A program made the translations under genes and the position numbers. A model generated the notes under the pieces. The model did no database searches and was not told the origin of the DNA. It was given only the letters and a program-made list of their open reading frames with translations. A DNA stretch of 64,000 nucleotides from the NCBI RefSeq assembly GCF_030068445.1, contig NZ_JAQPOK010000088.1:1-64000 (forward strand), given 5' to 3'. Source of the stretch: Roseofilum halophilum BLCC-M91. GTDB taxonomy: Bacteria; Cyanobacteriota; Cyanobacteriia; Cyanobacteriales; Desertifilaceae. Below are positions 1 to 64,000 of the stretch, one piece after another (positions within the stretch are counted from its first letter, which is position 1; the number at the start of each line of letters is the position of its first letter).

Positions 1-372
1 CGGTAATGGGTAATGGGTAATGGGTAATGGGAAAACCATTTTTTACGCTATGCGTGCCCATTCTTCAGGCTTTTCATGGGACAACACTCTCAAGGAACAT
101 TTCGATTACTGTACCTCATAACATCGAAAAACGCTGTAAGGAGTTAGGGAGCGAGATATTAAGAAGTTAGGGAGCGAGACGCTCCCACTCCTTAATATTA
201 AAGGTTTTAGGAGTGCGGGCATCTTGCCCGCTTGTTCGATATCAAAGCTATAGCAAGGCGCGATCCCATTCTGCAACCTGACTACCAATTACCCATTACC
301 CATTACCCATTACCTATTACCGCGCGTTTCATGTCTGCGAAGCAGAAAGCGCTATAACTCTGGATTCTATGC
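1..372. repeat. Repeat-filled spacer downstream of potB
   Basis: No gene is supported here. The stretch opens with four TAATGGG heptamers. A unique-looking block follows, and it is repeated with divergence near 60.02-60.16 kb (shared AAAACCATTTTT, CAGGCTTTTCATGGGA and TGTACCTCATAACATCGAAAA). Next come hairpin elements of the GGGAGCG/CGCTCCC type and a GCGGGCATCTTGCCCGC hairpin, and finally another run of heptamers in the opposite orientation. A short frame across the hairpins on the minus strand reads only repeat sequence. potC, which often accompanies potABD, is not here. Confidence 0.8.
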
Positions 373-1275
373 CTAGGCTTGGGGGGTGGGGTCGCCATAT
401 TTGATTAAGAGGGCGATCGCCAAACTGACGGCTAAAATCACCACCATACTGAGCGCGGAGCCAAATCCCCAGTTCTGAGTCGCGCCCAGAAACTGGTTAT
501 AAATCAAACGAGCTGCGGTCATACTGGATGCACCTCCAAGCAGCTCCGGATTGACAAAATCCCCTAAACTACTGATAAAGACCAATAGACTCCCGGCGGC
601 AATACCTTGGAAGGTTTGGGGAACGGTAATTTTCCAGAATCCTTGTATGGGGGTTGCGCCTAAATCGGCTGATGCTTCTAATAACCGTTTATCGAGCTTT
701 TCCAGGGCTGAATAGAGAATTAATACCATATAGGGCAAAAAGCTGTAACTCATGCCAATGAGAACGGCTGGCCATTCATTAAGCAGATTTAAGGGGGGCA
801 AACCGATACTGGTGATAATGCTATTGAATACGCCTGTCCGTCGGAGGATGGTGATCCAGGCATAGGAGCGCAACAGGGAAGAAGTCCACAGGGGCAGCAC
901 AAAGCCCAAGAGGATTAAATTTTGCCAGCGTTTGGGGGCGTTGAGGGCGATCCAATAGGCAACCGGGAAACCCAAAAGTAGGCAAATGGTCGTTGTTCCG
1001 ATCGCAAAAAAGAGCGATCGCCCAATCACTTGCAGATAAACCGGTTCAAATACCCGCAAATAATTCTCCAATCCCGAAGGATTCACCACATCCCCCGGTC
1101 GAATATTGGGCACTAAACTTAACTCAAAAATTACCAGAGTGGGTAACACTAAAAGCATTAAAAGCCACAAACCAGCAGGCCCTAGGAGGACGCTGGGGCC
1201 AATCAAAGTTGACCAACGGCGTTTAGGAGTCGGCATTTCAGTTGACTGGGATTCAGAAGGAACAGTTGAAGACAT
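373..1275 (-). CDS. potB: Polyamine ABC transporter permease PotB
   Basis: Inner-membrane permease of a spermidine/putrescine-type importer. The 300-residue protein has a hydrophilic N-terminus and about six hydrophobic segments. Near residues 200-228 it carries the binding-protein-dependent permease loop (EASADLGA followed by GFWKITVPQ), which docks on the PotA ATPase. It is the last gene of a minus-strand potA-potD-potB order, 47 bp after potD. The spacer and the bases just before the ATG belong to the dispersed element ending in CATTACCGCGCGAAGC, so no Shine-Dalgarno is visible. The transporter normally needs a second permease, PotC, which is not in the window. Family assignment is firm. 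Polyamine specificity is inferred from the family and the PotD neighbour. Confidence 0.9.
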   Translation of the reverse strand: MSSTVPSESQSTEMPTPKRRWSTLIGPSVLLGPAGLWLLMLLVLPTLVIFELSLVPNIRPGDVVNPSGLENYLRVFEPVYLQVIGRSLFFAIGTTTICLLLGFPVAYWIALNAPKRWQNLILLGFVLPLWTSSLLRSYAWITILRRTGVFNSIITSIGLPPLNLLNEWPAVLIGMSYSFLPYMVLILYSALEKLDKRLLEASADLGATPIQGFWKITVPQTFQGIAAGSLLVFISSLGDFVNPELLGGASSMTAARLIYNQFLGATQNWGFGSALSMVVILAVSLAIALLIKYGDPTPQA

Positions 1276-1322
1276 AAAGTGCTTCGCGCGGTAATGGGTA
1301 AAAATTTAACTTTCTTGCTCGT

Positions 1323-2462
1323 TTAACTACTGGTTAATTGAGTCCAATAGCGGTCATAGAGTTGGGCAATATCGTCTTTCACGGGCGAAACACTTTCACA
1401 GTTAGCTAAAATCTCTGGAGCCGGAAACAGGGTACGATCGCCTTGAATCTCCTCCGGTAATTGTTCATAGGCGACTCGATTCGCCGTAGCAAAACTGAGG
1501 CGCTTCGTAATTTCAGCCGCTACCGCCGGTTGTAACATGAAATTAATCCAAGCATAGGCCCCATCTGGATTAGGAGCTGTTTTGGGAATCACCAGGGTAT
1601 CCGTCCACAAAGAAGAGCCATTTTCAGGAATTACATAGCCCAGGTTTTCGTCTTCTCCCATGATTTCACTGGCATCCACCGAATAACCCATAGCAATTTT
1701 CAGATCGCCGGTGAGAATTTGGGGTCGCCAAGCATCGGAAGTAAAAGAGGCGATCGCCGGTTTCAAGTCCACCAACGCTTCATAGGCCTCTTCAATTTCC
1801 TGGGGATTTTCCGAATTCAGAGAATAACCCAAATGTTTCAGCGTCGCCCCCATCACCTCCCGCACATCATTGAGCAGCGTCACTTGGCGGCTTAATTGGG
1901 ATTGATTTTGCCACAAATATTCCCAATTTTCCGGTTCCCCATTTAAGGCTTGGCGATTATAAATTAACCCTGTTGTTCCCCAACTAATGGGAATACTGTG
2001 AGCATTGCCAGCGTCATAGGGCGGATTCTGGTAATTCTCAAAAAGCTGATTTAAACCTTCAATGCGACCGAGATCCAGGGGAGTTAATAAATCATCCTCC
2101 ACCATTTTCAGCACCATATAATCCGAGGGATAAATGATACTATAAGCACCGCCACCCCCAGCTAAAACTTTAGCCAGCATCGCCTCATTAGAATCAAACA
2201 CATCGGCGATGACTTGAATCCCCGTTTGTTGTTCAAATTGGGCCAGCAAATCCTCATCGGTATACCCGGCCCAGGTATAAATATAAAGTTTATTACTATC
2301 CCCTCTTTCCACGCTCTGAGTTTGCACATCTGCCAACGTCCAACCACAAGAAGACAACCCCAAACCGGCTAAGGCAGCAGTTGTCCCCTGCAAGAAACGG
2401 CGACGGTTGATCGGGCGAGAAGATGAGAGATGATCCGGCTTATCCTGTTGACGCATGGGCAA
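1323..2462 (-). CDS. potD: Polyamine-binding lipoprotein PotD
   Basis: Periplasmic substrate-binding protein of the transporter, 379 residues. The N-terminus has a twin-arginine motif (NRRRFLQG, residues 19-26), a hydrophobic stretch and a lipobox LSSC with Cys39. This suggests Tat export of a folded protein followed by lipid anchoring. The body matches the extracellular solute-binding family of PotD/PotF: IYTWAGYTDEDLLAQFEQQTG near the mature start and a tryptophan-rich pocket (SWGTTGLIYN, WEYLW). It lies between potA and potB on the same strand. The 213-bp gap to potA holds a CCCTCTCCC-type interspersed repeat, so the operon may be split or internally promoted. Confidence 0.93.
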   Translation of the reverse strand: MPMRQQDKPDHLSSSRPINRRRFLQGTTAALAGLGLSSCGWTLADVQTQSVERGDSNKLYIYTWAGYTDEDLLAQFEQQTGIQVIADVFDSNEAMLAKVLAGGGGAYSIIYPSDYMVLKMVEDDLLTPLDLGRIEGLNQLFENYQNPPYDAGNAHSIPISWGTTGLIYNRQALNGEPENWEYLWQNQSQLSRQVTLLNDVREVMGATLKHLGYSLNSENPQEIEEAYEALVDLKPAIASFTSDAWRPQILTGDLKIAMGYSVDASEIMGEDENLGYVIPENGSSLWTDTLVIPKTAPNPDGAYAWINFMLQPAVAAEITKRLSFATANRVAYEQLPEEIQGDRTLFPAPEILANCESVSPVKDDIAQLYDRYWTQLTSS

Positions 2463-2517
2463 CCCTTACTTCAGTGACCAAGAGATTTGATCCAATTTAT
2501 TTGAGACGTAAACTTGG

Positions 2518-2622
2518 AAGTCCCTCTCCCTTTCATGTCCGCTTGCGGAAAATCCCTCTCCCTGGGGAGAGGGACTTCTGCTCCCCTTCTCCTATGGGAG
2601 AAGGGGCTGGGGGATGAGGGCA
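2518..2622. repeat. Interspersed CCCTCTCCC hairpin repeat
   Basis: A roughly 105-bp copy of an imperfect inverted-repeat element (CCCTCTCCCT...GGGAGAGGGACTT...CTTCTCC..GGGAGAAGGGG, ending GGGGGATGAGGGC). It sits between potA and potD. Other copies are at about 16.24, 21.38, 40.41, 44.59 and 44.69 kb. It encodes no transposase and resembles a MITE- or REP-like element. Confidence 0.75.
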
Positions 2623-2675
2623 ACCGTTGATAACTCATTATAAAATGCTACATAACTTCTTGAATTTAGATTGTC

Positions 2676-3815
2676 CTATTCATGCAAAGCCAAACAATCC
2701 GTCGGCTGCCAATGGACATAGAAGGCAGTTTCCGGATTAGATAGGGCTTGAGCATAGGAACTCCCTTCGCGAACCGGTTGGGATACGGTAATTTGATCGC
2801 CTGAAACCAATTCCACCACACATTGAATATGGGTTCCCATAAACATCGTATGCTTAATTCGGCCTTCAAAACAGTTGCGATCGCCCTCTGGAGGAGTCAA
2901 ACTCAGGTGAATTTTTTCCGGTCGTACACTCACCACCAGGCGATCGCCCCCTGCCGCGCTACCCTTGAGGTCTGAAGCTGCCCAAATCTTCAATCCCTTA
3001 TCCGTTTGTACCTCAACCGCTCCCGAATGCAGGGAAGCGCTGCGACCTTTGAATAAATTGGTATCCCCAATAAAATCGGCGACAAAGGGAGTAGCCGGAC
3101 AATTGTAAATCTCACTGGGAGAGCCAATTTGTTCAATTTTGCCATCGCGCATAATGGCGATGCGATCGGAAAGGGAAAGGGCCTCTTCCTGATCGTGGGT
3201 AACCATCACAAACGTTAGTCCTAACTCCTGATGCAAATTAGACAATTCTACCTGCATCTCTTTGCGTAATTTCAGATCCAACGCCCCCAAGGGTTCATCC
3301 AATAACAAAACCGCCGGTCGATTCACCAACGCCCGTGCCAGAGCCACCCGTTGTTGCTGTCCCCCAGACATTTGTTTGGGCAAGCGATGGGCAAACGCCT
3401 CCATTTTCACCAAGCGGAGCGCTTCCTTTACTCGGTCTTCAATCTGGGCTTTCGTCAGCTTTTTTAACCGCAGTCCAAAGGCAATGTTCTCCCAAACATT
3501 CATATGTCCAAACAGGGCATAACTTTGAAACACAGTATTGACCGGACGGCGGTAAGGGGGAACCTGGTTGACCGACTGCCCTTGAAGCAACAATTCCCCA
3601 GCCGAAGGCACTTCAAAACCGGCAATCAGTCTTAACGTCGTGGTTTTTCCACACCCAGAGGGCCCAAGGATACTAAAAAATTCACCTTGGTGAATATTCA
3701 AGTTTACGCCTCGGACAGCCGTTTCTGAGCCAAACACCTTAAAGACTTTGCGAAGCTCAACATCTAAGTCGATATTGGTTTCCCGATTGATTTGATTAGT
3801 TGCGGTCTGAGACAT
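2676..3815 (-). CDS. potA: Polyamine ABC transporter ATPase PotA
   Basis: ATPase subunit that energises polyamine uptake. The sequence shows the Walker A loop GPSGCGKTT, Q-loop FQSYALF, signature MSGGQQQR, Walker B VLLLDEP and switch histidine VTHDQEEA. A C-terminal TOBE-type domain (about residues 280-379) is typical of PotA/MalK-like ATPases. An upstream TTG would add six residues. I place the start at the ATG of MSQTATNQ because AGGGG lies about nine bases before it. It is the first gene of the minus-strand transporter group. Confidence 0.93.
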   Translation of the reverse strand: MSQTATNQINRETNIDLDVELRKVFKVFGSETAVRGVNLNIHQGEFFSILGPSGCGKTTTLRLIAGFEVPSAGELLLQGQSVNQVPPYRRPVNTVFQSYALFGHMNVWENIAFGLRLKKLTKAQIEDRVKEALRLVKMEAFAHRLPKQMSGGQQQRVALARALVNRPAVLLLDEPLGALDLKLRKEMQVELSNLHQELGLTFVMVTHDQEEALSLSDRIAIMRDGKIEQIGSPSEIYNCPATPFVADFIGDTNLFKGRSASLHSGAVEVQTDKGLKIWAASDLKGSAAGGDRLVVSVRPEKIHLSLTPPEGDRNCFEGRIKHTMFMGTHIQCVVELVSGDQITVSQPVREGSSYAQALSNPETAFYVHWQPTDCLALHE

Positions 3816-3894
3816 AATGAGAACCCCTAGCAATGAGTCCGCAGTTAAGCAGGGACAGTAACAAGGATCTAGATGGTTTCAGTTTAATCTATAT

Positions 3895-3915
3895 CAATTA
3901 CCAATTACCAATTGC
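3895..3915. repeat. AATTACC heptamer run
   Basis: Three tandem 7-bp units (AATTACC) at the end of the oxidoreductase gene and in the spacer after it, one of many short heptanucleotide arrays in the window. Confidence 0.7.
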
Positions 3916-4888
3916 CCTTGAATTGAATCTGTTGCAGGGTACGAACTAGGTCTGCTCCAACCCATCCGGAGGAGTGAGGAGAAGGTTGATTGTGACGTAC
4001 ACAGTCCAGGAAATGATCGCAAACTTGTTTTAGGGGTTCTCCTGGAGGGGGGGACAGGACTTCGAGGTTCATGCCTACTGGGTTAAAATTGCCCCCTTGA
4101 ACCTCGAAGTGTCCCTGTTGCACAATTAGAGGATCGGCACTGAGTTCATCAAAAATTAACGTCCCCTCTGACCCAACGACGGCTAAACGTCTTTGTTTAT
4201 CTGGGTTGAGCCAACAGAGGTGGATGGTAGCCTTAAATCCACTGGGATAGATGAGTTTCACCCAAACCACATCGGGTAAACCTGGCTGTAACCAGGTGTC
4301 GGCGGTCGCATCAACTTCTATAGGGGTTTCTCCTAACCAGTGATTAAAGATGGCCAGATCGTGGATGGCTAAGTCCCAGAGCGCGTCTACGTCTTGGCGC
4401 ACGGGGCCTAAATGGGTGCGGGTGGCATATCCATAGCGTAGCTCTCCTACTGCTCCAGAAGAGAGTGCCTCTTTGCCTCGCTGCACTACGGGATGAAATA
4501 GATAGGTATGGTCTACTACAAGCTGTCGTTGTTGAGTTTCTGCTAGATGGCAAAGCTCTAGACATTCTTGGGCATCCAGGGTGAGGGGTTTTTCGGCTAA
4601 TACGTGACAATTCTGATTGAGGGCGTATTTAATGATCTCATAGTGGCTGGAGGCGGGGGTGGCGATCGCCGCTAATTCCACCTCTTCCCCCCCTAAAACC
4701 CCCTGCCAATCTTCGGTCAACTGCACCGAGTCGGGCAGGTTATACCGATTTTTCATCGCCTCTAGTCGGCTAGGGTTGGGGTCTACCACCGCTACGACTT
4801 CCGTCTGGGGATGCTCCAGGAAATTACGGATTAAATGGGTTCCCCATCGACCCGCGCCCAAAATCCCAATCTTAAATGGCTTATCCAC
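3905..4888 (-). CDS. Gfo/Idh/MocA family NAD(P)-dependent oxidoreductase
   Basis: Predicted soluble dehydrogenase acting on a sugar, inositol or amino-sugar-like substrate that cannot be named. The N-terminal Rossmann fold starts immediately (GILGAGRWGTHLIRNF, residues 8-23). The family EKP motif is present (HVLAEKPLTL, about residue 101), followed by the C-terminal alpha/beta domain with the DLAIHDLAIFNHW segment. At 327 residues it has normal length. The start codon is GTG. It begins 12 bp after the rnc stop on the same strand, so the two are probably co-transcribed. WLNPDKQRR and the late GWVGADLVRTL are usual for cyanobacterial members. The link with RNase III is positional only. Confidence 0.85.
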   Translation of the reverse strand: MDKPFKIGILGAGRWGTHLIRNFLEHPQTEVVAVVDPNPSRLEAMKNRYNLPDSVQLTEDWQGVLGGEEVELAAIATPASSHYEIIKYALNQNCHVLAEKPLTLDAQECLELCHLAETQQRQLVVDHTYLFHPVVQRGKEALSSGAVGELRYGYATRTHLGPVRQDVDALWDLAIHDLAIFNHWLGETPIEVDATADTWLQPGLPDVVWVKLIYPSGFKATIHLCWLNPDKQRRLAVVGSEGTLIFDELSADPLIVQQGHFEVQGGNFNPVGMNLEVLSPPPGEPLKQVCDHFLDCVRHNQPSPHSSGWVGADLVRTLQQIQFKGNW

Positions 4889-4900
4889 GCTGTCGTTATT

Positions 4901-5674
4901 TCACCCCTCTTGAGCGATCTTGATTTTTGATAAGGCATCTTTAGCGGCTGCTTGTTCGGCTGCTTTGCGCGATCGCCCTTTTCCTGTACCATAGGATTCT
5001 CCCTGCACCCAAACCTGAGCCGTAAAGGGTTCGGCTGTATGTTTTTGCGATTCTACCGTAATCAGTTTATATTCCGGTAAAACCTTATGAACTGCTTGAG
5101 TCCATTCTTGCAGAGCTGATTTATAATCTCGCCGAGCCGGATCTTTACGAATCTCCGTAGACAGAGTGGTAAAATGACCATCAAGCCAAGGTCGGATTAA
5201 CTCTAGGGTATGGGTACTCAAGTACAGGGCCCCTAAAATGGCTTCAAAAGCATCTGCTAAACGGGATGAACGGCCGAGTTTATCGCTGGCTGTTCCCCGA
5301 TCCATCACCAAGTCTTGTTCTAAACTGTAACGATCGGCTAACTGGGCTAAAGTGCGATCGCTCACCAAAATTTTCCGAATCGCCGAAAATTCCCCTACCG
5401 ACGCATCCGGATACAATTCCATCAATAATTCTGAAGCCGCGATCCGAACCACCGCATCACCAATAAACTCTAATTGCTCATAGTTTTCTGTAGAGGACAT
5501 ACTCGGATGAGTCAGCGCTTTATCGAGTAAACGCCATTCCACCGGAGAGGTTTCCGGTAACCCCAGCTTGAGAATGACACTTTGCAACTGCCGTTGTCTT
5601 CGGGGATAACTAACTTCTTCAGGGACAGAACTAGACATTACCCATCCAATGTGAGGTTTTGCTAATTTTCCCAT
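4901..5674 (-). CDS. rnc: Ribonuclease III
   Basis: Double-strand-specific endoribonuclease for rRNA, mRNA and antisense-RNA processing. The catalytic signature is NYEQLEFIGDAVV (residues 64-76, the acidic Mg-binding patch). The second acidic cluster DAFEAILGALYL follows near 134-145. A double-stranded RNA-binding domain occupies about residues 180-255 (DYKSALQEW ... GKGRSRKAAEQAAAKDAL). The 257 residues are slightly longer than the bacterial norm because of the N-terminus. An alternative ATG at residue 13 (MSSSVPEE) is possible, and neither start has a good Shine-Dalgarno. Cyanobacteria often carry several RNase III-like proteins, so this may be one of two full-length paralogues. Confidence 0.92.
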   Translation of the reverse strand: MGKLAKPHIGWVMSSSVPEEVSYPRRQRQLQSVILKLGLPETSPVEWRLLDKALTHPSMSSTENYEQLEFIGDAVVRIAASELLMELYPDASVGEFSAIRKILVSDRTLAQLADRYSLEQDLVMDRGTASDKLGRSSRLADAFEAILGALYLSTHTLELIRPWLDGHFTTLSTEIRKDPARRDYKSALQEWTQAVHKVLPEYKLITVESQKHTAEPFTAQVWVQGESYGTGKGRSRKAAEQAAAKDALSKIKIAQEG

Positions 5675-5687
5675 CCTATCTTAAATA

Positions 5688-5706
5688 ATTAAAAATTAAA
5701 AATTAG
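5688..5706. repeat. AATTAAA/AAATTAA heptamer run
   Basis: Short A/T heptamer array in the 35-bp spacer between the unknown 193-residue gene and rnc. The same class of array occurs near 34.2 and 44.8 kb. Confidence 0.6.
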
Positions 5707-5709
5707 TTT

Positions 5710-6291
5710 CTAAGGACAGATTGTTTTTTTAGGACGTTTAAGAGCATGGAGTTCTAGGGCCTGATGGAAATCGATCGGTTGCCAATAGGATACTCCTTTG
5801 AGGTAAGTTACTGACGTAAAATAGCGGCTGTTACGCACTTGAGTAACCGTTTGCGGTAATACGCCAATCAATTGCGCCAGCACCTGAGTATTGAGTTCTT
5901 CAACTGTTTTCTGGCCAAAGAAGGCTTCTAGATTCGAGAGCAGCTTTTCCGTCCGACAGAAAGGGTTAGGAGAAAACTGAGTGAGTTTGTGTAACCACCG
6001 CATCCATTGCAGGCGCATACTATAGGCTTGGTGGTAGTCTTGACGGTTGGTAATCGGCAACAATTCTGGGGAGCCAATAAACACTAATTCTCGGCCTTGT
6101 TCGTGGGAGGTAATCGCCGCACCTGGCCCTAGAAACTCGGCATAATAATCTGTACAGAGAATCAATGCACTTTTTTTCTGGGGGGAAATGGCAAAAACTC
6201 CTTTGATGTCCCAGGATTGGCGATCGCTGGATTTTAATTCTCTATGTCCTTCATTACACATCATCTCCGTTTCTCTCCCGACATCAATCAT
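5710..6291 (-). CDS. Unrecognised cyanobacterial protein, 193 aa
   Basis: I do not recognise a named family. The protein is soluble, with no signal peptide or membrane segment. Residues about 24-75 read as a beta-rich domain (WDIKGVFAISPQKKSALILCTDYYAEFLGPG). The C-terminal half is helical and contains LAQLIGVLPQTVTQVRNS, which resembles a helix-turn-helix but is not diagnostic. A second ATG at 6264 follows GGGAGA at good spacing and may be the true start. The gene stands alone upstream of rnc on the same strand. The 220-bp spacer on its 5' side holds a TATACT-like box. Coding potential looks real: no repeats, a long open frame and normal codon use. Confidence 0.65.
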   Translation of the reverse strand: MIDVGRETEMMCNEGHRELKSSDRQSWDIKGVFAISPQKKSALILCTDYYAEFLGPGAAITSHEQGRELVFIGSPELLPITNRQDYHQAYSMRLQWMRWLHKLTQFSPNPFCRTEKLLSNLEAFFGQKTVEELNTQVLAQLIGVLPQTVTQVRNSRYFTSVTYLKGVSYWQPIDFHQALELHALKRPKKTICP

Positions 6292-6513
6292 CTGTGAGCA
6301 AGTGTGGGTTGTTTAGTGGGCTGTTTTACGGCTCTACCCTTTACCTACACTTGTTGAGATTCTAATTTACGCCCTCTTTATTTGTCTTTATCAATTCTTT
6401 AATCTTTACCGAATCCACATATTTCTGCCTCAGTTTACTTAGTTTTTATCAAGTCTCCGTAGGAAAATTTCTGTTTTTTTGTATTACAGTATACCATAAT
6501 GCCCGATGGCCCA

Positions 6514-7338
6514 TTAAAGAATTTTTTCTAGGCCATAAACCAGGGTTTTCAGTTGTAAGACTTTGCGGATGGCTAGAAGTACGCCGGGCATGTAGCAGAG
6601 GCGATCGCTAGTATCATGACGCAAGGTGTACAATTCTCCTGGAGACCCAAACAAGATCTCTTGGTGGGCAATCAACCCTGGAAGGCGCACGCTATGAATG
6701 CGAATTCCCTCATCGGCCGATGCTCCTCTGGCTCCGGCTAGATGCTCCTTCTCATTTACCTTGGGAGGATTATAGGACTTACCCAACTCACCCAACAACT
6801 GAGCCGTTTTAATCGCCGTCCCACTCGGAGCATCCGCTTTCTGGTCGTGATGGAGTTCAATAATTTCCACATGATCGAAATACTTGGACGCTTGGATCGC
6901 CGCCTGCTGTAATAGAACCATACCAATCGAGAAATTAGGAATCACCAAACATCCCGTACTCGCTTTATCCGCAAACTCTGCCAACTCTTGTAACTGCTGG
7001 GGACTCAGGCCAGTTGTACCCACGACCGGACGAATTCCGTAGGCGATCGCACTGCGCACATTATCATAAACCGAATCCGGGTGCGTAAAGTCCACCATCA
7101 CCCCCAACTGACGCTCCTGAGTCGCATAGGCCAACATCGACTCTAACTGATTCAGAATCGGAACCTCCAGGGGGCCACATCCAGCCACCTCCCCCACATC
7201 CTGACCATTACGATCCGGATTGAGATCCACCCCCCCAATCAACTTCATATCCTCAGCTTGGGAAACAGCCTTAACCACCTCTTTGCCCATTTTCCCGGCT
7301 GCACCATTGACAATTACGGGAATCGTCTGATCGCTCAT
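6514..7338 (-). CDS. dapB: 4-hydroxy-tetrahydrodipicolinate reductase
   Basis: Catalyses the NAD(P)H-dependent reduction step of the diaminopimelate/lysine pathway, feeding peptidoglycan and lysine synthesis in the cytoplasm. Evidence is the nucleotide-binding loop [12 protein letters not shown] near the N-terminus, VVGTTGLS, and the family signature [15 protein letters not shown] with catalytic His-His and substrate-binding Lys. [18 protein letters not shown] also matches cyanobacterial enzymes. AGGAG lies six bases before the second of two adjacent ATGs, so MSDQTIPV is taken as the start. A longer frame begins ten codons earlier. Length, about 275 residues, is standard. Confidence 0.95.
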
Positions 7339-7371
7339 CATCCACTCCTGAATCATAAAACAAACAACCAC

Positions 7372-7848
7372 AATTGGCAGATCAGCCCTTGGCGTTGAGT
7401 CCTCTGAAAAGACACAATAGAAAAGTTAGGCGATCGGAAGTCGATCCTATCACGATCCTTGGCCCTCCAAAACCGGTAAGGACAGCTTACAGATTATCCG
7501 GTTGATTAGATAATCTCCTCGGAGAGAGGATAATAACCATCTTTTATCTTTGACTAAAACTTAAATGGACTCAGACATCTATGACCCTATGCCATCATAA
7601 AATCTATTATCATAGCTCAATATTAGAGGATATCTTAGTCCCGACCTGAGCGGATGTAACTGTACTCCCTTGCTAAGTAAGTTTGTCCATCTAGCCATGC
7701 GGTAGGTGGCTACAACTCTAGATGTGACAGGGTGCGAAAATCAGCAAGCCCATGGGCCGCTGATGCCAACCATACCCACCATAACAACATGATGCACCGT
7801 TCCTTACAGGTACCTGTTCATGTCGGACTCAGTCCGAAATTAGAGCCG
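7372..7848. other. Long leader region upstream of the adenylate cyclase
   Basis: This spacer is unusually long for the window and has internal pairings. AACCGG (7471-7476) pairs with CCGGTT (7498-7503), enclosing GTAAG/CTTAC. The overlapping GATTATC (7492-7498) can instead pair with GATAATC (7509-7515), or ATTATCC with GGATAAT (7528-7534). A TCCTC/GAGGA hairpin lies at 7516-7530. Such mutually exclusive stems are what an attenuator would show, but chance is possible. An open frame continues from GTG 7732 into the cyclase. It crosses a dispersed repeat (CATGTCGGACTCAGTCCGAAA, 7819-7839), also seen near 36.48 kb, which argues that this part is untranslated leader. Confidence 0.4.
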
Positions 7849-10386
7849 ATGAGAGACCATGAGAAAAGCAAAGAAGAATTGGTACAGGAATTAGTTACCC
7901 TGCGCCAGCAAGTGGTGAACTTGCAAGATCGACTGCGGTCTACTCAGGCAGACTGGGAAACACGATGGGAAAAGACAGAAAGTGAACTCAAAGCTGAGGT
8001 CGAGGCTCGCACGGCAGCCCTAAAAGAGTCGAACGATCAATTTGTGGCCGAAATTGCCGAACGCTATCAAACCCTTCATGCTCTGCGTACTGCTAAAGAC
8101 CAATTAGAAGCGATTTTAGAGGCTGTACCGGGAACGGTATCTTGGATTAGTCACGATCTGCGCTACCTAGGAGTCAATCGACATTTAGCGGAAATATTTA
8201 ATTTGCCTCCAGAAGAATTTGCGGGTAAACCTTTAGGATTTTTAGGCAGTAGCGATGGATTTGATGGGTTTGTGCAAGATTTCTTTGCCAGTGATGCTCA
8301 GGAAGCCTTCCGGGAAGTGGCGATGCGGATTAAGGGAAAACATCGCATTTTCTTGATTGTGGCCCAAAAGTATGACAATAACCAGGCAGCGTTTACGGTT
8401 GGCATTGATATCACGGAGCGCAAACAAGCGGAAGAAGCCCTACGGGAAGCGGAAAATAAGTATCGGACGATTTTTGAGAATGCGGTAGAGGGCATTTTTC
8501 AGATGACCCCGGATGGGCGCTATTTGAGTGCAAATCCGGCTTTGGCTCGAATTTATGGCTATGCTTCGCCAGAGGAGTTGAAAAATACTTTAATTAATGT
8601 TCAGGATCGGCTTTATCTTGACCCTCGGCAACGGCAAGAATTTATTCATTTGCTGCAACAGTATGATTCGGTGGTGGGGTTTGAGTCCCAGATTCGTCGG
8701 CTCGATGGACAGTTAACTTGGATTTCCGAGAATGGGCGAGCGGTACGGGATGAGGTGGGAAATTTACTCTATTACGAGGGTACGGTTGAGGATATTACGG
8801 AGCGTAAAGAGGCGGAGGAGCAACTGTGGCGGCTGAATGAGGAGTTGGAACAACGAGTTGAGGAGAGAACGGTTGAGTTAAAGCAGGCGGTGGATCAGCT
8901 CACGGTGGAGGTGGCGGAACGGGAACGGGTGGAAGCGGCGTTGCGGGTGTCTGAGGCGGAACTGCGGGCGCTGTTTGCGGCGATGACGGATATTATTACG
9001 GTGTTTGATGGTGAAGGTCGGTTTATTCGGGTGGTTTCGACGAATTCGGAGACTCTGTTTAGTCCGACGGCCGATCGCATGGGAAAAACGGTGTATGATA
9101 TTTTTCCTCCGGAACAAGCGGAAATTTTTGCCCGGCAAATTCAACAGGTGGTGGAAACGGGGCAAACGATGAATTTAGAGTATTCTTTACCGGTTTCTTT
9201 GATGCCGGGGATGGTGCAGGACAATCACGGATATTGGTCTCAGGATAGGGGAGAAAATGAAGTCTGGTTTGCGGCGAGTGTTTCTCCGATGCCGGATAAT
9301 TGTGTGATTTGGGTGGCTCGCAATATTACCGAACGTAAGCGGGTGGTGGATGCTATGCGAGCGGCGGAAGAAAAGTATCGCAGTATTTTTGAGAATGCGG
9401 CGGAAGGAATTTTTCAATTGACTCCCGATGGACGTTATTTGAGTGCAAATCCGGCTTTGGCGCGGATGTATGGTTATGGATCTCCAGAGGAGTTGATGGA
9501 GCAGTTACAGAATGTGGGGACGAATCTTTATGTCGATCCGGGCCGTCGGGATGAGTTTATGAGGCTGATTGAGCGGGAAAATGCGGTCTCTAATTTTGAC
9601 TCCCAGGTGTATCGCCAGGATCGTAGTATTATTTGGACTTCTGAGAATGCTAGGGCGGTTCGCGATGAGCAAGGAAATTTATTGTTCTGTGAGGGAACAG
9701 TGGAAGATATTACGAAGCGGAAAGAGGCGGAAGCGGCATTAAGAGCAGAGCAGGAGAAATCGGAAAATTTGTTGTTGAATGTTCTGCCGGGGGCGATCGC
9801 CCAACGGCTGAAACAGGAAGAAAAGAATTTGATCGCCGATCGCTTTGATGAGGTGACGATTTTGTTTGCTGATATTGTGGGCTTTACTCGCATGTCTTCG
9901 GGAATTTCGGCAACGGAGTTAGTGAATTTACTCAATGAAATTTTTTCCCGGTTTGATGAATTGGCTAAAATCCATCAGGTGGAAAAGATTAAAACCATTG
10001 GTGATTCTTATATGGTGGTTAGTGGTATTCCCAAGCCCCGTGCAGATCATGCGGAGGCGATCGCCCAAATGGCCCTGGATATGCAAGGGGTAATTCCCCA
10101 CTTTCAGCAACCTAATGGTCAACCCCTGCAACTGCGAATTGGCATGAGTACGGGGCCGGTGGTGGCTGGAGTAATTGGGATGGCCAAGTTTATTTATGAT
10201 TTGTGGGGAGATGCGGTGAATGTGGCTTCGCGCATGGAATCTATGGGCATTCCGGGTAAAATTCAGGTCACGGAAGCCACCTATAAAAAGCTTAAACATC
10301 GCTATTTGTTTGAAAAACGGGGTGAAATTCAGGTGAAGGGTAAAGGGATGATGACGACCTATTGGTTGATAGGAACGGGCCATTGA
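7849..10386 (+). CDS. Four-PAS class III adenylate cyclase
   Basis: Predicted soluble cAMP-forming sensor. A short coiled coil typical of cyanobacterial signalling proteins (KSKEELVQELVTLRQQV) is followed by four PAS domains and a C-terminal class III cyclase domain of about 190 residues. That domain has the metal aspartates (ILFADIVGF and IGDSYM) and the Lys of EKIKTIGD and Asp of YDLWGDAVN that select adenine, so ATP rather than GTP is expected. The transition-state Asn/Arg pair is in NVASRME. PAS2 and PAS4 are near copies of each other. I use the ATG of MRDHEKSKEE. The GTG at 7732 adds 39 residues that cross a dispersed repeat. The cognate signal is unknown. No membrane segment is seen. 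Confidence 0.88.
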   Translation: MRDHEKSKEELVQELVTLRQQVVNLQDRLRSTQADWETRWEKTESELKAEVEARTAALKESNDQFVAEIAERYQTLHALRTAKDQLEAILEAVPGTVSWISHDLRYLGVNRHLAEIFNLPPEEFAGKPLGFLGSSDGFDGFVQDFFASDAQEAFREVAMRIKGKHRIFLIVAQKYDNNQAAFTVGIDITERKQAEEALREAENKYRTIFENAVEGIFQMTPDGRYLSANPALARIYGYASPEELKNTLINVQDRLYLDPRQRQEFIHLLQQYDSVVGFESQIRRLDGQLTWISENGRAVRDEVGNLLYYEGTVEDITERKEAEEQLWRLNEELEQRVEERTVELKQAVDQLTVEVAERERVEAALRVSEAELRALFAAMTDIITVFDGEGRFIRVVSTNSETLFSPTADRMGKTVYDIFPPEQAEIFARQIQQVVETGQTMNLEYSLPVSLMPGMVQDNHGYWSQDRGENEVWFAASVSPMPDNCVIWVARNITERKRVVDAMRAAEEKYRSIFENAAEGIFQLTPDGRYLSANPALARMYGYGSPEELMEQLQNVGTNLYVDPGRRDEFMRLIERENAVSNFDSQVYRQDRSIIWTSENARAVRDEQGNLLFCEGTVEDITKRKEAEAALRAEQEKSENLLLNVLPGAIAQRLKQEEKNLIADRFDEVTILFADIVGFTRMSSGISATELVNLLNEIFSRFDELAKIHQVEKIKTIGDSYMVVSGIPKPRADHAEAIAQMALDMQGVIPHFQQPNGQPLQLRIGMSTGPVVAGVIGMAKFIYDLWGDAVNVASRMESMGIPGKIQVTEATYKKLKHRYLFEKRGEIQVKGKGMMTTYWLIGTGH

Positions 10387-11570
10387 AGACCTATCCCCGT
10401 TTAGGATTGGATGTGCAATGGCCCGATTTGCTGGCCGGACTTGTGGAAGGTTCCGAGTCGGAATTAGAATTAGAAGGGGCGATCGCTTCCTATTGGCCCA
10501 CTTCCCGTTCGATTCAGGTTACCCTATCGGTTAGAAGTGCCTTCGATTTACTCTTGCAAGCACTGGCATTACCCCCAGGAACTCAAGTTCTGATGAGTGG
10601 GGTGAATGTACGCCACATGGTGGAGATTGTGCGATGTCATGGGTTAGTCCCTGTCCCCGTTGATTTAGATTTCGATACCTTAGCTCCAAATTTAGACCAT
10701 TTGCACCGCTTGATTTCGCCTCAGACCGGTCTTTTTGTGATTGCCCACCTGTTTGGATCGATTATTCCTTTAGCGCCCTATATTGCCCTCTGTCGCCCAT
10801 ATCAGATCCCCTTGGTGGAAGATTGTGCCCAAGCCTTTGCCGGGTCGTATTATTTAGGGGATGAACAGGCTGATGTGAGCTTCTTTAGTTTCGGCCCGAT
10901 CAAGACTTGTAGTGCGTTGGGGGGGGGTGTGGCGCTCATAGGTGATGAGACTCTGGCAGAGAAAATGAGGGAAATTGGCGATCGCTATCCTCGAAAAGGC
11001 GATCGCTGGTATAGACAACGCCTACTCAAATATTGCGCCCTGAAAGCCATCTCTAACCCTTATCTGTATCACGCTCTGCTGCAAGCGATCCAACGTTTGG
11101 GGAAAGATGTGGATCGGGCGATCGGATCGAGTGCCAGAGGATTTAGCTCTGGAGAACTGATCCCCCAACTGAGACAAAAACCGCCTCACCTATTATTACA
11201 ATTTCTGGCTCACCGACTCAAAACTTGTCCCAATTATCAGGAGCGCATAAACCGGGCAAAAATGATTTTAACTCAACTCGATCGCTCCATCATCTGGCCG
11301 GGATCTGCTGCGGATCAACACTCCTTTTGGGTGGTTCCCATTCAAACCCCATCCCCTCAACTCTGGATGGAACAACTTCGCAATTCCGGCTTTGATGCCA
11401 CCCAAGGAAATACCAGCTTAATCGCCATTCCGACTCCTGAAGGAAACCCCTTACCCCAATCTCAAAAACTGCTGCAAACCCTGCTGTATTTACCAGTTTC
11501 TCCAGCATTACCCGTTACTGAATATCCGCCACTCATTCAACAGATTAACTCCCTGAGCCATCCGACTTAA
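10383..11570 (+). CDS. DegT/DnrJ/EryC1/StrS-family PLP aminotransferase-like protein
   Basis: PLP-fold protein of the sugar aminotransferase family, about 395 residues. The probable Schiff-base lysine lies in SFFSFGPIKTCSALGGGVAL, preceded by the cofactor aspartate and glutamine of VEDCAQAFAG. SVRSAFDLLLQALALPPGTQVLMSG forms the family N-terminal region. The expected start is the TTG at 10383, which overlaps the cyclase stop (TTGA) and has AGGA eight bases upstream, so translation is probably coupled to the cyclase. A longer TTG frame at 10362 is less likely. The substrate is unknown. Neighbouring sugar-nucleotide genes are absent, so a role in cell-surface glycan synthesis is only a family-level guess. 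Confidence 0.8.
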   Translation: MKTYPRLGLDVQWPDLLAGLVEGSESELELEGAIASYWPTSRSIQVTLSVRSAFDLLLQALALPPGTQVLMSGVNVRHMVEIVRCHGLVPVPVDLDFDTLAPNLDHLHRLISPQTGLFVIAHLFGSIIPLAPYIALCRPYQIPLVEDCAQAFAGSYYLGDEQADVSFFSFGPIKTCSALGGGVALIGDETLAEKMREIGDRYPRKGDRWYRQRLLKYCALKAISNPYLYHALLQAIQRLGKDVDRAIGSSARGFSSGELIPQLRQKPPHLLLQFLAHRLKTCPNYQERINRAKMILTQLDRSIIWPGSAADQHSFWVVPIQTPSPQLWMEQLRNSGFDATQGNTSLIAIPTPEGNPLPQSQKLLQTLLYLPVSPALPVTEYPPLIQQINSLSHPT

Positions 11571-11758
11571 CGACGTTGACACACTTTTTGTAGGCGATCG
11601 CCTTCAACCACAAAAACATTACACTGCACTCGATCTCGATCGAGCTGCTCCAATACAGACATTTTCGACTGCTCAGATAATACCCGATCGGACACGAGAG
11701 GATTAAATAGGGCAGCCATTAGGGTTGAAAAGGTCAAAAGAACGAAACTTACATTCAT
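11567..11758 (-). CDS. Small exported protein, 63 aa
   Basis: A short unrecognised protein with a likely signal peptide or membrane anchor (MNVSFVLLTFSTLMAALF). A charged region (SVLEQLDRDRVQC) and two cysteines near the C-terminus (VQCNVFVVEGDRLQKVC) follow. These could form a disulfide outside the cytoplasm. GGAG lies ten bases before the ATG. Its stop codon overlaps the end of the convergent aminotransferase gene by four bases. Tight packing, a ribosome-binding site and an organised sequence favour a real gene. Function unknown. Confidence 0.55.
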   Translation of the reverse strand: MNVSFVLLTFSTLMAALFNPLVSDRVLSEQSKMSVLEQLDRDRVQCNVFVVEGDRLQKVCQRR

Positions 11759-11965
11759 TGGTTCAAATCTCCGTTTGCTGCTTTAGCTAACCGTCTCCTG
11801 GATAAATCTGTAATTACTCGGACTTATGGGTTGTCTGTTAGCTGTTATAATCCAATTTTGGACAAAAAACAAGCAAAATCCCTAGTAGGGTGTTCCACAA
11901 TTGCAACCGTCCACTCATGGATGGCCAGGAAGTTAGCTTCGGTATTTTCAACAGAAGCGCTCCCT

Positions 11966-12334
11966 TTAACGAAGTTCCCGTCCGAAGGGAAACAGGGCTA
12001 AAGGAATTAACTTAAAATGCTGTTGGGCAAAGGGAATGCCGATAATGGTAATAAACAAGATCGCCCCGTGGAGGAGATGAGAAAGAGCAATTTCCCAACC
12101 AAACAAAATCACCCAAACAATATTCAAAATCATGGCAACCATGCCAGAGGAAGTGGGGCTAACCTCAACTTCTTTACCAAAGGGGGTAAAGGTGGCAAAA
12201 CCCAGTTTTATCGTCTGTATGCCAAAGGGAATGCCGATAATGGTCACACAAATGCCAAGACCACCGATAATATAGCCCAATCCAGAGATTAAGCCACCAA
12301 AAATTAACCAGATCAGGTTACCCAACAGTGTCAT
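11966..12334 (-). CDS. YccF-family (DUF307) inner membrane protein
   Basis: Integral membrane protein of 122 residues made of two related halves, each ending in the family hallmark TIIGIPF followed by an FPFG/TPFG turn (GIPFGIQTIKLG...FTPFG and GIPFAQQHFKLIPLALFPFG). This matches the duplicated YccF domain. Biochemical function is not established for the family. It is a monocistronic minus-strand gene, with the divergent YidD-dipeptidase gene starting 110 bp away. Confidence 0.85.
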   Translation of the reverse strand: MTLLGNLIWLIFGGLISGLGYIIGGLGICVTIIGIPFGIQTIKLGFATFTPFGKEVEVSPTSSGMVAMILNIVWVILFGWEIALSHLLHGAILFITIIGIPFAQQHFKLIPLALFPFGRELR

Positions 12335-12443
12335 AACTGGTTTATCTCCCCCATTGAATGACGAAATTGAATGACTAAACGGATTGATTGTATCAAAGAC
12401 CGGTTCGATAGGAGTATAACCTTAGATATATCTTTGGCTGAAC

Positions 12444-13442
12444 ATGGGACTCAAACTCAAACTCTGGGAAACTCAACTGCTGAAAGTGGTACTAATTCGC
12501 GCCATTCAAGCCTATCGGCGGGGAATTTCGCCCCTCTTTCCTCCAAGTTGTCGATTTTATCCCACTTGCTCCGAGTATGCGTTGACGGCGGTGGAACGGT
12601 TTGGAGTGATGGGGGGGTTACAATTGGCAGGAGCGCGGATTTTAAGGTGTAATCCGTTTCATCCCGGAGGCTACGATCCGGTTCCAGAACTAGAAAAAGT
12701 GAGTCATGAGACAATGGGGATTATGGTATTAAAACCTTATCAACAGATTCGGATTGAAGATCCTCACGAGCCTTTGGTTCCCATTCCTCTAGAGTTGTTT
12801 GCGGTGGTTGTTCCCCATCCCTATGAGCAGTTGGGCGCACCCTATGGGGATAAGTCGCCCTATTGGTTGCGGAAAACAGTTTGCGATCGCCTGTTGATGG
12901 CTCAAAAGCAACTGCAAACCCATCATCCGGGCTGGAAGATTCAGATTTTTGATGCCTATCGACCGATCGCCGTTCAAGAGTTTATGGTCGAATATAGCTT
13001 AATCCAGTTGGCGCAACATCAAGGACTCGATCCGGAAACCCTCACCAAGGAGCAACGGCAAACCCTCTTAGAGGAGGTGTATCAGTTTTGGGCGGCTCCT
13101 TCCCCCGATCCGGCGACTCCTCCCCCCCATAGTACGGGGGCTGCTGTAGATGTTACCCTGGTGGATGAGATGGGAACCCCGATTGATATGGGATCGCCCA
13201 TTGATGAAATTTCTCCCCGTTCCTTTCCCGATTATTATGCCCAAGGGAAGACTGCCCAGGAGCAGGGTTATCATAAACACCGTCAACTGCTCGATCGGAT
13301 TATGGAGTTTGCCGGGTTTAAGCGTCATCCCCGTGAATGGTGGCATTTTTCCCATGGGGATCAACTCTGGGTATGGCTGAAGGTACTCGAAGGCAGTTGG
13401 CATCAGTCGGAGGCGATCGCCCATTATGGCAAAGCTCCCTAA
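12444..13442 (+). CDS. YidD - D-Ala-D-Ala dipeptidase (VanX-like) fusion
   Basis: One uninterrupted 332-codon frame encodes two normally separate proteins. Residues about 10-83 are a complete YidD membrane-insertion efficiency factor: [21 protein letters not shown], then [19 protein letters not shown]. Residues about 95-325 are a VanX/DdpX-type zinc D-alanyl-D-alanine dipeptidase: [13 protein letters not shown], the zinc motif [11 protein letters not shown], and EWWHFSHGD with catalytic Glu and third zinc ligand. Linker ATGs at 12715 and 12724 could allow separate initiation. No signal peptide is present, so the peptidase half is probably cytoplasmic and may recycle D-Ala-D-Ala. YidD normally acts at the YidC/Sec membrane face. 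The fusion needs confirmation because a lost stop codon or a sequencing error would look the same. Confidence 0.85.
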
Positions 13443-13461
13443 TCATCCCTCAAAATTCCCC

Positions 13462-13492
13462 CCTTTGGCTACAATGAGAGAGAGTATGGGAG
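13462..13492 (+). promoter_or_regulatory. Candidate promoter and RBS for the 60-aa membrane protein
   Basis: GGCTACAATGAGAG gives a TACAAT -10-like box, with GGGAGG eight bases before the ATG at 13500. A similar block (CCCTTGGCTAACATTAGAGG) recurs at about 13774-13793. No good -35 is seen, so this is a weak call. Confidence 0.35.
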
Positions 13493-13499
13493 GCCTTAG

Positions 13500-13682
13500 A
13501 TGTTAGAAATCATTGCGATCGTCATCTTTTCGGTTGCTACCTTTGCCCTAGCCTATCTTCTGGGGTTAATGGGTATGGCATTAACGGGACTTTTTTTCCT
13601 CCTCGAAGATATCCCTGGATGGGTATGGACAGCCCTCTTATTAGGATTGACGGTAGCAACGTATAGAGGATTAAGGTACTAA
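13500..13682 (+). CDS. Small two-helix membrane protein, 60 aa
   Basis: Unrecognised 60-residue protein, almost entirely two hydrophobic helices (IIAIVIFSVATFALAYLLGLMG and GWVWTALLLGLTVATYRG) joined by LFFLLEDIP. A strong ribosome-binding site (GGGAGG) at correct spacing and a preceding promoter-like box support translation. It is probably a small inner- or thylakoid-membrane protein. No known photosystem small subunit matches by eye. Confidence 0.6.
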   Translation: MLEIIAIVIFSVATFALAYLLGLMGMALTGLFFLLEDIPGWVWTALLLGLTVATYRGLRY

Positions 13683-13827
13683 GATTCTCCTAGTCAAGCC
13701 CGTCGGTTGTTGAATTATTCCCTGTGGGAATTTCAAAAACTGTTGGGGGAAAATCATATTGTATTGATCCCTCCCTTGGCTAACATTAGAGGAGTAAGGA
13801 TCTAACGAGGTGGTGGTAGAGTCTGCC

Positions 13828-13848
13828 TTGCCAAAATCAAAATGGCAA
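13828..13848 (-). terminator. Hairpin at the end of the dehydrogenase-like gene
   Basis: TTGCC...GGCAA with an A/T-rich loop abuts the stop codon of the minus-strand gene. No U-tract follows, so termination is possible but unproven. Confidence 0.3.
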
Positions 13849-14901
13849 CTATTTAACCAAACACGATATCGCTGTTTGATGGCAAAACTGTTGGGCTTGT
13901 TTGAGCCAGGCTCGATCGAGCGATCGCTGGCATTCTGGAGCTGCAAAGGCGCGATCGTAGGCTATCTCTAAATGAGGATACTTTACTTTCGCTTCTTGTG
14001 CCAACCGTTTCGCCGTATCGATGCGGACATAAATCGCTCCACTGTTCATTTTTTCATTCATCAAAGCGAGAGCATTAGCAGAAAAAACACGCGGCGGAGA
14101 AGCTGACACTATTTTAGCACACTTTTCTAATTTTTTCAGCAAATCAACCTCAATTATTCCCGCATTTAATCCTCCTTTAGGATGCTCCCAAGGCACAGCT
14201 ACCGCTACATAGGAAGCATCGATAAAAGCCTGTTCTAAAGACTTCGCACAAGTGACGCGATCGCAATCAATTCCTCGCTCTTGTAGTCGTAATTGTTGTT
14301 CTCTTTTGGTTGCGGCTTGCAGAGAGGGACTAATTACCTGTACATTCAAGTCTTTTTCAATCGCTTTGTGGACGATCGGTTGGGCAATATTGCCCATCCC
14401 TAAAACAGCGATTTTATCCCTAACTTTTGCTTTCTCTAATTCTAAATACTCGATCATATGTTGAGCTACAAACGGCGAATTAATCCCCGGTAAATTGCCC
14501 ACGGAAACCCCATATTTTTGCGCCGCATCTTTATCAATTGCCCTGGTATCCACCCCTCGACGAATCACCAGTAAGGGACGCTCAGACGCGATCGCCTCCC
14601 TCCAAGCACGAAGGGCAAACCCTGGAACCGCATTATTGCCCACAATGAGAACATTCGGCTTAAAGCCTGCCAGGGAGTTCGCTAAATCGATTAAGGTGGG
14701 ATCGTTGGCTTCATCCGGAACTTGGGCAATAGAAATACCGGGAATATAGAGAATTTCTCGATTATCTGTAGATTGATAAAAGATATTATGGACAATTTCT
14801 CTAAGCTTAAACTTGTCCCTGTAGAGGTTACCGATCGGTTCTAGATGTAGCTCTTTAATGATACTGCTGTGAATCGGATGAGACACTAAGATTTTGCACA
14901 T
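13849..14901 (-). CDS. D-isomer 2-hydroxyacid dehydrogenase-like NAD-binding protein
   Basis: A 350-residue protein with the split layout of D-2-hydroxyacid dehydrogenases: an N-terminal partial domain, then a Rossmann domain with IAVLGMGNIAQPIVHKAI near residues 163-180. NLPGINSPFVAQHMIEYLELEKAK resembles the helix preceding the cofactor domain. VAVAVPWEHPKGG and IVSASPPRVF occupy the places of the usual catalytic strands. The classical Arg-Glu-His triad is not obvious, so the reaction is uncertain. It may be a divergent dehydrogenase or a cofactor-binding protein with another role. Monocistronic on the minus strand. Confidence 0.65.
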   Translation of the reverse strand: MCKILVSHPIHSSIIKELHLEPIGNLYRDKFKLREIVHNIFYQSTDNREILYIPGISIAQVPDEANDPTLIDLANSLAGFKPNVLIVGNNAVPGFALRAWREAIASERPLLVIRRGVDTRAIDKDAAQKYGVSVGNLPGINSPFVAQHMIEYLELEKAKVRDKIAVLGMGNIAQPIVHKAIEKDLNVQVISPSLQAATKREQQLRLQERGIDCDRVTCAKSLEQAFIDASYVAVAVPWEHPKGGLNAGIIEVDLLKKLEKCAKIVSASPPRVFSANALALMNEKMNSGAIYVRIDTAKRLAQEAKVKYPHLEIAYDRAFAAPECQRSLDRAWLKQAQQFCHQTAISCLVK

Positions 14902-15024
14902 AACGATTGGATCGTGATTGGAGGCTAAACTATAATCATAGAATCAAACAACCTAGAGTTCTCAATTTACAGATAGTTTTAATATTTTTTAGTTCAGTTC
15001 TAGGGTGGGCATCGCCCACCCTAC

Positions 15025-16416
15025 CTAACGGGTATGCCAACAATATCCGGGTTGTCCATCGGGTAAAGTGGCTTGGCAAAAATGGGTTCTAATTAAGCGA
15101 ATATTTTCTGTCGAAACATTCCATAAAATCGCGCCCCGTAAATCCACATTCAACAGCACAATATCGCGGAAATCTGCTCCCTCTAAATCGGCATTACGGA
15201 AACTGGTATGGCGCAATTCGGCATAGCGGAAATTAGCTCCGACTAAATCGGCATCCTGGAAACTAGAACTGAGGATAAACGCATTCTCAAAATTGGCGTT
15301 TCTCAACCGTGCGCCAGTAAAGTCAAGTTGAATCAATCGGGTATTCTGAAAATTAGCATCTCGCAGATCGATTCCTGCTAAGTTAACTTTACGCAGGATG
15401 ATTTCCCCTAACTCTGTATTTCTGAGATTGGCGGTAAATAAATCAGCGCCTCTCAGGTTTGCCCCTTCTAAAATGGCGGACTCTAAATCGGCATTGCGGA
15501 GATTGGCTTGCACAAAACTGGAACTCCTTAAATCGGTTTCACTTAAGAGCGCTCCTTGCAAGGAAGCGCGGTTGAAATTGGCTCGATCTAAAAACGCGCG
15601 ACGGAAATCAGCAATGACGCTATCGGTGTTTTCAAGGTTGGTTTCTTGTAGGGAAGAATTCCTTAAGTCAGCAATAAATAAATTGGCATTTTGTAAATTG
15701 GTTTGGTCTAAATTGGCTCCCACTAACCGCGCCCCTTGTAAGGATGCTCCTTGTAAGTTTGCCCCCTCTAAATTGGCATTTTCTAAGTTGGTGCGGCTCA
15801 GGTTTGCCCCCGATAAATCCACTCCTGCTAAATCTCGATTTTCTGCGCCTTGATTGATTAATTCCCATGCTAATCGCCATTTGGGGTCGATTAGGGTATC
15901 CTCGTCTAAGCGGGCATGGCGTAAATTGGCTCTGGCAAGATTAGCATAACTGAGATCTGCCCCCCGCAAATCTGCCCCTCGGAGATTGGCTCCTTCGAGG
16001 TTGGCTCGGCGTAAAAATGCACCCCGAAGATCTGCTTGTTGGAGTTGTGCCTGTTTTAAGTTGGCTCCGGATAGGTTACTATCGCGAAGGAATGCCCGTT
16101 GTAAGGGAGCAGATTCTAGATTACAGCGATCGCAGTCGCGAGTGCGTCGCAGTTGTTCCATATCTCTGCGCCTAAAGGCTTGTGCATCCTCAGCAGATAG
16201 GGTGAAAATGAACAGGAACAGGACAAAAAGCTTTAAGAAATGGTGCCCTCTCCCTGTATCTCTCTCCCGTGGGGGTTGCCCTCTCCCTATATCCCTCTCC
16301 CACGGGAGAGGGACTTGTTCTCCTCTTCTCCCGTGGGAGAAGGCTTGCCCTGAGCGAAGCCGAAGGGGGTTGGGGGATGAGGGTAAAACTTGTTGGAAAA
16401 TACGATAACGATTCAT
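15025..16416 (-). CDS. Exported pentapeptide-repeat protein with repeat-invaded signal peptide
   Basis: The mature part (about residues 82-463) is a long A(D/N)LXX pentapeptide-repeat solenoid, expected to form a right-handed beta-helix. Its head, CDRCNLESAPL, resembles another exported pentapeptide protein near 33.4 kb (CYECDLKRVDL). The hydrophobic signal core LFVLFLFIFTLS and cleavage site AQA are at about residues 64-81. Between the start (MNRYRIFQQVL) and that core, residues about 12-59 are encoded by an in-frame copy of the CCCTCTCCC interspersed repeat. No start codon lies between repeat and signal core, so the long n-region is either translated or the gene is compromised. Function unknown; a structural or binding role in the periplasm is plausible. 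Confidence 0.8.
   Translation of the reverse strand: MNRYRIFQQVLPSSPNPLRLRSGQAFSHGRRGEQVPLPWERDIGRGQPPRERDTGRGHHFLKLFVLFLFIFTLSAEDAQAFRRRDMEQLRRTRDCDRCNLESAPLQRAFLRDSNLSGANLKQAQLQQADLRGAFLRRANLEGANLRGADLRGADLSYANLARANLRHARLDEDTLIDPKWRLAWELINQGAENRDLAGVDLSGANLSRTNLENANLEGANLQGASLQGARLVGANLDQTNLQNANLFIADLRNSSLQETNLENTDSVIADFRRAFLDRANFNRASLQGALLSETDLRSSSFVQANLRNADLESAILEGANLRGADLFTANLRNTELGEIILRKVNLAGIDLRDANFQNTRLIQLDFTGARLRNANFENAFILSSSFQDADLVGANFRYAELRHTSFRNADLEGADFRDIVLLNVDLRGAILWNVSTENIRLIRTHFCQATLPDGQPGYCWHTR
16236..16385. repeat. CCCTCTCCC repeat inside a coding region
   Basis: The longest copy of the family in the window, with a duplicated CCCTCTCCCTRTATCYCTCTCCC part and an inner CCCTGAGCGAAGCCGAAGGG palindrome-like block. 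It lies within the first 60 codons of the pentapeptide gene without breaking the frame. Confidence 0.75.
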
Positions 16417-16440
16417 AAAGTGTCAACTAGGCGGAGTTCG

Positions 16441-18084
16441 GTGAATGTGAGCAGTAAACGACGATTTTGGGTTTCTCTTTCCGGGGTAGTGCTGGGAATC
16501 ATTTGCGGTTTTCCCAGTCGGGTGAATGCACAACTGGAATTTCTCGATCCCTTTCGTCAACTGGCAGATTTTGACTATTGGGCGAATTTATGTAGTTTGT
16601 CAGTAGATGAAGATGGGGGTAAAATGCTGGAAGCTTGCGAGCAGGCGCTGCTTCTGAGACCAAAAGATGCTCAAGTTTGGGCCGATCGCAGTCGTATTTT
16701 ACTACAACAGAATCGCTATGCTGAAGCCATTGCCTCGGCGGATACGGCGGCTCGTTTAGAACCCAAGTTTTCCCGCGCGTTTACCTATCGCTGTCAGGCG
16801 CTCCTGAAGTTAGAGCGCTATGAAGATGCCCTAGAAGCTTGTGAAGAAGCACTGCGCTTAGATACGAATTGGGGACAGGAAAACCCGGTAATGGCTTGGG
16901 TTGGGCGCGGTTTGGCTCTGGTTGCCCTCCAAGAATATCAAAATGCTCTCACTTCTTACGATCGCGCCCTGAATTTAGAACCGGAGTCTTCCTTGGTTTT
17001 AACCTATAAATGTGGGGCGCTGCTGGAGTTGGAACAATATCAGGATGCCATTGGCGCTTGTCAAACGGCTCTGGAGATTAATGATAACTGGCAACCGGAG
17101 TCGGAAACCCTGGCATGGCAATATTTAGGGGTGGCTTTAAATCAAAGTGAGTTGGCAGAAGGGGCGATCGCCGCTTACGATCGAGCCTTAAATCATAATC
17201 CCCAAAATCTCCAGGCTTGGATTCAGCAGGGAATAGCATTAAATGAGATGGGGGAAGACTTAGAAGCGCTCAATTCCTACACTCAAGCCCTTTCCCTACA
17301 AGCTGATTCTACCTTGGCTCTGGTGCTGCAATGCGAAACGTTGAATAAACTCAAACGCTATGAAGAAGCCATCAAATCCTGTGAAGCGGCACTGACAGGG
17401 GATGGAATTTGGGGGGAAATGGGCATTGCCACAGCTTGGAATCAACTCACCATCGCCTATACTCAACAGGGGCAACTCGAACAAGGGTTAGTCGCAGCTA
17501 ACCGAGCGGTGGGGTTTCGTCCCCATTTTGCCGAAGCGTGGAATAACCGGGGGGTGACGCTCTGGTATTTAGAGGACTATGACCAAAGTTTAGATGCTAT
17601 TGGTCGCGCCTTGCAACTGCAACCGGATTATGTGCAAGCTTGGCTCAATCGGGGGCGGGTGTTGCGATCGCTGCAAAAGTATGTAGAATCTGTAGGAGCC
17701 TACGATCAAGCCCTACGCTATCAGCCGGATAATGCCAATGGATGGGCCAATCGCAGTGTAGCATTATGGTATTTAAAGGAATACGATCGCGCTTTAGACT
17801 CAGCTCGACAGGCGATCGCCCTCGATCAAACCTCTTTCCTCGGCTGGTACAATCAAGCCGTAACCTATGGTTCTCTCAATCAATACGAAAGTGCCATTTA
17901 TTCCTACGCTCAAGCCGTGCGTCTTGCCCCCAAAAATGCCAGCGTCTGGGCTGCTTTCGGCGTAATGTTACAAAAAGCCGGTCGCGATACGGATGCAGCC
18001 GAAGCCTTTCAAGAAGCCTTAAAACTAGAGCCAGAACTCGAAACCGCCCGTCAAGGCTTACAAAGTCTCAGCCGCAAGCAATAG
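16441..18084 (+). CDS. Exported TPR-repeat protein
   Basis: About 547 residues. A signal peptide (FWVSLSGVVLGIICGFPSRVNA) is followed by roughly a dozen tetratricopeptide repeats with the usual W-x-x-x-G and alternating A/Y pattern (AWNNRGVTLWYLEDYDQSL, AWLNRGRVLRSLQKYVESV). It ends with LEPELETARQGLQSLSRKQ. TPR arrays serve as protein-docking scaffolds, so a periplasmic or thylakoid-lumen assembly role is possible but unproven. I start at the GTG of VNVSSKRR, close to AGGCGGAG. A TTG at 16390 gives a longer frame that would overlap the divergent pentapeptide gene. The two exported repeat proteins share a very short divergent promoter region. Confidence 0.85.
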   Translation: MNVSSKRRFWVSLSGVVLGIICGFPSRVNAQLEFLDPFRQLADFDYWANLCSLSVDEDGGKMLEACEQALLLRPKDAQVWADRSRILLQQNRYAEAIASADTAARLEPKFSRAFTYRCQALLKLERYEDALEACEEALRLDTNWGQENPVMAWVGRGLALVALQEYQNALTSYDRALNLEPESSLVLTYKCGALLELEQYQDAIGACQTALEINDNWQPESETLAWQYLGVALNQSELAEGAIAAYDRALNHNPQNLQAWIQQGIALNEMGEDLEALNSYTQALSLQADSTLALVLQCETLNKLKRYEEAIKSCEAALTGDGIWGEMGIATAWNQLTIAYTQQGQLEQGLVAANRAVGFRPHFAEAWNNRGVTLWYLEDYDQSLDAIGRALQLQPDYVQAWLNRGRVLRSLQKYVESVGAYDQALRYQPDNANGWANRSVALWYLKEYDRALDSARQAIALDQTSFLGWYNQAVTYGSLNQYESAIYSYAQAVRLAPKNASVWAAFGVMLQKAGRDTDAAEAFQEALKLEPELETARQGLQSLSRKQ

Positions 18085-18422
18085 CCCGTGGCAAGAAACC
18101 GGGATTCTAGGTATCCTACGGGTAAGTTATAGCGCTTGGTAATAGGTAATAGGTAATAGGTAATGGGTAATCAGTCAGTGGGGGTAGTTCACCATACCTA
18201 AATTAATGAGGCAGTGAGCCGCCGTCTCTTTAGAGCGGGGTGCTGACGGAATCAATACTTGTAAAGCCGATCTTAACACTCAAGCCTTCAGGCTCTTGAA
18301 AGTGTCAAGTTATGAATCATTTTGTTAAGCTTCACTACCTTTGATAGGATCTTGTGTCGAACCGGTGAATTCTAGGTTTAAAGTAAGTATGATTATAAAT
18401 AAATCCTTAAGGAGGCATCATT
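18085..18422. repeat. Spacer with TAATAGG heptamers
   Basis: A heptamer array (three TAATAGG, one TAATGGG) lies at about 18138-18170, next to an AGCGCTTGG remnant of the dispersed element. The rest shows no gene. AAGGAGG at 18409-18415 serves the next small gene. Confidence 0.7.
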
Positions 18423-18653
18423 ATGACTCCCCATCTGCTACGTCAGCTCTGGTCACTGATTGAAACTACCCAACCCCAAAGATTGCTCCGGCTCGATGAT
18501 GCGAGTCTTGTGAAGTGGCTGTTAGGGAATATGGCTCAAGAGCGATCGCTCAATGGAGAAGAAGCCGACTTACTCTCCCATTATATTGAATCCCGTTCTT
18601 CCCTGATCCGAGATTTAGCCCAAGAGCGCTTATCCCCAGAAGTCTTTCCGTAA
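18423..18653 (+). CDS. Small conserved-type cytoplasmic protein, 76 aa
   Basis: A short helical, hydrophilic protein (LLRQLWSLIETTQPQRLLRL ... LVKWLLGNM ... LSHYIESRSSLIRDLA) with a strong ribosome-binding site AAGGAGG seven bases before the ATG. The sequence looks like a genuine small cyanobacterial protein, but I cannot name a family. It precedes the amino acid transporter operon by 255 bp, and nothing ties it to that operon. Confidence 0.65.
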   Translation: MTPHLLRQLWSLIETTQPQRLLRLDDASLVKWLLGNMAQERSLNGEEADLLSHYIESRSSLIRDLAQERLSPEVFP

Positions 18654-18908
18654 ATAACGGTGGCACGCTTCACCCTAACAAGGTTCTCCTGTGTGCAACG
18701 CCTCAAGCATCAGGCAGAATCTTCGGCTGTGGATTCAGAGGCGATCGCCAAAAGATGTGTTCTGGAACACGAAAAAGTTTCTCCTGCGGATACCAAATCC
18801 AGAAGATCCTGCTAATATCATGAAAACAAAAGTAAAGAATCTTGAAGCTACTGCTGATACAGTGGCTTCCGTCTTTCTGTTTATTCGTGAGGAGAAAATC
18901 TTTTACAT

Positions 18909-19982
18909 ATGGCTAAATGGCAATCATTGTTCATCTCTGCGCTACTTCTAGCTCTCCCCCTGGGAGCTTGCACCACTCCGCCGTCTGATACTGCCGATGG
19001 AGGAGGTGAAGAGACTTCAGAAATGGGTTCCCAAAGTCGTTTGGATGTCGTCAAGAGTCGGGGAACCCTAATCTGTGGTGTCGATGGTGGCATTCCTGGA
19101 TTCAGCTTCGTGGATGAAACCGGAGAATATTCAGGCATTGATGTGGATATTTGTAAAGCAGTCGCGGCAGCCGTTTTAGGCGATCCCGAAGCCGTAGAAT
19201 ATCGTAACCTCGATTCTACAGAGCGGTTTACGGCCCTCTCTGGTGGGGAAGTAGACATGCTCTCTCGAAACACCACTTGGACAACAAGCCGAGATACAAC
19301 CGTCGGCCTAGAATTTGCCCCGACCACCTTCTATGATGGACAAGGGATGATGGTGCGTCGAGATAGTGGCATCACCTCCTTACAAGATTTTGACGGCAGA
19401 GCGGTTTGTGTAGAAGCAGGAACCACTACCGAGCTGAACTTAACCGATAATATGCGCGAAGCTGGAGTAGACTTTGAAACCGTAACCTTCCAACAAGCTG
19501 ACCCAGCCTATGCCGCCTATGCCGAAGAACGCTGCGAAGGGATGACTTCCGATAAATCCCAGCTCATTGCTCGTCGCAGTACCTTGCCGAACCCAGACGA
19601 TCATATTCTCTTGGATGTCACCATGTCCAAAGAACCCCTCGGCCCGGTAACGATTAATAATGATTCCACCTGGTTTGATGTGGTTAAATGGGTGACTTAC
19701 GGTTTGATCGAGGCGGAAGAATTGGGCATTACCCAAGCGAATGTGGAACAAAGCAAGAGTAGTGATGACCCCACTATACGCCGTTTCTTGGGAGTTGAAG
19801 GCGATTTGGGTACAGGCTTAGAACTCGATAATGATTTTATGGTCAATGTAGTTTCCGCAGTGGGGAATTACGGCGAAGTTTTCGATCGCAATTTGGGTCA
19901 AGGATCGCAATTTAACTTAGACCGGGGTCAAAATGACCTCTGGACTCGTGGCGGTTTGCTCTATTCTCCACCTTTCCGCTAA
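18909..19982 (+). CDS. natF: Amino acid-binding lipoprotein of N-II/Aap/Bzt type
   Basis: Periplasmic receptor of a general L-amino acid ABC importer. The lipobox LGAC anchors Cys21. The mature protein has the family markers RGTLICGVDGGIPGFSF, SGIDVDICKAVAAAV, LDSTERFTALSGGEVDML and the closing RGQNDLWTRGGLLYSPPF. These match AapJ/BztA and the NatF protein of filamentous cyanobacteria. It is the first of four co-directional genes. GAGGAG lies about 14 bases before the ATG, a long spacing. A strong inverted repeat follows in the gap to the next gene, which may keep the receptor mRNA more abundant than the rest. The gene name is by analogy with the Anabaena N-II system. Confidence 0.88.
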   Translation: MAKWQSLFISALLLALPLGACTTPPSDTADGGGEETSEMGSQSRLDVVKSRGTLICGVDGGIPGFSFVDETGEYSGIDVDICKAVAAAVLGDPEAVEYRNLDSTERFTALSGGEVDMLSRNTTWTTSRDTTVGLEFAPTTFYDGQGMMVRRDSGITSLQDFDGRAVCVEAGTTTELNLTDNMREAGVDFETVTFQQADPAYAAYAEERCEGMTSDKSQLIARRSTLPNPDDHILLDVTMSKEPLGPVTINNDSTWFDVVKWVTYGLIEAEELGITQANVEQSKSSDDPTIRRFLGVEGDLGTGLELDNDFMVNVVSAVGNYGEVFDRNLGQGSQFNLDRGQNDLWTRGGLLYSPPFR

Positions 19983-20007
19983 ATTCAGTTATCAGTAAAC
20001 AGTTTCC

Positions 20008-20036
20008 AATCACCCGTGATGCCATCATGGGTGATT
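20008..20036 (+). other. Intercistronic hairpin natF-natG
   Basis: A 14-bp arm (AATCACCCGTGATG), one central base, then the complementary arm with a single G-T type mismatch. No T-run follows, so it looks like an mRNA-stabilising or partial-termination hairpin after the binding-protein gene rather than a full terminator. Confidence 0.6.
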
Positions 20037-20104
20037 AGTCTTGAGTTCTCCCATTGAATCGATTCTTGTTATATCAAATCCCAAAAAACATGCTACATAT
20101 CAAT

Positions 20105-20137
20105 CTCCGTGTCTCCCTGTCCCCGCGTCTCCGTGTC
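20105..20137. repeat. Octamer run CTCCGTGT/CCCCGCGT
   Basis: Four 8-bp units related to the large octamer array downstream of glmS (CTCCGTGT, CTCCCTGT, CCCCGCGT, CTCCGTGT). It lies in the natF-natG gap. Confidence 0.6.
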
Positions 20138-20173
20138 AATCATTATGTAGCAAACATCTAAGGATTCCATATT

Positions 20174-21343
20174 ATGGCCTCGGCAAATGAGCATAGCATT
20201 CCTCTGTGGCGTGATGAGCGATTTTGGCGAGTCGCGCTACAAGTTTTGGCGATCGCGATCGTTATTTCTGTCATTAGTCTGTTAACCTATAATGTCTCCA
20301 ATAATCTCCAAAGAGCGGGAATCGAGTTTGGGTTTGAGTTTTTAGATACCCAAGCGTCCTTTGCCATTGGAGAAAGTATTGTTCCTTACGATCCAGCCAG
20401 AGATACCTATGGCCGGGTTTTATTAGCAGGGTTGGTGAATACCCTGCGGGTGATTATTGCAGGCATCATCCTGACGACGGTGGTGGGAATTACCGTCGGG
20501 ATTGCTAGTTTTTCTAATAATTGGTTACTCCGCAAAGGGAGCGAAGCCTATGTGGAGTTAATCCGCAATATCCCCCTACTCCTCCAGTTGTTTTTCTGGT
20601 ATCGGGCGGTCTTTTCTAAGTTACCGAGACCTGCCGATCGCATAGAGGTGATGGGATTCGCGTTCTTGAGTAACCGAGGTGTGTTTCTCCCTTGGCCAAA
20701 ATTGGGTTGGCCTCTAGCGCTTTGGTGCGCTGTGTTGCTCGGATTGGCGATCGCTGCGGTGGTGGTTTGGAAAATCCGCATCAAGGAAATCGTAGAGCGC
20801 GGAAATTCTGGACAACCCCAATTAATTGCCTTGTGGATTATGGGTATTGCCGCGTTGCTGATTATTACGGTTGCCTTTGGATGGGAAAAACCCACGGAAA
20901 TTGAGGTAGGGCGCATTACCGGAGGGTTGCGCCTCACGGGAGAATTTTCCGCCTTGCTGACGGGATTAGTCTTTTACACTGGTGCTTTTATTGCCGAAAT
21001 TGTGCGAGCGGGGATTCAATCGGTTGCTAAAGGACAGTGGGAAGCTGCCAGTGCCCTAGGGTTGTCGTCTGGGTTAATGATGCGTTTGGTCGTATTTCCC
21101 CAAGCTCTACGGGTGATTATCCCGCCTTTGAGCAGTCAGTATATGAACTTGGCGAAAAACTCTAGCTTAGGAGCGGCGATCGCCTACGCGGAAATTTACA
21201 ACGTCGCCAATACTACCTACAACCAAAGTGGGCGACCGGTAGAAGTGATGTTAATTATCATGGCCACCTATTTGCTGATGAATTTGATGATTTCTCTCGG
21301 AATGAACCAAATCAACCGCCTGGTGCAACTGCAAGAGAGGTAA
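20174..21343 (+). CDS. natG: Amino acid ABC transporter permease 1 (NatG/AapQ/BztB-like)
   Basis: Inner-membrane permease of 389 residues with the long first cytoplasmic/periplasmic region and extra membrane spans of the AapQ/BztB branch. The N-terminus reads LWRDERFWRVALQVLAIAIVISVISLL. The PAAT permease core (GLVNTLRVIIAGIILTTVVG, VELIRNIPLLLQLFFWY) is followed by the ATPase-docking loop EAASALGLSSGLMMRLVVFPQ. The spacer holds AAGGAT ahead of the ATG. It pairs with the following permease to form a heteromeric channel. Confidence 0.88.
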   Translation: MASANEHSIPLWRDERFWRVALQVLAIAIVISVISLLTYNVSNNLQRAGIEFGFEFLDTQASFAIGESIVPYDPARDTYGRVLLAGLVNTLRVIIAGIILTTVVGITVGIASFSNNWLLRKGSEAYVELIRNIPLLLQLFFWYRAVFSKLPRPADRIEVMGFAFLSNRGVFLPWPKLGWPLALWCAVLLGLAIAAVVVWKIRIKEIVERGNSGQPQLIALWIMGIAALLIITVAFGWEKPTEIEVGRITGGLRLTGEFSALLTGLVFYTGAFIAEIVRAGIQSVAKGQWEAASALGLSSGLMMRLVVFPQALRVIIPPLSSQYMNLAKNSSLGAAIAYAEIYNVANTTYNQSGRPVEVMLIIMATYLLMNLMISLGMNQINRLVQLQER

Positions 21344-21381
21344 TTCAATTAACTATATAGCCTTTCTCTCTTGCATGAGGT

Positions 21382-21468
21382 ATAGCCCTCACCCCCAACC
21401 CCCTCTCCCACGGGAGAAGGGGAGCAGAAGTCCCTCTCCCGTGGGAGAGGGATTTAGGGAGAGGGCAT
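21382..21468. repeat. CCCTCTCCC repeat between the two permease genes
   Basis: An interspersed-repeat copy in the orientation opposite to those at 40.4 and 44.6 kb (GCCCTCACCCCCAACCCC ... GGAGAGGGCA). It lies inside the transporter operon, so it is probably transcribed as a hairpin within the mRNA. Confidence 0.75.
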
Positions 21469-21512
21469 TCCACGTTTACGTCTAAAAGGAAAACGTTATA
21501 TTATTCATTTAC

Positions 21513-22730
21513 ATGACTTCTTTACCGAGCAACTCAACCGATATGGCCCCGCCGCCGGAGATGCGCGATACTCCGGTGAATTGGGTTAAAAATAATCTCC
21601 TTAGTCCCTGGTATAACGGTTTAACTACGGTGATTATCCTAGGAGTATTAATGACCCTGGGGTATAACTTTCTCTCCTGGTCATTCACCCTAGCGAAATG
21701 GGATGTGATCCCGCGAAATTTGCCCCTATTTATGGTGGGTCGTTATCCCAGTGAAGAATATTGGCGCTTGTGGATTTTAGCCGCTCTCATTAGTGTCTTT
21801 GCTGGCTTGTCTTGGGGGGTGATTGCCCGATCGCTCCCTCTCTTTAGCCGTAATGTTCTGATTGGCTTGTCAATTGCGGCCCTAGGCTGTTTTATCACGC
21901 CTACTCCCATCGTGTATCGCGCTTTATTGGTAGGCTGTTTAGTGGCGATCGCCGGAAGTGCCTGGATCGGCCAACAGGTGGGCAGAGTCCAACCCGCTCT
22001 CGGAAAATGGGTATCCTTTGGCTGGTTTGGCGTATTCTTAATCGGACTTTGGCTCATTGGTGGAGGTCTCGGTTTAACCCCCGTGGGAACCAATGAATGG
22101 CAAGGCCTGCTGCTCACCGTGCTGACTGCTGTGGTGGGAATTACCCTCAGCTTTCCCATCGGTTTAGTGGCTGCATTGGGAAGACGCAGCACCTTACCCG
22201 TGGTCAAAGGACTCAGTATTGCTTATATTGAACTCATTCGGGGCGTTCCCCTGATTACCATTTTATTTATGGGCCAGGTGATGATTCCCCTCTTTCTCCC
22301 CGACGGAATGCGTCCGGATCGGGTGATTCGGGCGATTGTGGGCTTAACCTTGTTTAGCTCCGCTTACCTAGCCGAAAATGTACGCGGTGGTTTACAATCG
22401 ATTCCCAAGGGACAGGCCGAAGCATCACGGGCCCTAGGTTTGAGTACCCCGTTAACCTTGATTCTGATTGTCTTACCCCAGAGCCTGAAAGCTGTTATTC
22501 CGGCGATCGTGGGCCAATTTATTAGCCTCTTTCAAGATACGACCCTGTTAGCGATTACCGGCTTGGTAGAATTATTAGGTATTAGTAATTCTATTTTGGC
22601 CAATCCTCAGTTTTTGGGGCGCTTTTCAGAGGTGTATCTGTTTATTGGTGTTCTATTTTGGGTGTTCTGTTATGCCATGTCGTCCGCGAGCCGATGGGTA
22701 GAAACGAAACTGAATACAGAACACCGCTAA
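21513..22730 (+). CDS. natH: Amino acid ABC transporter permease 2 (NatH/AapM/BztC-like)
   Basis: Second permease, 405 residues. It has several N-terminal hydrophobic segments typical of the AapM/BztC branch (WSFTLAKWDVIPRNLPLFMVG). The conserved PAAT core follows (GLLLTVLTAVVGITLSFPIG, YIELIRGVPLITILFMG), with docking loop EASRALGLSTPLTLILIVLPQ near residues 305-325. It sits 169 bp after natG and is followed by the ATPase gene. The N-terminal part is rich in glycine and aliphatic residues, and numbers of spans cannot be fixed by eye. Confidence 0.88.
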   Translation: MTSLPSNSTDMAPPPEMRDTPVNWVKNNLLSPWYNGLTTVIILGVLMTLGYNFLSWSFTLAKWDVIPRNLPLFMVGRYPSEEYWRLWILAALISVFAGLSWGVIARSLPLFSRNVLIGLSIAALGCFITPTPIVYRALLVGCLVAIAGSAWIGQQVGRVQPALGKWVSFGWFGVFLIGLWLIGGGLGLTPVGTNEWQGLLLTVLTAVVGITLSFPIGLVAALGRRSTLPVVKGLSIAYIELIRGVPLITILFMGQVMIPLFLPDGMRPDRVIRAIVGLTLFSSAYLAENVRGGLQSIPKGQAEASRALGLSTPLTLILIVLPQSLKAVIPAIVGQFISLFQDTTLLAITGLVELLGISNSILANPQFLGRFSEVYLFIGVLFWVFCYAMSSASRWVETKLNTEHR

Positions 22731-22744
22731 AGTGAAGCAACAAA

Positions 22745-22873
22745 GGAGTGCGAGCGTCCTGCTCGCTAGACATAACCAGCGAGCAAGATGCTCGCACTCC
22801 AACTTCTAACCATTCCCTATTCCCTATTCCCTATTCCCTATTCCCCATTACCCATTCCCTATTCCCTATTACC
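22745..22873. repeat. Hairpin element plus TTCCCTA heptamers abutting the bgtA start
   Basis: A GAGTGCGAGC...GCTCGCACTC inverted repeat, with an inner GCTCGC/GCGAGC pair, is followed by eight or so TTCCCTA-type heptamers. These run right up to the ATG of the ATPase gene and leave no Shine-Dalgarno. Confidence 0.75.
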
Positions 22874-23665
22874 ATGTCACATTCCGATCGCCTAATTAAA
22901 TCTGAAGATAATCCAACTCCTGTAGACACTGAACCCGCCATCATTGCCCAAGAAGTCCATAAATGGTATGCCAGTAATAAGTTTCATGTCCTGCGAGGGG
23001 TGAGCTTAGAGGTTACCAAAGGCGAAGTGGTGGTTGTTATGGGGCCGAGTGGTTCCGGAAAATCCACGTTTATTCGCACGTTTAATGCCCTAGAAGAGTA
23101 TCAAAAGGGCAAAATTATTATCGATGGCATTGAGTTGTCCCACGATTTAAAGAATATTGATGCGGTGCGTCGGGAAGTGGGGATGGTGTTTCAACAGTTT
23201 AATTTGTTTCCCCATTTAACCGTTCTACAAAATGTAACCCTAGCGCCCATTTGGGTGCGCCGTTGGAAGAAGGAAAAAGCGGAAGAAATTGCCCTACAGC
23301 TCCTAGAAAAGGTGGGAATTTTAGAGCAGGCGAAGAAGTTCCCCGGACAGCTATCGGGGGGACAACAGCAACGGGTGGCGATCGCCCGCGCTCTGGCGAT
23401 GCAGCCGAAAATTATGCTCTTTGATGAACCGACTTCTGCCCTCGATCCAGAAATGGTGCGGGAGGTACTCGATACTATGCGATCGCTGGCTCAAAGTGGG
23501 ATGACCATGGTTTGTGTTACCCATGAAGTAGGATTTGCCCGTGAAGTTGCGGATCGGGTGGTGTTAATGGCTGATGGGCTATTAGTGGAGGAAGCAACCC
23601 CTGATGAATTTTTTAACAACCCTAAAGAGGAACGAACCCAGAAATTTTTATCACAAATTTTGTAA
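22874..23665 (+). CDS. bgtA: Amino acid ABC transporter ATPase (BgtA/AapP/BztD-like)
   Basis: Energising subunit of the importer, 263 residues. Markers are Walker [12 protein letters not shown]-loop [12 protein letters not shown], signature [15 protein letters not shown], Walker [15 protein letters not shown] and the switch CVTHEVGFA. The family turn [14 protein letters not shown] is at the C-terminus. An upstream in-frame ATG would add 42 residues encoded by repeat DNA only ([17 protein letters not shown]), so the true start is MSHSDRLIK. In Anabaena the same ATPase serves two amino acid importers. Sharing here cannot be judged. Confidence 0.9.
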
Positions 23666-23742
23666 CCTTCAGTTTAATTTTCAGTTACAGGTGGGTTTGG
23701 GGTTGAAGGGGAGAGGAGCAGGGAGTGTGATTCTATATTCCC

Positions 23743-24201
23743 TTATCGGGGACAAACTAGAACACCATTGGCATTCTCAACAATAGAACCTTCAACATCG
23801 TTGATATAAATGGTATTTCCAGTTAAGACGCGCACGAGTCTAGGTTTTTCTTGCAAGCATTCACCAATGGTTTCCGCCCAGCGAATCAATTCACTGGTAT
23901 CTCTGGTGACTCCAAAAGCATCCGTGATCGGCGTATTAGACCTAATGCTAGTATCTTGAAAAATTGCCGTTTCAATCGGTAAGCTAAAGCGCAAGGGCAA
24001 GACTTTTCCGGTTGGCGCTGTAGTAACATATTCTCTGGGGCCAACATAACTGCCACCATAAAGTTCTTGGAAGGCCGTTTTCCGATAGTAGTCTACCTGA
24101 ATGCTGGGAACGCGATCCTGGGCTTTTAGAGCTAAGGGAGAAGCAGCAACAGCGACAGTCGCTAAGACTGAAGCGGCAACTGTTTTGACAACATTTTTCA
24201 T
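23743..24201 (-). CDS. Unrecognised exported protein, about 152 aa
   Basis: A clear signal peptide (MKNVVKTVAASVLATVAVAASPLALKA) is followed by about 125 residues with no recognised domain. Two cysteines (GECLQEKP and the C-terminal VLVCPR) could form a disulfide. The sequence ends LTGNTIYINDVEGSIVENANGVLVC, a beta-rich appearance. It recalls small circadian-oscillating exported proteins of cyanobacteria only in size and layout, so no name is given. A longer frame adds 17 residues without signal-peptide character. Stands alone on the minus strand. Confidence 0.6.
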   Translation of the reverse strand: MKNVVKTVAASVLATVAVAASPLALKAQDRVPSIQVDYYRKTAFQELYGGSYVGPREYVTTAPTGKVLPLRFSLPIETAIFQDTSIRSNTPITDAFGVTRDTSELIRWAETIGECLQEKPRLVRVLTGNTIYINDVEGSIVENANGVLVCPR

Positions 24202-24337
24202 GATTTCTACTTTGAACCGAGTCAATTCAATATCTAGGACATCAAGGGTCAAATTTTTAAGTCAATCTAGAGAGACTTAGACCCTGGATGAAATTTTAAC
24301 GATTCTACTATAGCAGAGCCAAGAGAAACTGGACGTT

Positions 24338-24898
24338 TTATTTAGGCAGAAACTGAGGTAGGGGAGCATTCTCTGGTGGCGATTCACTTAGATATTGAGT
24401 CATCACCCGATATCCTGCATAAGCTGGGATAATTAGAGCGATCGCAAAAGCAAGGGTAGCGAACCAAAATTTAGTGTTGCCTGACGATCCATAGTGACAT
24501 CGATAGGGGTCAAAGGACAGGGTTTCCGGGCGAATTTTCTGTCGAGTCGCTAGAGAGCGCCGAAATCTGATCCGGCGATCGTCGAGTTTTTCTAAGAAAA
24601 TCCAGCCCGCTTGGGATTCTTCCCGACAGAGTTGGTGAAATATAGTCGGATTGCGAAATAAATCGCTATTCGCCCGCACGATCTTAAATTCCCATCCCCT
24701 GGCTTTGGCTGAACCATTTTGATTCGGTTGTCCTTCTGTACCAAATTGTTCTTTGGGTTCATAATGGGTCAAAACTTCTTCCTCCTCCTGATTCCGTTTC
24801 TGGATTTCTCTTTGAGCGCGATCGAGACGATTGCCGATCGCCAGCAATTGACATCCCAAACTACTAAAAAACAAACTACTAATCACTAATTCGAGCAT
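24338..24898 (-). CDS. Membrane protein with cytosolic basic domain, 186 aa
   Basis: Unrecognised. An N-terminal hydrophobic segment (LELVISSLFFSSLGCQLLAIG), a charged helix (RLDRAQREIQKRNQEEEEV) and a middle domain (GWEFKIVRANSDLF, AGWIFLEKLDDRRIRFRR) precede a single transmembrane helix near the C-terminus (FWFATLAFAIALIIPAYAGY). The WEFKIVRA and GWIFLEKLDDRRIRF pair resembles cyanobacterial proteins that end with a small conserved globular module. The start codon directly follows the dispersed element CATTACCACGGGAAGCGCT, so no ribosome-binding site is apparent. Confidence 0.6.
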   Translation of the reverse strand: MLELVISSLFFSSLGCQLLAIGNRLDRAQREIQKRNQEEEEVLTHYEPKEQFGTEGQPNQNGSAKARGWEFKIVRANSDLFRNPTIFHQLCREESQAGWIFLEKLDDRRIRFRRSLATRQKIRPETLSFDPYRCHYGSSGNTKFWFATLAFAIALIIPAYAGYRVMTQYLSESPPENAPLPQFLPK

Positions 24899-24945
24899 AT
24901 AGCGCTTCCCGTGGTAATGGGTAATGGGTAATAGGTAATGGGTAA
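24899..24945. repeat. AGCGCTTCCCGTGG + TAATGGG element
   Basis: The dispersed element AGCGCTTC-CGTGG followed by four heptamers (TAATGGG/TAATAGG). Its end touches the start codon of the minus-strand membrane protein gene. Confidence 0.7.
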
Positions 24946-24974
24946 ATCCATTTTTTCCTTAACAGTCCCCATTT

Positions 24975-26096
24975 TTAAGGCTTAGAGGGATCGGGGTTGA
25001 CTAAATAACCCTCAATTAATATATCGTTGCCTAAAGATTGATAGTGAACCTCACTAAGGTTTAAGGCTTGAGTCATTTGGGTTAATCCTAAATCTCCCAC
25101 GGGAGAAGGAGCTTTATCACCCCCGATAATCTTAGGCGCGATAAAGGCATACACTTTCTGTATCATTCCAGAGGCGATCGCCTCTGCTCCGAGTCGTCCC
25201 CCACATTCCCATAACACCGATAAAAAGCCCCGTTGATATCCATAGTCCATCGCTGCTCTGGGAGTCAGTTCGGGAAATTCCACCACTTCTACACCGCGAT
25301 CGCCTAATTCCCTCTGTAATTGCGGGTTTGCTCCCTCCTGGGTTAACACCACCGTCGGCGCAACCGGCTCCCATAACTGGGCAGATGGGGGTAAATTCAA
25401 AGAACGACTCATCACCATCCGCACCGGATTGCGATCGACGACTCCATGAGTGGTTAATTGGGGATTATCTTTCCGCAGGGTATTGCCTCCCACCATCACC
25501 GCATCACAAGCGCCTCGCAATTGATGCACCCATCGTCTAGAGTCTTCCCCAGTCACCCAAGCACTATGACCTGTGGTTGTAGCGATTTTTCCATCTAAGG
25601 TCATAGCATACTTGAAAATTCCCCAAGGTCGTTGATGGCAGATGCGATGAATAAACGCTTCGTTGAGACGCTGACAGGCTTGCTCTTCTATTCCCACCTG
25701 TACCTCGATTCCCGCCTCTCTGAGTCGTTGAATCCCACCCCCTGACACCCTGGGATCGGGGTCTACCATCCCCACCACTACACGCCTGACTCCGGCAGCG
25801 ATCAGGGCTTCTGTGCAGGGAGGGGTGCGGCCATAATGATTACAAGGCTCTAAATTGACATAAACGGTCGCTCCTTGGGCGCGATCGCCCGCCTCTCGTA
25901 GGGCAAAAACCTCCGCGTGAGGCTCTCCCGCACGGGGATGGAAGCCCTCCCCCACCACTTCGTTTTCCGCCACCACAACGGCCCCCACCAGGGGGTTGGG
26001 AGCGGTCTGACCAAGGGCTTGGCGAGCTAATTCGATGCACCGGTGAATATAAGCGGAATCTACATCAGAGTGAGATTCCTTCGAGGAATGGGTCAA
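24975..26096 (-). CDS. ribD: Bifunctional riboflavin deaminase/reductase RibD
   Basis: Catalyses two steps of riboflavin synthesis: deamination of the GTP-derived pyrimidine and reduction of the ribosyl side chain. The N-terminal cytidine-deaminase-type domain has zinc motif His60-Ala-Glu62 and Cys85/Cys94 (PCNHYGRTPPC). The C-terminal reductase domain runs from about residue 155 (WGIFKYAMTLDGKIAT, then GDSRRWVHQLR and VGGNTLRKDNPQLT). At 373 residues it is a standard full-length fusion enzyme. It stands as a single gene on the minus strand, divergent from the sulfur-oxidation genes. Confidence 0.95.
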   Translation of the reverse strand: MTHSSKESHSDVDSAYIHRCIELARQALGQTAPNPLVGAVVVAENEVVGEGFHPRAGEPHAEVFALREAGDRAQGATVYVNLEPCNHYGRTPPCTEALIAAGVRRVVVGMVDPDPRVSGGGIQRLREAGIEVQVGIEEQACQRLNEAFIHRICHQRPWGIFKYAMTLDGKIATTTGHSAWVTGEDSRRWVHQLRGACDAVMVGGNTLRKDNPQLTTHGVVDRNPVRMVMSRSLNLPPSAQLWEPVAPTVVLTQEGANPQLQRELGDRGVEVVEFPELTPRAAMDYGYQRGFLSVLWECGGRLGAEAIASGMIQKVYAFIAPKIIGGDKAPSPVGDLGLTQMTQALNLSEVHYQSLGNDILIEGYLVNPDPSKP

Positions 26097-26287
26097 GGTT
26101 GTAAGGGGATTATTTAGACTCTTGGGCGAAAATTCTGGCTGATTTTAACACGAATTGATGCAGGGATTACAAACCCTAGAAAGACGTGAGTTTACGATCC
26201 TTCCCTAGGAGAGAGTAAGCATCCTTGCCTAGCTTTTTAGGTTGCTAAATCTCTAAATAGTGATATGATTTTTAATTAAGCGTGAAT

Positions 26288-26293
26288 GAAGGA
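26288..26293 (+). promoter_or_regulatory. RBS deciding the dioxygenase start
   Basis: AAGGAG seven bases before ATG 26301. It also follows an in-frame ATG at 26286, which therefore cannot use it. Confidence 0.6.
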
Positions 26294-26300
26294 GACTTGG

Positions 26301-26999
26301 ATGTTATTTCGTCAACTGTTCGATCCAGAAACCAGCACGTATACTTATCTATTGGCTGACTTGAAGACTCAAGAAGCCGTATTAGTCGATCCAGTGCTAG
26401 AGCAAGTGGGGCGAGAGTTACAACTGTTGCAGGAATTGGGGTTAAGTCTTCGCTATTGTCTGGAAACCCATATTCATGCTGACCATATTACCGGCAGCGG
26501 CCAGCTCCGGGAAGCAACGGGTTGTACGTCCATTGTGCCCCAAAAGGCGGGAGCGCAATGTGCCGATCGCTGGATGACGGATGGGGAAGTGTTGCAAGTG
26601 GGAGAAATTGAGATTGAGGCGATCGCCACTCCCGGCCATACCGATAGCCATATGGCCTATCTGGTAAATGGAGAAAAATTACTCACGGGTGATTCTCTGC
26701 TGATTCGAGGCTGCGGTCGTACAGACTTCCAAAGCGGCGATCCGGGTCTGCTCTATGATGCCATTACCCAACGGTTATTTACCCTTCCCGATCGCACCGA
26801 AGTCTATCCCGGTCATGATTATAAAGGTTGTATGGTGTCCACCATTGGCGAAGAAAAACAATTCAATCCTCGTTTAGCCGGTCAAACTCGTGAGAGCTTT
26901 ATCGCCCTCATGAAAGGCTTAAATTTACCCAACCCGAAAAAAATTGCTGAAGCGGTTCCCGCAAATCAAAGATGTGGCAAAGTGCCCGTCTTAGCTTAA
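26301..26999 (+). CDS. ETHE1-like persulfide dioxygenase
   Basis: Non-haem iron metallo-beta-lactamase-fold enzyme expected to oxidise glutathione persulfide to sulfite. The N-terminal metal motif is THIHADHITG (His57, His59, Asp61, His62). TPGHTDSHMAYLV and the ETHE1-type stretch LLIRGCGRTDFQSGDP separate it from glyoxalase II. EVYPGHDYKG completes the site. About 232 residues is the usual single-domain length. It starts a three-gene plus-strand group with a rhodanese-DUF2892 protein and a TauE-type exporter. Together they could oxidise persulfide to sulfite and remove the product. No sulfide-sensing repressor is adjacent. Confidence 0.87.
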   Translation: MLFRQLFDPETSTYTYLLADLKTQEAVLVDPVLEQVGRELQLLQELGLSLRYCLETHIHADHITGSGQLREATGCTSIVPQKAGAQCADRWMTDGEVLQVGEIEIEAIATPGHTDSHMAYLVNGEKLLTGDSLLIRGCGRTDFQSGDPGLLYDAITQRLFTLPDRTEVYPGHDYKGCMVSTIGEEKQFNPRLAGQTRESFIALMKGLNLPNPKKIAEAVPANQRCGKVPVLA

Positions 27000-27043
27000 T
27001 TAATGCTGTATCTTCTTATTTCCTGAGTTAATTTTTATCAACT

Positions 27044-27589
27044 ATGGCGAGCCATCAAAATCTGCAAGACAAACTCCAAGCGATCGACAGTTTTTCTGTG
27101 AAAGAATTGTGGGAACAAGACCGGATTCAGTTCATTGATGTTCGCGAACCGAGTGAATATGCCGGAGAACGGATTCCAGGGGCCATTTCTCGACCTTTAT
27201 CCCGATTTAATCCGGATGATGTTCTTCCCGATCCCACTAAACCCTTTATTCTCTACTGTCAAACGGGAAATCGTTCAGCGACAGCGGCCCAAAAGCTATT
27301 TCTAGCGGGCTTTGAAGAGGTGGCCCACTTAGGCGGAGGATTAGAGGAATGGAAACAACAGGGATATCCCACCCACGTCAATCCCAAAGCTCCGATTAGT
27401 ATTATGCGTCAGGTGCAAATTGTGGCCGGTTCTTTGGTTTTGACGGGAACGTTATTGGGGGCATTTGTGGCTCCTGGGTTCCTATTTTTGAGTGGGTTTG
27501 TGGGTGCAGGATTAATGTTTGCGGGGATTAGTAATACTTGCATGATGGCTCAGTTATTGGCGAAATTGCCCTACAATCAGCGAGGATGA
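27044..27589 (+). CDS. Rhodanese domain with DUF2892 membrane anchor
   Basis: Residues 15-115 form a rhodanese domain with catalytic Cys72 in YCQTGNRSA, a persulfide-carrying loop. Residues about 120-178 are two hydrophobic helices of the DUF2892 (YgaP-like) type (IMRQVQIVAGSLVLTGTLLG ... GAGLMFAGISNTCMMAQLL). The combination resembles membrane-bound sulfurtransferases. Placement 44 bp after the persulfide dioxygenase argues for sulfur transfer in the same pathway. No strong ribosome-binding site is visible. Confidence 0.85.
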   Translation: MASHQNLQDKLQAIDSFSVKELWEQDRIQFIDVREPSEYAGERIPGAISRPLSRFNPDDVLPDPTKPFILYCQTGNRSATAAQKLFLAGFEEVAHLGGGLEEWKQQGYPTHVNPKAPISIMRQVQIVAGSLVLTGTLLGAFVAPGFLFLSGFVGAGLMFAGISNTCMMAQLLAKLPYNQRG

Positions 27590-27631
27590 GTGATGAGTAA
27601 TACGGTCGTTTTTTCTATTTTGAAGTGATCT

Positions 27632-27711
27632 CGATCCCCCCTAGCCCCCCTTGAAAAAAGGGGAAGAAAAAAGTCACCCTTTTTAAGGGGGATTTAGGGG
27701 GATCAAAATGT
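27632..27711. repeat. CCCCC...AAAAAGGGGG interspersed repeat
   Basis: An imperfect inverted repeat that starts GATCCCCCCTAGCCCCCCTTG and ends TTTAAGGGGGATTTAGGGGGATC. It recurs at about 34.06 kb and partly at 38.29 kb. It lies within the sulfur gene group. Confidence 0.7.
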
Positions 27712-27732
27712 GGGGAATATGAGGAAAATCAG

Positions 27733-28509
27733 ATGTTAGTGAATCTGGTGGGACATGCTTTGGCTGTTTGTATTGGCTTAAGTTTGGGTTTAATTGGGGG
27801 TGGGGGTTCGGTGTTGGCTCTGCCGGTGCTAATGTATGTGATGGGAGTAGAAACCAAATCGGCGATCGCCATGACGTTAGCCATTGTCGGCAGTGTCAGC
27901 TTGATTGGCGTGATTTCCCATTGGCGATCGGGGAATGTGAACCTGAAAGCAGCACTGATGTTTGCACCTCCAGCCATGGTGGGTTCCTATGTGGGGGCTA
28001 AAGTGGCGACACTGCCCACGATCAGCGCCACTCTGCAACTGATGGGTTTTGTGGCGATGATGGTGACGGCTAGTGTTTTGATGATTCAAAGAAGTCGCAA
28101 GCCAAAGACGGAAGAGACGCTCAAATCTGCACCTGTTTCCAGTATTTGGCAGAGGTTTATACTGATTCCCTTGGCGGGTTTAGGTGTTGGATTAGTGACC
28201 GGGTTTGTGGGGATTGGCGGCGGATTTTTGGTGATTCCAGCCTTGGTGCTACTGGTGCAGATTCCCATGAAGGAGGCGATCGGTACATCCCTATTGGTGA
28301 TTGCATTTCAATCGGTGACTGGGTTTTGGGGATATCTGAGCAGTCAGATCCCGATTAATCTCCCTTTGGTGTTCTCCTTTATCGTCGCTGCGAGTACAGG
28401 GATTATCTTGGGGTCATATTTAACTCAGTTTGTGCCTGGAAAGCAACTAGAGAAAGGCTTTGGCTATTTTCTGCTGGCGATCGCCGTCCTGATTGTGGTA
28501 AAATCCTAA
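27733..28509 (+). CDS. TauE/SafE-family membrane exporter
   Basis: Integral membrane protein of 258 residues with about seven or eight spans and two related halves. The hallmark glycine turns are GLSLGLIGGGGSVLALPVLMY near the N-terminus and GFVGIGGGFLVIPALVLL in the second half. This family is thought to move sulfur-containing oxoanions such as sulfite or sulfoacetate. Because it follows persulfide dioxygenase and rhodanese genes, sulfite export is the likely job (inference). GAGG eight bases upstream supports the ATG. Its stop overlaps the convergent sensor kinase gene by four bases. Confidence 0.85.
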   Translation: MLVNLVGHALAVCIGLSLGLIGGGGSVLALPVLMYVMGVETKSAIAMTLAIVGSVSLIGVISHWRSGNVNLKAALMFAPPAMVGSYVGAKVATLPTISATLQLMGFVAMMVTASVLMIQRSRKPKTEETLKSAPVSSIWQRFILIPLAGLGVGLVTGFVGIGGGFLVIPALVLLVQIPMKEAIGTSLLVIAFQSVTGFWGYLSSQIPINLPLVFSFIVAASTGIILGSYLTQFVPGKQLEKGFGYFLLAIAVLIVVKS

Positions 28510-30491
28510 ACTTCCGTTTTCAAAGCCTGCGATCGCTGCAACTGTTTCACATCAATCAAAGGCAAGAGAATTTCTACCATGGTTCCCTTCCCTTCTCCCT
28601 CACTATATAGGGTAATCGCGCCTTCCATCATCTCAATCAAATTCCGAGAAATCGCCAATCCTAACCCCGTCCCTTCAAACTTCCGCGTCCGACTTCCATC
28701 ACCCATCACAAACGGTTCAAACAACTTCGATTGGGAAGATGGCTTAATCCCAATTCCCGTATCTTTCACCCTAACGACTGCTTGGGACGGCGATGAAGTG
28801 TTACCATTGGTATACAACTGTCCATCCTCCTGCATCCTCTCCACTGCGATCGTAATTCCTCCCTGTTCCGTAAACTTAATCGCATTGCCGATCACATTCA
28901 TAAAAACTTGCTTGAGTTTGCCCACATCAGCATAAACGGCGATCGCTTCAACTTGACGCTCATAAGTTAAAGACAAGCCTTTAGAGTGCATGGAGGCAGA
29001 TTCAATATCAATCACCTCTTGTAGGATCTGATTTACGTCTACTGCTTCTAACTCTAGAGAGAGCTTACCCGCTTCAATTTTAGATAAATCCAAAATATCA
29101 TTAATAATTGAGAGTAAATGCAAAGCCGCATTATCAACTTGTTGCAAAAAATCCAACTCTTCTTCTTTATCATCACAGAACCCATCTTTAACCAACCGAA
29201 CCGAGCCAAGAATAGCATTGAGTGGCGTTCTCAACTCATGGGAAATACTGGCTAAAAACTCACTTTTAAGCTGATTAGAACTTTTCGCTTCTTGCCAAGC
29301 CACTTCTAGCTCTTCTGCCCAACTGGTTAACCGTTCGACCATACTATTCAAAGCTTGAGCGAGTTGATTAAATTCATGGATTTTGAACTGCTGGGGAATC
29401 GCTTCTGGGGAAACACTACATTCAACGCTTTTGGCATATTTGCCTAACTGTTCAACCGGAGTGACCAAAGAGCGAGCTAAAATTAGCGTGGCAATTAAAT
29501 TCGCCGCAATTAATCCCAAAACTAAATTAATTAGGGTTTGCCGAATTTCTTGAAGACCATAGAGGGCATGATCCAGAGGCGTTACGGCTAAAATCACCCA
29601 TTTTCCCTGAGTCAATCCCTGAGTGGTTGGATTCGGAATCGCCGTATATCCAGTAATCACTTCCTTTTCACTTTGATCGAAATGAGGCAAGTGCAGAAAA
29701 TTGCTTTGACCCCCGGTAGCTGACCGCATAATTGCTTCTAATCGAGATTTTAGATTTGGATCGTCGATCCCATGAATATTAGTTCCAATTTGACGGTTAT
29801 CCAGATGGGCAATGATTGTACCTTCTTGATTAATGATGACCGTATAACCGGATAAGGATTTGCGTTCTTGAATCTGTTGTAGGGGAAGAGCAGCTTCAAG
29901 GACTAGGTTATATTGGGGTTCTTCAGAAGCGTCATAAACGGGGGCACTGATTAAAAAGTGAAGCTGGTCTTGACCATAAGGCTCTAGAGTGGAATTGGGA
30001 TTATCAGTGAGTAATTCGACTGTTACTGGACTAGAAGATTGAGGAGAGGGTTTTTGAGTAATTTTTTCAGTTGAGACGTTACCGATCGCCTCAACTCCAC
30101 AGGTACTCGCAATCATCTTATCACCGGTCAGGGTTTGCAGTTGCAAACAGACGACAGAATCAGAAACGACAGAATGATAAAACCTCTGACTTAGCTCTTG
30201 GAGATAGGGATCGATTTTGGATAAATCCCCGGATTGCAAAATGCCACTTTCACTCGCTGTTACCACTTGATCGGTTAGACCATTGATACTGACATCGAGG
30301 AGAGCTGCTTTTTCAATGGCACTTTCAATAATATTATACCGAGCCGTTTCTAATAAACTCGAACGCGCTTTACGGTACGTGGCATATTGAAGTAAAAGTA
30401 AAACCGGAATGGTCATCAGCAAAATCCGCACTAACAAAATACGGCGAAAAGATGTTTCGGTGGATTGGAGTAAACGGAAGAACTTCAACAT
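28506..30491 (-). CDS. Membrane sensor histidine kinase (Cache-HAMP)
   Basis: 661 residues. An N-terminal membrane helix (ILLMTIPVLLLLQY) is followed by a large extracytoplasmic domain of Cache type (about 40-310, with GYTVIINQEGTIIAHLDNRQIG). Next are a second helix (LINLVLGLIAANLIATLILARSL), HAMP, and a HisKA domain with His418 in SISHELRTPLNAI. The HATPase domain shows N-box NVIGNAIKFT, G1 DTGIGI and G2 GTGLGLAIS. No receiver domain follows, so a separate response regulator is needed, and none is adjacent. It would sense a small extracellular ligand and phosphorylate its partner. Confidence 0.9.
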   Translation of the reverse strand: MLKFFRLLQSTETSFRRILLVRILLMTIPVLLLLQYATYRKARSSLLETARYNIIESAIEKAALLDVSINGLTDQVVTASESGILQSGDLSKIDPYLQELSQRFYHSVVSDSVVCLQLQTLTGDKMIASTCGVEAIGNVSTEKITQKPSPQSSSPVTVELLTDNPNSTLEPYGQDQLHFLISAPVYDASEEPQYNLVLEAALPLQQIQERKSLSGYTVIINQEGTIIAHLDNRQIGTNIHGIDDPNLKSRLEAIMRSATGGQSNFLHLPHFDQSEKEVITGYTAIPNPTTQGLTQGKWVILAVTPLDHALYGLQEIRQTLINLVLGLIAANLIATLILARSLVTPVEQLGKYAKSVECSVSPEAIPQQFKIHEFNQLAQALNSMVERLTSWAEELEVAWQEAKSSNQLKSEFLASISHELRTPLNAILGSVRLVKDGFCDDKEEELDFLQQVDNAALHLLSIINDILDLSKIEAGKLSLELEAVDVNQILQEVIDIESASMHSKGLSLTYERQVEAIAVYADVGKLKQVFMNVIGNAIKFTEQGGITIAVERMQEDGQLYTNGNTSSPSQAVVRVKDTGIGIKPSSQSKLFEPFVMGDGSRTRKFEGTGLGLAISRNLIEMMEGAITLYSEGEGKGTMVEILLPLIDVKQLQRSQALKTEV

Positions 30492-30703
30492 ACCCTAATG
30501 GTGACAAACGATTGCACAGGTCAGCACATAACTAGGATCGCTCCTAAGTTGGGATACAATTAAAACTAGAGTTTCAGGGAACTCCTGGATTCATTGTAGG
30601 AAATAATTGGTTTTATTGGCTCCCAGAATTTACGGAAAATCACGCAAGGTTTTTGGGTGAGAACTCAGGCATAATAGTGATAAGAAACTCAACAATCATC
30701 TTT

Positions 30704-32038
30704 ATGGCTCGTCTCAATCATAAGGCATATACGATCCTAGTGCGGGAACTAGAGCGATGCGTGGGGAATGATCCGCTCAAAGCTCCTACAAAAAGGCTGG
30801 TACTCAAGCGGTTGGAGCGTCTACGACAACAAACTGGCGATCCAGTTTCGGAGCAACAGCTACAGGAAACGATTCAGGCTCTGATTCCAGAGTTCCCGAC
30901 GAAGGTGATTCGCAAAGCAGCAAAAGCCAATCAACCCTCTTCGGGACTGTTCGGGTATTTGTTTTGGGGGGGAGCGGGTTTAGCTGGATTAGCGGGTTTG
31001 GTGTATATCCTGAACCTTCCCTATCCTATGATTCGCTGGCCAGTGTCGAAAACGATTCCCTTGGTGCTGCTACCCAGTTATATGAAAATGGATTACGATT
31101 ATCGGGGAGCGATCGCCAATGTGGAAAAAGCTGACCAACTGATTAACCAAGCCACCAGCGCCGCCGATATTGAGTTAGGGGAAGAGAAAGTAAACCTAGC
31201 GCAAAACCATCTGGATGGTTTACCGGTGTGGTTTTTAGGTTATTTCCCCCAGCGCTACTGTACCTTGTTTAGTTGTAGTTGGCGGTTTACCCTGGATGAA
31301 TATCAAGTCGCTCGGCAACAGGTGGCTCGCATGGATGCTAAGGTCTTCCAAGAAACGAATGCCCTAACCCTGCTCGAAGAAGGGCAAAGCCAAATCGAAG
31401 AAGCGAAAAGCCAGTATCAACAAGCTAACTCTGAAAGTGATAAACAGGAGGCTATATCCCTATGGCAAGCGGGACTCGATAAACTCGACCAAATCCCCCG
31501 ACAAACTGTCGCCGGACGCATGTCTGAGCCTCAAATTAGAGCCTATCAGCGCGATTTTCAACAGGCCTCTGGCCGGGCAGTGGGAACGCAAAAAACCGAT
31601 ACCCTGATCCAAGCGGCTGCTCAATATGGCATGGCAGCGGCCCAACTGTCCCAAAATCCTCCCCATGCTGAGGAACAATGGCAGGAAATTATCCGCCTGT
31701 GGGATCGGGGAAGCGATCAGTTAGAACGGGTTAGGGATGATAATCCTGCCTATGTTCAAGCCCAGGCTAAATTAGCCGAATATCGCAAAAATGCGGCTAT
31801 GGCGCGGATTCGCCTGCGGAATGAACAGCGCTCGACTCAAGCTTTGAATCAGGCTAAAAGAGAAATTACGGCTTGGCAACGGTTAGCGGCTTCTAGTACC
31901 AACACTGGGGTACTCGTCAGTGGACTGCAAAGGATTATTTATGACTTGGATCAAGTCAAATCGGGTACAACGGCTACGGAAGAAGCGCGATCGCTGCGAC
32001 AGTTTGCCGAAGCGAAAATGCAGGAACTGAGTCAGTAA
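30704..32038 (+). CDS. Membrane-anchored coiled-coil protein, 444 aa
   Basis: Unrecognised but clearly coding. The N-terminal 90 residues are basic and helical. A single transmembrane helix (FWGGAGLAGLAGLVYILNL, about residues 90-108) is followed by a long glutamine- and alanine-rich helical region (SQIEEAKSQYQQANSESD, AELRKNAAMARIRLRNEQ-like segments) resembling helical-repeat or coiled-coil scaffolds. I place the start at MARLNHKAYT. An earlier in-frame start adds 17 residues with no family support. It faces the convergent DUF815 gene only 18 bp away. Function unknown. Confidence 0.7.
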   Translation: MARLNHKAYTILVRELERCVGNDPLKAPTKRLVLKRLERLRQQTGDPVSEQQLQETIQALIPEFPTKVIRKAAKANQPSSGLFGYLFWGGAGLAGLAGLVYILNLPYPMIRWPVSKTIPLVLLPSYMKMDYDYRGAIANVEKADQLINQATSAADIELGEEKVNLAQNHLDGLPVWFLGYFPQRYCTLFSCSWRFTLDEYQVARQQVARMDAKVFQETNALTLLEEGQSQIEEAKSQYQQANSESDKQEAISLWQAGLDKLDQIPRQTVAGRMSEPQIRAYQRDFQQASGRAVGTQKTDTLIQAAAQYGMAAAQLSQNPPHAEEQWQEIIRLWDRGSDQLERVRDDNPAYVQAQAKLAEYRKNAAMARIRLRNEQRSTQALNQAKREITAWQRLAASSTNTGVLVSGLQRIIYDLDQVKSGTTATEEARSLRQFAEAKMQELSQ

Positions 32039-32056
32039 GAGGACTCGCCTATAGCG

Positions 32057-33340
32057 CTATAGGACTTGAGACTTGATAAAGTCAATGAACTGCCGTGCGG
32101 TTCTCCCAGAGCGCCCATTATGACGAGTTGCCCATTGTAGGGCTTGATATTCTAATTCTGCGCCGGTGAGAGAAAGCTGATTGAGGGCGGCTAAATGTTG
32201 CACCATTTGCAGGTAGGTTCTTTGATCGGCGGGTTCAAAGGTGAGGGTTAAGCCAAAGCGATCGCTAAAAGAGAGCTTTTCTTGTAGAGTATCCCAATGA
32301 TGAATCTCTTCGGCATCTTTCGGATGGGGGCGATCGCCGAAAAACTCCCGGATTAAGTGACGACGGTTGGAGGTGGCATAAACAACCACATTATCCGGTC
32401 TCTCGGTTAAATTGCCTTCTAAGACCACTTTCAGAGACTTAAAAGCATCATCATCTTCTTCAAAGGATAAGTCATCCACAAAGATAATAAACTTTTGGGG
32501 CAGATTTCGCAGCCGTTCCACAATGTCCGGCAAATCTTTCAGGTCGGACTTAGCGACTTCAATCAAGCGCAAGTTATCATAGGGATGAATCAAGCCTTTA
32601 ATTAAAGAGGATTTGCCACTGCCGCGAGAGCCGTATAAAAGGACATTCAGAGCCGGAGAGCCAGCGAGTAAGGCTTCCGTGTTCTGTAAAAGGGATTGTT
32701 TTTGCTCTTCGTATCCCACTAATTCCTTAAGTTGAATGCGATCGGGATAAGAAACTCCCTTTAACTCTCCCGACTGCCAACGCAACGCCCGATATTCGCA
32801 AAAAATTCCCGTACCATGCTGTTGATAATAGTGGGCTAATTCCGGCAGCGCATCCGCCCAATTTTCCCTGTTTCCCAGCAGAGCATGAGCAGAAGATTCC
32901 ATCACCCAGCAAACTGGGGGTTCTGGCAAATCGGCCACCCATTGCACCCACAAGCTCATCTGTTCCACCACCGGGGGTTCCCCTTGACAAAGAGTTTCTA
33001 AGGTGTGTAAATCCTGTCTTGCAGCAGCCACCAGGGGGCTGGGAATTTTGGCTAGGGGAAGGTGTTGCGCTTGGTTGGTAAAGGGATTATGGTCTCGGAA
33101 AATTTGGCCCAGGAGATAATCTGACCAACTTTTTTGGATATTCGCCAGGGTTCTAAACCAATGACCGTATGCCTTGAGACACTCTAGGGGATGGGGTTCC
33201 GGTTGGTTGAGTTGCTCTAAGAGGTTCAGGAAGGCTTGGCCAACTCGATTGTCAAGAACGTTTTGATAAAGGAGTATAGAAGCGGCTTGATGTTGCAGGG
33301 AGGCAATGTGTTGTCGTGCTGAAGGGTTTAGGGTGGTCAT
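32057..33340 (-). CDS. DUF815-family AAA-type ATPase
   Basis: 427 residues. The C-terminal P-loop domain has Walker A YGSRGSGKSSLIKGL, Walker B FIIFVDDLSFEEDD, sensor YATSNRRHLI and the DUF815 stretch FSDRFGLTLTFEPADQRTYLQMV. The N-terminal half (about 1-215) is helical and belongs to the same family layout. Members are annotated as ATPases of unknown function and may handle a protein or nucleic acid client. Monocistronic on the minus strand. Nothing nearby explains the role. Confidence 0.85.
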   Translation of the reverse strand: MTTLNPSARQHIASLQHQAASILLYQNVLDNRVGQAFLNLLEQLNQPEPHPLECLKAYGHWFRTLANIQKSWSDYLLGQIFRDHNPFTNQAQHLPLAKIPSPLVAAARQDLHTLETLCQGEPPVVEQMSLWVQWVADLPEPPVCWVMESSAHALLGNRENWADALPELAHYYQQHGTGIFCEYRALRWQSGELKGVSYPDRIQLKELVGYEEQKQSLLQNTEALLAGSPALNVLLYGSRGSGKSSLIKGLIHPYDNLRLIEVAKSDLKDLPDIVERLRNLPQKFIIFVDDLSFEEDDDAFKSLKVVLEGNLTERPDNVVVYATSNRRHLIREFFGDRPHPKDAEEIHHWDTLQEKLSFSDRFGLTLTFEPADQRTYLQMVQHLAALNQLSLTGAELEYQALQWATRHNGRSGRTARQFIDFIKSQVL

Positions 33341-33417
33341 GGAAGCCTTGGGCGATCGGATGAATTTATAGGGTGAAGATGCGATAAAATAAGCACAGAG
33401 TATTTCTACGCTACGAT

Positions 33418-33897
33418 ATGATTGGAAAAAATTGGAACACTTGGGTGTTAACTGCCATTGTACTTATTTTAGCGCCCAGTGCGATCGCCCAAAATACCGA
33501 CCCTTTGCAGCAATTGCAAACCACCGGCAATTGCTACGAGTGCGATTTGAAGCGAGTTGATTTACAAGAAGCAGATCTGAGATTGGCAGATTTAAGGCGA
33601 GCCGATCTCAGAAGGGCTAATTTGAGAGGAGCAAATTTAGCAGGAGCCGATCTTGAAGGAGCAAATCTTGAAGGGGTCAATCTTAGGGAGGCAAATTTGG
33701 ATGCAGTTACCCTAAGAAAAGCCAATCTTAGAGAAGCAGATCTCAGAGACTCCAACATGGATACAGTGATTTTAACTGAAGCGGACTTGAGCGGGGCCAA
33801 TCTCGCGGGAGCCTTTGTTGATGCCCTAAATGCCGATGGAGCCGTATTTTGCTTGACGGTCTTACCTTCTGGAAAAATCAGCCGAGAATGTCCTTAA
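33418..33897 (+). CDS. Exported pentapeptide-repeat protein, short
   Basis: 159 residues: a signal peptide (WVLTAIVLILAPSAIAQ), then a head CYECDLKRVDL, then about 18 A(D/N)L(R/E) pentapeptides ending in a small cap (VDALNADGAVFCLTVLPSGKISRECP) with two further cysteines. It has the same architecture and C-x2-C head as the larger protein at 15-16.4 kb, so they form a family in this genome. Expected fold: right-handed quadrilateral beta-helix outside the cytoplasm. Ligand or partner unknown. Confidence 0.85.
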   Translation: MIGKNWNTWVLTAIVLILAPSAIAQNTDPLQQLQTTGNCYECDLKRVDLQEADLRLADLRRADLRRANLRGANLAGADLEGANLEGVNLREANLDAVTLRKANLREADLRDSNMDTVILTEADLSGANLAGAFVDALNADGAVFCLTVLPSGKISRECP

Positions 33898-34222
33898 GTT
33901 ACCTTAGCCGATCGGCCAGACTGCCGTGAGCGATCGAATTGGCTGCTTTATAGCAGTGAATGAGTTGGTTAGGACAGTTAAATTTTGATTTTAGGCAACA
34001 GGGAACAGAAAATGTCTTACAGCCATTCGCTTTCTTCATGAGGTACAAGAGGCAAAGATCCCCCCAACCCCCCTTAAAAAGGGGGACTTTCACTGCCCCC
34101 CTTTTTAAGGGGGATTTAGGGGGATCAAAATGTACCGCAGAACAGCGAAAAATGCTGTAAGTCTCCCTTGCCTTACTTTAGAACAAAATTTTTAATTTTT
34201 AATTTTTAATTTTTAATTGAAC
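33898..34222. repeat. Spacer with GGGGG hairpin repeat and AATTTTT heptamers
   Basis: No gene is supported. About 34057-34131 is a copy of the CCCCC/GGGGG inverted repeat, followed by TACCGCAGAACAGCGAAAAATGCTG, a fragment of the 1-150 dispersed element. 34186-34219 is an A/T heptamer array (AATTTTT). Confidence 0.75.
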
Positions 34223-34507
34223 TCATCCTTGATGGCGCTTAAACGGAATTGTCTTTCCTTTGTGCTTTTCCCCTGGAGTCCCACCATCTTCACGTTCTGA
34301 ACCTGGTTCTACTTGAGCCTCTTCTTCTTTCACAGCGTCTTTCTTATTCCTTCCTTGGGCATCGTGCCACGGAGAATCATACCGGTTCCAAGGGAGAATC
34401 GGCCCTTTGGGTAACTTATTGGTGAGTACGGTAATATTATCCTGATCCGGTTCCGGCAGGTTGACTTTCTTTTTGGGAGGATTGGGATTGTCCCGATGGG
34501 AACTCAT
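34223..34507 (-). CDS. Small hydrophilic protein, 94 aa
   Basis: Unrecognised. Very charged and proline-rich (NPNPPKKKVNLPEPDQDNI, LPWNRYDSPWHDAQGRNKK), without membrane segments and probably partly disordered. I start at MSSHRDN because its ATG overlaps the stop of the preceding gene (ATGA), which implies coupled translation. Operon partner of the 189-residue membrane protein. Confidence 0.6.
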   Translation of the reverse strand: MSSHRDNPNPPKKKVNLPEPDQDNITVLTNKLPKGPILPWNRYDSPWHDAQGRNKKDAVKEEEAQVEPGSEREDGGTPGEKHKGKTIPFKRHQG

Positions 34508-35073
34508 AGAGCAAAATAAGTCAAAACAGTAGGGAAGCAAGCCATCCCTGGACAAAAGTTAGCCACTACCATATCCGTCAGAATCACCAGCGCCAACATC
34601 CAGGTGGCATAGGCAGCATAGGAGAGGGATTGGGAGATATCATCTAACCGTTGTTTATTTACATTATAGGCTTCTGCCCAGTTCACGAGCATTTGCAGTT
34701 GATATTCCTCTGGCGAGAGAGATAAGTAGCTTTCCAGGAACTTGCGATCGCCTAAATTGGGACTGACTGCCATTTGCCGAGGGAGGAACGCCGAAATCAG
34801 CAACGTGAAGTTCACAAGGAAGCCGATCAACTCAGCAACCGTGAGCAGGTTAGGGACTAGCACCAACCGCGACAGGGTTAAACTGGTAAGCAAGGCTCCA
34901 TTGGTCACAAATAATATATTCAGTTTCGTCGTTAGGGTTTGGTTTTTCTGTCGTTGTTGTTCGAGGACTTCACGAGCATCGCCAACAGCTAGTTCTAGGG
35001 TACTGGCAGATAGGGAGTCTTCAGAAGGTTCAGGAGAAAGGGTATCAAAGAGGGAATGCACGGTGGCCGTCAT
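34504..35073 (-). CDS. Three-helix membrane protein, 189 aa
   Basis: Unrecognised. A cytosolic helical N-terminus (about 20-50, LELAVGDAREVLEQQRQKN) precedes a hydrophobic hairpin (ILFVTNGALLTSLTLSRLVL and LTVAELIGFLVNFTLLISAFL), a soluble helical stretch and a last membrane helix (ATWMLALVILTDMVVANF). This layout is like small effector-type membrane proteins, but no domain is identifiable. It overlaps the next gene by four bases. Confidence 0.65.
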   Translation of the reverse strand: MTATVHSLFDTLSPEPSEDSLSASTLELAVGDAREVLEQQRQKNQTLTTKLNILFVTNGALLTSLTLSRLVLVPNLLTVAELIGFLVNFTLLISAFLPRQMAVSPNLGDRKFLESYLSLSPEEYQLQMLVNWAEAYNVNKQRLDDISQSLSYAAYATWMLALVILTDMVVANFCPGMACFPTVLTYFAL

Positions 35074-35319
35074 AGTGGTAGGAGGGTTTATTCAGTTATG
35101 GAGTGAAGGGTGGCGTTGGCCAAAACCTTGGCCAGGTCTATCTTCTATTATGCTAGACCCTGAATCCTTTTGGCTAGAGGATTTTTACAGGATTTTGGGG
35201 GTTCTCTCGGTGAGCAAAAGTCGTCTTTATCTGAGCTAAATTACGGATAGAGGCGATCGCTCTTTCAAAAGCGCTTGTTTTTTTGCTGAACTTTAATATT
35301 TTATCAGAAATCCCTGAAA

Positions 35320-35325
35320 TATAAT
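35320..35325 (+). promoter_or_regulatory. TATAAT -10 box ahead of the amidase gene
   Basis: Perfect TATAAT about 30 bases before the ATG. No TTGACA-like -35 at usual spacing. Confidence 0.35.
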
Positions 35326-35355
35326 GAGGTCTATATCTTAGGATCAGGCAAATTT

Positions 35356-36393
35356 ATGGGTCAAATCATTCGCAAAATCTATTTACACTGGAGTGGAACG
35401 CACTATAATTGGGCGACTCCTGGTCATTACCATACCGTCGTCATGAGTGATGGCACGGTTAAACGGCACACGGGTTACGATCAAATGTTGCGGACTCATA
35501 CTTATGCCCGCAACACCAATTCTGTCAGTATCTGTTGCTCCTGTATGGGAGGAGTGGCTTGGCGGGATTATCCCCCCACCACCATCCAGATTGACAATAT
35601 GTGTAAAGAAGTGGCATCTCTTGCCCTAGATTTGGGTTGGGGAACCAACGATATTACCATCTCTAGTGTGATGACTCACGCCGAAGCAGCCGCTAATCGG
35701 GATTTTACCAAGTGGCAAGCTTGGAACAGCACCGGAGTCTCTTTTGCTACAGCAAGATACTATGGGCTGCCCCATGATAACTATGGCCCCATCAGTTGGC
35801 ATGATGGATGGCCGGGGGGTACAGCCGAACGCTGGGACTGGTGGCAACTGAAATCCTCCGATCGCGGTGGTGTAGGAGGGGATATTTTACGGGATAAAAT
35901 CCGGAGCTTCATGCAAGCTGCGGCCGATCCAGACTTACAAAAGATCGAAAACTATCAACAGGAAACGGAATGCAAGATCTTCTTTGGGGGAAGAGTGATT
36001 TCTACAGGGTATATCCTTTCCGATAACCGGTGTTATGCTCGGTTATTAGATTTAACATCACCCTTCCAGATCCGAATTGGTACAGTCCAAAGCGGGGACA
36101 TCCGGTTTATTAATCTGGTTTCGGATAAATACAAGCCCAAATATATAACTGATGCTCCCATTATTCCCAGTTTTCCCAATGTTGATATTTACCTAAATCG
36201 TCCTTTAGATGTGAATGGGAATGCCATTGGCGATCAAGATTTCCCAGTACAACCCTTTGTGCAAGGGGTTTTGTTGAAGCGTTCTACCTATGTCATCTTG
36301 GCAGATTTTTGTAAAGAATTGGGCATTGATTATGCCTATCGGGGTGCGGATAAGTCCATTCATTTAGGCACGAAAACAGCCCCTCCGATGTAA
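35356..36393 (+). CDS. N-acetylmuramoyl-L-alanine amidase-type protein
   Basis: 345 residues. Residues 1-195 read as an amidase_2/PGRP-like domain: IRKIYLHWSG with zinc-ligand His11, HYHTVVMSDGTVKRHTG, and ISSVMTHAEAAANRDF with a further histidine. The C-terminal part (about 200-345) is a copper-amine-oxidase-N-like module (GRVISTGYILSDNRCYARLLDL) that often binds peptidoglycan or acts as a spacer. It has no signal peptide, which is unusual for a wall hydrolase, so the enzyme may be released by lysis, exported by another route or act on imported muropeptides. Six cysteines are notable (SICCSCMGG). Confidence 0.8.
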   Translation: MGQIIRKIYLHWSGTHYNWATPGHYHTVVMSDGTVKRHTGYDQMLRTHTYARNTNSVSICCSCMGGVAWRDYPPTTIQIDNMCKEVASLALDLGWGTNDITISSVMTHAEAAANRDFTKWQAWNSTGVSFATARYYGLPHDNYGPISWHDGWPGGTAERWDWWQLKSSDRGGVGGDILRDKIRSFMQAAADPDLQKIENYQQETECKIFFGGRVISTGYILSDNRCYARLLDLTSPFQIRIGTVQSGDIRFINLVSDKYKPKYITDAPIIPSFPNVDIYLNRPLDVNGNAIGDQDFPVQPFVQGVLLKRSTYVILADFCKELGIDYAYRGADKSIHLGTKTAPPM

Positions 36394-36539
36394 ATGTTTC
36401 CTATAATATTAAGGAGTGGGAGCGTCTCGCTCCCTAGCTCCTTAATTAGGGTGAATCCGCTTCGCGGACATTTTTATGTCGGACGCAGTCCGAAACAACC
36501 GGAGATGATATTAATGGTTCATTGTTCATTGCTAAACAA
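36394..36539. repeat. Hairpin-element spacer
   Basis: GGAGTGGGAGCGTCTCGCTCCC hairpin, then TCCGCTTCGCGGACA and ATGTCGGACGCAGTCCGAAA palindromes. These are members of the same hairpin families found near 0.2, 7.8 and 54.6 kb. Confidence 0.7.
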
Positions 36540-36860
36540 TTACTCATTACCAGAATTTGGTGTTTTGTTGCGATAGTAAATCGGATCTTCTCCGTCTTTA
36601 GCGGTGACGTTTTCATAAACGCCGTCATCTCGCTTGACTAATTTACTAAAGCCTAAATTTTTATAATCATTATTGCTCGTGGGAACACTAAGCATGGGAG
36701 CGCTCAACAAACGGCGCACGGGTGCATCTAAGGGTGTGTCTTCAGTATCGATCTGGGCGAGTTCACACAGTTTGCCCCAAGTTTCGATGGTTTGATTGAG
36801 GGAATGAAAGACTTCGACCCGGCGATTATTACTAGGGCAGAAATAATCGTAGAGAGGCAT
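36540..36860 (-). CDS. FmdB-like small protein with an incomplete zinc ribbon
   Basis: The N-terminus MPLYDYFCP and the middle VRRLLSAPMLSV match the FmdB family of small zinc-ribbon proteins. That family normally has two CxxC-type knuckles. Here Cys8 is followed by SNN instead of a second Cys, and only one Cys remains in the second knuckle (KLCELAQ). Zinc binding is therefore doubtful. 106 residues with a hydrophilic tail. Function in the family is unclear (putative regulator). It is a single gene between the amidase and CHAD genes. Confidence 0.65.
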   Translation of the reverse strand: MPLYDYFCPSNNRRVEVFHSLNQTIETWGKLCELAQIDTEDTPLDAPVRRLLSAPMLSVPTSNNDYKNLGFSKLVKRDDGVYENVTAKDGEDPIYYRNKTPNSGNE

Positions 36861-37101
36861 AAGATTCCGTAAATTGAGAAAAAGGTTAATCTATTGTTTA
36901 GTGTATAGGGGTTAGGGTCAGATTTCAAGAGATTGATGGGTTGATCGCACAGAAAAGCGCTATATTCAACAGAGGCGATCTTAAGTTTATGAAGTTTTGA
37001 GAATTAAAACAACTTAGAGGGTTTAAGCGTGTTATAATAATGTGTTTTAGTTGAACACCCTAGAGGGGTGAAGCGATCGTTTAATTTTAGGGGCACAGAC
37101 C

Positions 37102-38172
37102 ATGATTCAACAGCGACACTCTCAGACGCAACATTTAAGAGATTGGGCTTATCTGGGGATGGAAAAATATTTCCGCAAAGCGATCGCCTATGAACAGAAA
37201 GTATTAGCCGACCAAGATCCCGAAGATTTACACCAGATGCGCGTGGGAATGCGACGCTTACGCAGTGCAGTCAGTGGTTTTGCTCCCATTTTAGACTTAC
37301 CACCCCAGGTTAGTAACAAGAAGATCGGCAAAATAGCCAGAATTCTCGGAGAGTTGCGAGACTTAGATGTACTGCAAGAAGCTCTGCAAGCGTATCAACC
37401 CCAATTAAAAGCTAAGGAAAAACCCTTACTAGAGAAGGCATTGAAAAAAACATCCAAACGGCGCTCTAAGGCTTTCCAAAAGGTGAAAAAGCTCCTTCAG
37501 GGTAAGACCTATCAGAAATTTAAGCAGTCTGTACAAGCATGGTTGCAAGAGCCACACTATCAGCAGTGGGCAGAGTTATCAATCAATAGTGTATTACCGG
37601 ATCTCTTGTTACCTTACATCAATCAATTGTTGCTGCATCCCGCTTGGTGGGTTGGGGTAACCATAGATCGAGATAAAATTAAGCGGCAAACCCGGTTAAC
37701 CCTCAAAAGCGCTGAAGCGCAGATTGCCCAACACGGGGAAGGGTTGCACGATCTGCGGAAACAAGCAAAACGGGTGCGCTATCAAATGAGCTTGTTTAGA
37801 CAGCATTATGGCCCGGTTTACCAAGAATATGTGCAAGAGATTAAACAAATTCAGGAGGTATTAGGTACGATCCAAGATACTTTGGTTTTGGAAGGGTTTT
37901 TGGATGAAGTGTTACCCTCAGACTGGAGAACAGAAGGGCCGACCTTGGCAAAACTGTTAAGCAAACAGCGTTATGAATGCTGGAAAAAATGGTATAAACT
38001 ACAGCAGCGATACTTGAGTGAAACCGTGCGTCAAGGGTTACGACACTCAGCGATCAGTCCGTTAATTCAGGTAGCGGTAGGAGAGAACAATACCCTAATT
38101 AACAATCAAACATCAGAGGAGATCGCCCCTGGTCAGACAAAAAACCATCATCACCGGCAAGATAAAAACTAA
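37102..38172 (+). CDS. CHAD-domain protein
   Basis: 356 residues dominated by one CHAD domain (about 10-290): DLHQMRVGMRRLRSAVSGFAPIL and HDLRKQAKRVRYQMSLFRQHYG, with the conserved histidines and basic helices that bind polyphosphate. CHAD proteins associate with polyphosphate granules, and this one is free-standing with no fused CYTH domain. It ends with a hydrophilic tail (GQTKNHHHRQDKN). Convergent with dndD, separated by a repeat-filled spacer. Confidence 0.88.
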   Translation: MIQQRHSQTQHLRDWAYLGMEKYFRKAIAYEQKVLADQDPEDLHQMRVGMRRLRSAVSGFAPILDLPPQVSNKKIGKIARILGELRDLDVLQEALQAYQPQLKAKEKPLLEKALKKTSKRRSKAFQKVKKLLQGKTYQKFKQSVQAWLQEPHYQQWAELSINSVLPDLLLPYINQLLLHPAWWVGVTIDRDKIKRQTRLTLKSAEAQIAQHGEGLHDLRKQAKRVRYQMSLFRQHYGPVYQEYVQEIKQIQEVLGTIQDTLVLEGFLDEVLPSDWRTEGPTLAKLLSKQRYECWKKWYKLQQRYLSETVRQGLRHSAISPLIQVAVGENNTLINNQTSEEIAPGQTKNHHHRQDKN

Positions 38173-38355
38173 TATCAATCCAGTTTCCGCAAGCGGACAT
38201 GAAAATGGGTTAACAAGGGGGCAAGATGCCCGCATTCCTAAAACTTTTACAGCGCTTCGCGCGGTAATGAGGTACAGTCGGAAAAGATCCCCCAAACCCC
38301 CTTAAAAAGGTTGCTCTCATCGGCTCAATTGTTGCCAAATCAAATAGAAATGGTA
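38173..38355. repeat. Composite repeat spacer downstream of dndD
   Basis: A mosaic of three element families: TCCGCAAGCGGA, GCAAGATGCCCGC hairpin pieces, AGCGCTTCGCGCGGTAAT, and part of the CCCCC...AAAAAGG repeat. This is where dndE would be expected after dndD, but no open frame of that kind is present. Confidence 0.75.
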
Positions 38356-40377
38356 TTACCAAAAATAACCGTCTTTAATGGTGGTTTGGCCGTTGGTGGG
38401 GTCGTATTTGAGCAGGTATTCGCGGGTAATGGCTTCTTGATTGCGTAGATTTTCGATTTCGGTTTGGGCGATTTCGGTGTCAGTAGAGAGGAGAATCACT
38501 TGGTGGGAGGCGCTGGGGAAGTAGCGCTCGATTAGGTTTTGACGGTGGGAGGAGTCGAGGCGACCGAGGGGGGTATCAATGGCGACGGGGAGTTGGCGGC
38601 CGGAGACTCTGGCGAGACCCCATAAAAAGGCGATCGCCAACAGTTGCTTTTCTCCGGCCGATAAACGGTGTTTGGGCAGGGGTTTACCTTCGCAATCATA
38701 CAGAGACAGGCTGTAATCTTCGGTACTGACGACGACGCGGTGAACGAGGTCGGATTTATGCAGGAGGTAGCGGAAGCACTCGGTTACCTGGTTTTCGAGC
38801 TTGTTTAGTTTTTTCAGGGTCAGTTTTTCTCGGTATTTTTCCAGTATCGTTTTCACTCTGGCAATGGAGTTGATGATATGGGTGGCGTTTTCCTGAGCCA
38901 GAAACTTTTCGCTGTAGTCTTTGAGTTGTTTTTTCACTTCTTCGATGCTGCGCTCAAGGTCTCGGAGTTGACGATGTTTGTATTCTAAATCGATTTCGAG
39001 TTTGGTCTTTTTGTCGTTGGCTCGTTCTTTGGCTTCCCTTAATTCTTGATAGCGTTCGGGAGAGGCGGCGACGGTAAGTTTGCGCTCGACATCCATCAGT
39101 TGCCGTTCTAACTTTTCCAGATATTTGGATTCTGCTTGGGCTTTTTCCCGTTGGCTGGAAATATCGTAGGCGATCAGTTTTTCTAGGGTTTCCAGTTCTT
39201 CGGGGGTGGCGTGCAGCCAGGTATTTTCGGGGGGTAAGATTTCCTGTTCTAAATGGTGGTAATCTTGCTGTAAAAAGGATTGAATATCTGTAGTTTGGGA
39301 CTGGGCAAGTTGCAGGGTTTGCAGATAATCGAGTAAACGCCGATCGCGCTCCTGAATGCGATCGCGGGAAATTTGCGCTTTTAAGGACTCCTGTTCCGCT
39401 TTTCCTTGGGCGATCGCCTGCTCCATCAAGGGTTCAATCAGACTCAGGGGTAAGGAAGTAGCAGCTAAATTCACCAGTGCGTCGCGAGTCTGCTGGATTT
39501 TCGCCTCTTCGCTTTTTCTCTGTAAATCAAGCTGATGGCGTTCGGCCGCGATTTTTCCCCCTTCGGAGACAAACTCATTTTCGGCTTCTTTAGCCTTGTT
39601 AATCGCCCGTTTGAGCATATGTTCTGTATTTTTGATCTCTTGGGTAATGCGCTCCTTCTCCCCGTCATATCCCTTGAGTTTGCGGTCAATTTCCTCTAAA
39701 TTACCCAATTCCTGCTTATCGGCGATCTGCTTTTGCTGACGACGGGAGAGGATGTCTAAGTCGGTGTCCAGGCGATCGGCTAATTCTAACCCCAATAAAG
39801 ACTGAATCGCCTGCACCACTAAGGGAGGGGGAGCATCAAGATCGGCCAATTCTTTCACCTGTTCCCCATCAAATAAAAACAGATTGGAAATACCCAAAGG
39901 TAACAGGTTTTCGATATAATCATCCCAAGTATCTCTAAGGGTATTTTCCGGAAATTCACCATTCAAAATCCCCAAAGTATCCTTACTATCTTGCTTTGTC
40001 CAATAGCGGATAATTCGCAGTTGCGTATGGAATTGAGATTCTGGGTCATCGGGGTTGAGGGTGTCGGTTTTGGCGATTTTGCTGCTATCCCCAGAAATAA
40101 TCTGCACCAAAAGTTCTAATCGGGTTTTTTCTGAGTCTGGAGTATGGCGATTAATGCATTGCTTGAGAAAGTTACTATAACTGAGATTTCCTCGCGTGGA
40201 ACATTCGGCTCGATGACCATAGAGGACTAAGCGAATGGCATCCATGAGGGTCGTTTTTCCGCCCCCATTCATTCCCCCTAAGAGGAGGATGGGTTTACCC
40301 TCGTTGGGGCGCAGGTTGAGGACTTGTCTACCCCTGTAGGGGCCGAAGTTTTCTAATACGAGTTCGAGGAAGATCAT
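38356..40377 (-). CDS. dndD: DNA phosphorothioation ATPase DndD
   Basis: SMC/Rad50-like ATPase of the DNA sulfur modification system, 673 residues. N-terminal Walker A GGMNGGGKTT (34-43) is followed by LFLFDGEQVKELA, a long coiled coil (about 215-530, KGYDGEKERITQEIKNTEH ... RDLERSIEEVKKQLKDYSE) and the C-terminal lobe. That lobe has signature HRLSAGEKQLLAIAF (from residue 571) and Walker B LPVAIDTPLGRLDSSHR. DndD is thought to act with DndC (and DndE) when sulfur is put into the DNA backbone. It lies downstream of dndC, separated by 117 bp containing repeats. Confidence 0.92.
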   Translation of the reverse strand: MIFLELVLENFGPYRGRQVLNLRPNEGKPILLLGGMNGGGKTTLMDAIRLVLYGHRAECSTRGNLSYSNFLKQCINRHTPDSEKTRLELLVQIISGDSSKIAKTDTLNPDDPESQFHTQLRIIRYWTKQDSKDTLGILNGEFPENTLRDTWDDYIENLLPLGISNLFLFDGEQVKELADLDAPPPLVVQAIQSLLGLELADRLDTDLDILSRRQQKQIADKQELGNLEEIDRKLKGYDGEKERITQEIKNTEHMLKRAINKAKEAENEFVSEGGKIAAERHQLDLQRKSEEAKIQQTRDALVNLAATSLPLSLIEPLMEQAIAQGKAEQESLKAQISRDRIQERDRRLLDYLQTLQLAQSQTTDIQSFLQQDYHHLEQEILPPENTWLHATPEELETLEKLIAYDISSQREKAQAESKYLEKLERQLMDVERKLTVAASPERYQELREAKERANDKKTKLEIDLEYKHRQLRDLERSIEEVKKQLKDYSEKFLAQENATHIINSIARVKTILEKYREKLTLKKLNKLENQVTECFRYLLHKSDLVHRVVVSTEDYSLSLYDCEGKPLPKHRLSAGEKQLLAIAFLWGLARVSGRQLPVAIDTPLGRLDSSHRQNLIERYFPSASHQVILLSTDTEIAQTEIENLRNQEAITREYLLKYDPTNGQTTIKDGYFW

Positions 40378-40379
40378 AA

Positions 40380-40497
40380 ATCAATTAACAATTAACAATT
40401 AAATATGGTTGTGCCCTCTCCCTATATCCCTCTCCCACGGGGAGAGGGACTTTACCCCCTTCTCCTGTGGGAGAAGGGGGCAGGGGGATGAGGGCTA
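40380..40497. repeat. AATTAAC heptamers and CCCTCTCCC repeat between dndD and dndC
   Basis: Three AATTAAC units, then a copy of the CCCTCTCCC element whose last base forms part of the TAG stop codon of dndC. The rest of the spacer is repeat only. Confidence 0.75.
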
Positions 40498-42165
40498 ATC
40501 CTTCTGAGCAGAAGAACCAAACTTAAACTCTCCCCAACCTAAACTGAGTTGTTCACTTGCAGGTGGGGGTTCGGGTTTGGGTTGGTTGTCGGGATGGTTA
40601 GGATCGGCTTTTTCGGGGTTTTTAATGATCTCTTCGACTTTCTCCGCGTCCCCTTTTAAAACGGCAGTTTTGATGGCTCGTTGAAAATGGGCCTGTTGAA
40701 TGGCTTTTTCTCGTTCGCGAGAACTGATTTCAAAGCATTTGCTCAGAGCCTCATAAATGCCGGAGCGACTGCTTTTGTTTTGATATTGGCGCTCGGTATT
40801 CAGGAGTCTGGCGAGTAGCTCGAATTCCATGGAGTCCTTATCGGTGACCTCTTCGAGAACGCTCCATTCGTCTAAACCGAGGAGGGTGCGATCGCCTTCT
40901 GGACGGCGATCGATGAATTCCTCTCCCGTAACTTCTTGATAAATTTGGGGTAAGCTATCTTCAAATTCATGTTTTTCTTCTAGCCAAATGCGGCGAATTT
41001 CGCTCAATTCTTCCGGAGTAATCAAGGTTATTTCTCCCATTTCTGGCGGTGCAGTTTGCCGAATTTGTACCTGTGCTTGGAGCAGTCGTCTGAGCAGGTA
41101 TTCCCGCCATTCTTTCTTATAAGGGCCGGGAATGGGCTGGAGTTCGGTTGATGGATTTTTTTGACGATCGGGTTGTTTATCATCCGTTTCAACTTTGCGT
41201 TCAAACAGTTCGACTTTTCCATAAATACGCCGAAAATCTCGTTTATCGCGATCGCTTTTTGTATCCAGTTCATTGCGCAGATCTAAAAGCGGTTGCAACC
41301 ATTCCTTTTCTTCATCATTTTGGATCATGGCTTCCATGGATTTATCCTTGTTCACCATGGTACAAACCCAGCATCCAAAGCGAGAACTTCCACAACTGGG
41401 GGTTGAGGTATCGACGACTAGGGGGCATTCGTTATCGGCAGTTGCTCCCCGATACATGGAAAAGAGGTCTTTGTTATTGATTCCCCAAGGATTTTCCCAT
41501 TGCATGAGGTACATCCAAACTTCATCAGTTCGCCAATCTTCAATTGGACTGTATACTAGAGAGTTAGGTAAACGAGAGTTAGGGCTTAACCTTTCACGTA
41601 TTCTACCTTCTTCATACTTTTCCATCACTGATGCACGAATAGAGCTTTCAGCTTTACGAATTCCTAAAACAACAATAGTTTCACCATACGTTCTAATTAC
41701 GTCTCGGATAAAAGAGTTAACTGGCTGAATTTTCATTCTATCTGTACACCACCGAAAACCTGGGCGAGGCGCAGGATATCCTTTCCCAAGCAAACAAACC
41801 CAAAAACTATCTTTGAAATTCGGATAAAGTAAGTGAGCTTCAATCGGCATTTGCTGCTCTTTTGCTGACTTTCTCATGTTTCTGATCGATTCTTTTACCC
41901 AAGCAGCAACAATCGGATTTTCAACTAGGGTATCTGTGGTGATCGCATGAACTGTTTTAGTTCTGCGCTCTATCGGTAATCTGGATAAGGCATTCCAGAT
42001 AAGCTGTAAAATTACGGTTGAATCCTTACCACCACTGTATCCTATCACCCAAGGAATTTCATCAAGACAGTAAAGATTCTGAATTTCCTCGATGAGTTTC
42101 TCAATCGTAATGATAAACTCATCGACGGTACGCTGTGGCAAGAGTGAAGGCTTAGTCGCTGTCAT
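40495..42165 (-). CDS. dndC: DNA phosphorothioation sulfurtransferase DndC
   Basis: PAPS-reductase-like ATP pyrophosphatase, 556 residues, that mobilises sulfur for DNA phosphorothioation. Evidence is the PP-loop GYSGGKDSTV (Ser44-Ser49) and the cysteines WCTDRMK, NECPLV and CGSSRFGCWVCTM, likely ligands of an iron-sulfur cluster. The C-terminal region (about 400-540) is charged, and the end is very acidic and proline-rich. The stop codon is formed at the edge of an interspersed repeat, so a few residues may have been lost or replaced. It is divergently transcribed from the DGQHR gene. A cysteine desulfurase (DndA/IscS) must be supplied from elsewhere. Confidence 0.93.
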   Translation of the reverse strand: MTATKPSLLPQRTVDEFIITIEKLIEEIQNLYCLDEIPWVIGYSGGKDSTVILQLIWNALSRLPIERRTKTVHAITTDTLVENPIVAAWVKESIRNMRKSAKEQQMPIEAHLLYPNFKDSFWVCLLGKGYPAPRPGFRWCTDRMKIQPVNSFIRDVIRTYGETIVVLGIRKAESSIRASVMEKYEEGRIRERLSPNSRLPNSLVYSPIEDWRTDEVWMYLMQWENPWGINNKDLFSMYRGATADNECPLVVDTSTPSCGSSRFGCWVCTMVNKDKSMEAMIQNDEEKEWLQPLLDLRNELDTKSDRDKRDFRRIYGKVELFERKVETDDKQPDRQKNPSTELQPIPGPYKKEWREYLLRRLLQAQVQIRQTAPPEMGEITLITPEELSEIRRIWLEEKHEFEDSLPQIYQEVTGEEFIDRRPEGDRTLLGLDEWSVLEEVTDKDSMEFELLARLLNTERQYQNKSSRSGIYEALSKCFEISSREREKAIQQAHFQRAIKTAVLKGDAEKVEEIIKNPEKADPNHPDNQPKPEPPPASEQLSLGWGEFKFGSSAQKD

Positions 42166-42199
42166 GATGATCCGTGTTTCCCCAGTTGATTATGTCACT

Positions 42200-42245
42200 A
42201 ATTATGTGTTACCATGTAACTATAGTGATCTTTCGTAACAAGTTA
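42200..42245. promoter_or_regulatory. Divergent promoter/operator between dndC and the DGQHR gene
   Basis: A short palindrome GTTAC-CAT-GTAAC (42208-42220) lies between the two divergent starts. TATAGT follows it on the plus strand, and a CATAAT-like box lies on the other side for the minus strand. A third GTAAC is at 42235-42239. The palindrome would overlap both promoters, as a repressor site would. Dnd clusters are often controlled by small repressors. Candidate only. Confidence 0.35.
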
Positions 42246-42250
42246 GTTGT

Positions 42251-43444
42251 ATGGTTCAAAATACAGATCATAACACTGAGGATGAATTAGATCTCAATAA
42301 AGTTATCAATCCTTACCTGGCTGAACATCATCGCGATCGGTGCTACCCTGCCTTGATTTTTAACCAAGGAAATCGGCAGATGCTACAAATTAATGTTCCA
42401 GCCCATGATCTTCCTACTCTCTTACAGGCAAAACACTCTACTGATAACAATCCTGACTCTGGCAAAAACCGCCCTGAAGTCCCAGGGCATGTCAATGAGA
42501 TTAAAGACTATATTCGAGAAAGAGTGACAAGAAATCGGCCCTGGGTATTAGGTACAATAACAGCTAATGTTGATCCTTCCGAGATTAAGGTTATTCACTT
42601 AGGTCGTGGAGTTGGTCTAGCAGTTATCCCCAGAAATGTCAAGTTAGATATTACTGATGGACAGCATAGAATTAGAGCTATTGATGAGTTGGCTAGAAGT
42701 CCAGAAAATAGCTTAATTGGTGATGACGACTTTCCCATTACGCTTATACTAGAGCCAGAATTTAAGCAATGCCAAACTGATTTTCGGGATATGGCACAAA
42801 CTAGACAGTTGGATAAGTCATTACTATTATCATTTGGGGAATTTGAAGGACGTATTGGAATTACTAAAAGTATAATTGAATCTGTTCCAATGTTTGCCCA
42901 TAAAACGGAAAAGATAAAAGGTAGTCCTTCTACTAACAAAAAGCTTATATACACAATCAACTACCTCGTTAAGTTTGTTAGTTGTGCTTTTACAGATGAT
43001 GCAAATAAAGAACTACTTGGCTATGATGTCGAAAAGTCCTCTAATGCTCTGATTTCTTGTTGCAACTACTTTTTCTCAAACTGTAGAAACACAAAAGAAA
43101 TTTTTGAAAAAGACATCAGAGAGTTAACGACTGAAGATGTGGGTAAATTCAAAGATAACTGTATTTTAGGTCGAAGTGTTGGATTAGAAGTGTTAGGGCG
43201 CTTATTACATTACACTTATGATAAAGATAATAATATTTTTGATGAAAATCATGTTTTTAAGCTTTCTCAATTAGATTGGTCAACAGGAAGTAATCTATGG
43301 AATGGAAGTATTGTCAAAGTCGATCCTAATCCCAAAAATCCAACTAAACCCTACAAAATTGCTGCAAGTATGAATCTTGTGAAGATTGCAGTTAATGAAG
43401 TTAAGGAGCAATTAGGGTGGCTTGATCATACTCCACTGTTCTAA
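42251..43444 (+). CDS. DGQHR-domain protein (Dnd-associated, DndB-like)
   Basis: 397 residues with the intact motif Asp136-Gly-Gln-His-Arg140 in ITDGQHRIRAIDELA, preceded by a beta-rich region with NQGNRQMLQINVPAHDLPTLL. The same motif defines DndB-type and related proteins of phosphorothioation loci. It is divergent from dndC, across an 85-bp promoter region. The gene is noticeably more AT-rich than its neighbours and contains no full GCGATCGC, suggesting later arrival. It may be a regulator or a modification partner. The exact task is unknown. Confidence 0.8.
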   Translation: MVQNTDHNTEDELDLNKVINPYLAEHHRDRCYPALIFNQGNRQMLQINVPAHDLPTLLQAKHSTDNNPDSGKNRPEVPGHVNEIKDYIRERVTRNRPWVLGTITANVDPSEIKVIHLGRGVGLAVIPRNVKLDITDGQHRIRAIDELARSPENSLIGDDDFPITLILEPEFKQCQTDFRDMAQTRQLDKSLLLSFGEFEGRIGITKSIIESVPMFAHKTEKIKGSPSTNKKLIYTINYLVKFVSCAFTDDANKELLGYDVEKSSNALISCCNYFFSNCRNTKEIFEKDIRELTTEDVGKFKDNCILGRSVGLEVLGRLLHYTYDKDNNIFDENHVFKLSQLDWSTGSNLWNGSIVKVDPNPKNPTKPYKIAASMNLVKIAVNEVKEQLGWLDHTPLF

Positions 43445-43505
43445 ACGACTCTAAATTCTTAATTCTGATTCCATGTCATGAGTGAGATTAACCTCCTAAA
43501 CTGAC

Positions 43506-44522
43506 TCATGTTTCCAAAAACCCCATCAAATAGTCGCGCATCCAAACCCTAGTGGTAGCAGAAACCGGAAAGCGTCCCTTAATGATAATCGAATCTTGCC
43601 AAACCGGGTTAGCCACCGACCAATCCACCGCCGCCAAACCCTGTAAGTAAATTTCCCAAGACTCCGGGTACAGAGACAACAGGGTAACCCCTACCTCTGC
43701 TAACCCGAAAAAGGCGATCGCCTGACAACACACATAATGCTCCCTAACTTCCCACGCCCTCAACTCCCCCGTCAACACCGATCGCCAAACTGGTATCACC
43801 TCCCCTATCCCCCGCCAAAATAACACCGCTTGCGCCACAGTCACCCCCCGATCGAGCATATGCTGTATTGCCGGATACACCATCGACAGGGTAAACAGCT
43901 TACCTGACTTCGCCCCTAAGCGGCTCCGTTCCAGATCGGTTAACTCCCGTAAATTTCGCACATTGCGAACAACTTCTAATACCCAACGGTTGCCCCATTG
44001 CCGATGGTTATACAACCACCCCAACCCCGGATCGAGAGCTATGCTATGGCAATTGAGATCGTAAAACATTTGCTGCGATCGCTCCAATCCCATCGCCAAA
44101 AAGAAACACACCGCGATCGTCTCATATCCCAGCTCTGGATGCTCCTGTAATGCCCATTCCAGCGCCATCCGACGATGCCACCCATCATTAATGGTTAACG
44201 TGGCATCCATGGGCACATACAAGCGCCCCATCTTCCAATCTTCCCCTTCCTCACTCACCGGTTCAAACCGCGTATCCCCATCAATAGCCACCGTCAGCGC
44301 CGGTAAAATATAGCTGTCTAAATTGTCTAAAATATAACGGCATAAACTCCTGATCCGAGACCGAGAAGGCGATCGCCCCACCCGCAACACCGGATCGCTC
44401 TCCCCCATCCCCACCGGGAATAGCTTCGGTAAAAACCGCAGAGGACACATCGATGTATAATACTCATCTCCCCCCTGAATCCCCCGAACCACTGGTAGCA
44501 CATACTCAAACGCCGTCAACAT
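43506..44522 (-). CDS. dndB: DndB, DNA sulfur modification regulator, with altered DGQHR motif
   Basis: Matches DndB by VVRGIQGGDEYYTSMCPLRFLPKLF at the start, RYILDNLDSYILPALT, MDATLTINDG and GLERSQQMFYDLNCHSIAL. In other systems DndB represses or restrains the dnd operon, but the reason for the family motif is not known. Here the motif reads DGWHR, with Trp116 in place of the usual Gln (counting from the GTG at 44525). The codon is a clean TGG. I use the ATG just after that GTG. It is convergent with the first DGQHR gene, 61 bp apart. The frame is intact, so this is not an obvious pseudogene. Confidence 0.85.
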   Translation of the reverse strand: MLTAFEYVLPVVRGIQGGDEYYTSMCPLRFLPKLFPVGMGESDPVLRVGRSPSRSRIRSLCRYILDNLDSYILPALTVAIDGDTRFEPVSEEGEDWKMGRLYVPMDATLTINDGWHRRMALEWALQEHPELGYETIAVCFFLAMGLERSQQMFYDLNCHSIALDPGLGWLYNHRQWGNRWVLEVVRNVRNLRELTDLERSRLGAKSGKLFTLSMVYPAIQHMLDRGVTVAQAVLFWRGIGEVIPVWRSVLTGELRAWEVREHYVCCQAIAFFGLAEVGVTLLSLYPESWEIYLQGLAAVDWSVANPVWQDSIIIKGRFPVSATTRVWMRDYLMGFLET

Positions 44523-44525
44523 CAC

Positions 44526-44859
44526 CCTTTCCCCCCGCGACTCCTCCAGTATGACACACTTTTTAAAAAGTTGAGTCAGTTTTAGAAAACTTATTGCCCC
44601 TCTATCCCTCTCCCCAGGGGAGGGACTTTGAACCCCCTTCTCCCGTGGGAGAAGGGGGCAGGGGGAAGAGGGCGTATCTTCCCGCAGGTGTTGCCCTCTC
44701 CCTCTATCCCTCTCCCCAGGGAGAGGGACTTTGAACCCCCTTCTCCCGTGGGAGAAGGGGGCAGGGGGAAGAGGGCAAACCAGCCAACATCAATGAGATA
44801 ATCAACCTTAACCCCAATTTTTAATTTTTAATTTCTAATTTTTAATTTTTAATTCCCCC
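44526..44859. repeat. Two tandem CCCTCTCCC repeats and AATTTTT heptamers
   Basis: Two near-identical CCCTCT..GGGAGAGGG..CTTCTCCCGTGGGAGAAGGGGGCAGGGGGAAGAGGGC copies (about 44590-44686 and 44691-44780). A heptamer array AATTTTT then runs at 44816-44854, ending six bases before the next start codon. No gene. Confidence 0.8.
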
Positions 44860-46374
44860 ATGACCATTCTCGACCCACTCCCACCCCACCAACTCCTCGT
44901 CCAAAAAACCCAAATGGGACAAAGCCAAGCCTACCTCGCCTCCGTCACCCTCGAATGGCTCTCTAACCATGTCCGGTTTGCTCACCAACTCCCCCTCTTT
45001 CAACACAAATTCGACCCCCAAACCCACAACCCCATCCGGGATGCTGAAACCATCGAACACCTACAACAGCGCCCCCTTGACTGGTCGCGCCAAGCCCCCC
45101 TAGCCCAATATCTAGCTGTCCGTCCCAACCACAAATTCCCCCCCATCCTCGCCGTTGTCAGTCCTCCCTGGGTCGATGAACCCCATGCCCCCGAATGGGA
45201 CGGAGAAGATCGGGCTACGGAGTCCGCCGCCCAATTTACTCCCCTCAACCGCGACCAAACCCTGGGCCTACTGAACCTCGATCGCAGTATCTCCCTTTTT
45301 GCCCTCGATGGCCAACATCGGCTCATGGGTATCCAAGGACTGATGGAACTGATCCGCACCGGTTCCCTACCCAAATACAAGAAAAACAGAAAGCCCACCG
45401 GCTCCAACATTACGGCTGAAGACCTCTATCAGCACTACCCCATCACCCCCAGCCAACTGCAAAACCTAGGCCAAGAAACCATCGGCCTGGAAATTATGCC
45501 CGCCGTCCTGCCTGGGGAAACCCGCGACCAAGCCAGGGGGCGCATTCGCTCGATTTTTGTCCATGTCAACCTGATGGCGGTGCGCCTGAGTGCCGGTCAA
45601 CTGGCGCTTCTGAATGAAGATGACGGCTTCTCTATTGTCGCCCGTCGTCTCGCGGTTAACCATCCTCTACTGAAGGCAGAGAGCGATCGCCACCCTAGAG
45701 TCAACTTTGACAGCGCCACCGTCTCCACCAAATCCACCGTTCTGACTACTCTCCCCGCCCTCAAAGACATGGCTCAAGCCTATCTCCAGCATCCCTATCC
45801 CCACTGGAAACCCACGGAAAAAGGACTGATTCCCCTGCGCCCGGAAGACGAGGAACTCGATGAGGCGATCGCCACCTTTTCCACCCTCTTCGACCACCTG
45901 GCCAACCTCCCCAGCTACCAAGCTTTAGAAATGGGTACTTTGAGTACCGACCTACGCCGGTTCAGCTTTGAAAGCCATGATGGCCAAGGCCATATGCTCT
46001 TCCGTCCCGTGGGTCAAATCGCCCTCGTTCGGGCGATCGGTATCCTCGTTTACCAACACCACCTCAGCCTCACCCCCATCTTCACTCAACTCTGCGCCTA
46101 TGATGCCCAAGGGGGCTTCAGTCACATCGATCACCCCGAATCTCTCTGGTACGGTATCCTTTTTAACCCCACCAAAAAGCGCATCCAAGTCTCCGGCCGG
46201 GATCTAGCCACCCGTTTGCTGATCCACCTAATCAACGACACCCCCGACACCTTAGATCGGGCCCAACTGCGCCAAGACCTAGCCAACGCCCGCACCTTCC
46301 AAGACAAAGCCCTCAGCTTCGACGGTAAATTAGTTCACCCGCGCCAATTACGTCTACCGGGGCAATTGGGGTAA
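44860..46374 (+). CDS. DGQHR-domain protein, large variant
   Basis: 504 residues with Asp150-Gly-Gln-His-Arg154 in LFALDGQHRLMGIQG, the third protein of this type at the locus. The following region (IFVHVNLMAVRLSAGQLALL, SIVARRLAVNHPLL, TKSTVLTTLPALKDMAQAYL) is characteristic of longer DGQHR proteins found with phosphorothioation genes. It has no membrane segment. The start lies directly after the A/T heptamer array and no Shine-Dalgarno can be seen. Its GC content is higher than the first DGQHR gene. Role unknown. It may be a regulator, a DNA- or protein-binding partner, or part of defence. Confidence 0.8.
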   Translation: MTILDPLPPHQLLVQKTQMGQSQAYLASVTLEWLSNHVRFAHQLPLFQHKFDPQTHNPIRDAETIEHLQQRPLDWSRQAPLAQYLAVRPNHKFPPILAVVSPPWVDEPHAPEWDGEDRATESAAQFTPLNRDQTLGLLNLDRSISLFALDGQHRLMGIQGLMELIRTGSLPKYKKNRKPTGSNITAEDLYQHYPITPSQLQNLGQETIGLEIMPAVLPGETRDQARGRIRSIFVHVNLMAVRLSAGQLALLNEDDGFSIVARRLAVNHPLLKAESDRHPRVNFDSATVSTKSTVLTTLPALKDMAQAYLQHPYPHWKPTEKGLIPLRPEDEELDEAIATFSTLFDHLANLPSYQALEMGTLSTDLRRFSFESHDGQGHMLFRPVGQIALVRAIGILVYQHHLSLTPIFTQLCAYDAQGGFSHIDHPESLWYGILFNPTKKRIQVSGRDLATRLLIHLINDTPDTLDRAQLRQDLANARTFQDKALSFDGKLVHPRQLRLPGQLG

Positions 46375-46455
46375 TGGGGGAATGGGGAGATGGGCGATCG
46401 CCTCAAATTTGTTAAAATAATAAGCTGACACCGCAAAAATAACAAATCGTTAAAA

Positions 46456-47643
46456 ATGTATATGAGCCATCAACCTGAATTGCTTTTAGGGCGATCGCTT
46501 CGTCAAGCCCGTGAATTAGCCCAATTGTCCCAAACCGAAGCCGCCCAAAAACTCCGTATTACCCCTGCCGCTCTCAGCCAATACGAGAGCGGGAAGCGAC
46601 GCATAGAGGCTCTCATACTCGATCGCTTGGCCCATTTATACGGTGTTCCAGTCACGTACTTTTTTGACGATAATAATCACCAAAACCCCTTACCTCATTG
46701 GGAAACCCATTTAAGAAGAATGGCTCAGGATCTATCGCCAGAAGCTAAAGCCGGAATTACCCAATTAATTCAAATCATTCATCAACTCGAACAACTGTAT
46801 CAGATTACCCATACTCCATTGCCCGTAAACGGCGATCGCCCCCTACACCACCCCTTTCCCCCACTCTCTCAGAGCCAATATTCCAACGATCAAATCGCTC
46901 AATACGCCCAAAAAGTGCGCCGCCACTTTAACTTAGGCATGGCTCCCCTGCACTATTTAAAAACATTTCTTGAGACTCAAGGATATCCAGTATTTTCCGT
47001 TCCCCTTGGTGGAGGAAATAATTCACTCACCGGACTGTTTTTGTGCCATCCCACATTAGGAGCCATCCTTGTCATCAACGAGAAGCAATCTTATACCCGC
47101 TTTCCTTTCCTCCTCAGCCATGAAATAGCCCACTGTTTCTTTCACTGGGATCGCTATGCCGTCCTCTGTCCCTTGAACAGCAACGATCCCCAAGAACAAT
47201 TTGCCGATCGCTTTGCCTCCTACTTTCTCATTCCTCCCGAAGGATTACAGGAATTACTAGATACTATGGGTATCAAAACTGTCAAATATCCCGAAGAAGT
47301 CATTCACATTGCCCGATACTTTGGGGTAAGTTATGGGGATACCTTGCATCGATTAGGCGGCGATCGTAAACTCGGAGTATCCAAAGAACACTTTAAGGGA
47401 GTAAAACCCGTCGCCTTAGCCACATCTTTAGGCTATAGTTACTTACCCAATTCATTCGAGATCCGTCCCCTCCCCCCTGAAGAGCGTCTTCCCAGAATCT
47501 TTTTAGAATTAAGCCATAAAGCCCTCAATCAAAACTTGCTCTCTCTCAGGCGCGTCGCTGAAATTCTAGGCATTAGCGATCTAGAATTAGAAGATCGACT
47601 CAATGAAGAATCCCTAGAAGTTCCAGAAGAAATTTATGCCTAA
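46456..47643 (+). CDS. XRE-HTH / ImmA-IrrE metallopeptidase-type regulator
   Basis: 395 residues. Residues about 8-70 form an XRE helix-turn-helix (LRQARELAQLSQTEAAQKL, ITPAALSQYESGKRRI). From about 150 to 300 is an ImmA/IrrE-like domain with zinc motif His222-Glu223-Ile-Ala-His226 (LLSHEIAHCFFHW) and the following EQFADRFASYFLIP glutamate. Such fusions act as repressors that can be inactivated by proteolysis and as antitoxins in HTH-peptidase modules. Five bases separate it from the PIN-like gene, so the two form a coupled pair, at the edge of the Dnd island. Confidence 0.87.
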   Translation: MYMSHQPELLLGRSLRQARELAQLSQTEAAQKLRITPAALSQYESGKRRIEALILDRLAHLYGVPVTYFFDDNNHQNPLPHWETHLRRMAQDLSPEAKAGITQLIQIIHQLEQLYQITHTPLPVNGDRPLHHPFPPLSQSQYSNDQIAQYAQKVRRHFNLGMAPLHYLKTFLETQGYPVFSVPLGGGNNSLTGLFLCHPTLGAILVINEKQSYTRFPFLLSHEIAHCFFHWDRYAVLCPLNSNDPQEQFADRFASYFLIPPEGLQELLDTMGIKTVKYPEEVIHIARYFGVSYGDTLHRLGGDRKLGVSKEHFKGVKPVALATSLGYSYLPNSFEIRPLPPEERLPRIFLELSHKALNQNLLSLRRVAEILGISDLELEDRLNEESLEVPEEIYA

Positions 47644-47648
47644 AGTTT

Positions 47649-48281
47649 ATGACTCAATTTGTTCTGGACACCGTAGTTTTGCGGGTCTTCGCTTTTTCTC
47701 ATCCCCAAGGCATTGACATTCTTTTAGAAGCCCTGAATACCCCTCAAGCCATTTTCCCCTCTGAAGTCTTCAATGCTGATGAAAATAACTTACCTCTAAC
47801 AGAATCTGACCAAAACTTAAGTGAATTAGCCAGAGGATTACGATACGCACGTCGCCAAGTTCAATCACAACCAGAGCTTACCAGAAAACGCTTTCAAATC
47901 CGTTTAGAAAACGCCAACCAACTTTATCACCACCTTCAAACCGGTAGCCTTTTAATCACCCCCTTAGAACTCCAAGAAATTCCACGCCGAGAACAACTCA
48001 TGACCACCCATGGCATTGGTCGGGGTGAATCTGCTTGCTTAACCTTAGCTGAACGCAATACCAGCATTGCCATCTTTTTATCCAGCGACGAAGCTGCCTG
48101 TCAAGTTGCACAAATTCTCGGCATTGCCCACTTAACTATTCCCGATATTTTACGCCAATGGATACTTGAGGTTAATCCTACCCTAGAACAATTTCAAGAC
48201 TTAATCGAGGGCATGAAAAACGCAGCCTTCACCCTCCCAAAACCCATTGACCAAGAGCTAAACCAGCTTTTTGAACTTTGA
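47649..48281 (+). CDS. PIN-like nuclease-type protein, candidate toxin
   Basis: 210 residues. An N-terminal FVLDTVVLRVFAFSH carries an Asp, and GRGESACLTLAERN and FLSSDEAACQVAQILG follow in positions expected for the acidic residues of a PIN-like metal site. The middle helix region (NLSELARGLRYARRQVQSQ) is charged. It is the second gene of a tight pair with the XRE-ImmA regulator, a configuration seen in toxin-antitoxin modules. Toxic nuclease activity is inferred. The fold assignment is moderate because the sequence is divergent. Confidence 0.6.
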   Translation: MTQFVLDTVVLRVFAFSHPQGIDILLEALNTPQAIFPSEVFNADENNLPLTESDQNLSELARGLRYARRQVQSQPELTRKRFQIRLENANQLYHHLQTGSLLITPLELQEIPRREQLMTTHGIGRGESACLTLAERNTSIAIFLSSDEAACQVAQILGIAHLTIPDILRQWILEVNPTLEQFQDLIEGMKNAAFTLPKPIDQELNQLFEL

Positions 48282-48341
48282 TCTGATTGTAAACCCTCTC
48301 CGTGTCCCTCCGTGTCTCCGTGGTTCATCCCCCTCAGTCGA

Positions 48342-50648
48342 TCACAATGCAAAATCATTCCGAGCTTGCACATCAGCAGTGGTGCTAAATCCTCGTTGAG
48401 AATTCCATTGAACTGCCCCATCTCTTCCCGTTAAAAACACTGTGCTATTTGTGGCTTTTAATGCGGATAAAATAGCCGGATCGAGATCCTCAGAAAGGGC
48501 GATCGCCACCTCTGGCTGTATTTTTTCTATCATTTCCAGCGCCATCCCCTTACCCGACCAAATTAACACAGTCTCCCCAGCATAATCATTACACCAGGAC
48601 TGCACTTCACAAAAAGCACCCGTAAAACCCCTACCTTCTAACATTAAAAAACGTTTATTTTCCAACTCAAATCCCAAAACCTGCGGATCTAAACTCAAGC
48701 CTTCAATGCTCAAGGTTTTCCAGTTTAAACCCTGATTCACCTGCAACAGTTGATAGGTTTCCACCCGCTCCTCAATCTTCTGCTCTACCTGCTCTACAAG
48801 GTCACCAATCTGATAAAATCGGCGTATGGGTAAGGTATCCAAAATCCTCAACCATCCCTCAATGGGAGCATTTCCCCCATTGAGCATCACCCCAGCATCC
48901 AATTCATTGACCCCCTGAGATTGGAAGAAGGGAATTAGGGTATACTGGGCGACTCCAAAATCTGGCGTATTGACCAAGACAACCTTACCCCGATCCTGAA
49001 TGGCGATCGCTGGGGTGCGAGTGGCAAACACCGTTACCTGAGACCTATAGGCTTGAGTGTACCATAGGGGAATGACTACGACGGCGATCGCCAAACCGAT
49101 CCCCATCCCCAGCAGTATTTTAGACTTAATTGGTACTCTCCCCTTTACCCAAAACAAGAGAATCACACCATACAGCACCAGCAACTGAAGCGCCGAAATT
49201 TTACCCACTGCTACCGAATTTCCAGGCAGCTCGGTAAACCCATCAATAATCGCCAGAAACGCCACCGTGGGATAATATAAAACACTAGAGACCCAACTCC
49301 CCAACAACGGCCAAATCACCGCCATAGAAGCCACCACCATCCCCCCCAGAGTGAGCAGCACCACCAAGGGTAACGTCACCAAATTAACCCAAATTCCATA
49401 GGAAGACAGGACAGCAAAATGATACAACTGTAGGGGAAACGTCCAGAGAAAAGCACTGACAGGAACCGCGAATGCAGAGGCGATCGCCGGAGGTAAACCC
49501 TCCCAGATTTCCATCAACACCGGAACCGTCACCACTAACCCCAACGTCGCCAAAAAACTCAACTGAAATCCTACATCTTGAATCCATAACGGGTTGACTA
49601 AAAGTAACACTGTTGCCGTCAATAATAACGACCCTAAAATATTCACTCGACGGTCTAATAACGTCCCTAAAACCGCCCCAAATCCCATTAACGACGCTCG
49701 CAATACCGAAGGTGTAAACCCCGTTAACCCGCTATAGAGAATCAGGGTGATAATCCCCACCCGAAACTGAATTCGCTTCGAGAATCTCTGAGTTAAAGTT
49801 AACACAAATCCCAGCAACAACGACACATGAAACCCAGAGGCCGCCAACACATGAGCGAGTCCCACCTGAATAAAATTATCCCGGATATCAAAGGGTAAAT
49901 CTACCGCTCGACGACCCAGCACCATGGAACTGATGACTATTCCTTCCGGCACATCCAACCCCTGCACCAGGGAGCGCAAAATACGCTGACGCACCCACCA
50001 CCAGCCCCAGGAACCCTGATTTACATCAAATTTGACAGTTTCAGCACTCAGCCCCATAAACATCCCCTGATGGGCTAAATAGTGCCGAAAATCAAACCCT
50101 CCGGGGATACTCGATCGTTGTGGTTCATACAGTCTTCCCCTAACTTCTACCTGATATCCCGGATGTAATCCCGTCGCTTGCAATAAGGGAACAGTGGTGT
50201 AGAACTTTCCCTGAACAGGCCGATCTTCAATCTGACTGACCTTGAGTGTAAACCGGATACGGTGCGATCGCGTTAACTGAGGTTCACTGAGTACCTTTCC
50301 CTGCACCGTCACCGGTTGACCGATCCAAGGGCTGAAGTCTATTTCTGGAGGTTGGGGCGTGCGAAAACTAAAATAAAAACTGGCTATAAACCCCAGAATT
50401 CCCGCCAGTAACCACATCCCAGACTTGGGCCCCATCCGCCAATATCGAGGAATACTAAACGCGGCGATCGCCCCCAAAACCAGCATCCCATAACTTCCCC
50501 CAGGAACCGGAACCAGAAGCAACCCCATAATATAAGCCAGACACAACAGCACACCGCTCGTCCGGGACATAGCAAACAGGAAAATACACATCAAAAAGGA
50601 TTGAAGTCCGACAGACTTCAACCTCTCCAGTGTATCCTCTATCTTCAA
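48342..50648 (-). CDS. comEC: ComEC/Rec2-family DNA uptake channel
   Basis: 768 residues with a DUF4131 N-terminal part, the competence-channel core (VGLAHVLAASGFHVSLLLGFVLTL, GFTPSVLRASLMGFGAVL) of about ten membrane spans, and a C-terminal metallo-beta-lactamase-like part. That part lacks the usual HxHxDH zinc motif: the corresponding stretch reads VLVNTPDFG and VMLNGGNAPIEGW, so the nuclease-type site is probably inactive. ComEC imports single-stranded DNA during natural transformation. No other com genes lie in the window. Confidence 0.88.
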   Translation of the reverse strand: MKIEDTLERLKSVGLQSFLMCIFLFAMSRTSGVLLCLAYIMGLLLVPVPGGSYGMLVLGAIAAFSIPRYWRMGPKSGMWLLAGILGFIASFYFSFRTPQPPEIDFSPWIGQPVTVQGKVLSEPQLTRSHRIRFTLKVSQIEDRPVQGKFYTTVPLLQATGLHPGYQVEVRGRLYEPQRSSIPGGFDFRHYLAHQGMFMGLSAETVKFDVNQGSWGWWWVRQRILRSLVQGLDVPEGIVISSMVLGRRAVDLPFDIRDNFIQVGLAHVLAASGFHVSLLLGFVLTLTQRFSKRIQFRVGIITLILYSGLTGFTPSVLRASLMGFGAVLGTLLDRRVNILGSLLLTATVLLLVNPLWIQDVGFQLSFLATLGLVVTVPVLMEIWEGLPPAIASAFAVPVSAFLWTFPLQLYHFAVLSSYGIWVNLVTLPLVVLLTLGGMVVASMAVIWPLLGSWVSSVLYYPTVAFLAIIDGFTELPGNSVAVGKISALQLLVLYGVILLFWVKGRVPIKSKILLGMGIGLAIAVVVIPLWYTQAYRSQVTVFATRTPAIAIQDRGKVVLVNTPDFGVAQYTLIPFFQSQGVNELDAGVMLNGGNAPIEGWLRILDTLPIRRFYQIGDLVEQVEQKIEERVETYQLLQVNQGLNWKTLSIEGLSLDPQVLGFELENKRFLMLEGRGFTGAFCEVQSWCNDYAGETVLIWSGKGMALEMIEKIQPEVAIALSEDLDPAILSALKATNSTVFLTGRDGAVQWNSQRGFSTTADVQARNDFAL

Positions 50649-50705
50649 TTACCGCGCCAACATTCCGCCCTAGAAGAACGGGGAGCAGTCCATACTCATG
50701 AGTGA

Positions 50706-51890
50706 TTACTCCCGATCAATTGTATGAATCGATCGCCCCTCTCCTTGTGTCCCAAAATACGTTAGAGCCGTTGCTGCTTCCAACTGGGTCACTGTTTTTT
50801 GCGGTTGAAACAACCGAGTATAGCCAAACACGCGGCGAATATTAGCATTGTTTCCATTTTGGAAATCCACCAAAATACTCGGTAAAACTTGGGCATTAAT
50901 TTTACTCGTATCCTGAAATCCCCAAGTGTCTTTGACCGCCTCTATCGTGGCTTTTGGCAGTGCTGAACGAGTATCTAACGGGACTTTCCAGCCAATGAGA
51001 TTTTCCCTCGTTAGGGGAGCATCAGGACGAAACCGGGTTTCCGTTGCCTCTCCAGTCAAGGCACTGGGAATTAACCCCGCCTCCGCCAAACCCTGAATAT
51101 AGGCAAAATCTGGGTCACTTTTCGGGACATCTTGGAAAACTGGCTCTCCAGTCCCAGAGGCTAACCGAATCTGTTTACCCGGATCGTCTGCATAGATTTG
51201 ATTATTGGCGTTGATTAACCAGCGAGCATACTCTCGACGGGTAATGATTTCATTGGGTTGAAACGCTTCTACAGAAATATCATTCGTAATTCCGAGGGCG
51301 ATCAATTGTTTGACTTCTGGCGATAGAGGAGTCGAAACTTGCGACGGAGTAGGAGAAGGGGAAGGACTTGGAGAACTGATGACCGTGGGCGTATTTTCTA
51401 TAGTTTCTATACGATAAGTTAAGGTATAAGTCGTTTGTCCAGAAGTCGGGGGCGCAAAACTGAGGGTAAGCTGTAAATCCTCCCGACGCGCAGACAGCTC
51501 CGGTGCATCTTGAGCGCTGGTCATTTCCCAGTTATTCTCAGTGAATTGCTGTTGGTAATAGCGTCTGACTACCGTGGTAGAGTCAGGGCTAAACCAACGG
51601 GTAATGAGTCCTTCTTGGGCCGAAGTTAGGGGAGAAACCAATTCTAGAGTAGCGTTGGGATATTGGGGAATAGCAGAGGGAAAGTTATCTGGAAGGCTAA
51701 CAGCAGCAACAGGAGCAGGGGGAACAGAAGCTTGGGGAGAGGGTTGGGACGCAGGAGGTTGTTGTAGTTGGGGATCGGGTGCAAGCAGTTGCTCTAGACT
51801 TTGACCTCCAGAGCTATTAGCGCAGGAAGTTAAGGGAGCGATCGCTATTAAGATAGCGAATAAGGAAAGAGCTGGAGAAGGGTTCAACAC
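50706..51890 (-). CDS. SLH-domain lipoprotein
   Basis: 394 residues. Signal peptide and lipobox (LSFAILIAIAPLTSC-type start, Cys near residue 23) are followed by a proline/serine/glutamine-rich linker and then SLH modules in the C-terminal half (ITNDISVEAFQPNEIITRREYARWL, FRPDAPLTRENLIGW, LFQPQKTVTQLEAATAL). A middle region (about 75-170) is a small beta domain (ATLELVSPLTSAQEGLITRWF). Such proteins bind outer-envelope or peptidoglycan-linked layers. It lies divergent from rppA. Confidence 0.8.
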   Translation of the reverse strand: MLNPSPALSLFAILIAIAPLTSCANSSGGQSLEQLLAPDPQLQQPPASQPSPQASVPPAPVAAVSLPDNFPSAIPQYPNATLELVSPLTSAQEGLITRWFSPDSTTVVRRYYQQQFTENNWEMTSAQDAPELSARREDLQLTLSFAPPTSGQTTYTLTYRIETIENTPTVISSPSPSPSPTPSQVSTPLSPEVKQLIALGITNDISVEAFQPNEIITRREYARWLINANNQIYADDPGKQIRLASGTGEPVFQDVPKSDPDFAYIQGLAEAGLIPSALTGEATETRFRPDAPLTRENLIGWKVPLDTRSALPKATIEAVKDTWGFQDTSKINAQVLPSILVDFQNGNNANIRRVFGYTRLFQPQKTVTQLEAATALTYFGTQGEGRSIHTIDRE

Positions 51891-52032
51891 AGATTAGAAA
51901 ATGGTTACGAGTCCATCGATCGAGTCTTCTGATCCCTATCTTACCGAAACTCGGCTGTTGGTATGGTTATCCTCAGCTTTGATTGGCTCGGCGATCGCTG
52001 CTGACCATAATAGACAATAGAGCATTAGGAAC

Positions 52033-52710
52033 ATGAAGATTCTCTTAGTTGATGATGAAGTTGCCTTAACCGAGTCCCTGACTCAAGTTCTCAGACGAGA
52101 AGGATATGAAGTCGATGTTGCCACTGATGGCAAACAGGGAGAACAATTAGCCACAACTGGAGAATACGATCTGTTCATTCTCGATTGGATGTTACCCCAT
52201 CGCTCTGGATTAGACATTTGCCGATCGCTACGAAAGGGTCAATCTTCTACTCCGGTTCTGTTTCTCACTGCCAAAGATACCTTAGACGATCGCGTGATGG
52301 GACTCGATAGTGGTGCGGATGATTATATTATTAAGCCCTTTGAGTTGCGGGAATTTCTCGCTAGGGTACGAGCCTTATTGCGCCGTTTCACCGCCCCTAA
52401 CCGTTCCGTGTTAGAGGTGGAAGACATCAGGTTAGATCTCGATAATCAAATGGGCGATCGCCAAGGACGCTTAATTCAACTCTCGGAAAAAGAATGTCGT
52501 CTCCTCGCCTACTTTATGCAACATCCCGGTCAACTCCTCACCCATGACCAAATTTATCAAGCTCTCTGGAGCGCCGATGAATCCCCCAATAGTAATGTTT
52601 TAGCCGCCCAAGTGCGTTTACTGCGCCGCAAAATTGAGTTACCCGGAGAATCCCCCTTAATTCATACCGTTTATGGGAAAGGGTATCGGTTTGGCCGACT
52701 CGCCGATTAA
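52033..52710 (+). CDS. rppA: OmpR-type response regulator RppA-like
   Basis: 225 residues: receiver domain with acidic pocket (LLVDDE), phospho-acceptor Asp in FILDWMLP and Lys in IIKPFEL, then a winged-helix output domain (QLSEKECRLLAYFMQHPGQLLTHDQIYQALW). The sequence matches the RppA (NrsR) type of cyanobacteria, where the partner kinase RppB is normally the next gene. Here the next gene is a convergent phosphoesterase, so the regulator is an orphan locally. Confidence 0.8.
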   Translation: MKILLVDDEVALTESLTQVLRREGYEVDVATDGKQGEQLATTGEYDLFILDWMLPHRSGLDICRSLRKGQSSTPVLFLTAKDTLDDRVMGLDSGADDYIIKPFELREFLARVRALLRRFTAPNRSVLEVEDIRLDLDNQMGDRQGRLIQLSEKECRLLAYFMQHPGQLLTHDQIYQALWSADESPNSNVLAAQVRLLRRKIELPGESPLIHTVYGKGYRFGRLAD

Positions 52711-52720
52711 AACGGGCCAT

Positions 52721-53548
52721 TTAAACCAAAGTGATCGCCGTTAACTCTGGAGGACAAAATAAGCGCCCAGGGGGATAGGTTCCCAATCCCCGATTCACAT
52801 AAAGGCGATTATGATTGAGTTGATAGAGTCCGGCTGACCATTCCCAATGCTTAACCACGCGATCGCACTTGCGTTGTAGCAAGGGTATCCACTGACGTAA
52901 CCACGGTGGTGTAGCCAGAATTGCTCGTTCTTGATACGCAATTAATGGCCCCAATTCCGGTAACACAATTTGTCCCCCATGGGTATGACCCGATAACTGT
53001 AAATCCACGCGCCATTGTTGTAAGACTTCCGCACTATCCGGTTGATGGGAAAGCACAATTCGCGGGACTTGCTCATCGAGATCGTTGAACACAGAGGCCG
53101 GATTAAAATCCGGTGACCAAAAATCAGGCAATCCCACCAAAGCCAATCCTTTTCCCAGAGGATAACTGACTTGATTCCATAACACCTGAATGCCAATATC
53201 AGTTAAAGCTTGAGTCACGATAAATTTAGTGGTTGGATAATAAAGATCGTGGTTACCTAAAACCGCATAAATCCCCCGCCGAGACTCAAGTCGTTTCAAC
53301 CGTTTAACTAAGTCATGAATTGGATCAGGTTCATAGGTGACAAAATCCCCCGTTAAGACCACCAAATCGGGATTCATGCTATTACTGGTACGAATAGCTT
53401 CGGCTAACAGTTCCTCAGAAAGTTTCACTCCATCATAATGAAAATCAGAGAGCTGGGTAATTTTCAGCCCTCGTAACTCTGGAGGTAAGTTATTCACGGT
53501 AACCGGGATCTTCTCAACAGTTAACGGCCCGGAGAAAAATTGATGCAT
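52721..53548 (-). CDS. YkuE-type metallophosphoesterase
   Basis: 275 residues with the calcineurin-like motifs in order: LSDFHYDG, LVVLTGDFV, VLGNHDLYYP, LSHQPDS and LSGHTHGGQI. These supply the two-metal site. The short hydrophobic start (MHQFFSGPLTVEKI) is not a clear signal. Substrate unknown: UDP-diacylglucosamine, cyclic or nucleotide phosphoesters are possibilities for the family. Ends ten bases from the convergent rppA end. Confidence 0.87.
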   Translation of the reverse strand: MHQFFSGPLTVEKIPVTVNNLPPELRGLKITQLSDFHYDGVKLSEELLAEAIRTSNSMNPDLVVLTGDFVTYEPDPIHDLVKRLKRLESRRGIYAVLGNHDLYYPTTKFIVTQALTDIGIQVLWNQVSYPLGKGLALVGLPDFWSPDFNPASVFNDLDEQVPRIVLSHQPDSAEVLQQWRVDLQLSGHTHGGQIVLPELGPLIAYQERAILATPPWLRQWIPLLQRKCDRVVKHWEWSAGLYQLNHNRLYVNRGLGTYPPGRLFCPPELTAITLV

Positions 53549-53856
53549 AAGCCTACTGAGCGCAAACGATTTCTTTTAGCATAGCTTATCTACTTCAGGG
53601 TTTAAGTACAGCCAATCACTGAATTTCCTCCAGCAGTTCTTGGGGCTTTTTCCAGGCTTTAATTCTTCCGTCTCGATAGACTTTAGTAATAAATGGAGCA
53701 GGATGGTCAGCAATAAACAGACTCGCTCATTATGCTGCGCTTCGAGTCATTTCACAACGGATCGCTTCTTCAATTTTGAGGCGACTGTTCAAAGATGCTT
53801 TAAGTGCTATTTTTCCTTGTTGTGAGGCATTAATCAATGATCCATATCGTTCTTTT
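53549..53856. other. Spacer with decayed open-frame fragments (minus)
   Basis: No intact gene is supported. On the minus strand one short frame reads ...YGSLINASQQGKIALKAS then LNSRLKIEEAIRCE, and a second reads LFIADHPAPFITKVYRD then GRIKAWKKPQELLEEIQ. The two are interrupted by a stop and shifted. They look like pieces of a small regulatory or antitoxin-like gene pair. It could be a remnant, or chance. Confidence 0.3.
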
Positions 53857-54531
53857 CTAGTCTCGCAAAACGTAGCCGACACCGCGCACGGTTTGAATGA
53901 TGCGTTTTTCCTGATTGGCTTCTAATTTTAAGCGCAGATAACGGATATAGACTTCAATAATATTAGAATCGCCCATGAAATCATAGCCCCAAACCTGTTC
54001 TAGAATTTGGTCGCGGGTGAGAACTTGCCTAGGATGCATCAGTAAATATTCTAACAAATCAAATTCTTTGGCGGTTAGCTCGATCGCCCGATCGCCGCGT
54101 TTGACTTCCCGCGACTTGCGATCTAAGCTCAGATCCTCAAAGGCTAAATACTCGCGCTCGGATTTCTGTACTCGACGAATCTGTACCCGAATCCTAGCCA
54201 AGAGTTCCTCAATGTTAAAGGGTTTGACCAAATAATCATCTGCACCTGCATCTAATCCCGCGACGCGATCGCCGACTTCATCCTTAGCAGTCAATAGAAT
54301 CACCGGTACACTCTCCCCTGTCTGGCGTAAACGGCGACAGAGATCGATCCCACTCAACCCCGGTAACATCCAATCAAGAATCACCAAATCCGGTTTTAAC
54401 TCTCGAATCCGGGTTAATCCCGTCAAACCATCCCCCGCAACCGTTACCTGGTATCCTTCATATTGCAGTTCTAATTCTACAAAACGAGCCAGTTTTGCTT
54501 CATCTTCAATCAGCAGAATATGGGAACTCAT
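53857..54531 (-). CDS. nblR: OmpR-type response regulator, NblR-like
   Basis: 224 residues. Receiver domain with LLIEDE, phospho-acceptor Asp in VILDWMLPG and Lys in LVKPFNI, then a winged-helix DNA-binding domain (LTAKEFDLLEYLLMHPRQVLTRDQILEQVW and IQTVRGVGYVLRD). The sequence resembles NblR-type regulators that, in cyanobacteria, govern phycobilisome breakdown in starvation or high light. Other OmpR-type regulators such as RpaB are alternatives, so the symbol is tentative. No kinase is next to it. Confidence 0.75.
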   Translation of the reverse strand: MSSHILLIEDEAKLARFVELELQYEGYQVTVAGDGLTGLTRIRELKPDLVILDWMLPGLSGIDLCRRLRQTGESVPVILLTAKDEVGDRVAGLDAGADDYLVKPFNIEELLARIRVQIRRVQKSEREYLAFEDLSLDRKSREVKRGDRAIELTAKEFDLLEYLLMHPRQVLTRDQILEQVWGYDFMGDSNIIEVYIRYLRLKLEANQEKRIIQTVRGVGYVLRD

Positions 54532-54573
54532 GGCCGCAGACCTAACAGGGAACTTAATCCACTATGATACTAT

Positions 54574-54668
54574 GATGAAAATGGGTTAAACTAGGGAGCA
54601 AAATGCCCGCACTCAGTCAATCGATTGATATTACTGGAGTGGGAGCATCTTGCTCCCTACATTTTTAA
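54574..54668. repeat. GGGAGCATCTTGCTCCC hairpin spacer
   Basis: Hairpin elements (AAAATGCCCGCACTC, GTGGGAGCATCTTGCTCCC) with a following A/T tract. Same family as those near 0.2, 22.75, 36.4 and 38.2 kb. Confidence 0.65.
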
Positions 54669-55757
54669 TTAGGGTATTTCCGCTTCGCGGACATGAATCC
54701 GCTTCGCGGACATGAATCCGCCTCGCAGACATGAATCCGGTTCGCGGACATTTTCATCTAAAGATTCCTCAGTAGACGACTCTTCATTGAGAATGCGATC
54801 GCTATATTGACTCGATTTAGCTAAATAAATTCCCCCTAAAACCGTAGCAAACGCCAGAGTGTTCACCAGGGTTAAGCCTTCGGCAAAGACAATCCAAGCA
54901 ATAATGGCGGCAAACACCGGATCGAGCAAGAGGAAAATTCCCACTAAACCAGAAGACAGACGCTTGAGGCTATAAGCTTGTAATCCTTGTCCCACCACTT
55001 GGCAAATCACGGCTAACCCAATCACAGAAAGCCATCCGGAGAGAGTAATCGGAAACAGTTGGTCTTCAGCCAGTAAAACAACCGGCAGGGAGAGAATCGC
55101 ACCTACCCCACAACACCACATTAAGATCACCGTAGCGGGGAATTTGTGGCGCAGGGTTTCAATCAACATCAAATTGGCAGCCGAAAAAACAGCCGATAAT
55201 AGGGCAGCAATGTCCCCATTGAGGTGTTCAGTACCAACCTGGAAGTCATCGAGTCCCAGGGCAACTGCCCCAATCATGGCAATTAATAGCCCGGTTAAAA
55301 ACCGGCGATCGAAAGATTCATGGAAAATCGCCCAAGCTCCCAGAGTCGTAAATAAAGGAGTTAGGTTATGTAGAATAGTCGAATTGGCCACACCGGTGAG
55401 GGTTAGAGACCAAGCCCAAAACGCCAGACACCCCCAAAACATGACCCCAGCAGCGATCAGCAACAATACATCCTGTCGATTCATTGCTTCCACTTTCGGC
55501 TTTCGGTCTACTGCCTCCTTGTTTTTCCACTGTTCTAGGGCATAAATCACCCCCAGGACTAAAAAGGCAATCCAAAATCGGTTGAGAATCGTGGAAAATG
55601 GCCCCAGCTCTCGTTCGCTCAAGCGAATGAAAATGGCAGCAAAGGACAAAGAGGCGATCGCGAAAAATACGGCTAAAAGGGCAGATACAGTGGAACTGAT
55701 TTTGGGAATTCTCGGTAGATGGGGTTGAATCGAGGGTAAGGCTCTGGTAAAAGACAT
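54669..55757 (-). CDS. EamA/DMT-type transporter with repeat-encoded C-terminus
   Basis: 362 residues with about ten membrane spans in two EamA halves (ILFALASFAAIFIRL-type start, VANSTILHNLTPLFTTLGAW, VVGQGLQAYSLKRLSSGLVGIFLLLDPVFAAIIAWI). The substrate is unknown, and the family exports small metabolites. The last 25 or so residues (NVREPDSCLRGGFM and SAKRIHVREAEIP) are encoded by tandem 19-bp hairpin repeats (54678-54748), so this tail is probably not ancestral and may be non-functional. The frame is otherwise intact. Confidence 0.8.
   Translation of the reverse strand: MSFTRALPSIQPHLPRIPKISSTVSALLAVFFAIASLSFAAIFIRLSERELGPFSTILNRFWIAFLVLGVIYALEQWKNKEAVDRKPKVEAMNRQDVLLLIAAGVMFWGCLAFWAWSLTLTGVANSTILHNLTPLFTTLGAWAIFHESFDRRFLTGLLIAMIGAVALGLDDFQVGTEHLNGDIAALLSAVFSAANLMLIETLRHKFPATVILMWCCGVGAILSLPVVLLAEDQLFPITLSGWLSVIGLAVICQVVGQGLQAYSLKRLSSGLVGIFLLLDPVFAAIIAWIVFAEGLTLVNTLAFATVLGGIYLAKSSQYSDRILNEESSTEESLDENVREPDSCLRGGFMSAKRIHVREAEIP
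54678..54748. repeat. 19-bp tandem repeat within a gene end
   Basis: Three full units of CATGAATCCGCTTCGCGGA (with small changes) and one partial, each with TCCGC-TTC-GCGGA-like self-complementarity. They are read in three frames by the transporter C-terminus, which is why the tail has dissimilar segments. Confidence 0.8.
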
Positions 55758-56157
55758 GATCTTAGCAAGGGTAAACCTTGGAGTAACAAGCGTCAGCGAA
55801 GGGGGTCGAGTAAATAAATGTGCTTAATCCTCTCCTTCCAGTTATCTTAAGATTCCTTCCTTATAGCTCGAACAGGATTTTTGCAATTTGTTACACAATG
55901 AAACGGCTCTTCATCGAATCATCAAACTCAGACAATAAATCACCATGGGGAAATTTAACCTGCTATCCTGAAAGATGCAAGAGATCGTGCGATCGCTTTA
56001 GCGATGGGTCGCATGATTGTCGCCTTCTACCCAGCTATCCCACGCTCCTGACGATCGTTATCCATTCTTAAGCCAGTATTCTGGATTCCCAGGATCTTCA
56101 GACGTACTAATTAACAATTCTCCTAACTCAAGATAAAGATTAAAGCTAAAGAACCCT
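55758..56157. other. Long divergent spacer upstream of the phosphatase gene
   Basis: No gene, repeat array or clear RNA structure is supported. It contains the start-side control regions of the transporter and phosphatase genes. Confidence 0.5.
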
Positions 56158-57726
56158 ATGGATATCTCACCAAACGATGCACAAGTTATAGTCCCAGAAC
56201 TCGCCCATATTTATCGAGTGCTTGAATCCCAATTGGGCGAAACGGATCGCCATCGTGTCCCGTCTCTACAGGAATCTCGGCTGGAAGCAGAAAACCAAAC
56301 GGTCATGGTTCTCGAAGACCGCTCAGACTGGAAACCCGTGGTAGATCTGTGGCGAGAAGAAAACATGCCCTCAGAACAAATTATCTTTATGTTTCATGAG
56401 ATGCTCGATCTGTGGGAACAGCTCGAAACGGTCAATTGTTGCCAAAGCCTTCTAGAATTAAGTAACCTGCTGCTCGATGAAGATGAAATTCTCTGCCTCA
56501 AACGCTTACATCCTGACAGCAATCCAGAAGGAGTCAGCCTTAGAGAGTTGGGTAAAGTTTGGCAACAACTGTTTCAACAGTCAGAGATGACCCAAGTGGG
56601 ATCGCTACTGTCCCTCTTGCAAGACCTACAAGGGGAAAAAATGACTTCCGTTGACCAAGTACGCGATCGCCTGGAAGAAATTTTGGCCGAAGAACACGGC
56701 GATCCAGACCTGGACGACGACGAAAGCCTTGCCCCCCTCTATCCTGAAGAAGAACTCGATCAGGACAAAACCCAACCCATTGACTACAGCGATTACAATC
56801 CTTCCGGATTCCCTGCCCCCACCCAGATAGCTCCCCCTATTTCTCCCTTCGAGGATATGCCCACTGTGGTGTTACCCATGCAACTGTTTAGCCTCGATTA
56901 TGCCGGGGCAACCGACAAGGGAATGCAGCGAGACCACAATGAAGATAGTTTTCTCATTCACACCCAATTAGAACGCATTGAAGATAAAACCGGGCGCACC
57001 ATCCACGCCAAAGGGCTGTATATTCTCTGTGATGGCATGGGGGGCCATGCGGGAGGGGAACAGGCCAGTATGGTGGGGGTAAAAACCCTGAAAGAGTATT
57101 TTCAAACCCATTGGTTTAACTTGCCCGATTCTGAATCCCGCCTGCCCTCGACGGAATGTATTGAAGAAGGGATATTCCAGGCTAATCAAGCGATCTATGA
57201 TATCAATCAATCCCAAAGTCGTACCGGAAGCGGACGCATGGGAACTACATTGGTGTTGGTCTTGATTCAAGATGTTCATGTGGCTGTTGGCCATGTGGGG
57301 GATAGTCGGTTATATATGTTTAGCCGCAAACAAGGGTTAACGGCATTAACTCAAGACCATGATGTGGCCCAACGGGAAATTAAACGAGGGTTAGAACCGG
57401 AATTAGCGTTTGCTCGTCCGGATGCCTATCAATTGACCCAAGCTTTGGGGCCCCGCCATAATGATTTTGTCAAACCGGATATTTATTGTTTTGAACTGAA
57501 TCAAGATAGTCTGTTGCTGTTAAGTTCCGATGGTCTCACGGATAATGATTTGGTAGAAAAGCATGTGGGTAGCCATATTGAGCCGCTCATGAGTTCTCGT
57601 GCCAATCTGGAGCGGGGAGTGAGCGATTTAATTGATTTGGCTAATGAACATAATGGCCATGACAATATTACGGTGGTTTTGGTGCGGGCTAAGGTGCGCC
57701 CCAATTTGGGAGGGTTGAGCCGTTAG
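56158..57726 (+). CDS. PP2C-type protein phosphatase with N-terminal extension
   Basis: 522 residues. The C-terminal half (about 240-515) is a PPM/PP2C phosphatase: GATDKGMQRDHNEDSFLIH, LYILCDGMGGHAGGEQAS, GTTLVLVLIQDVHVAVGHVGDSRL, LLLLSSDGLTDND, GHDNITVVLV. The N-terminal 240 residues are mainly helical and acidic (WREENMPSEQIIFMFHEML, LPLYPEEELDQDKTQPI-type stretch) and could be a regulatory module. It lies 40 bp upstream of a FHA-kinase gene, so the pair probably sets the phosphorylation of common targets. Confidence 0.9.
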   Translation: MDISPNDAQVIVPELAHIYRVLESQLGETDRHRVPSLQESRLEAENQTVMVLEDRSDWKPVVDLWREENMPSEQIIFMFHEMLDLWEQLETVNCCQSLLELSNLLLDEDEILCLKRLHPDSNPEGVSLRELGKVWQQLFQQSEMTQVGSLLSLLQDLQGEKMTSVDQVRDRLEEILAEEHGDPDLDDDESLAPLYPEEELDQDKTQPIDYSDYNPSGFPAPTQIAPPISPFEDMPTVVLPMQLFSLDYAGATDKGMQRDHNEDSFLIHTQLERIEDKTGRTIHAKGLYILCDGMGGHAGGEQASMVGVKTLKEYFQTHWFNLPDSESRLPSTECIEEGIFQANQAIYDINQSQSRTGSGRMGTTLVLVLIQDVHVAVGHVGDSRLYMFSRKQGLTALTQDHDVAQREIKRGLEPELAFARPDAYQLTQALGPRHNDFVKPDIYCFELNQDSLLLLSSDGLTDNDLVEKHVGSHIEPLMSSRANLERGVSDLIDLANEHNGHDNITVVLVRAKVRPNLGGLSR

Positions 57727-57766
57727 GGGACGCTGGGAGAAAGTCGGTATGGTTTGAGGTTCGATA

Positions 57767-58993
57767 ATGCAAGGGACGATTACCCTGACGTTGTTAGATC
57801 CAAAGGAAGGAGATCCGCTCCAAAGCTGGGAGTTTCTTCCCCAAGGAAAAGTTTGTATTGGCCGGGCCCAGGATAATGAAGTGGTGCTTTCTAATGATTT
57901 GGTGTCTCGGTATCATTTGGAGTTAGAACCGATTCAGGATAAGGGGGCGATCGCCTGGAAGGTGACGAACCGAGGGACGAATGGCACGCTAGTGAACCAT
58001 CAGCCGATCGCCCAAATTGTGGTCGAGAGCAAAAGTCTGATTCAGTTAGCGGCTGGAGGGCCGATTTTAGAGCTGACGTTTGCCAATCAGGAAATTGCTC
58101 CCCTTCCAGGAACTTCAGGATGTACCCATGAAGGCAATGCTCCGAATAATCTGTTTTGTATCCATTGCGGTCAACCTTTGCACATTGAAAAGCAGGTGCG
58201 AGATTATCAGATTTTGCGCATTTTGGGCCAAGGGGGTATGGGAACGACCTATTTGGCCTATCCTCCCCTATCGGAACAACAGACTTCTCAGTTAATTGTC
58301 CTCAAGGAGATGAATTCCGATCTCGCTCGCATTGCTAAGGCGAGGGAACTGTTTGACCGGGAAGCTCGTACCCTGAAGGGGTTGAACCATCCAGGGGTTC
58401 CCCGCTTTTTTGATTCGTTTATTGAGGAGGGTAAAAAGTATTTGGCCATGGAATTAATCCATGGTGAAGATTTAGAGCGTCTGTTGTATCAGCAGGGGTG
58501 CTTTTCTGCACCGGTGGCGGTTGAGTGGATGATTCAAACCTGCAAGATTTTGGGTTACTTGCATAGCCAGTCTCCCCCGATTGTGCATCGGGATATTAAA
58601 CCGGCGAATTTGCTTCTGCGACGTTTGGATCGTCAGATTGTGGTGATTGATTTTGGGGCGGTTAAAGAGATTGGAACGCCCTTGGGAACCCGGATTGGGG
58701 CTGAGGGCTATAGTGCGCCCGAACAGGATCGGGGACAACCGGTGACCCAATCGGATTTATATGCGATCGGGCCCACGCTTGTCTTTTTGCTCACGGGAGA
58801 GCAGCCATTAAAATATTACAAACGCCGTCGCGATTTCTCCTATCGTTTAGACTTGCAGTCCGTGGAAGCAGTGGCTCCACCTCTGCGGGAGGTGATTGAA
58901 AAGACGACGGCTCCTAAACCCCGCGATCGCTTCCAAACGGCTGAAGAGCTAGTGCAAGCTTTAGAGTCTGCACTTTCAGCTGTAAAGCTATAA
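57767..58993 (+). CDS. FHA-zinc ribbon-Ser/Thr kinase
   Basis: 408 residues. Residues about 1-105 are an FHA domain (GRAQDNEVVLSNDLVSRYHLELE, RGTNGTLVNHQPI). CTHEGNAPNNLFCIHCGQPL is a C-x(n)-C zinc ribbon. The Hanks-type kinase follows from about 145 (ILGQGGMGTTYLAY, Lys180 in VLKEM, IVHRDIKPANLLL with Asp276, VIDFGAVKE, GAEGYSAPEQ). The order FHA first then kinase is less common than kinase first. No transmembrane segment. Likely co-transcribed with the preceding PP2C phosphatase. Confidence 0.88.
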   Translation: MQGTITLTLLDPKEGDPLQSWEFLPQGKVCIGRAQDNEVVLSNDLVSRYHLELEPIQDKGAIAWKVTNRGTNGTLVNHQPIAQIVVESKSLIQLAAGGPILELTFANQEIAPLPGTSGCTHEGNAPNNLFCIHCGQPLHIEKQVRDYQILRILGQGGMGTTYLAYPPLSEQQTSQLIVLKEMNSDLARIAKARELFDREARTLKGLNHPGVPRFFDSFIEEGKKYLAMELIHGEDLERLLYQQGCFSAPVAVEWMIQTCKILGYLHSQSPPIVHRDIKPANLLLRRLDRQIVVIDFGAVKEIGTPLGTRIGAEGYSAPEQDRGQPVTQSDLYAIGPTLVFLLTGEQPLKYYKRRRDFSYRLDLQSVEAVAPPLREVIEKTTAPKPRDRFQTAEELVQALESALSAVKL

Positions 58994-59026
58994 ACCCACA
59001 TTCGGCATTCAAATCGACTATAATTG

Positions 59027-59905
59027 TTAATTGATATAAAGTCCGGCTGACCTTCGTGCTTGTTGTAAGTCTTGGCTCAATCCTAGACGATTTGACCAAT
59101 CATTTAGATAGTTAAAGTCCAGAGATTCTCCTTGTACTTTCAATATTCCTAAAATATCTCGCCATTGTTTATCCGATTCAGTTTGACTTCTCCACTGAAG
59201 TTTATTAAGAATAATATCTTCTGGGGATGCTAGATTAACCTCAATTCCACCTGGAATTTTGTATTGTTGTCTGCGTTCAAATTGAATGCGATCAAATGCA
59301 TTATCATCAGATAAAATGAGGTCTGCACGGGAAATAGTTTCAATCTCAGTGACTTGTAATATTCCCATCCGACCCTCAACAATATCCTCTACACCAGGAA
59401 CATAAAACCCAACAATTTCTAATTCAGTTGCTAGTTCGGTAACCTGTTGAGGCTGAATAAAAATAACCATATCAACATCACGAGTCGTGCGAACTTCCCC
59501 ATAGGCGATCGCTGCCACTCCGCCTGTAATATAATAAGGGATATTGAGGGATTCAAAAATTAGGTGTAACCGCCCTGCTAAGGCAATTGAATCTTGAGTC
59601 CAATTCATTGGATTTTTAGTCGTTATAGCATCGAGGAAATGCGCCTCTCCTAACCAAGCTTGAGCTAATTTCTGAGCCAGTTGTATCTCAGATAAGTCAG
59701 AAAAGCGTTGGCGGAAACAGGAGAGAGAAAACTGACGAGCATTCTGATTCATCCCAGCTCCCATTGCCAGCCGTTGTGATGGGGTACGTTCTTGCAGCAA
59801 TCTAAAACCCAATATATCAACTTGAGGAGTGGTGTCTGGCGATTGAGATTGATAGCCCGGTGTGACAGCTTGGCTTGATAATTGACCAGGAATCGGTTTA
59901 TTCAT
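59027..59905 (-). CDS. Nucleotidyltransferase-fold protein
   Basis: 292 residues with YYITGGVAAIAYGEVRTTRDVDMVIFI, the GG...(R/D)xDxD motif of polymerase-beta-type nucleotidyltransferases (MNT/AbiEii class), followed by LASPEDIILNKLQWR. The N-terminal 90 residues are low-complexity and Gln/Ser-rich (MNKPIPGQLSSQAVTPGYQS). It might be an antitoxin/toxin component or an independent enzyme. No partner gene is visible. Substrate unknown. Confidence 0.65.
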   Translation of the reverse strand: MNKPIPGQLSSQAVTPGYQSQSPDTTPQVDILGFRLLQERTPSQRLAMGAGMNQNARQFSLSCFRQRFSDLSEIQLAQKLAQAWLGEAHFLDAITTKNPMNWTQDSIALAGRLHLIFESLNIPYYITGGVAAIAYGEVRTTRDVDMVIFIQPQQVTELATELEIVGFYVPGVEDIVEGRMGILQVTEIETISRADLILSDDNAFDRIQFERRQQYKIPGGIEVNLASPEDIILNKLQWRSQTESDKQWRDILGILKVQGESLDFNYLNDWSNRLGLSQDLQQARRSAGLYIN

Positions 59906-60229
59906 TTAAAATTGTGTCATATCAAGTTCCATTAATATCAAGTGCGGGTAATCAGTTAAAGTATAGGAGTCAGGTGGGCAGGGTCTTTGGGTAGAATTTG
60001 AATGATACAGCGCTTCGCGCGGTAATGGGTAATGGGTAATGGGTAATGGGAAAACCATTTTTCACGCTATAATCCCCATTTTTCAGGCTTTTCATGGGAA
60101 GGCACTCAACCCTTAAAATTTCGATAACTGTACCTCATAACATCGAAAAGCGCTGTATGGCTTCTTCTGTTGCCCACCCTACGATGAGCTAGGGGATGCC
60201 ATGAGTGGCTCGCTACCCCTAGACCGGAA
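59906..60229. repeat. Spacer with the long dispersed element
   Basis: AGCGCTTCGCGCGG, four TAATGGG heptamers and a diverged copy of the block at 1-150 (60010-60160, ending TGTACCTCATAACATCGAAAAGCGCTGTA). The remainder (about 60160-60229) shows no gene. Confidence 0.8.
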
Positions 60230-60445
60230 TTAGTCTTCCCATTCTTCTACAGCCAGGAGTTCACTAACGGGATCGTGCATAGAGAAATCGTAGGCTTGCA
60301 ATTCTTTTTTCCAATATTGCCACTGGTCTCCATACAGAAATGCCATTTTCCAAATGCCATCTGTCGGTTTCAGGATATTGGAATCGACCAATGATTTCAC
60401 TTTGGATTGCAGTTTAAACATTGGGTGAACAACCTGCTGGCTCAT
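60230..60445 (-). CDS. DUF4327-type small cyanobacterial protein
   Basis: 71 residues. MSQQVVHPMFKLQSKVKSLVD, IWKMAFLYGDQWQYWKKELQ and the end DPVSELLAVEEWED match my recollection of the DUF4327 family, found in cyanobacteria. A longer frame begins five codons earlier. No biochemical function is known. Confidence 0.7.
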   Translation of the reverse strand: MSQQVVHPMFKLQSKVKSLVDSNILKPTDGIWKMAFLYGDQWQYWKKELQAYDFSMHDPVSELLAVEEWED

Positions 60446-60812
60446 ACAACCTTGATTCATATTTGAAGTTTGTCAAATCTTTTCTATGTGTGCTTTCCTA
60501 GTGGCGAGTGAGGGTTCTCGTGAAGATTCTGCAGAATTAGAGAACAAGAACAGCTAGGAATTATTTTTCTTGTTACTCCCTCACAATAGCATAACACTCT
60601 AGGAAAGGGAAGAGTTGCATAGAAAAGTTTTTTTTATGTAATGGGGAATGGGGAATAGGCAATAGGAAGTTCTCCATGTCTCCCCATCTCCGCGTCTCCC
60701 CATCTCCGCGTCTCCGCGTCCCCGCGTCTCCCCATCTCCGCGTCTCCCCATCTCCGCGTCCCCGCGTCCCCGCGTCTCCGTGTCTCCCCATCTCCCCCAC
60801 TCCCCCATCTCC
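60446..60812. repeat. Spacer with octamer array
   Basis: 15 tandem octamers (CTCCGCGT, CTCCCCAT, CCCCGCGT) run at 60672-60791, with looser C-rich repeats after, right up to the glmS end. Reading frames across it are artefacts. The rest has no gene. Confidence 0.85.
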
Positions 60813-62756
60813 CTACTCTACCGTCACCGATTTAGCCAGATTCCGGGGTTGATCGACATCGAGACCTCTGAGGGCGGCAATGTGATAGGCCAGTAATTGC
60901 AGGGGAATCACGCTCACGAGGGGCGAGAGAGACTCATCAACCGTGGGAATGGCTAAGATTTCGTTGAAAATATCTTGAGCTTCGAGGGAGTCTTTGGGGG
61001 TGACTCCAATTAGACGAGCGTCTCTGGCTTTGGCTTCTTGGGCGTTAGAGAGGACTTTTTCGTACAGCAGTCCCGGAACGGCGATCGCCACCACAGGCAC
61101 TTTGGCATCCAACAGAGCAATGGGGCCGTGTTTCATTTCGCCAGCCGGATAGCCTTCGGCATGAATATAACTGATTTCCTTGAGCTTCAAGGCTCCTTCG
61201 AGGGCAATGGGAAAGTTGATTCCGCGACCCAGGAAGATAAAATCGCTGGTTTCATTAAACTGATGGGCCAACTCTCCAATATAATCATCCTGCTCCTCAA
61301 TCAGCCGTTCAATCAGTGGGGGCAATTCGCGCAACTTCTTGATGATGCTCTCGATCGCCTCTGCTTTCAGGGTCTTGCGGCGATCGGCCAAATCCAAAGC
61401 TAAGGCATAAAACGCCATCACCTGAGCGCTAAAGGTTTTCGTCGCTGCCACTCCCACCTCTAAATTGGCATGGGTATTAATAATGTAGGGAATCAGCCGA
61501 CCCAAAGAACTTTCCGGCCGGTTCGTAATTCCCAGCATTCGCGGTTGATATGCCGGAGAATGGTGGGACTTGCGCCGCTCCTGTTCCATCTCCAAAGCTG
61601 CCAGGGTATCCGCCGTTTCTCCCGACTGGGTAACCCCAATGGTTAACGTATTCGCCGTTAAAGGTGGGGGAGAATAGCGAAACTCCGAGGCATATTGAAT
61701 AAAAGTGGGAACCCCCGCCCATTGTTCCAGCAAATGCTTCCCGACTAGCGCCGCGTGCCAACTGGTTCCACAGGCCACAATCTGGATCTGTTCTAAGTTC
61801 TCATACAGGCTTTGGGGTAAGTTGAGTTGCACCAGTCCTGGAGAGGATGCAGGGGCAGAAGGTGGATTAGAACCTGTGATTCGACTACGCTCACCAACCG
61901 TTGGATTTTGGGTTTGGAGATACCATTCTGGGTCAAAATAGGCATCGAGTTGGGTTCGCAAAACCGTCGGTTGCTCATAAATTTCCTTGAGCATAAAGTG
62001 GCGAAACCCTTGTTTTTCGGCGCTGCTGGGATGCCAGTTCAGGGTTTGGGGATATTTGACCCGTCGCTCTCCCCGAAAATCATAGACTTCTACCCCTAGG
62101 GGAGTCAGGCGAGCGATTTCCCCGTTATCTAAGGGCAGAATAATATGGGTGTGGGAAACCAGGGCTGGGGTATCGGAGGCACAGAAAAATTCCCCTTGAC
62201 CAAAGCCAATAACTAGGGGGGCTTGTTGGCGGACTACGATCAGTTCATCGGGAAATTGGGTACAAATAATGGCAACAGCAAATGCCCCCTCTAACCGGTT
62301 CACCGTTTGCCGCACCGCTTCTAGGAGGGAATTCGAGTTCAGCGATAAATACTCAGAAATCAGATGGGGAATCACCTCCGTATCCGTATCGGACACAAAC
62401 TCATGACCCTTTGCCTTCAGTTCCTCCCGCAACTCCCGATAGTTTTCCACAATTCCATTTTGGACAACCGCCACCGTTGCCTGCTTATCGGTATGGGGAT
62501 GGGCATTATACTCCTCCGGTTTACCATGGGTTGCCCATCGAGTGTGCCCAATGCCTACACGAGCGCTATCTTCAACCCCCCTAAGCTTATCGCGCAAATT
62601 ATACAGCTTTCCTTTGGCTTTGATGGCGTGCAGTTCGCCTTCAGAAATCATGGCAACGCCTGCCGAATCATAACCTCGATATTCCAGCTTCTCCAATCCA
62701 GATAAGAGAATATCCTTAGCTTCTTGAGTACCAATGTATCCAACAATTCCACACAT
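60813..62756 (-). CDS. glmS: Glutamine-fructose-6-phosphate aminotransferase (isomerising)
   Basis: Makes glucosamine-6-phosphate, the first step of UDP-GlcNAc synthesis for peptidoglycan and lipopolysaccharide. N-terminal glutaminase domain with nucleophile Cys2 (MCGIVGYIG), GIGHTRWATHGKP and NGIVENYRELR, then two SIS isomerase domains (QIVACGTSWHAALVGKHLLEQ, TQSGETADTLAALE, GRGINFPIALEGALKLKEISY) and the C-terminal tail DQPRNLAKSVTVE. 647 residues, slightly longer than the E. coli enzyme because of a low-complexity insert near 290-310 (GSNPPSAPASSPG). No ribozyme is seen upstream. Confidence 0.95.
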   Translation of the reverse strand: MCGIVGYIGTQEAKDILLSGLEKLEYRGYDSAGVAMISEGELHAIKAKGKLYNLRDKLRGVEDSARVGIGHTRWATHGKPEEYNAHPHTDKQATVAVVQNGIVENYRELREELKAKGHEFVSDTDTEVIPHLISEYLSLNSNSLLEAVRQTVNRLEGAFAVAIICTQFPDELIVVRQQAPLVIGFGQGEFFCASDTPALVSHTHIILPLDNGEIARLTPLGVEVYDFRGERRVKYPQTLNWHPSSAEKQGFRHFMLKEIYEQPTVLRTQLDAYFDPEWYLQTQNPTVGERSRITGSNPPSAPASSPGLVQLNLPQSLYENLEQIQIVACGTSWHAALVGKHLLEQWAGVPTFIQYASEFRYSPPPLTANTLTIGVTQSGETADTLAALEMEQERRKSHHSPAYQPRMLGITNRPESSLGRLIPYIINTHANLEVGVAATKTFSAQVMAFYALALDLADRRKTLKAEAIESIIKKLRELPPLIERLIEEQDDYIGELAHQFNETSDFIFLGRGINFPIALEGALKLKEISYIHAEGYPAGEMKHGPIALLDAKVPVVAIAVPGLLYEKVLSNAQEAKARDARLIGVTPKDSLEAQDIFNEILAIPTVDESLSPLVSVIPLQLLAYHIAALRGLDVDQPRNLAKSVTVE

Positions 62757-62888
62757 TGAATCGATTACTCCAGGTTGTATGAATGACGCAACTGGGGGGT
62801 TTGTAGACGGAGAACTTGGGCGATCGCCCTCCCCTTAGCTCTCCATGCTAACAGTTTCTTCGTGGGATTCGTTAATTCACCGGATGGT

Positions 62889-64000
62889 TCACCCGAACTT
62901 CTCTTTTTTTGGGCGATCGCCCTCCTCCGGTGGCAATGATGATGCCTGTTGGCTTGATTGGAGCTTTTCTAAGTTACGCTGACGGTTAATCCACTTTTGG
63001 GCAATTTTCCAGGCTCCAAAAGAACAGACAGAACTCGCGAGTAAAGCAGTGAGAAAGGGATGGGGTAATTGAAAGTCTAGTTTTTGGCGATTGGGTAAAT
63101 ACCAGGGTTCAGTCATTAAACCAGACGTTGAAGCGACGATCGCCCCCGCAGCGATACCCACACCGATCGCCTGAATTTCGTTTTCCAGAATGCGATCGCG
63201 TTCCGCTTGGTCAATTTCTACTAATCCCCGAATCGTATTAATTGCCGTATCTAACAGCCGTTCCCCTTGCTGAAGATAAACCAAATCCACTTTAATTTGT
63301 CCCTGAAACGTTCCAAAAATATAATTTGCCTTATCCCGCAAACAACTTAAATCACTTTGAGTTTTAACCTCCATTCGCGTCAAAGTATTTAGATAATTTT
63401 GCCGATTAATTTCAATGGTGTTCTCGAATGTCACCAAACTTCTCATTCTTTGAGAATAGCGCAACGACAAATCCAACAAATTCTTGATTTCCCGTTTCAA
63501 TAACTTTAACTCTTCCTCCGATAAATCCGGCGGAACATTCGTCGCAATATTAGGCGGAAACGTCCGAATCGTCCTCTCTATCGTTTCAATATCCTGATTC
63601 GCCTTTTTATATTCCCCACGACTGTCCAGGTAATTTTGGCAAATCTTGTGTTCATAACAAAACAACTCCGGTAAAGACCACTGGACCGCATTGAGTTTCT
63701 CTTTACTCTCTTCTGAAAATATCAGCAAAATTAGAATCTGTCCGTAGGGATGGCGGTTATAAACATCTTGATACTCATACAAAAATCCTCCCAAAAACTC
63801 GCGACTAGCTAAAAATGGTGGCGCTGTTTCTAGGGAGTCAATTCCTAACAGGTTTTGTAATAGCCGATCGGCTAATGGTTTACTCCCCTCCAGACTCCCT
63901 GCGGAAGAGTCGATAAAACCACTAAACAGAATCGTTGTCCCCCAAAATGCTTGCTGGAGATGAGTTTGTAGGGGGTCATTTAGGTTTGATGAGGTTCCGG
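62889..64000 (-). CDS. Partial membrane/coiled-coil protein, cut by the right edge
   Basis: The frame stays open past residue 1 of any start in the window: upstream of the TTG at 63794 it continues to the edge (...LQQAFWGTTILFSGFIDS..., LADRLLQNLLGIDSLE, FLASREFLGGFLYEYQD). So only about 369 C-terminal residues are here. Seen features: helical segments with charged coiled-coil character (SEEELKLLKREIKNLLDLSL), two possible membrane helices (IGVGIAAGAIVASTSGLM and FLTALLASSVCSFGAWKI) and a hydrophilic end. Family unrecognised. Confidence 0.6.
   Translation of the reverse strand, partial: GTSSNLNDPLQTHLQQAFWGTTILFSGFIDSSAGSLEGSKPLADRLLQNLLGIDSLETAPPFLASREFLGGFLYEYQDVYNRHPYGQILILLIFSEESKEKLNAVQWSLPELFCYEHKICQNYLDSRGEYKKANQDIETIERTIRTFPPNIATNVPPDLSEEELKLLKREIKNLLDLSLRYSQRMRSLVTFENTIEINRQNYLNTLTRMEVKTQSDLSCLRDKANYIFGTFQGQIKVDLVYLQQGERLLDTAINTIRGLVEIDQAERDRILENEIQAIGVGIAAGAIVASTSGLMTEPWYLPNRQKLDFQLPHPFLTALLASSVCSFGAWKIAQKWINRQRNLEKLQSSQQASSLPPEEGDRPKKEKFG

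Follow-up and report, generated by a model that had tools for sequence, protein, structure and literature searches.

Tryptophan at the motif glutamine of a Roseofilum DndB is one part of a wider pattern of variation in Cyanobacteriales

The glutamine that names the DGQHR family is replaced by tryptophan in the DndB protein of a Roseofilum dnd locus. The replacement is real and was correctly read in an earlier note on this DNA, but it is one part of a wider lineage pattern in which the third residue of the motif varies while the other four motif residues do not. Comparison of DndB sequences suggests that this position, residue 116 of the Roseofilum protein, became dispensable or was retuned in one cyanobacterial lineage.

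A divergent DndB and its tryptophan codon

The window, meaning the whole stretch of 64,000 nucleotides of Roseofilum halophilum DNA that was analyzed, carries dndB among the following features.

38356-40377, minus strand: dndD, ABC-type ATPase (TIGR03185, 632 bits)
40495-42165, minus strand: dndC, sulfurtransferase of DNA phosphorothioation (TIGR03183, 696 bits)
42251-43444, plus strand: P2, a DGQHR/PF14072 paralogue of 397 amino acids (PF14072, 287 bits; TIGR03187, 81 bits)
43506-44525, minus strand: dndB, 339 amino acids from GTG, or 338 amino acids from ATG at 44522
44172-44186, minus strand: DGWHR motif (Asp114-Arg118), by direct translation
44178-44180, minus strand: Trp116 codon TGG, in place of the family Gln (CAA/CAG)
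44526-44859, no strand: dndB-P3 intergenic region with two 62-nt G/C-rich direct repeats
44860-46374, plus strand: P3, a DGQHR/PF14072 paralogue of 504 amino acids (PF14072, 63 bits; TIGR03187, 157 bits)

The dndB frame is open across 339 codons, and the stretch of the minus-strand protein that carries the DGWHR motif reads MDATLTINDGWHRRMALEWAL. The earlier note had placed a Trp codon (TGG) at the Gln position of the motif within 44166-44195, and that interval indeed brackets the motif. Its description of the surroundings holds for the DG-HRR part but not for the exact form ITxDG-HRR, as the local sequence is TINDGWHRR. It had also argued for substitution rather than decay, and we agree, as the frame is intact and the remaining DndB signature is kept.

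Sequencing or assembly error has a negligible chance of explaining the Trp: Roseofilum acuticapitatum (L044, which is the G004 locus), a separate species that was sequenced and assembled independently and whose protein is 82% identical, also reads TGG at this codon, and a third species of the genus (G005) has ATG (Met) there. Among DndBs, the codons found at position 116 are TGG (Trp), ATG (Met), TTA (Leu), AAA or AAG (Lys), AAT (Asn), GAA (Glu), and CAA or CAG (Gln), and getting from Gln to Trp takes two base substitutions. On the DndB tree, the lineage that is the nearest sister to Roseofilum (L214) has Lys at position 116, and thus it is plausible that the change passed through an intermediate such as Lys or Leu.

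The protein is a divergent member of its family. The product of 43506-44525 belongs to PF14072 (299 bits, against a gathering cutoff of 29.1 bits) and scores 320 bits with the PADLOC DndB profile. With TIGR03233, however, it scores 294 bits and falls below the equivalog cutoff of 328 bits, and a strict NCBI rule would not name it DndB. It is nevertheless the closest to DndB among the three DGQHR-type proteins of the window, as P2 scores only 66 bits with both TIGR03233 and the PADLOC profile. On the tree, the product groups within the clade of cyanobacterial DndBs, with starred support; P2 and P3 are not rows of that tree, and their separation from DndB rests on profile scores. The gene adjoins dndC and dndD, and dndE lies on a different contig of this genome (G000:C1:35248-35577). 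We treat 43506-44525 as a divergent DndB orthologue because of its placement on the tree and its gene order. Of the residues that define DGQHR membership, Asp, Gly, His, and Arg are present, and Gln at the third position is absent.

DndB/DptB of Salmonella enterica Cerro 87 is the repressor of dndBCDE (PMC4507180). The Roseofilum protein is like it in being of the same family, in having dndC and dndD nearby, and in keeping the conserved Cys29 region ("MCPL"): the cysteine of MCP[LV] is retained as Cys27, a correspondence drawn through an alignment with L076. It is unlike the Salmonella protein in having Trp for the motif Gln. The loci differ as well, since in Roseofilum P2 interrupts the gene order and P3 flanks it, and no match to the Salmonella-type operator TACG-N10-CGTA lies near dndB; the window holds three one-mismatch matches, versus 9.5 expected. 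The direct repeats of the dndB-P3 intergenic region (44598-44776) are 95% identical and 103 nt apart, and each has the palindrome CCCCCTTCTCCCGTGGGAGAAGGGGG. They are possibly a dispersed cyanobacterial repeat.

Variation of the third motif residue among DndBs

The dndB genes compared were gathered from 389 genomes of Cyanobacteriales plus class and phylum samples, plasmids, and phages; a single-protein scan of viral contigs gave no match. In 68 cyanobacterial DndBs, a set that is mostly Cyanobacteriales, the third motif residue is Gln in 45, Leu in 8, Asn in 5, Lys in 4, Glu in 3, Trp in 2, and Met in 1, such that 23 of the 68 carry something other than Gln. Trp is not a common state of DndB, as it was found in two Roseofilum species only. 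The alignment with cyanobacterial DndBs that the earlier note had proposed as a check therefore finds Trp to be rare, and yet finds position 116 to be variable in Cyanobacteriales.

The variation is confined in two respects. First, in an alignment of 93 DndBs, D114, G115, H117, R118, and A121 show zero changes, whereas position 116 changed at least nine times, seven of them between Gln and another residue, on a tree that was built with residue 116 masked. Second, all of the changes at position 116 lie inside one Cyanobacteriales clade of 64 rows, and every sampled DndB with a readable motif has Gln if it comes from another phylum or another cyanobacterial order. Tree length is 12.6 within the clade versus 15.9 outside it, and at a uniform rate, nine of nine changes would fall inside with a probability of about 6e-4, a value to be taken as a rough guide only, since the clade was picked after the data were seen. 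As all of the changes fall within it, the family-naming Gln appears to have been freed in that clade only. Moreover, six different replacements and at least nine changes, with D, G, H, and R invariant, indicate that Trp is not the single odd mutation of one strain. Gln at position 116 is evidently not essential to whatever maintains DndB in these genomes.

The probable fold of DndB and readings of the replacement

DndB was previously assigned to the ParB/Srx fold (PMC10853773, PMC11662687, PMC4619093), and matches to an AlphaFold2 model of DndB agree. The model was made from six sequences, and its top structural matches, over about residues 15 to 163, are PadC, ParB, sulfiredoxin, Noc, SspE, BrxU, and KorB, with Z of about 4 to 6 (4.5 to 5.9 for the top ones) on a modest model (mean pLDDT of 61), values that would not stand alone. 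A sequence search of solved structures found no relative, and Foldseek alone with the DndB model gave no match below an E value of 0.001. Our tentative assignment of the fold rests on the agreement of the weak top matches with one another. In the model, DGWHR lies at the start of a helix that follows a strand. Sulfiredoxin (GCHR) and ParB (GxxR of Box II), the best structural matches, would be like DndB in fold and in phosphate-binding element but are only about 15% identical to it in sequence, and sulfiredoxin has Cys at the third position. The DUF262 NTPases BrxU, SspE, and DndI have a ParB/Srx-type fold, as DndB probably does, with the motif DGQQR in the same register as that of DndB; unlike DndB, they are nuclease fusions and have Gln at position 3 and Gln, not His, at position 4. 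The third residue differs from one family to the next, which makes its position the family-specific one within the motif.

As far as the consulted part of the BrxU report goes, four residues of D98 G99 Q100 Q101 R102, namely, D98, Q100, Q101, and R102, were modeled at the gamma-phosphate; Q101A and R102A, which alter the fourth and fifth motif residues, bound ATP but did not hydrolyze it; and Q100, the third residue, to which Trp116 corresponds, does not figure among the mutants described there (PMC8565348). Mutation of the Arg equivalent to R102 likewise abolishes hydrolysis, as R87A in DndI (PMC11662687) and as R133A in SspE (PMC13251355). A DndB-like protein binds both ATP and GTP, and noncatalytic binders within the fold have been allowed for (PMC12704722). 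In the literature that we searched, the DGQHR motif is named, no test of its Gln was found, and neither was an experiment on a non-Gln DndB. By analogy with these relatives, nucleotide binding most likely persists in the Trp116 DndB, and hydrolysis is probably reduced.

From the observed substitution, its distribution, the invariance of its neighbors, purifying selection, the fold match, and gene order, we infer, at about even chances, a functional lineage variant of DndB that keeps nucleotide binding via D-G-H-R, has lost or retuned a Gln-related hydrolysis, and is perhaps compensated by a paralogue. The N-terminal half (about residues 15 to 163) would be a nucleotide-binding fold of the ParB/sulfiredoxin type and the C-terminal half helical, with D-G-x-H-R at the helix start as the putative phosphate-binding element (Box II, GxxR). 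As D, G, H, and R are absolutely kept, phosphate binding should persist. Residue 116 would be in motif register with Gln100 of BrxU, which is modeled to position the gamma-phosphate, and with the Cys in GCHR of sulfiredoxin. Constraint on the third residue would have been lost in Cyanobacteriales, permitting repeated replacement by Leu, Asn, Lys, Glu, Met, and Trp. DndB would then keep nucleotide and DNA binding and its role as dnd regulator with poor or nil ATP hydrolysis, and a Gln-bearing P3, often also P2, would supply the hydrolyzing or switching function. A non-Gln DndB may be tolerated because the locus carries these Gln-bearing paralogues. Substitution between Gln and other residues has occurred at least seven times naturally with the rest of the motif unchanged, and the natural variants (L, N, K, E, M, and W) allow one to ask whether ATP hydrolysis by DndB is needed or binding is enough.

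Alternatively, the substitution could be neutral, the third residue facing away from the chemistry and the Trp protein working normally both as ATPase and as repressor. Neutrality is consistent with six replacements of unlike chemistry (L, N, K, E, W, and M) next to untouched D, G, H, and R, in intact reading frames under purifying selection. A neutral site would also vary elsewhere, however, and Gln is invariant in the DndBs sampled from other phyla and orders and in both paralogues; moreover, the modeling in the part of the BrxU report cited above has the equivalent Gln at the gamma-phosphate (PMC8565348). We consider neutrality rather unlikely.

Early decay, in which DndB is turning dispensable in Roseofilum and Trp is one sign of lost function, seems to us improbable. 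dndB is intact in three of six Roseofilum species (G000, G004, and G005) and lost from the other three, of which two (G001 and G002) keep short remnants, one of them with a stop, and the last (G003) keeps none, whereas dndC, dndD, and dndE are present in all six. DndB is thus optional there, as expected of a regulator without which modification itself can proceed (PMC8569181). Roseofilum DndB sits on a very long stem branch (1.2 changes per site), has a median identity to other genera of 48% versus 63.5% among those others, and differs at 7 of 55 columns that are otherwise conserved; the branch and the columns fit general relaxation also. Several members of the Leu clade, too, are truncated or carry stops. 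Against decay, dN/dS of dndB between species is 0.13 to 0.25, in a range similar to that of dndC and dndD, and thus the gene is maintained where it is intact. In the Asn, Lys, and Glu lineages, the gene is intact and the branches are ordinary. That the window copy is a pseudogene is ruled out by its open frame of 339 codons and a dN/dS of about 0.15 to 0.25. We note that the remnants lie at L122:9798-9956 and L123:9888-9977 and that L124 is without dndB; dndC, dndD, dndE, and P2 remain in these genomes.

Finally, an aromatic residue in the phosphate or base pocket might confer a new property by shifting nucleotide preference or by locking one DNA-binding state. Nucleotide preference differs widely within this fold (PMC12704722), and in StSspE, loss of hydrolysis through an R-to-A mutation comes with tighter binding of substrate DNA (PMC13251355). 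A consistent requirement for an aromatic residue is not seen, however, as the close relative G005 has Met and the sister lineage L214 has Lys, and we regard a new property as very improbable.

Neighboring paralogues and the order of the locus

A functional variant compensated by a paralogue, the reading we prefer, directs attention to P2 and P3. P2 is convergent with dndB and occupies the slot between dndB and dndC, with DGQHR intact at 42656-42670, and P3 is divergent from dndB, with DGQHR intact at 45307-45321. Both are DGQHR proteins of the TIGR03187/PF14072 type that have domain and locus in common with DndB, but they keep Gln at every locus examined (60 of 60 for P3 and 34 of 34 for P2), and DndB does not. 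Thus, the earlier statement that the other two DGQHR proteins retain Gln is true of the window and also order-wide.

Locus order in the Cyanobacteriales clade is strongly conserved, as a divergent P3, dndB, the slot, dndC, dndD, and usually dndE. Beyond that clade, all of the readable loci are without a P3 adjoining dndB, and their DndB keeps Gln. The pattern fits release of the constraint on the DndB Gln after P3 arrived, and we take it as a lead. The association rests on a single acquisition event in the tree, Gln persists in the DndB of 38 P3-bearing loci, and at one locus with Leu (L133), the 20 kb covered contained no P3. No link is apparent between a non-Gln DndB and the presence of P2. 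It is a tentative and doubtful further idea that the Cyanobacteriales dnd locus carries two or three switches of the ParB/Srx type, with P3 (and P2) hydrolyzing and DndB a binding-only "pseudo-NTPase." If so, regulation of DNA sulfur marking would be divided among paralogues. The fixed order of the three genes also makes P2 and P3 obvious candidate partners.

The slot that P2 fills in the window is put to other uses elsewhere. At 24 other cyanobacterial dnd loci, an HNH nuclease is found in or near it, and the one at L126:11745-12764 matches NF045808 (PT-DNA restriction) with 120 bits, below the cutoff of 180. A nuclease expected to recognize phosphorothioated DNA is paradoxical within a phosphorothioation locus, and a survey of gene neighborhoods described this kind of coupling as rare (PMC7461809). 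The HNH nuclease and P2 are mostly alternatives, and both occur in L184 and L201. At L127, L212, L128, and L129, different DGQHR proteins of about 600 to 670 codons lie between dndB and dndC, with the motif contexts VVVDGQHRLRA and AVAVDGQHRLWA. A second DndB-like protein with 30% identity and EGQRR instead of DGQHR is encoded at L135:8498-9508 (G029). Lastly, just beyond P3, the window encodes at 46456-48281 a protein with an HTH and an M78 peptidase (RmrA-like, by PADLOC), followed by a protein of 210 amino acids with a weak PADLOC match to PDC-S70, and the two may be a regulator and its partner.
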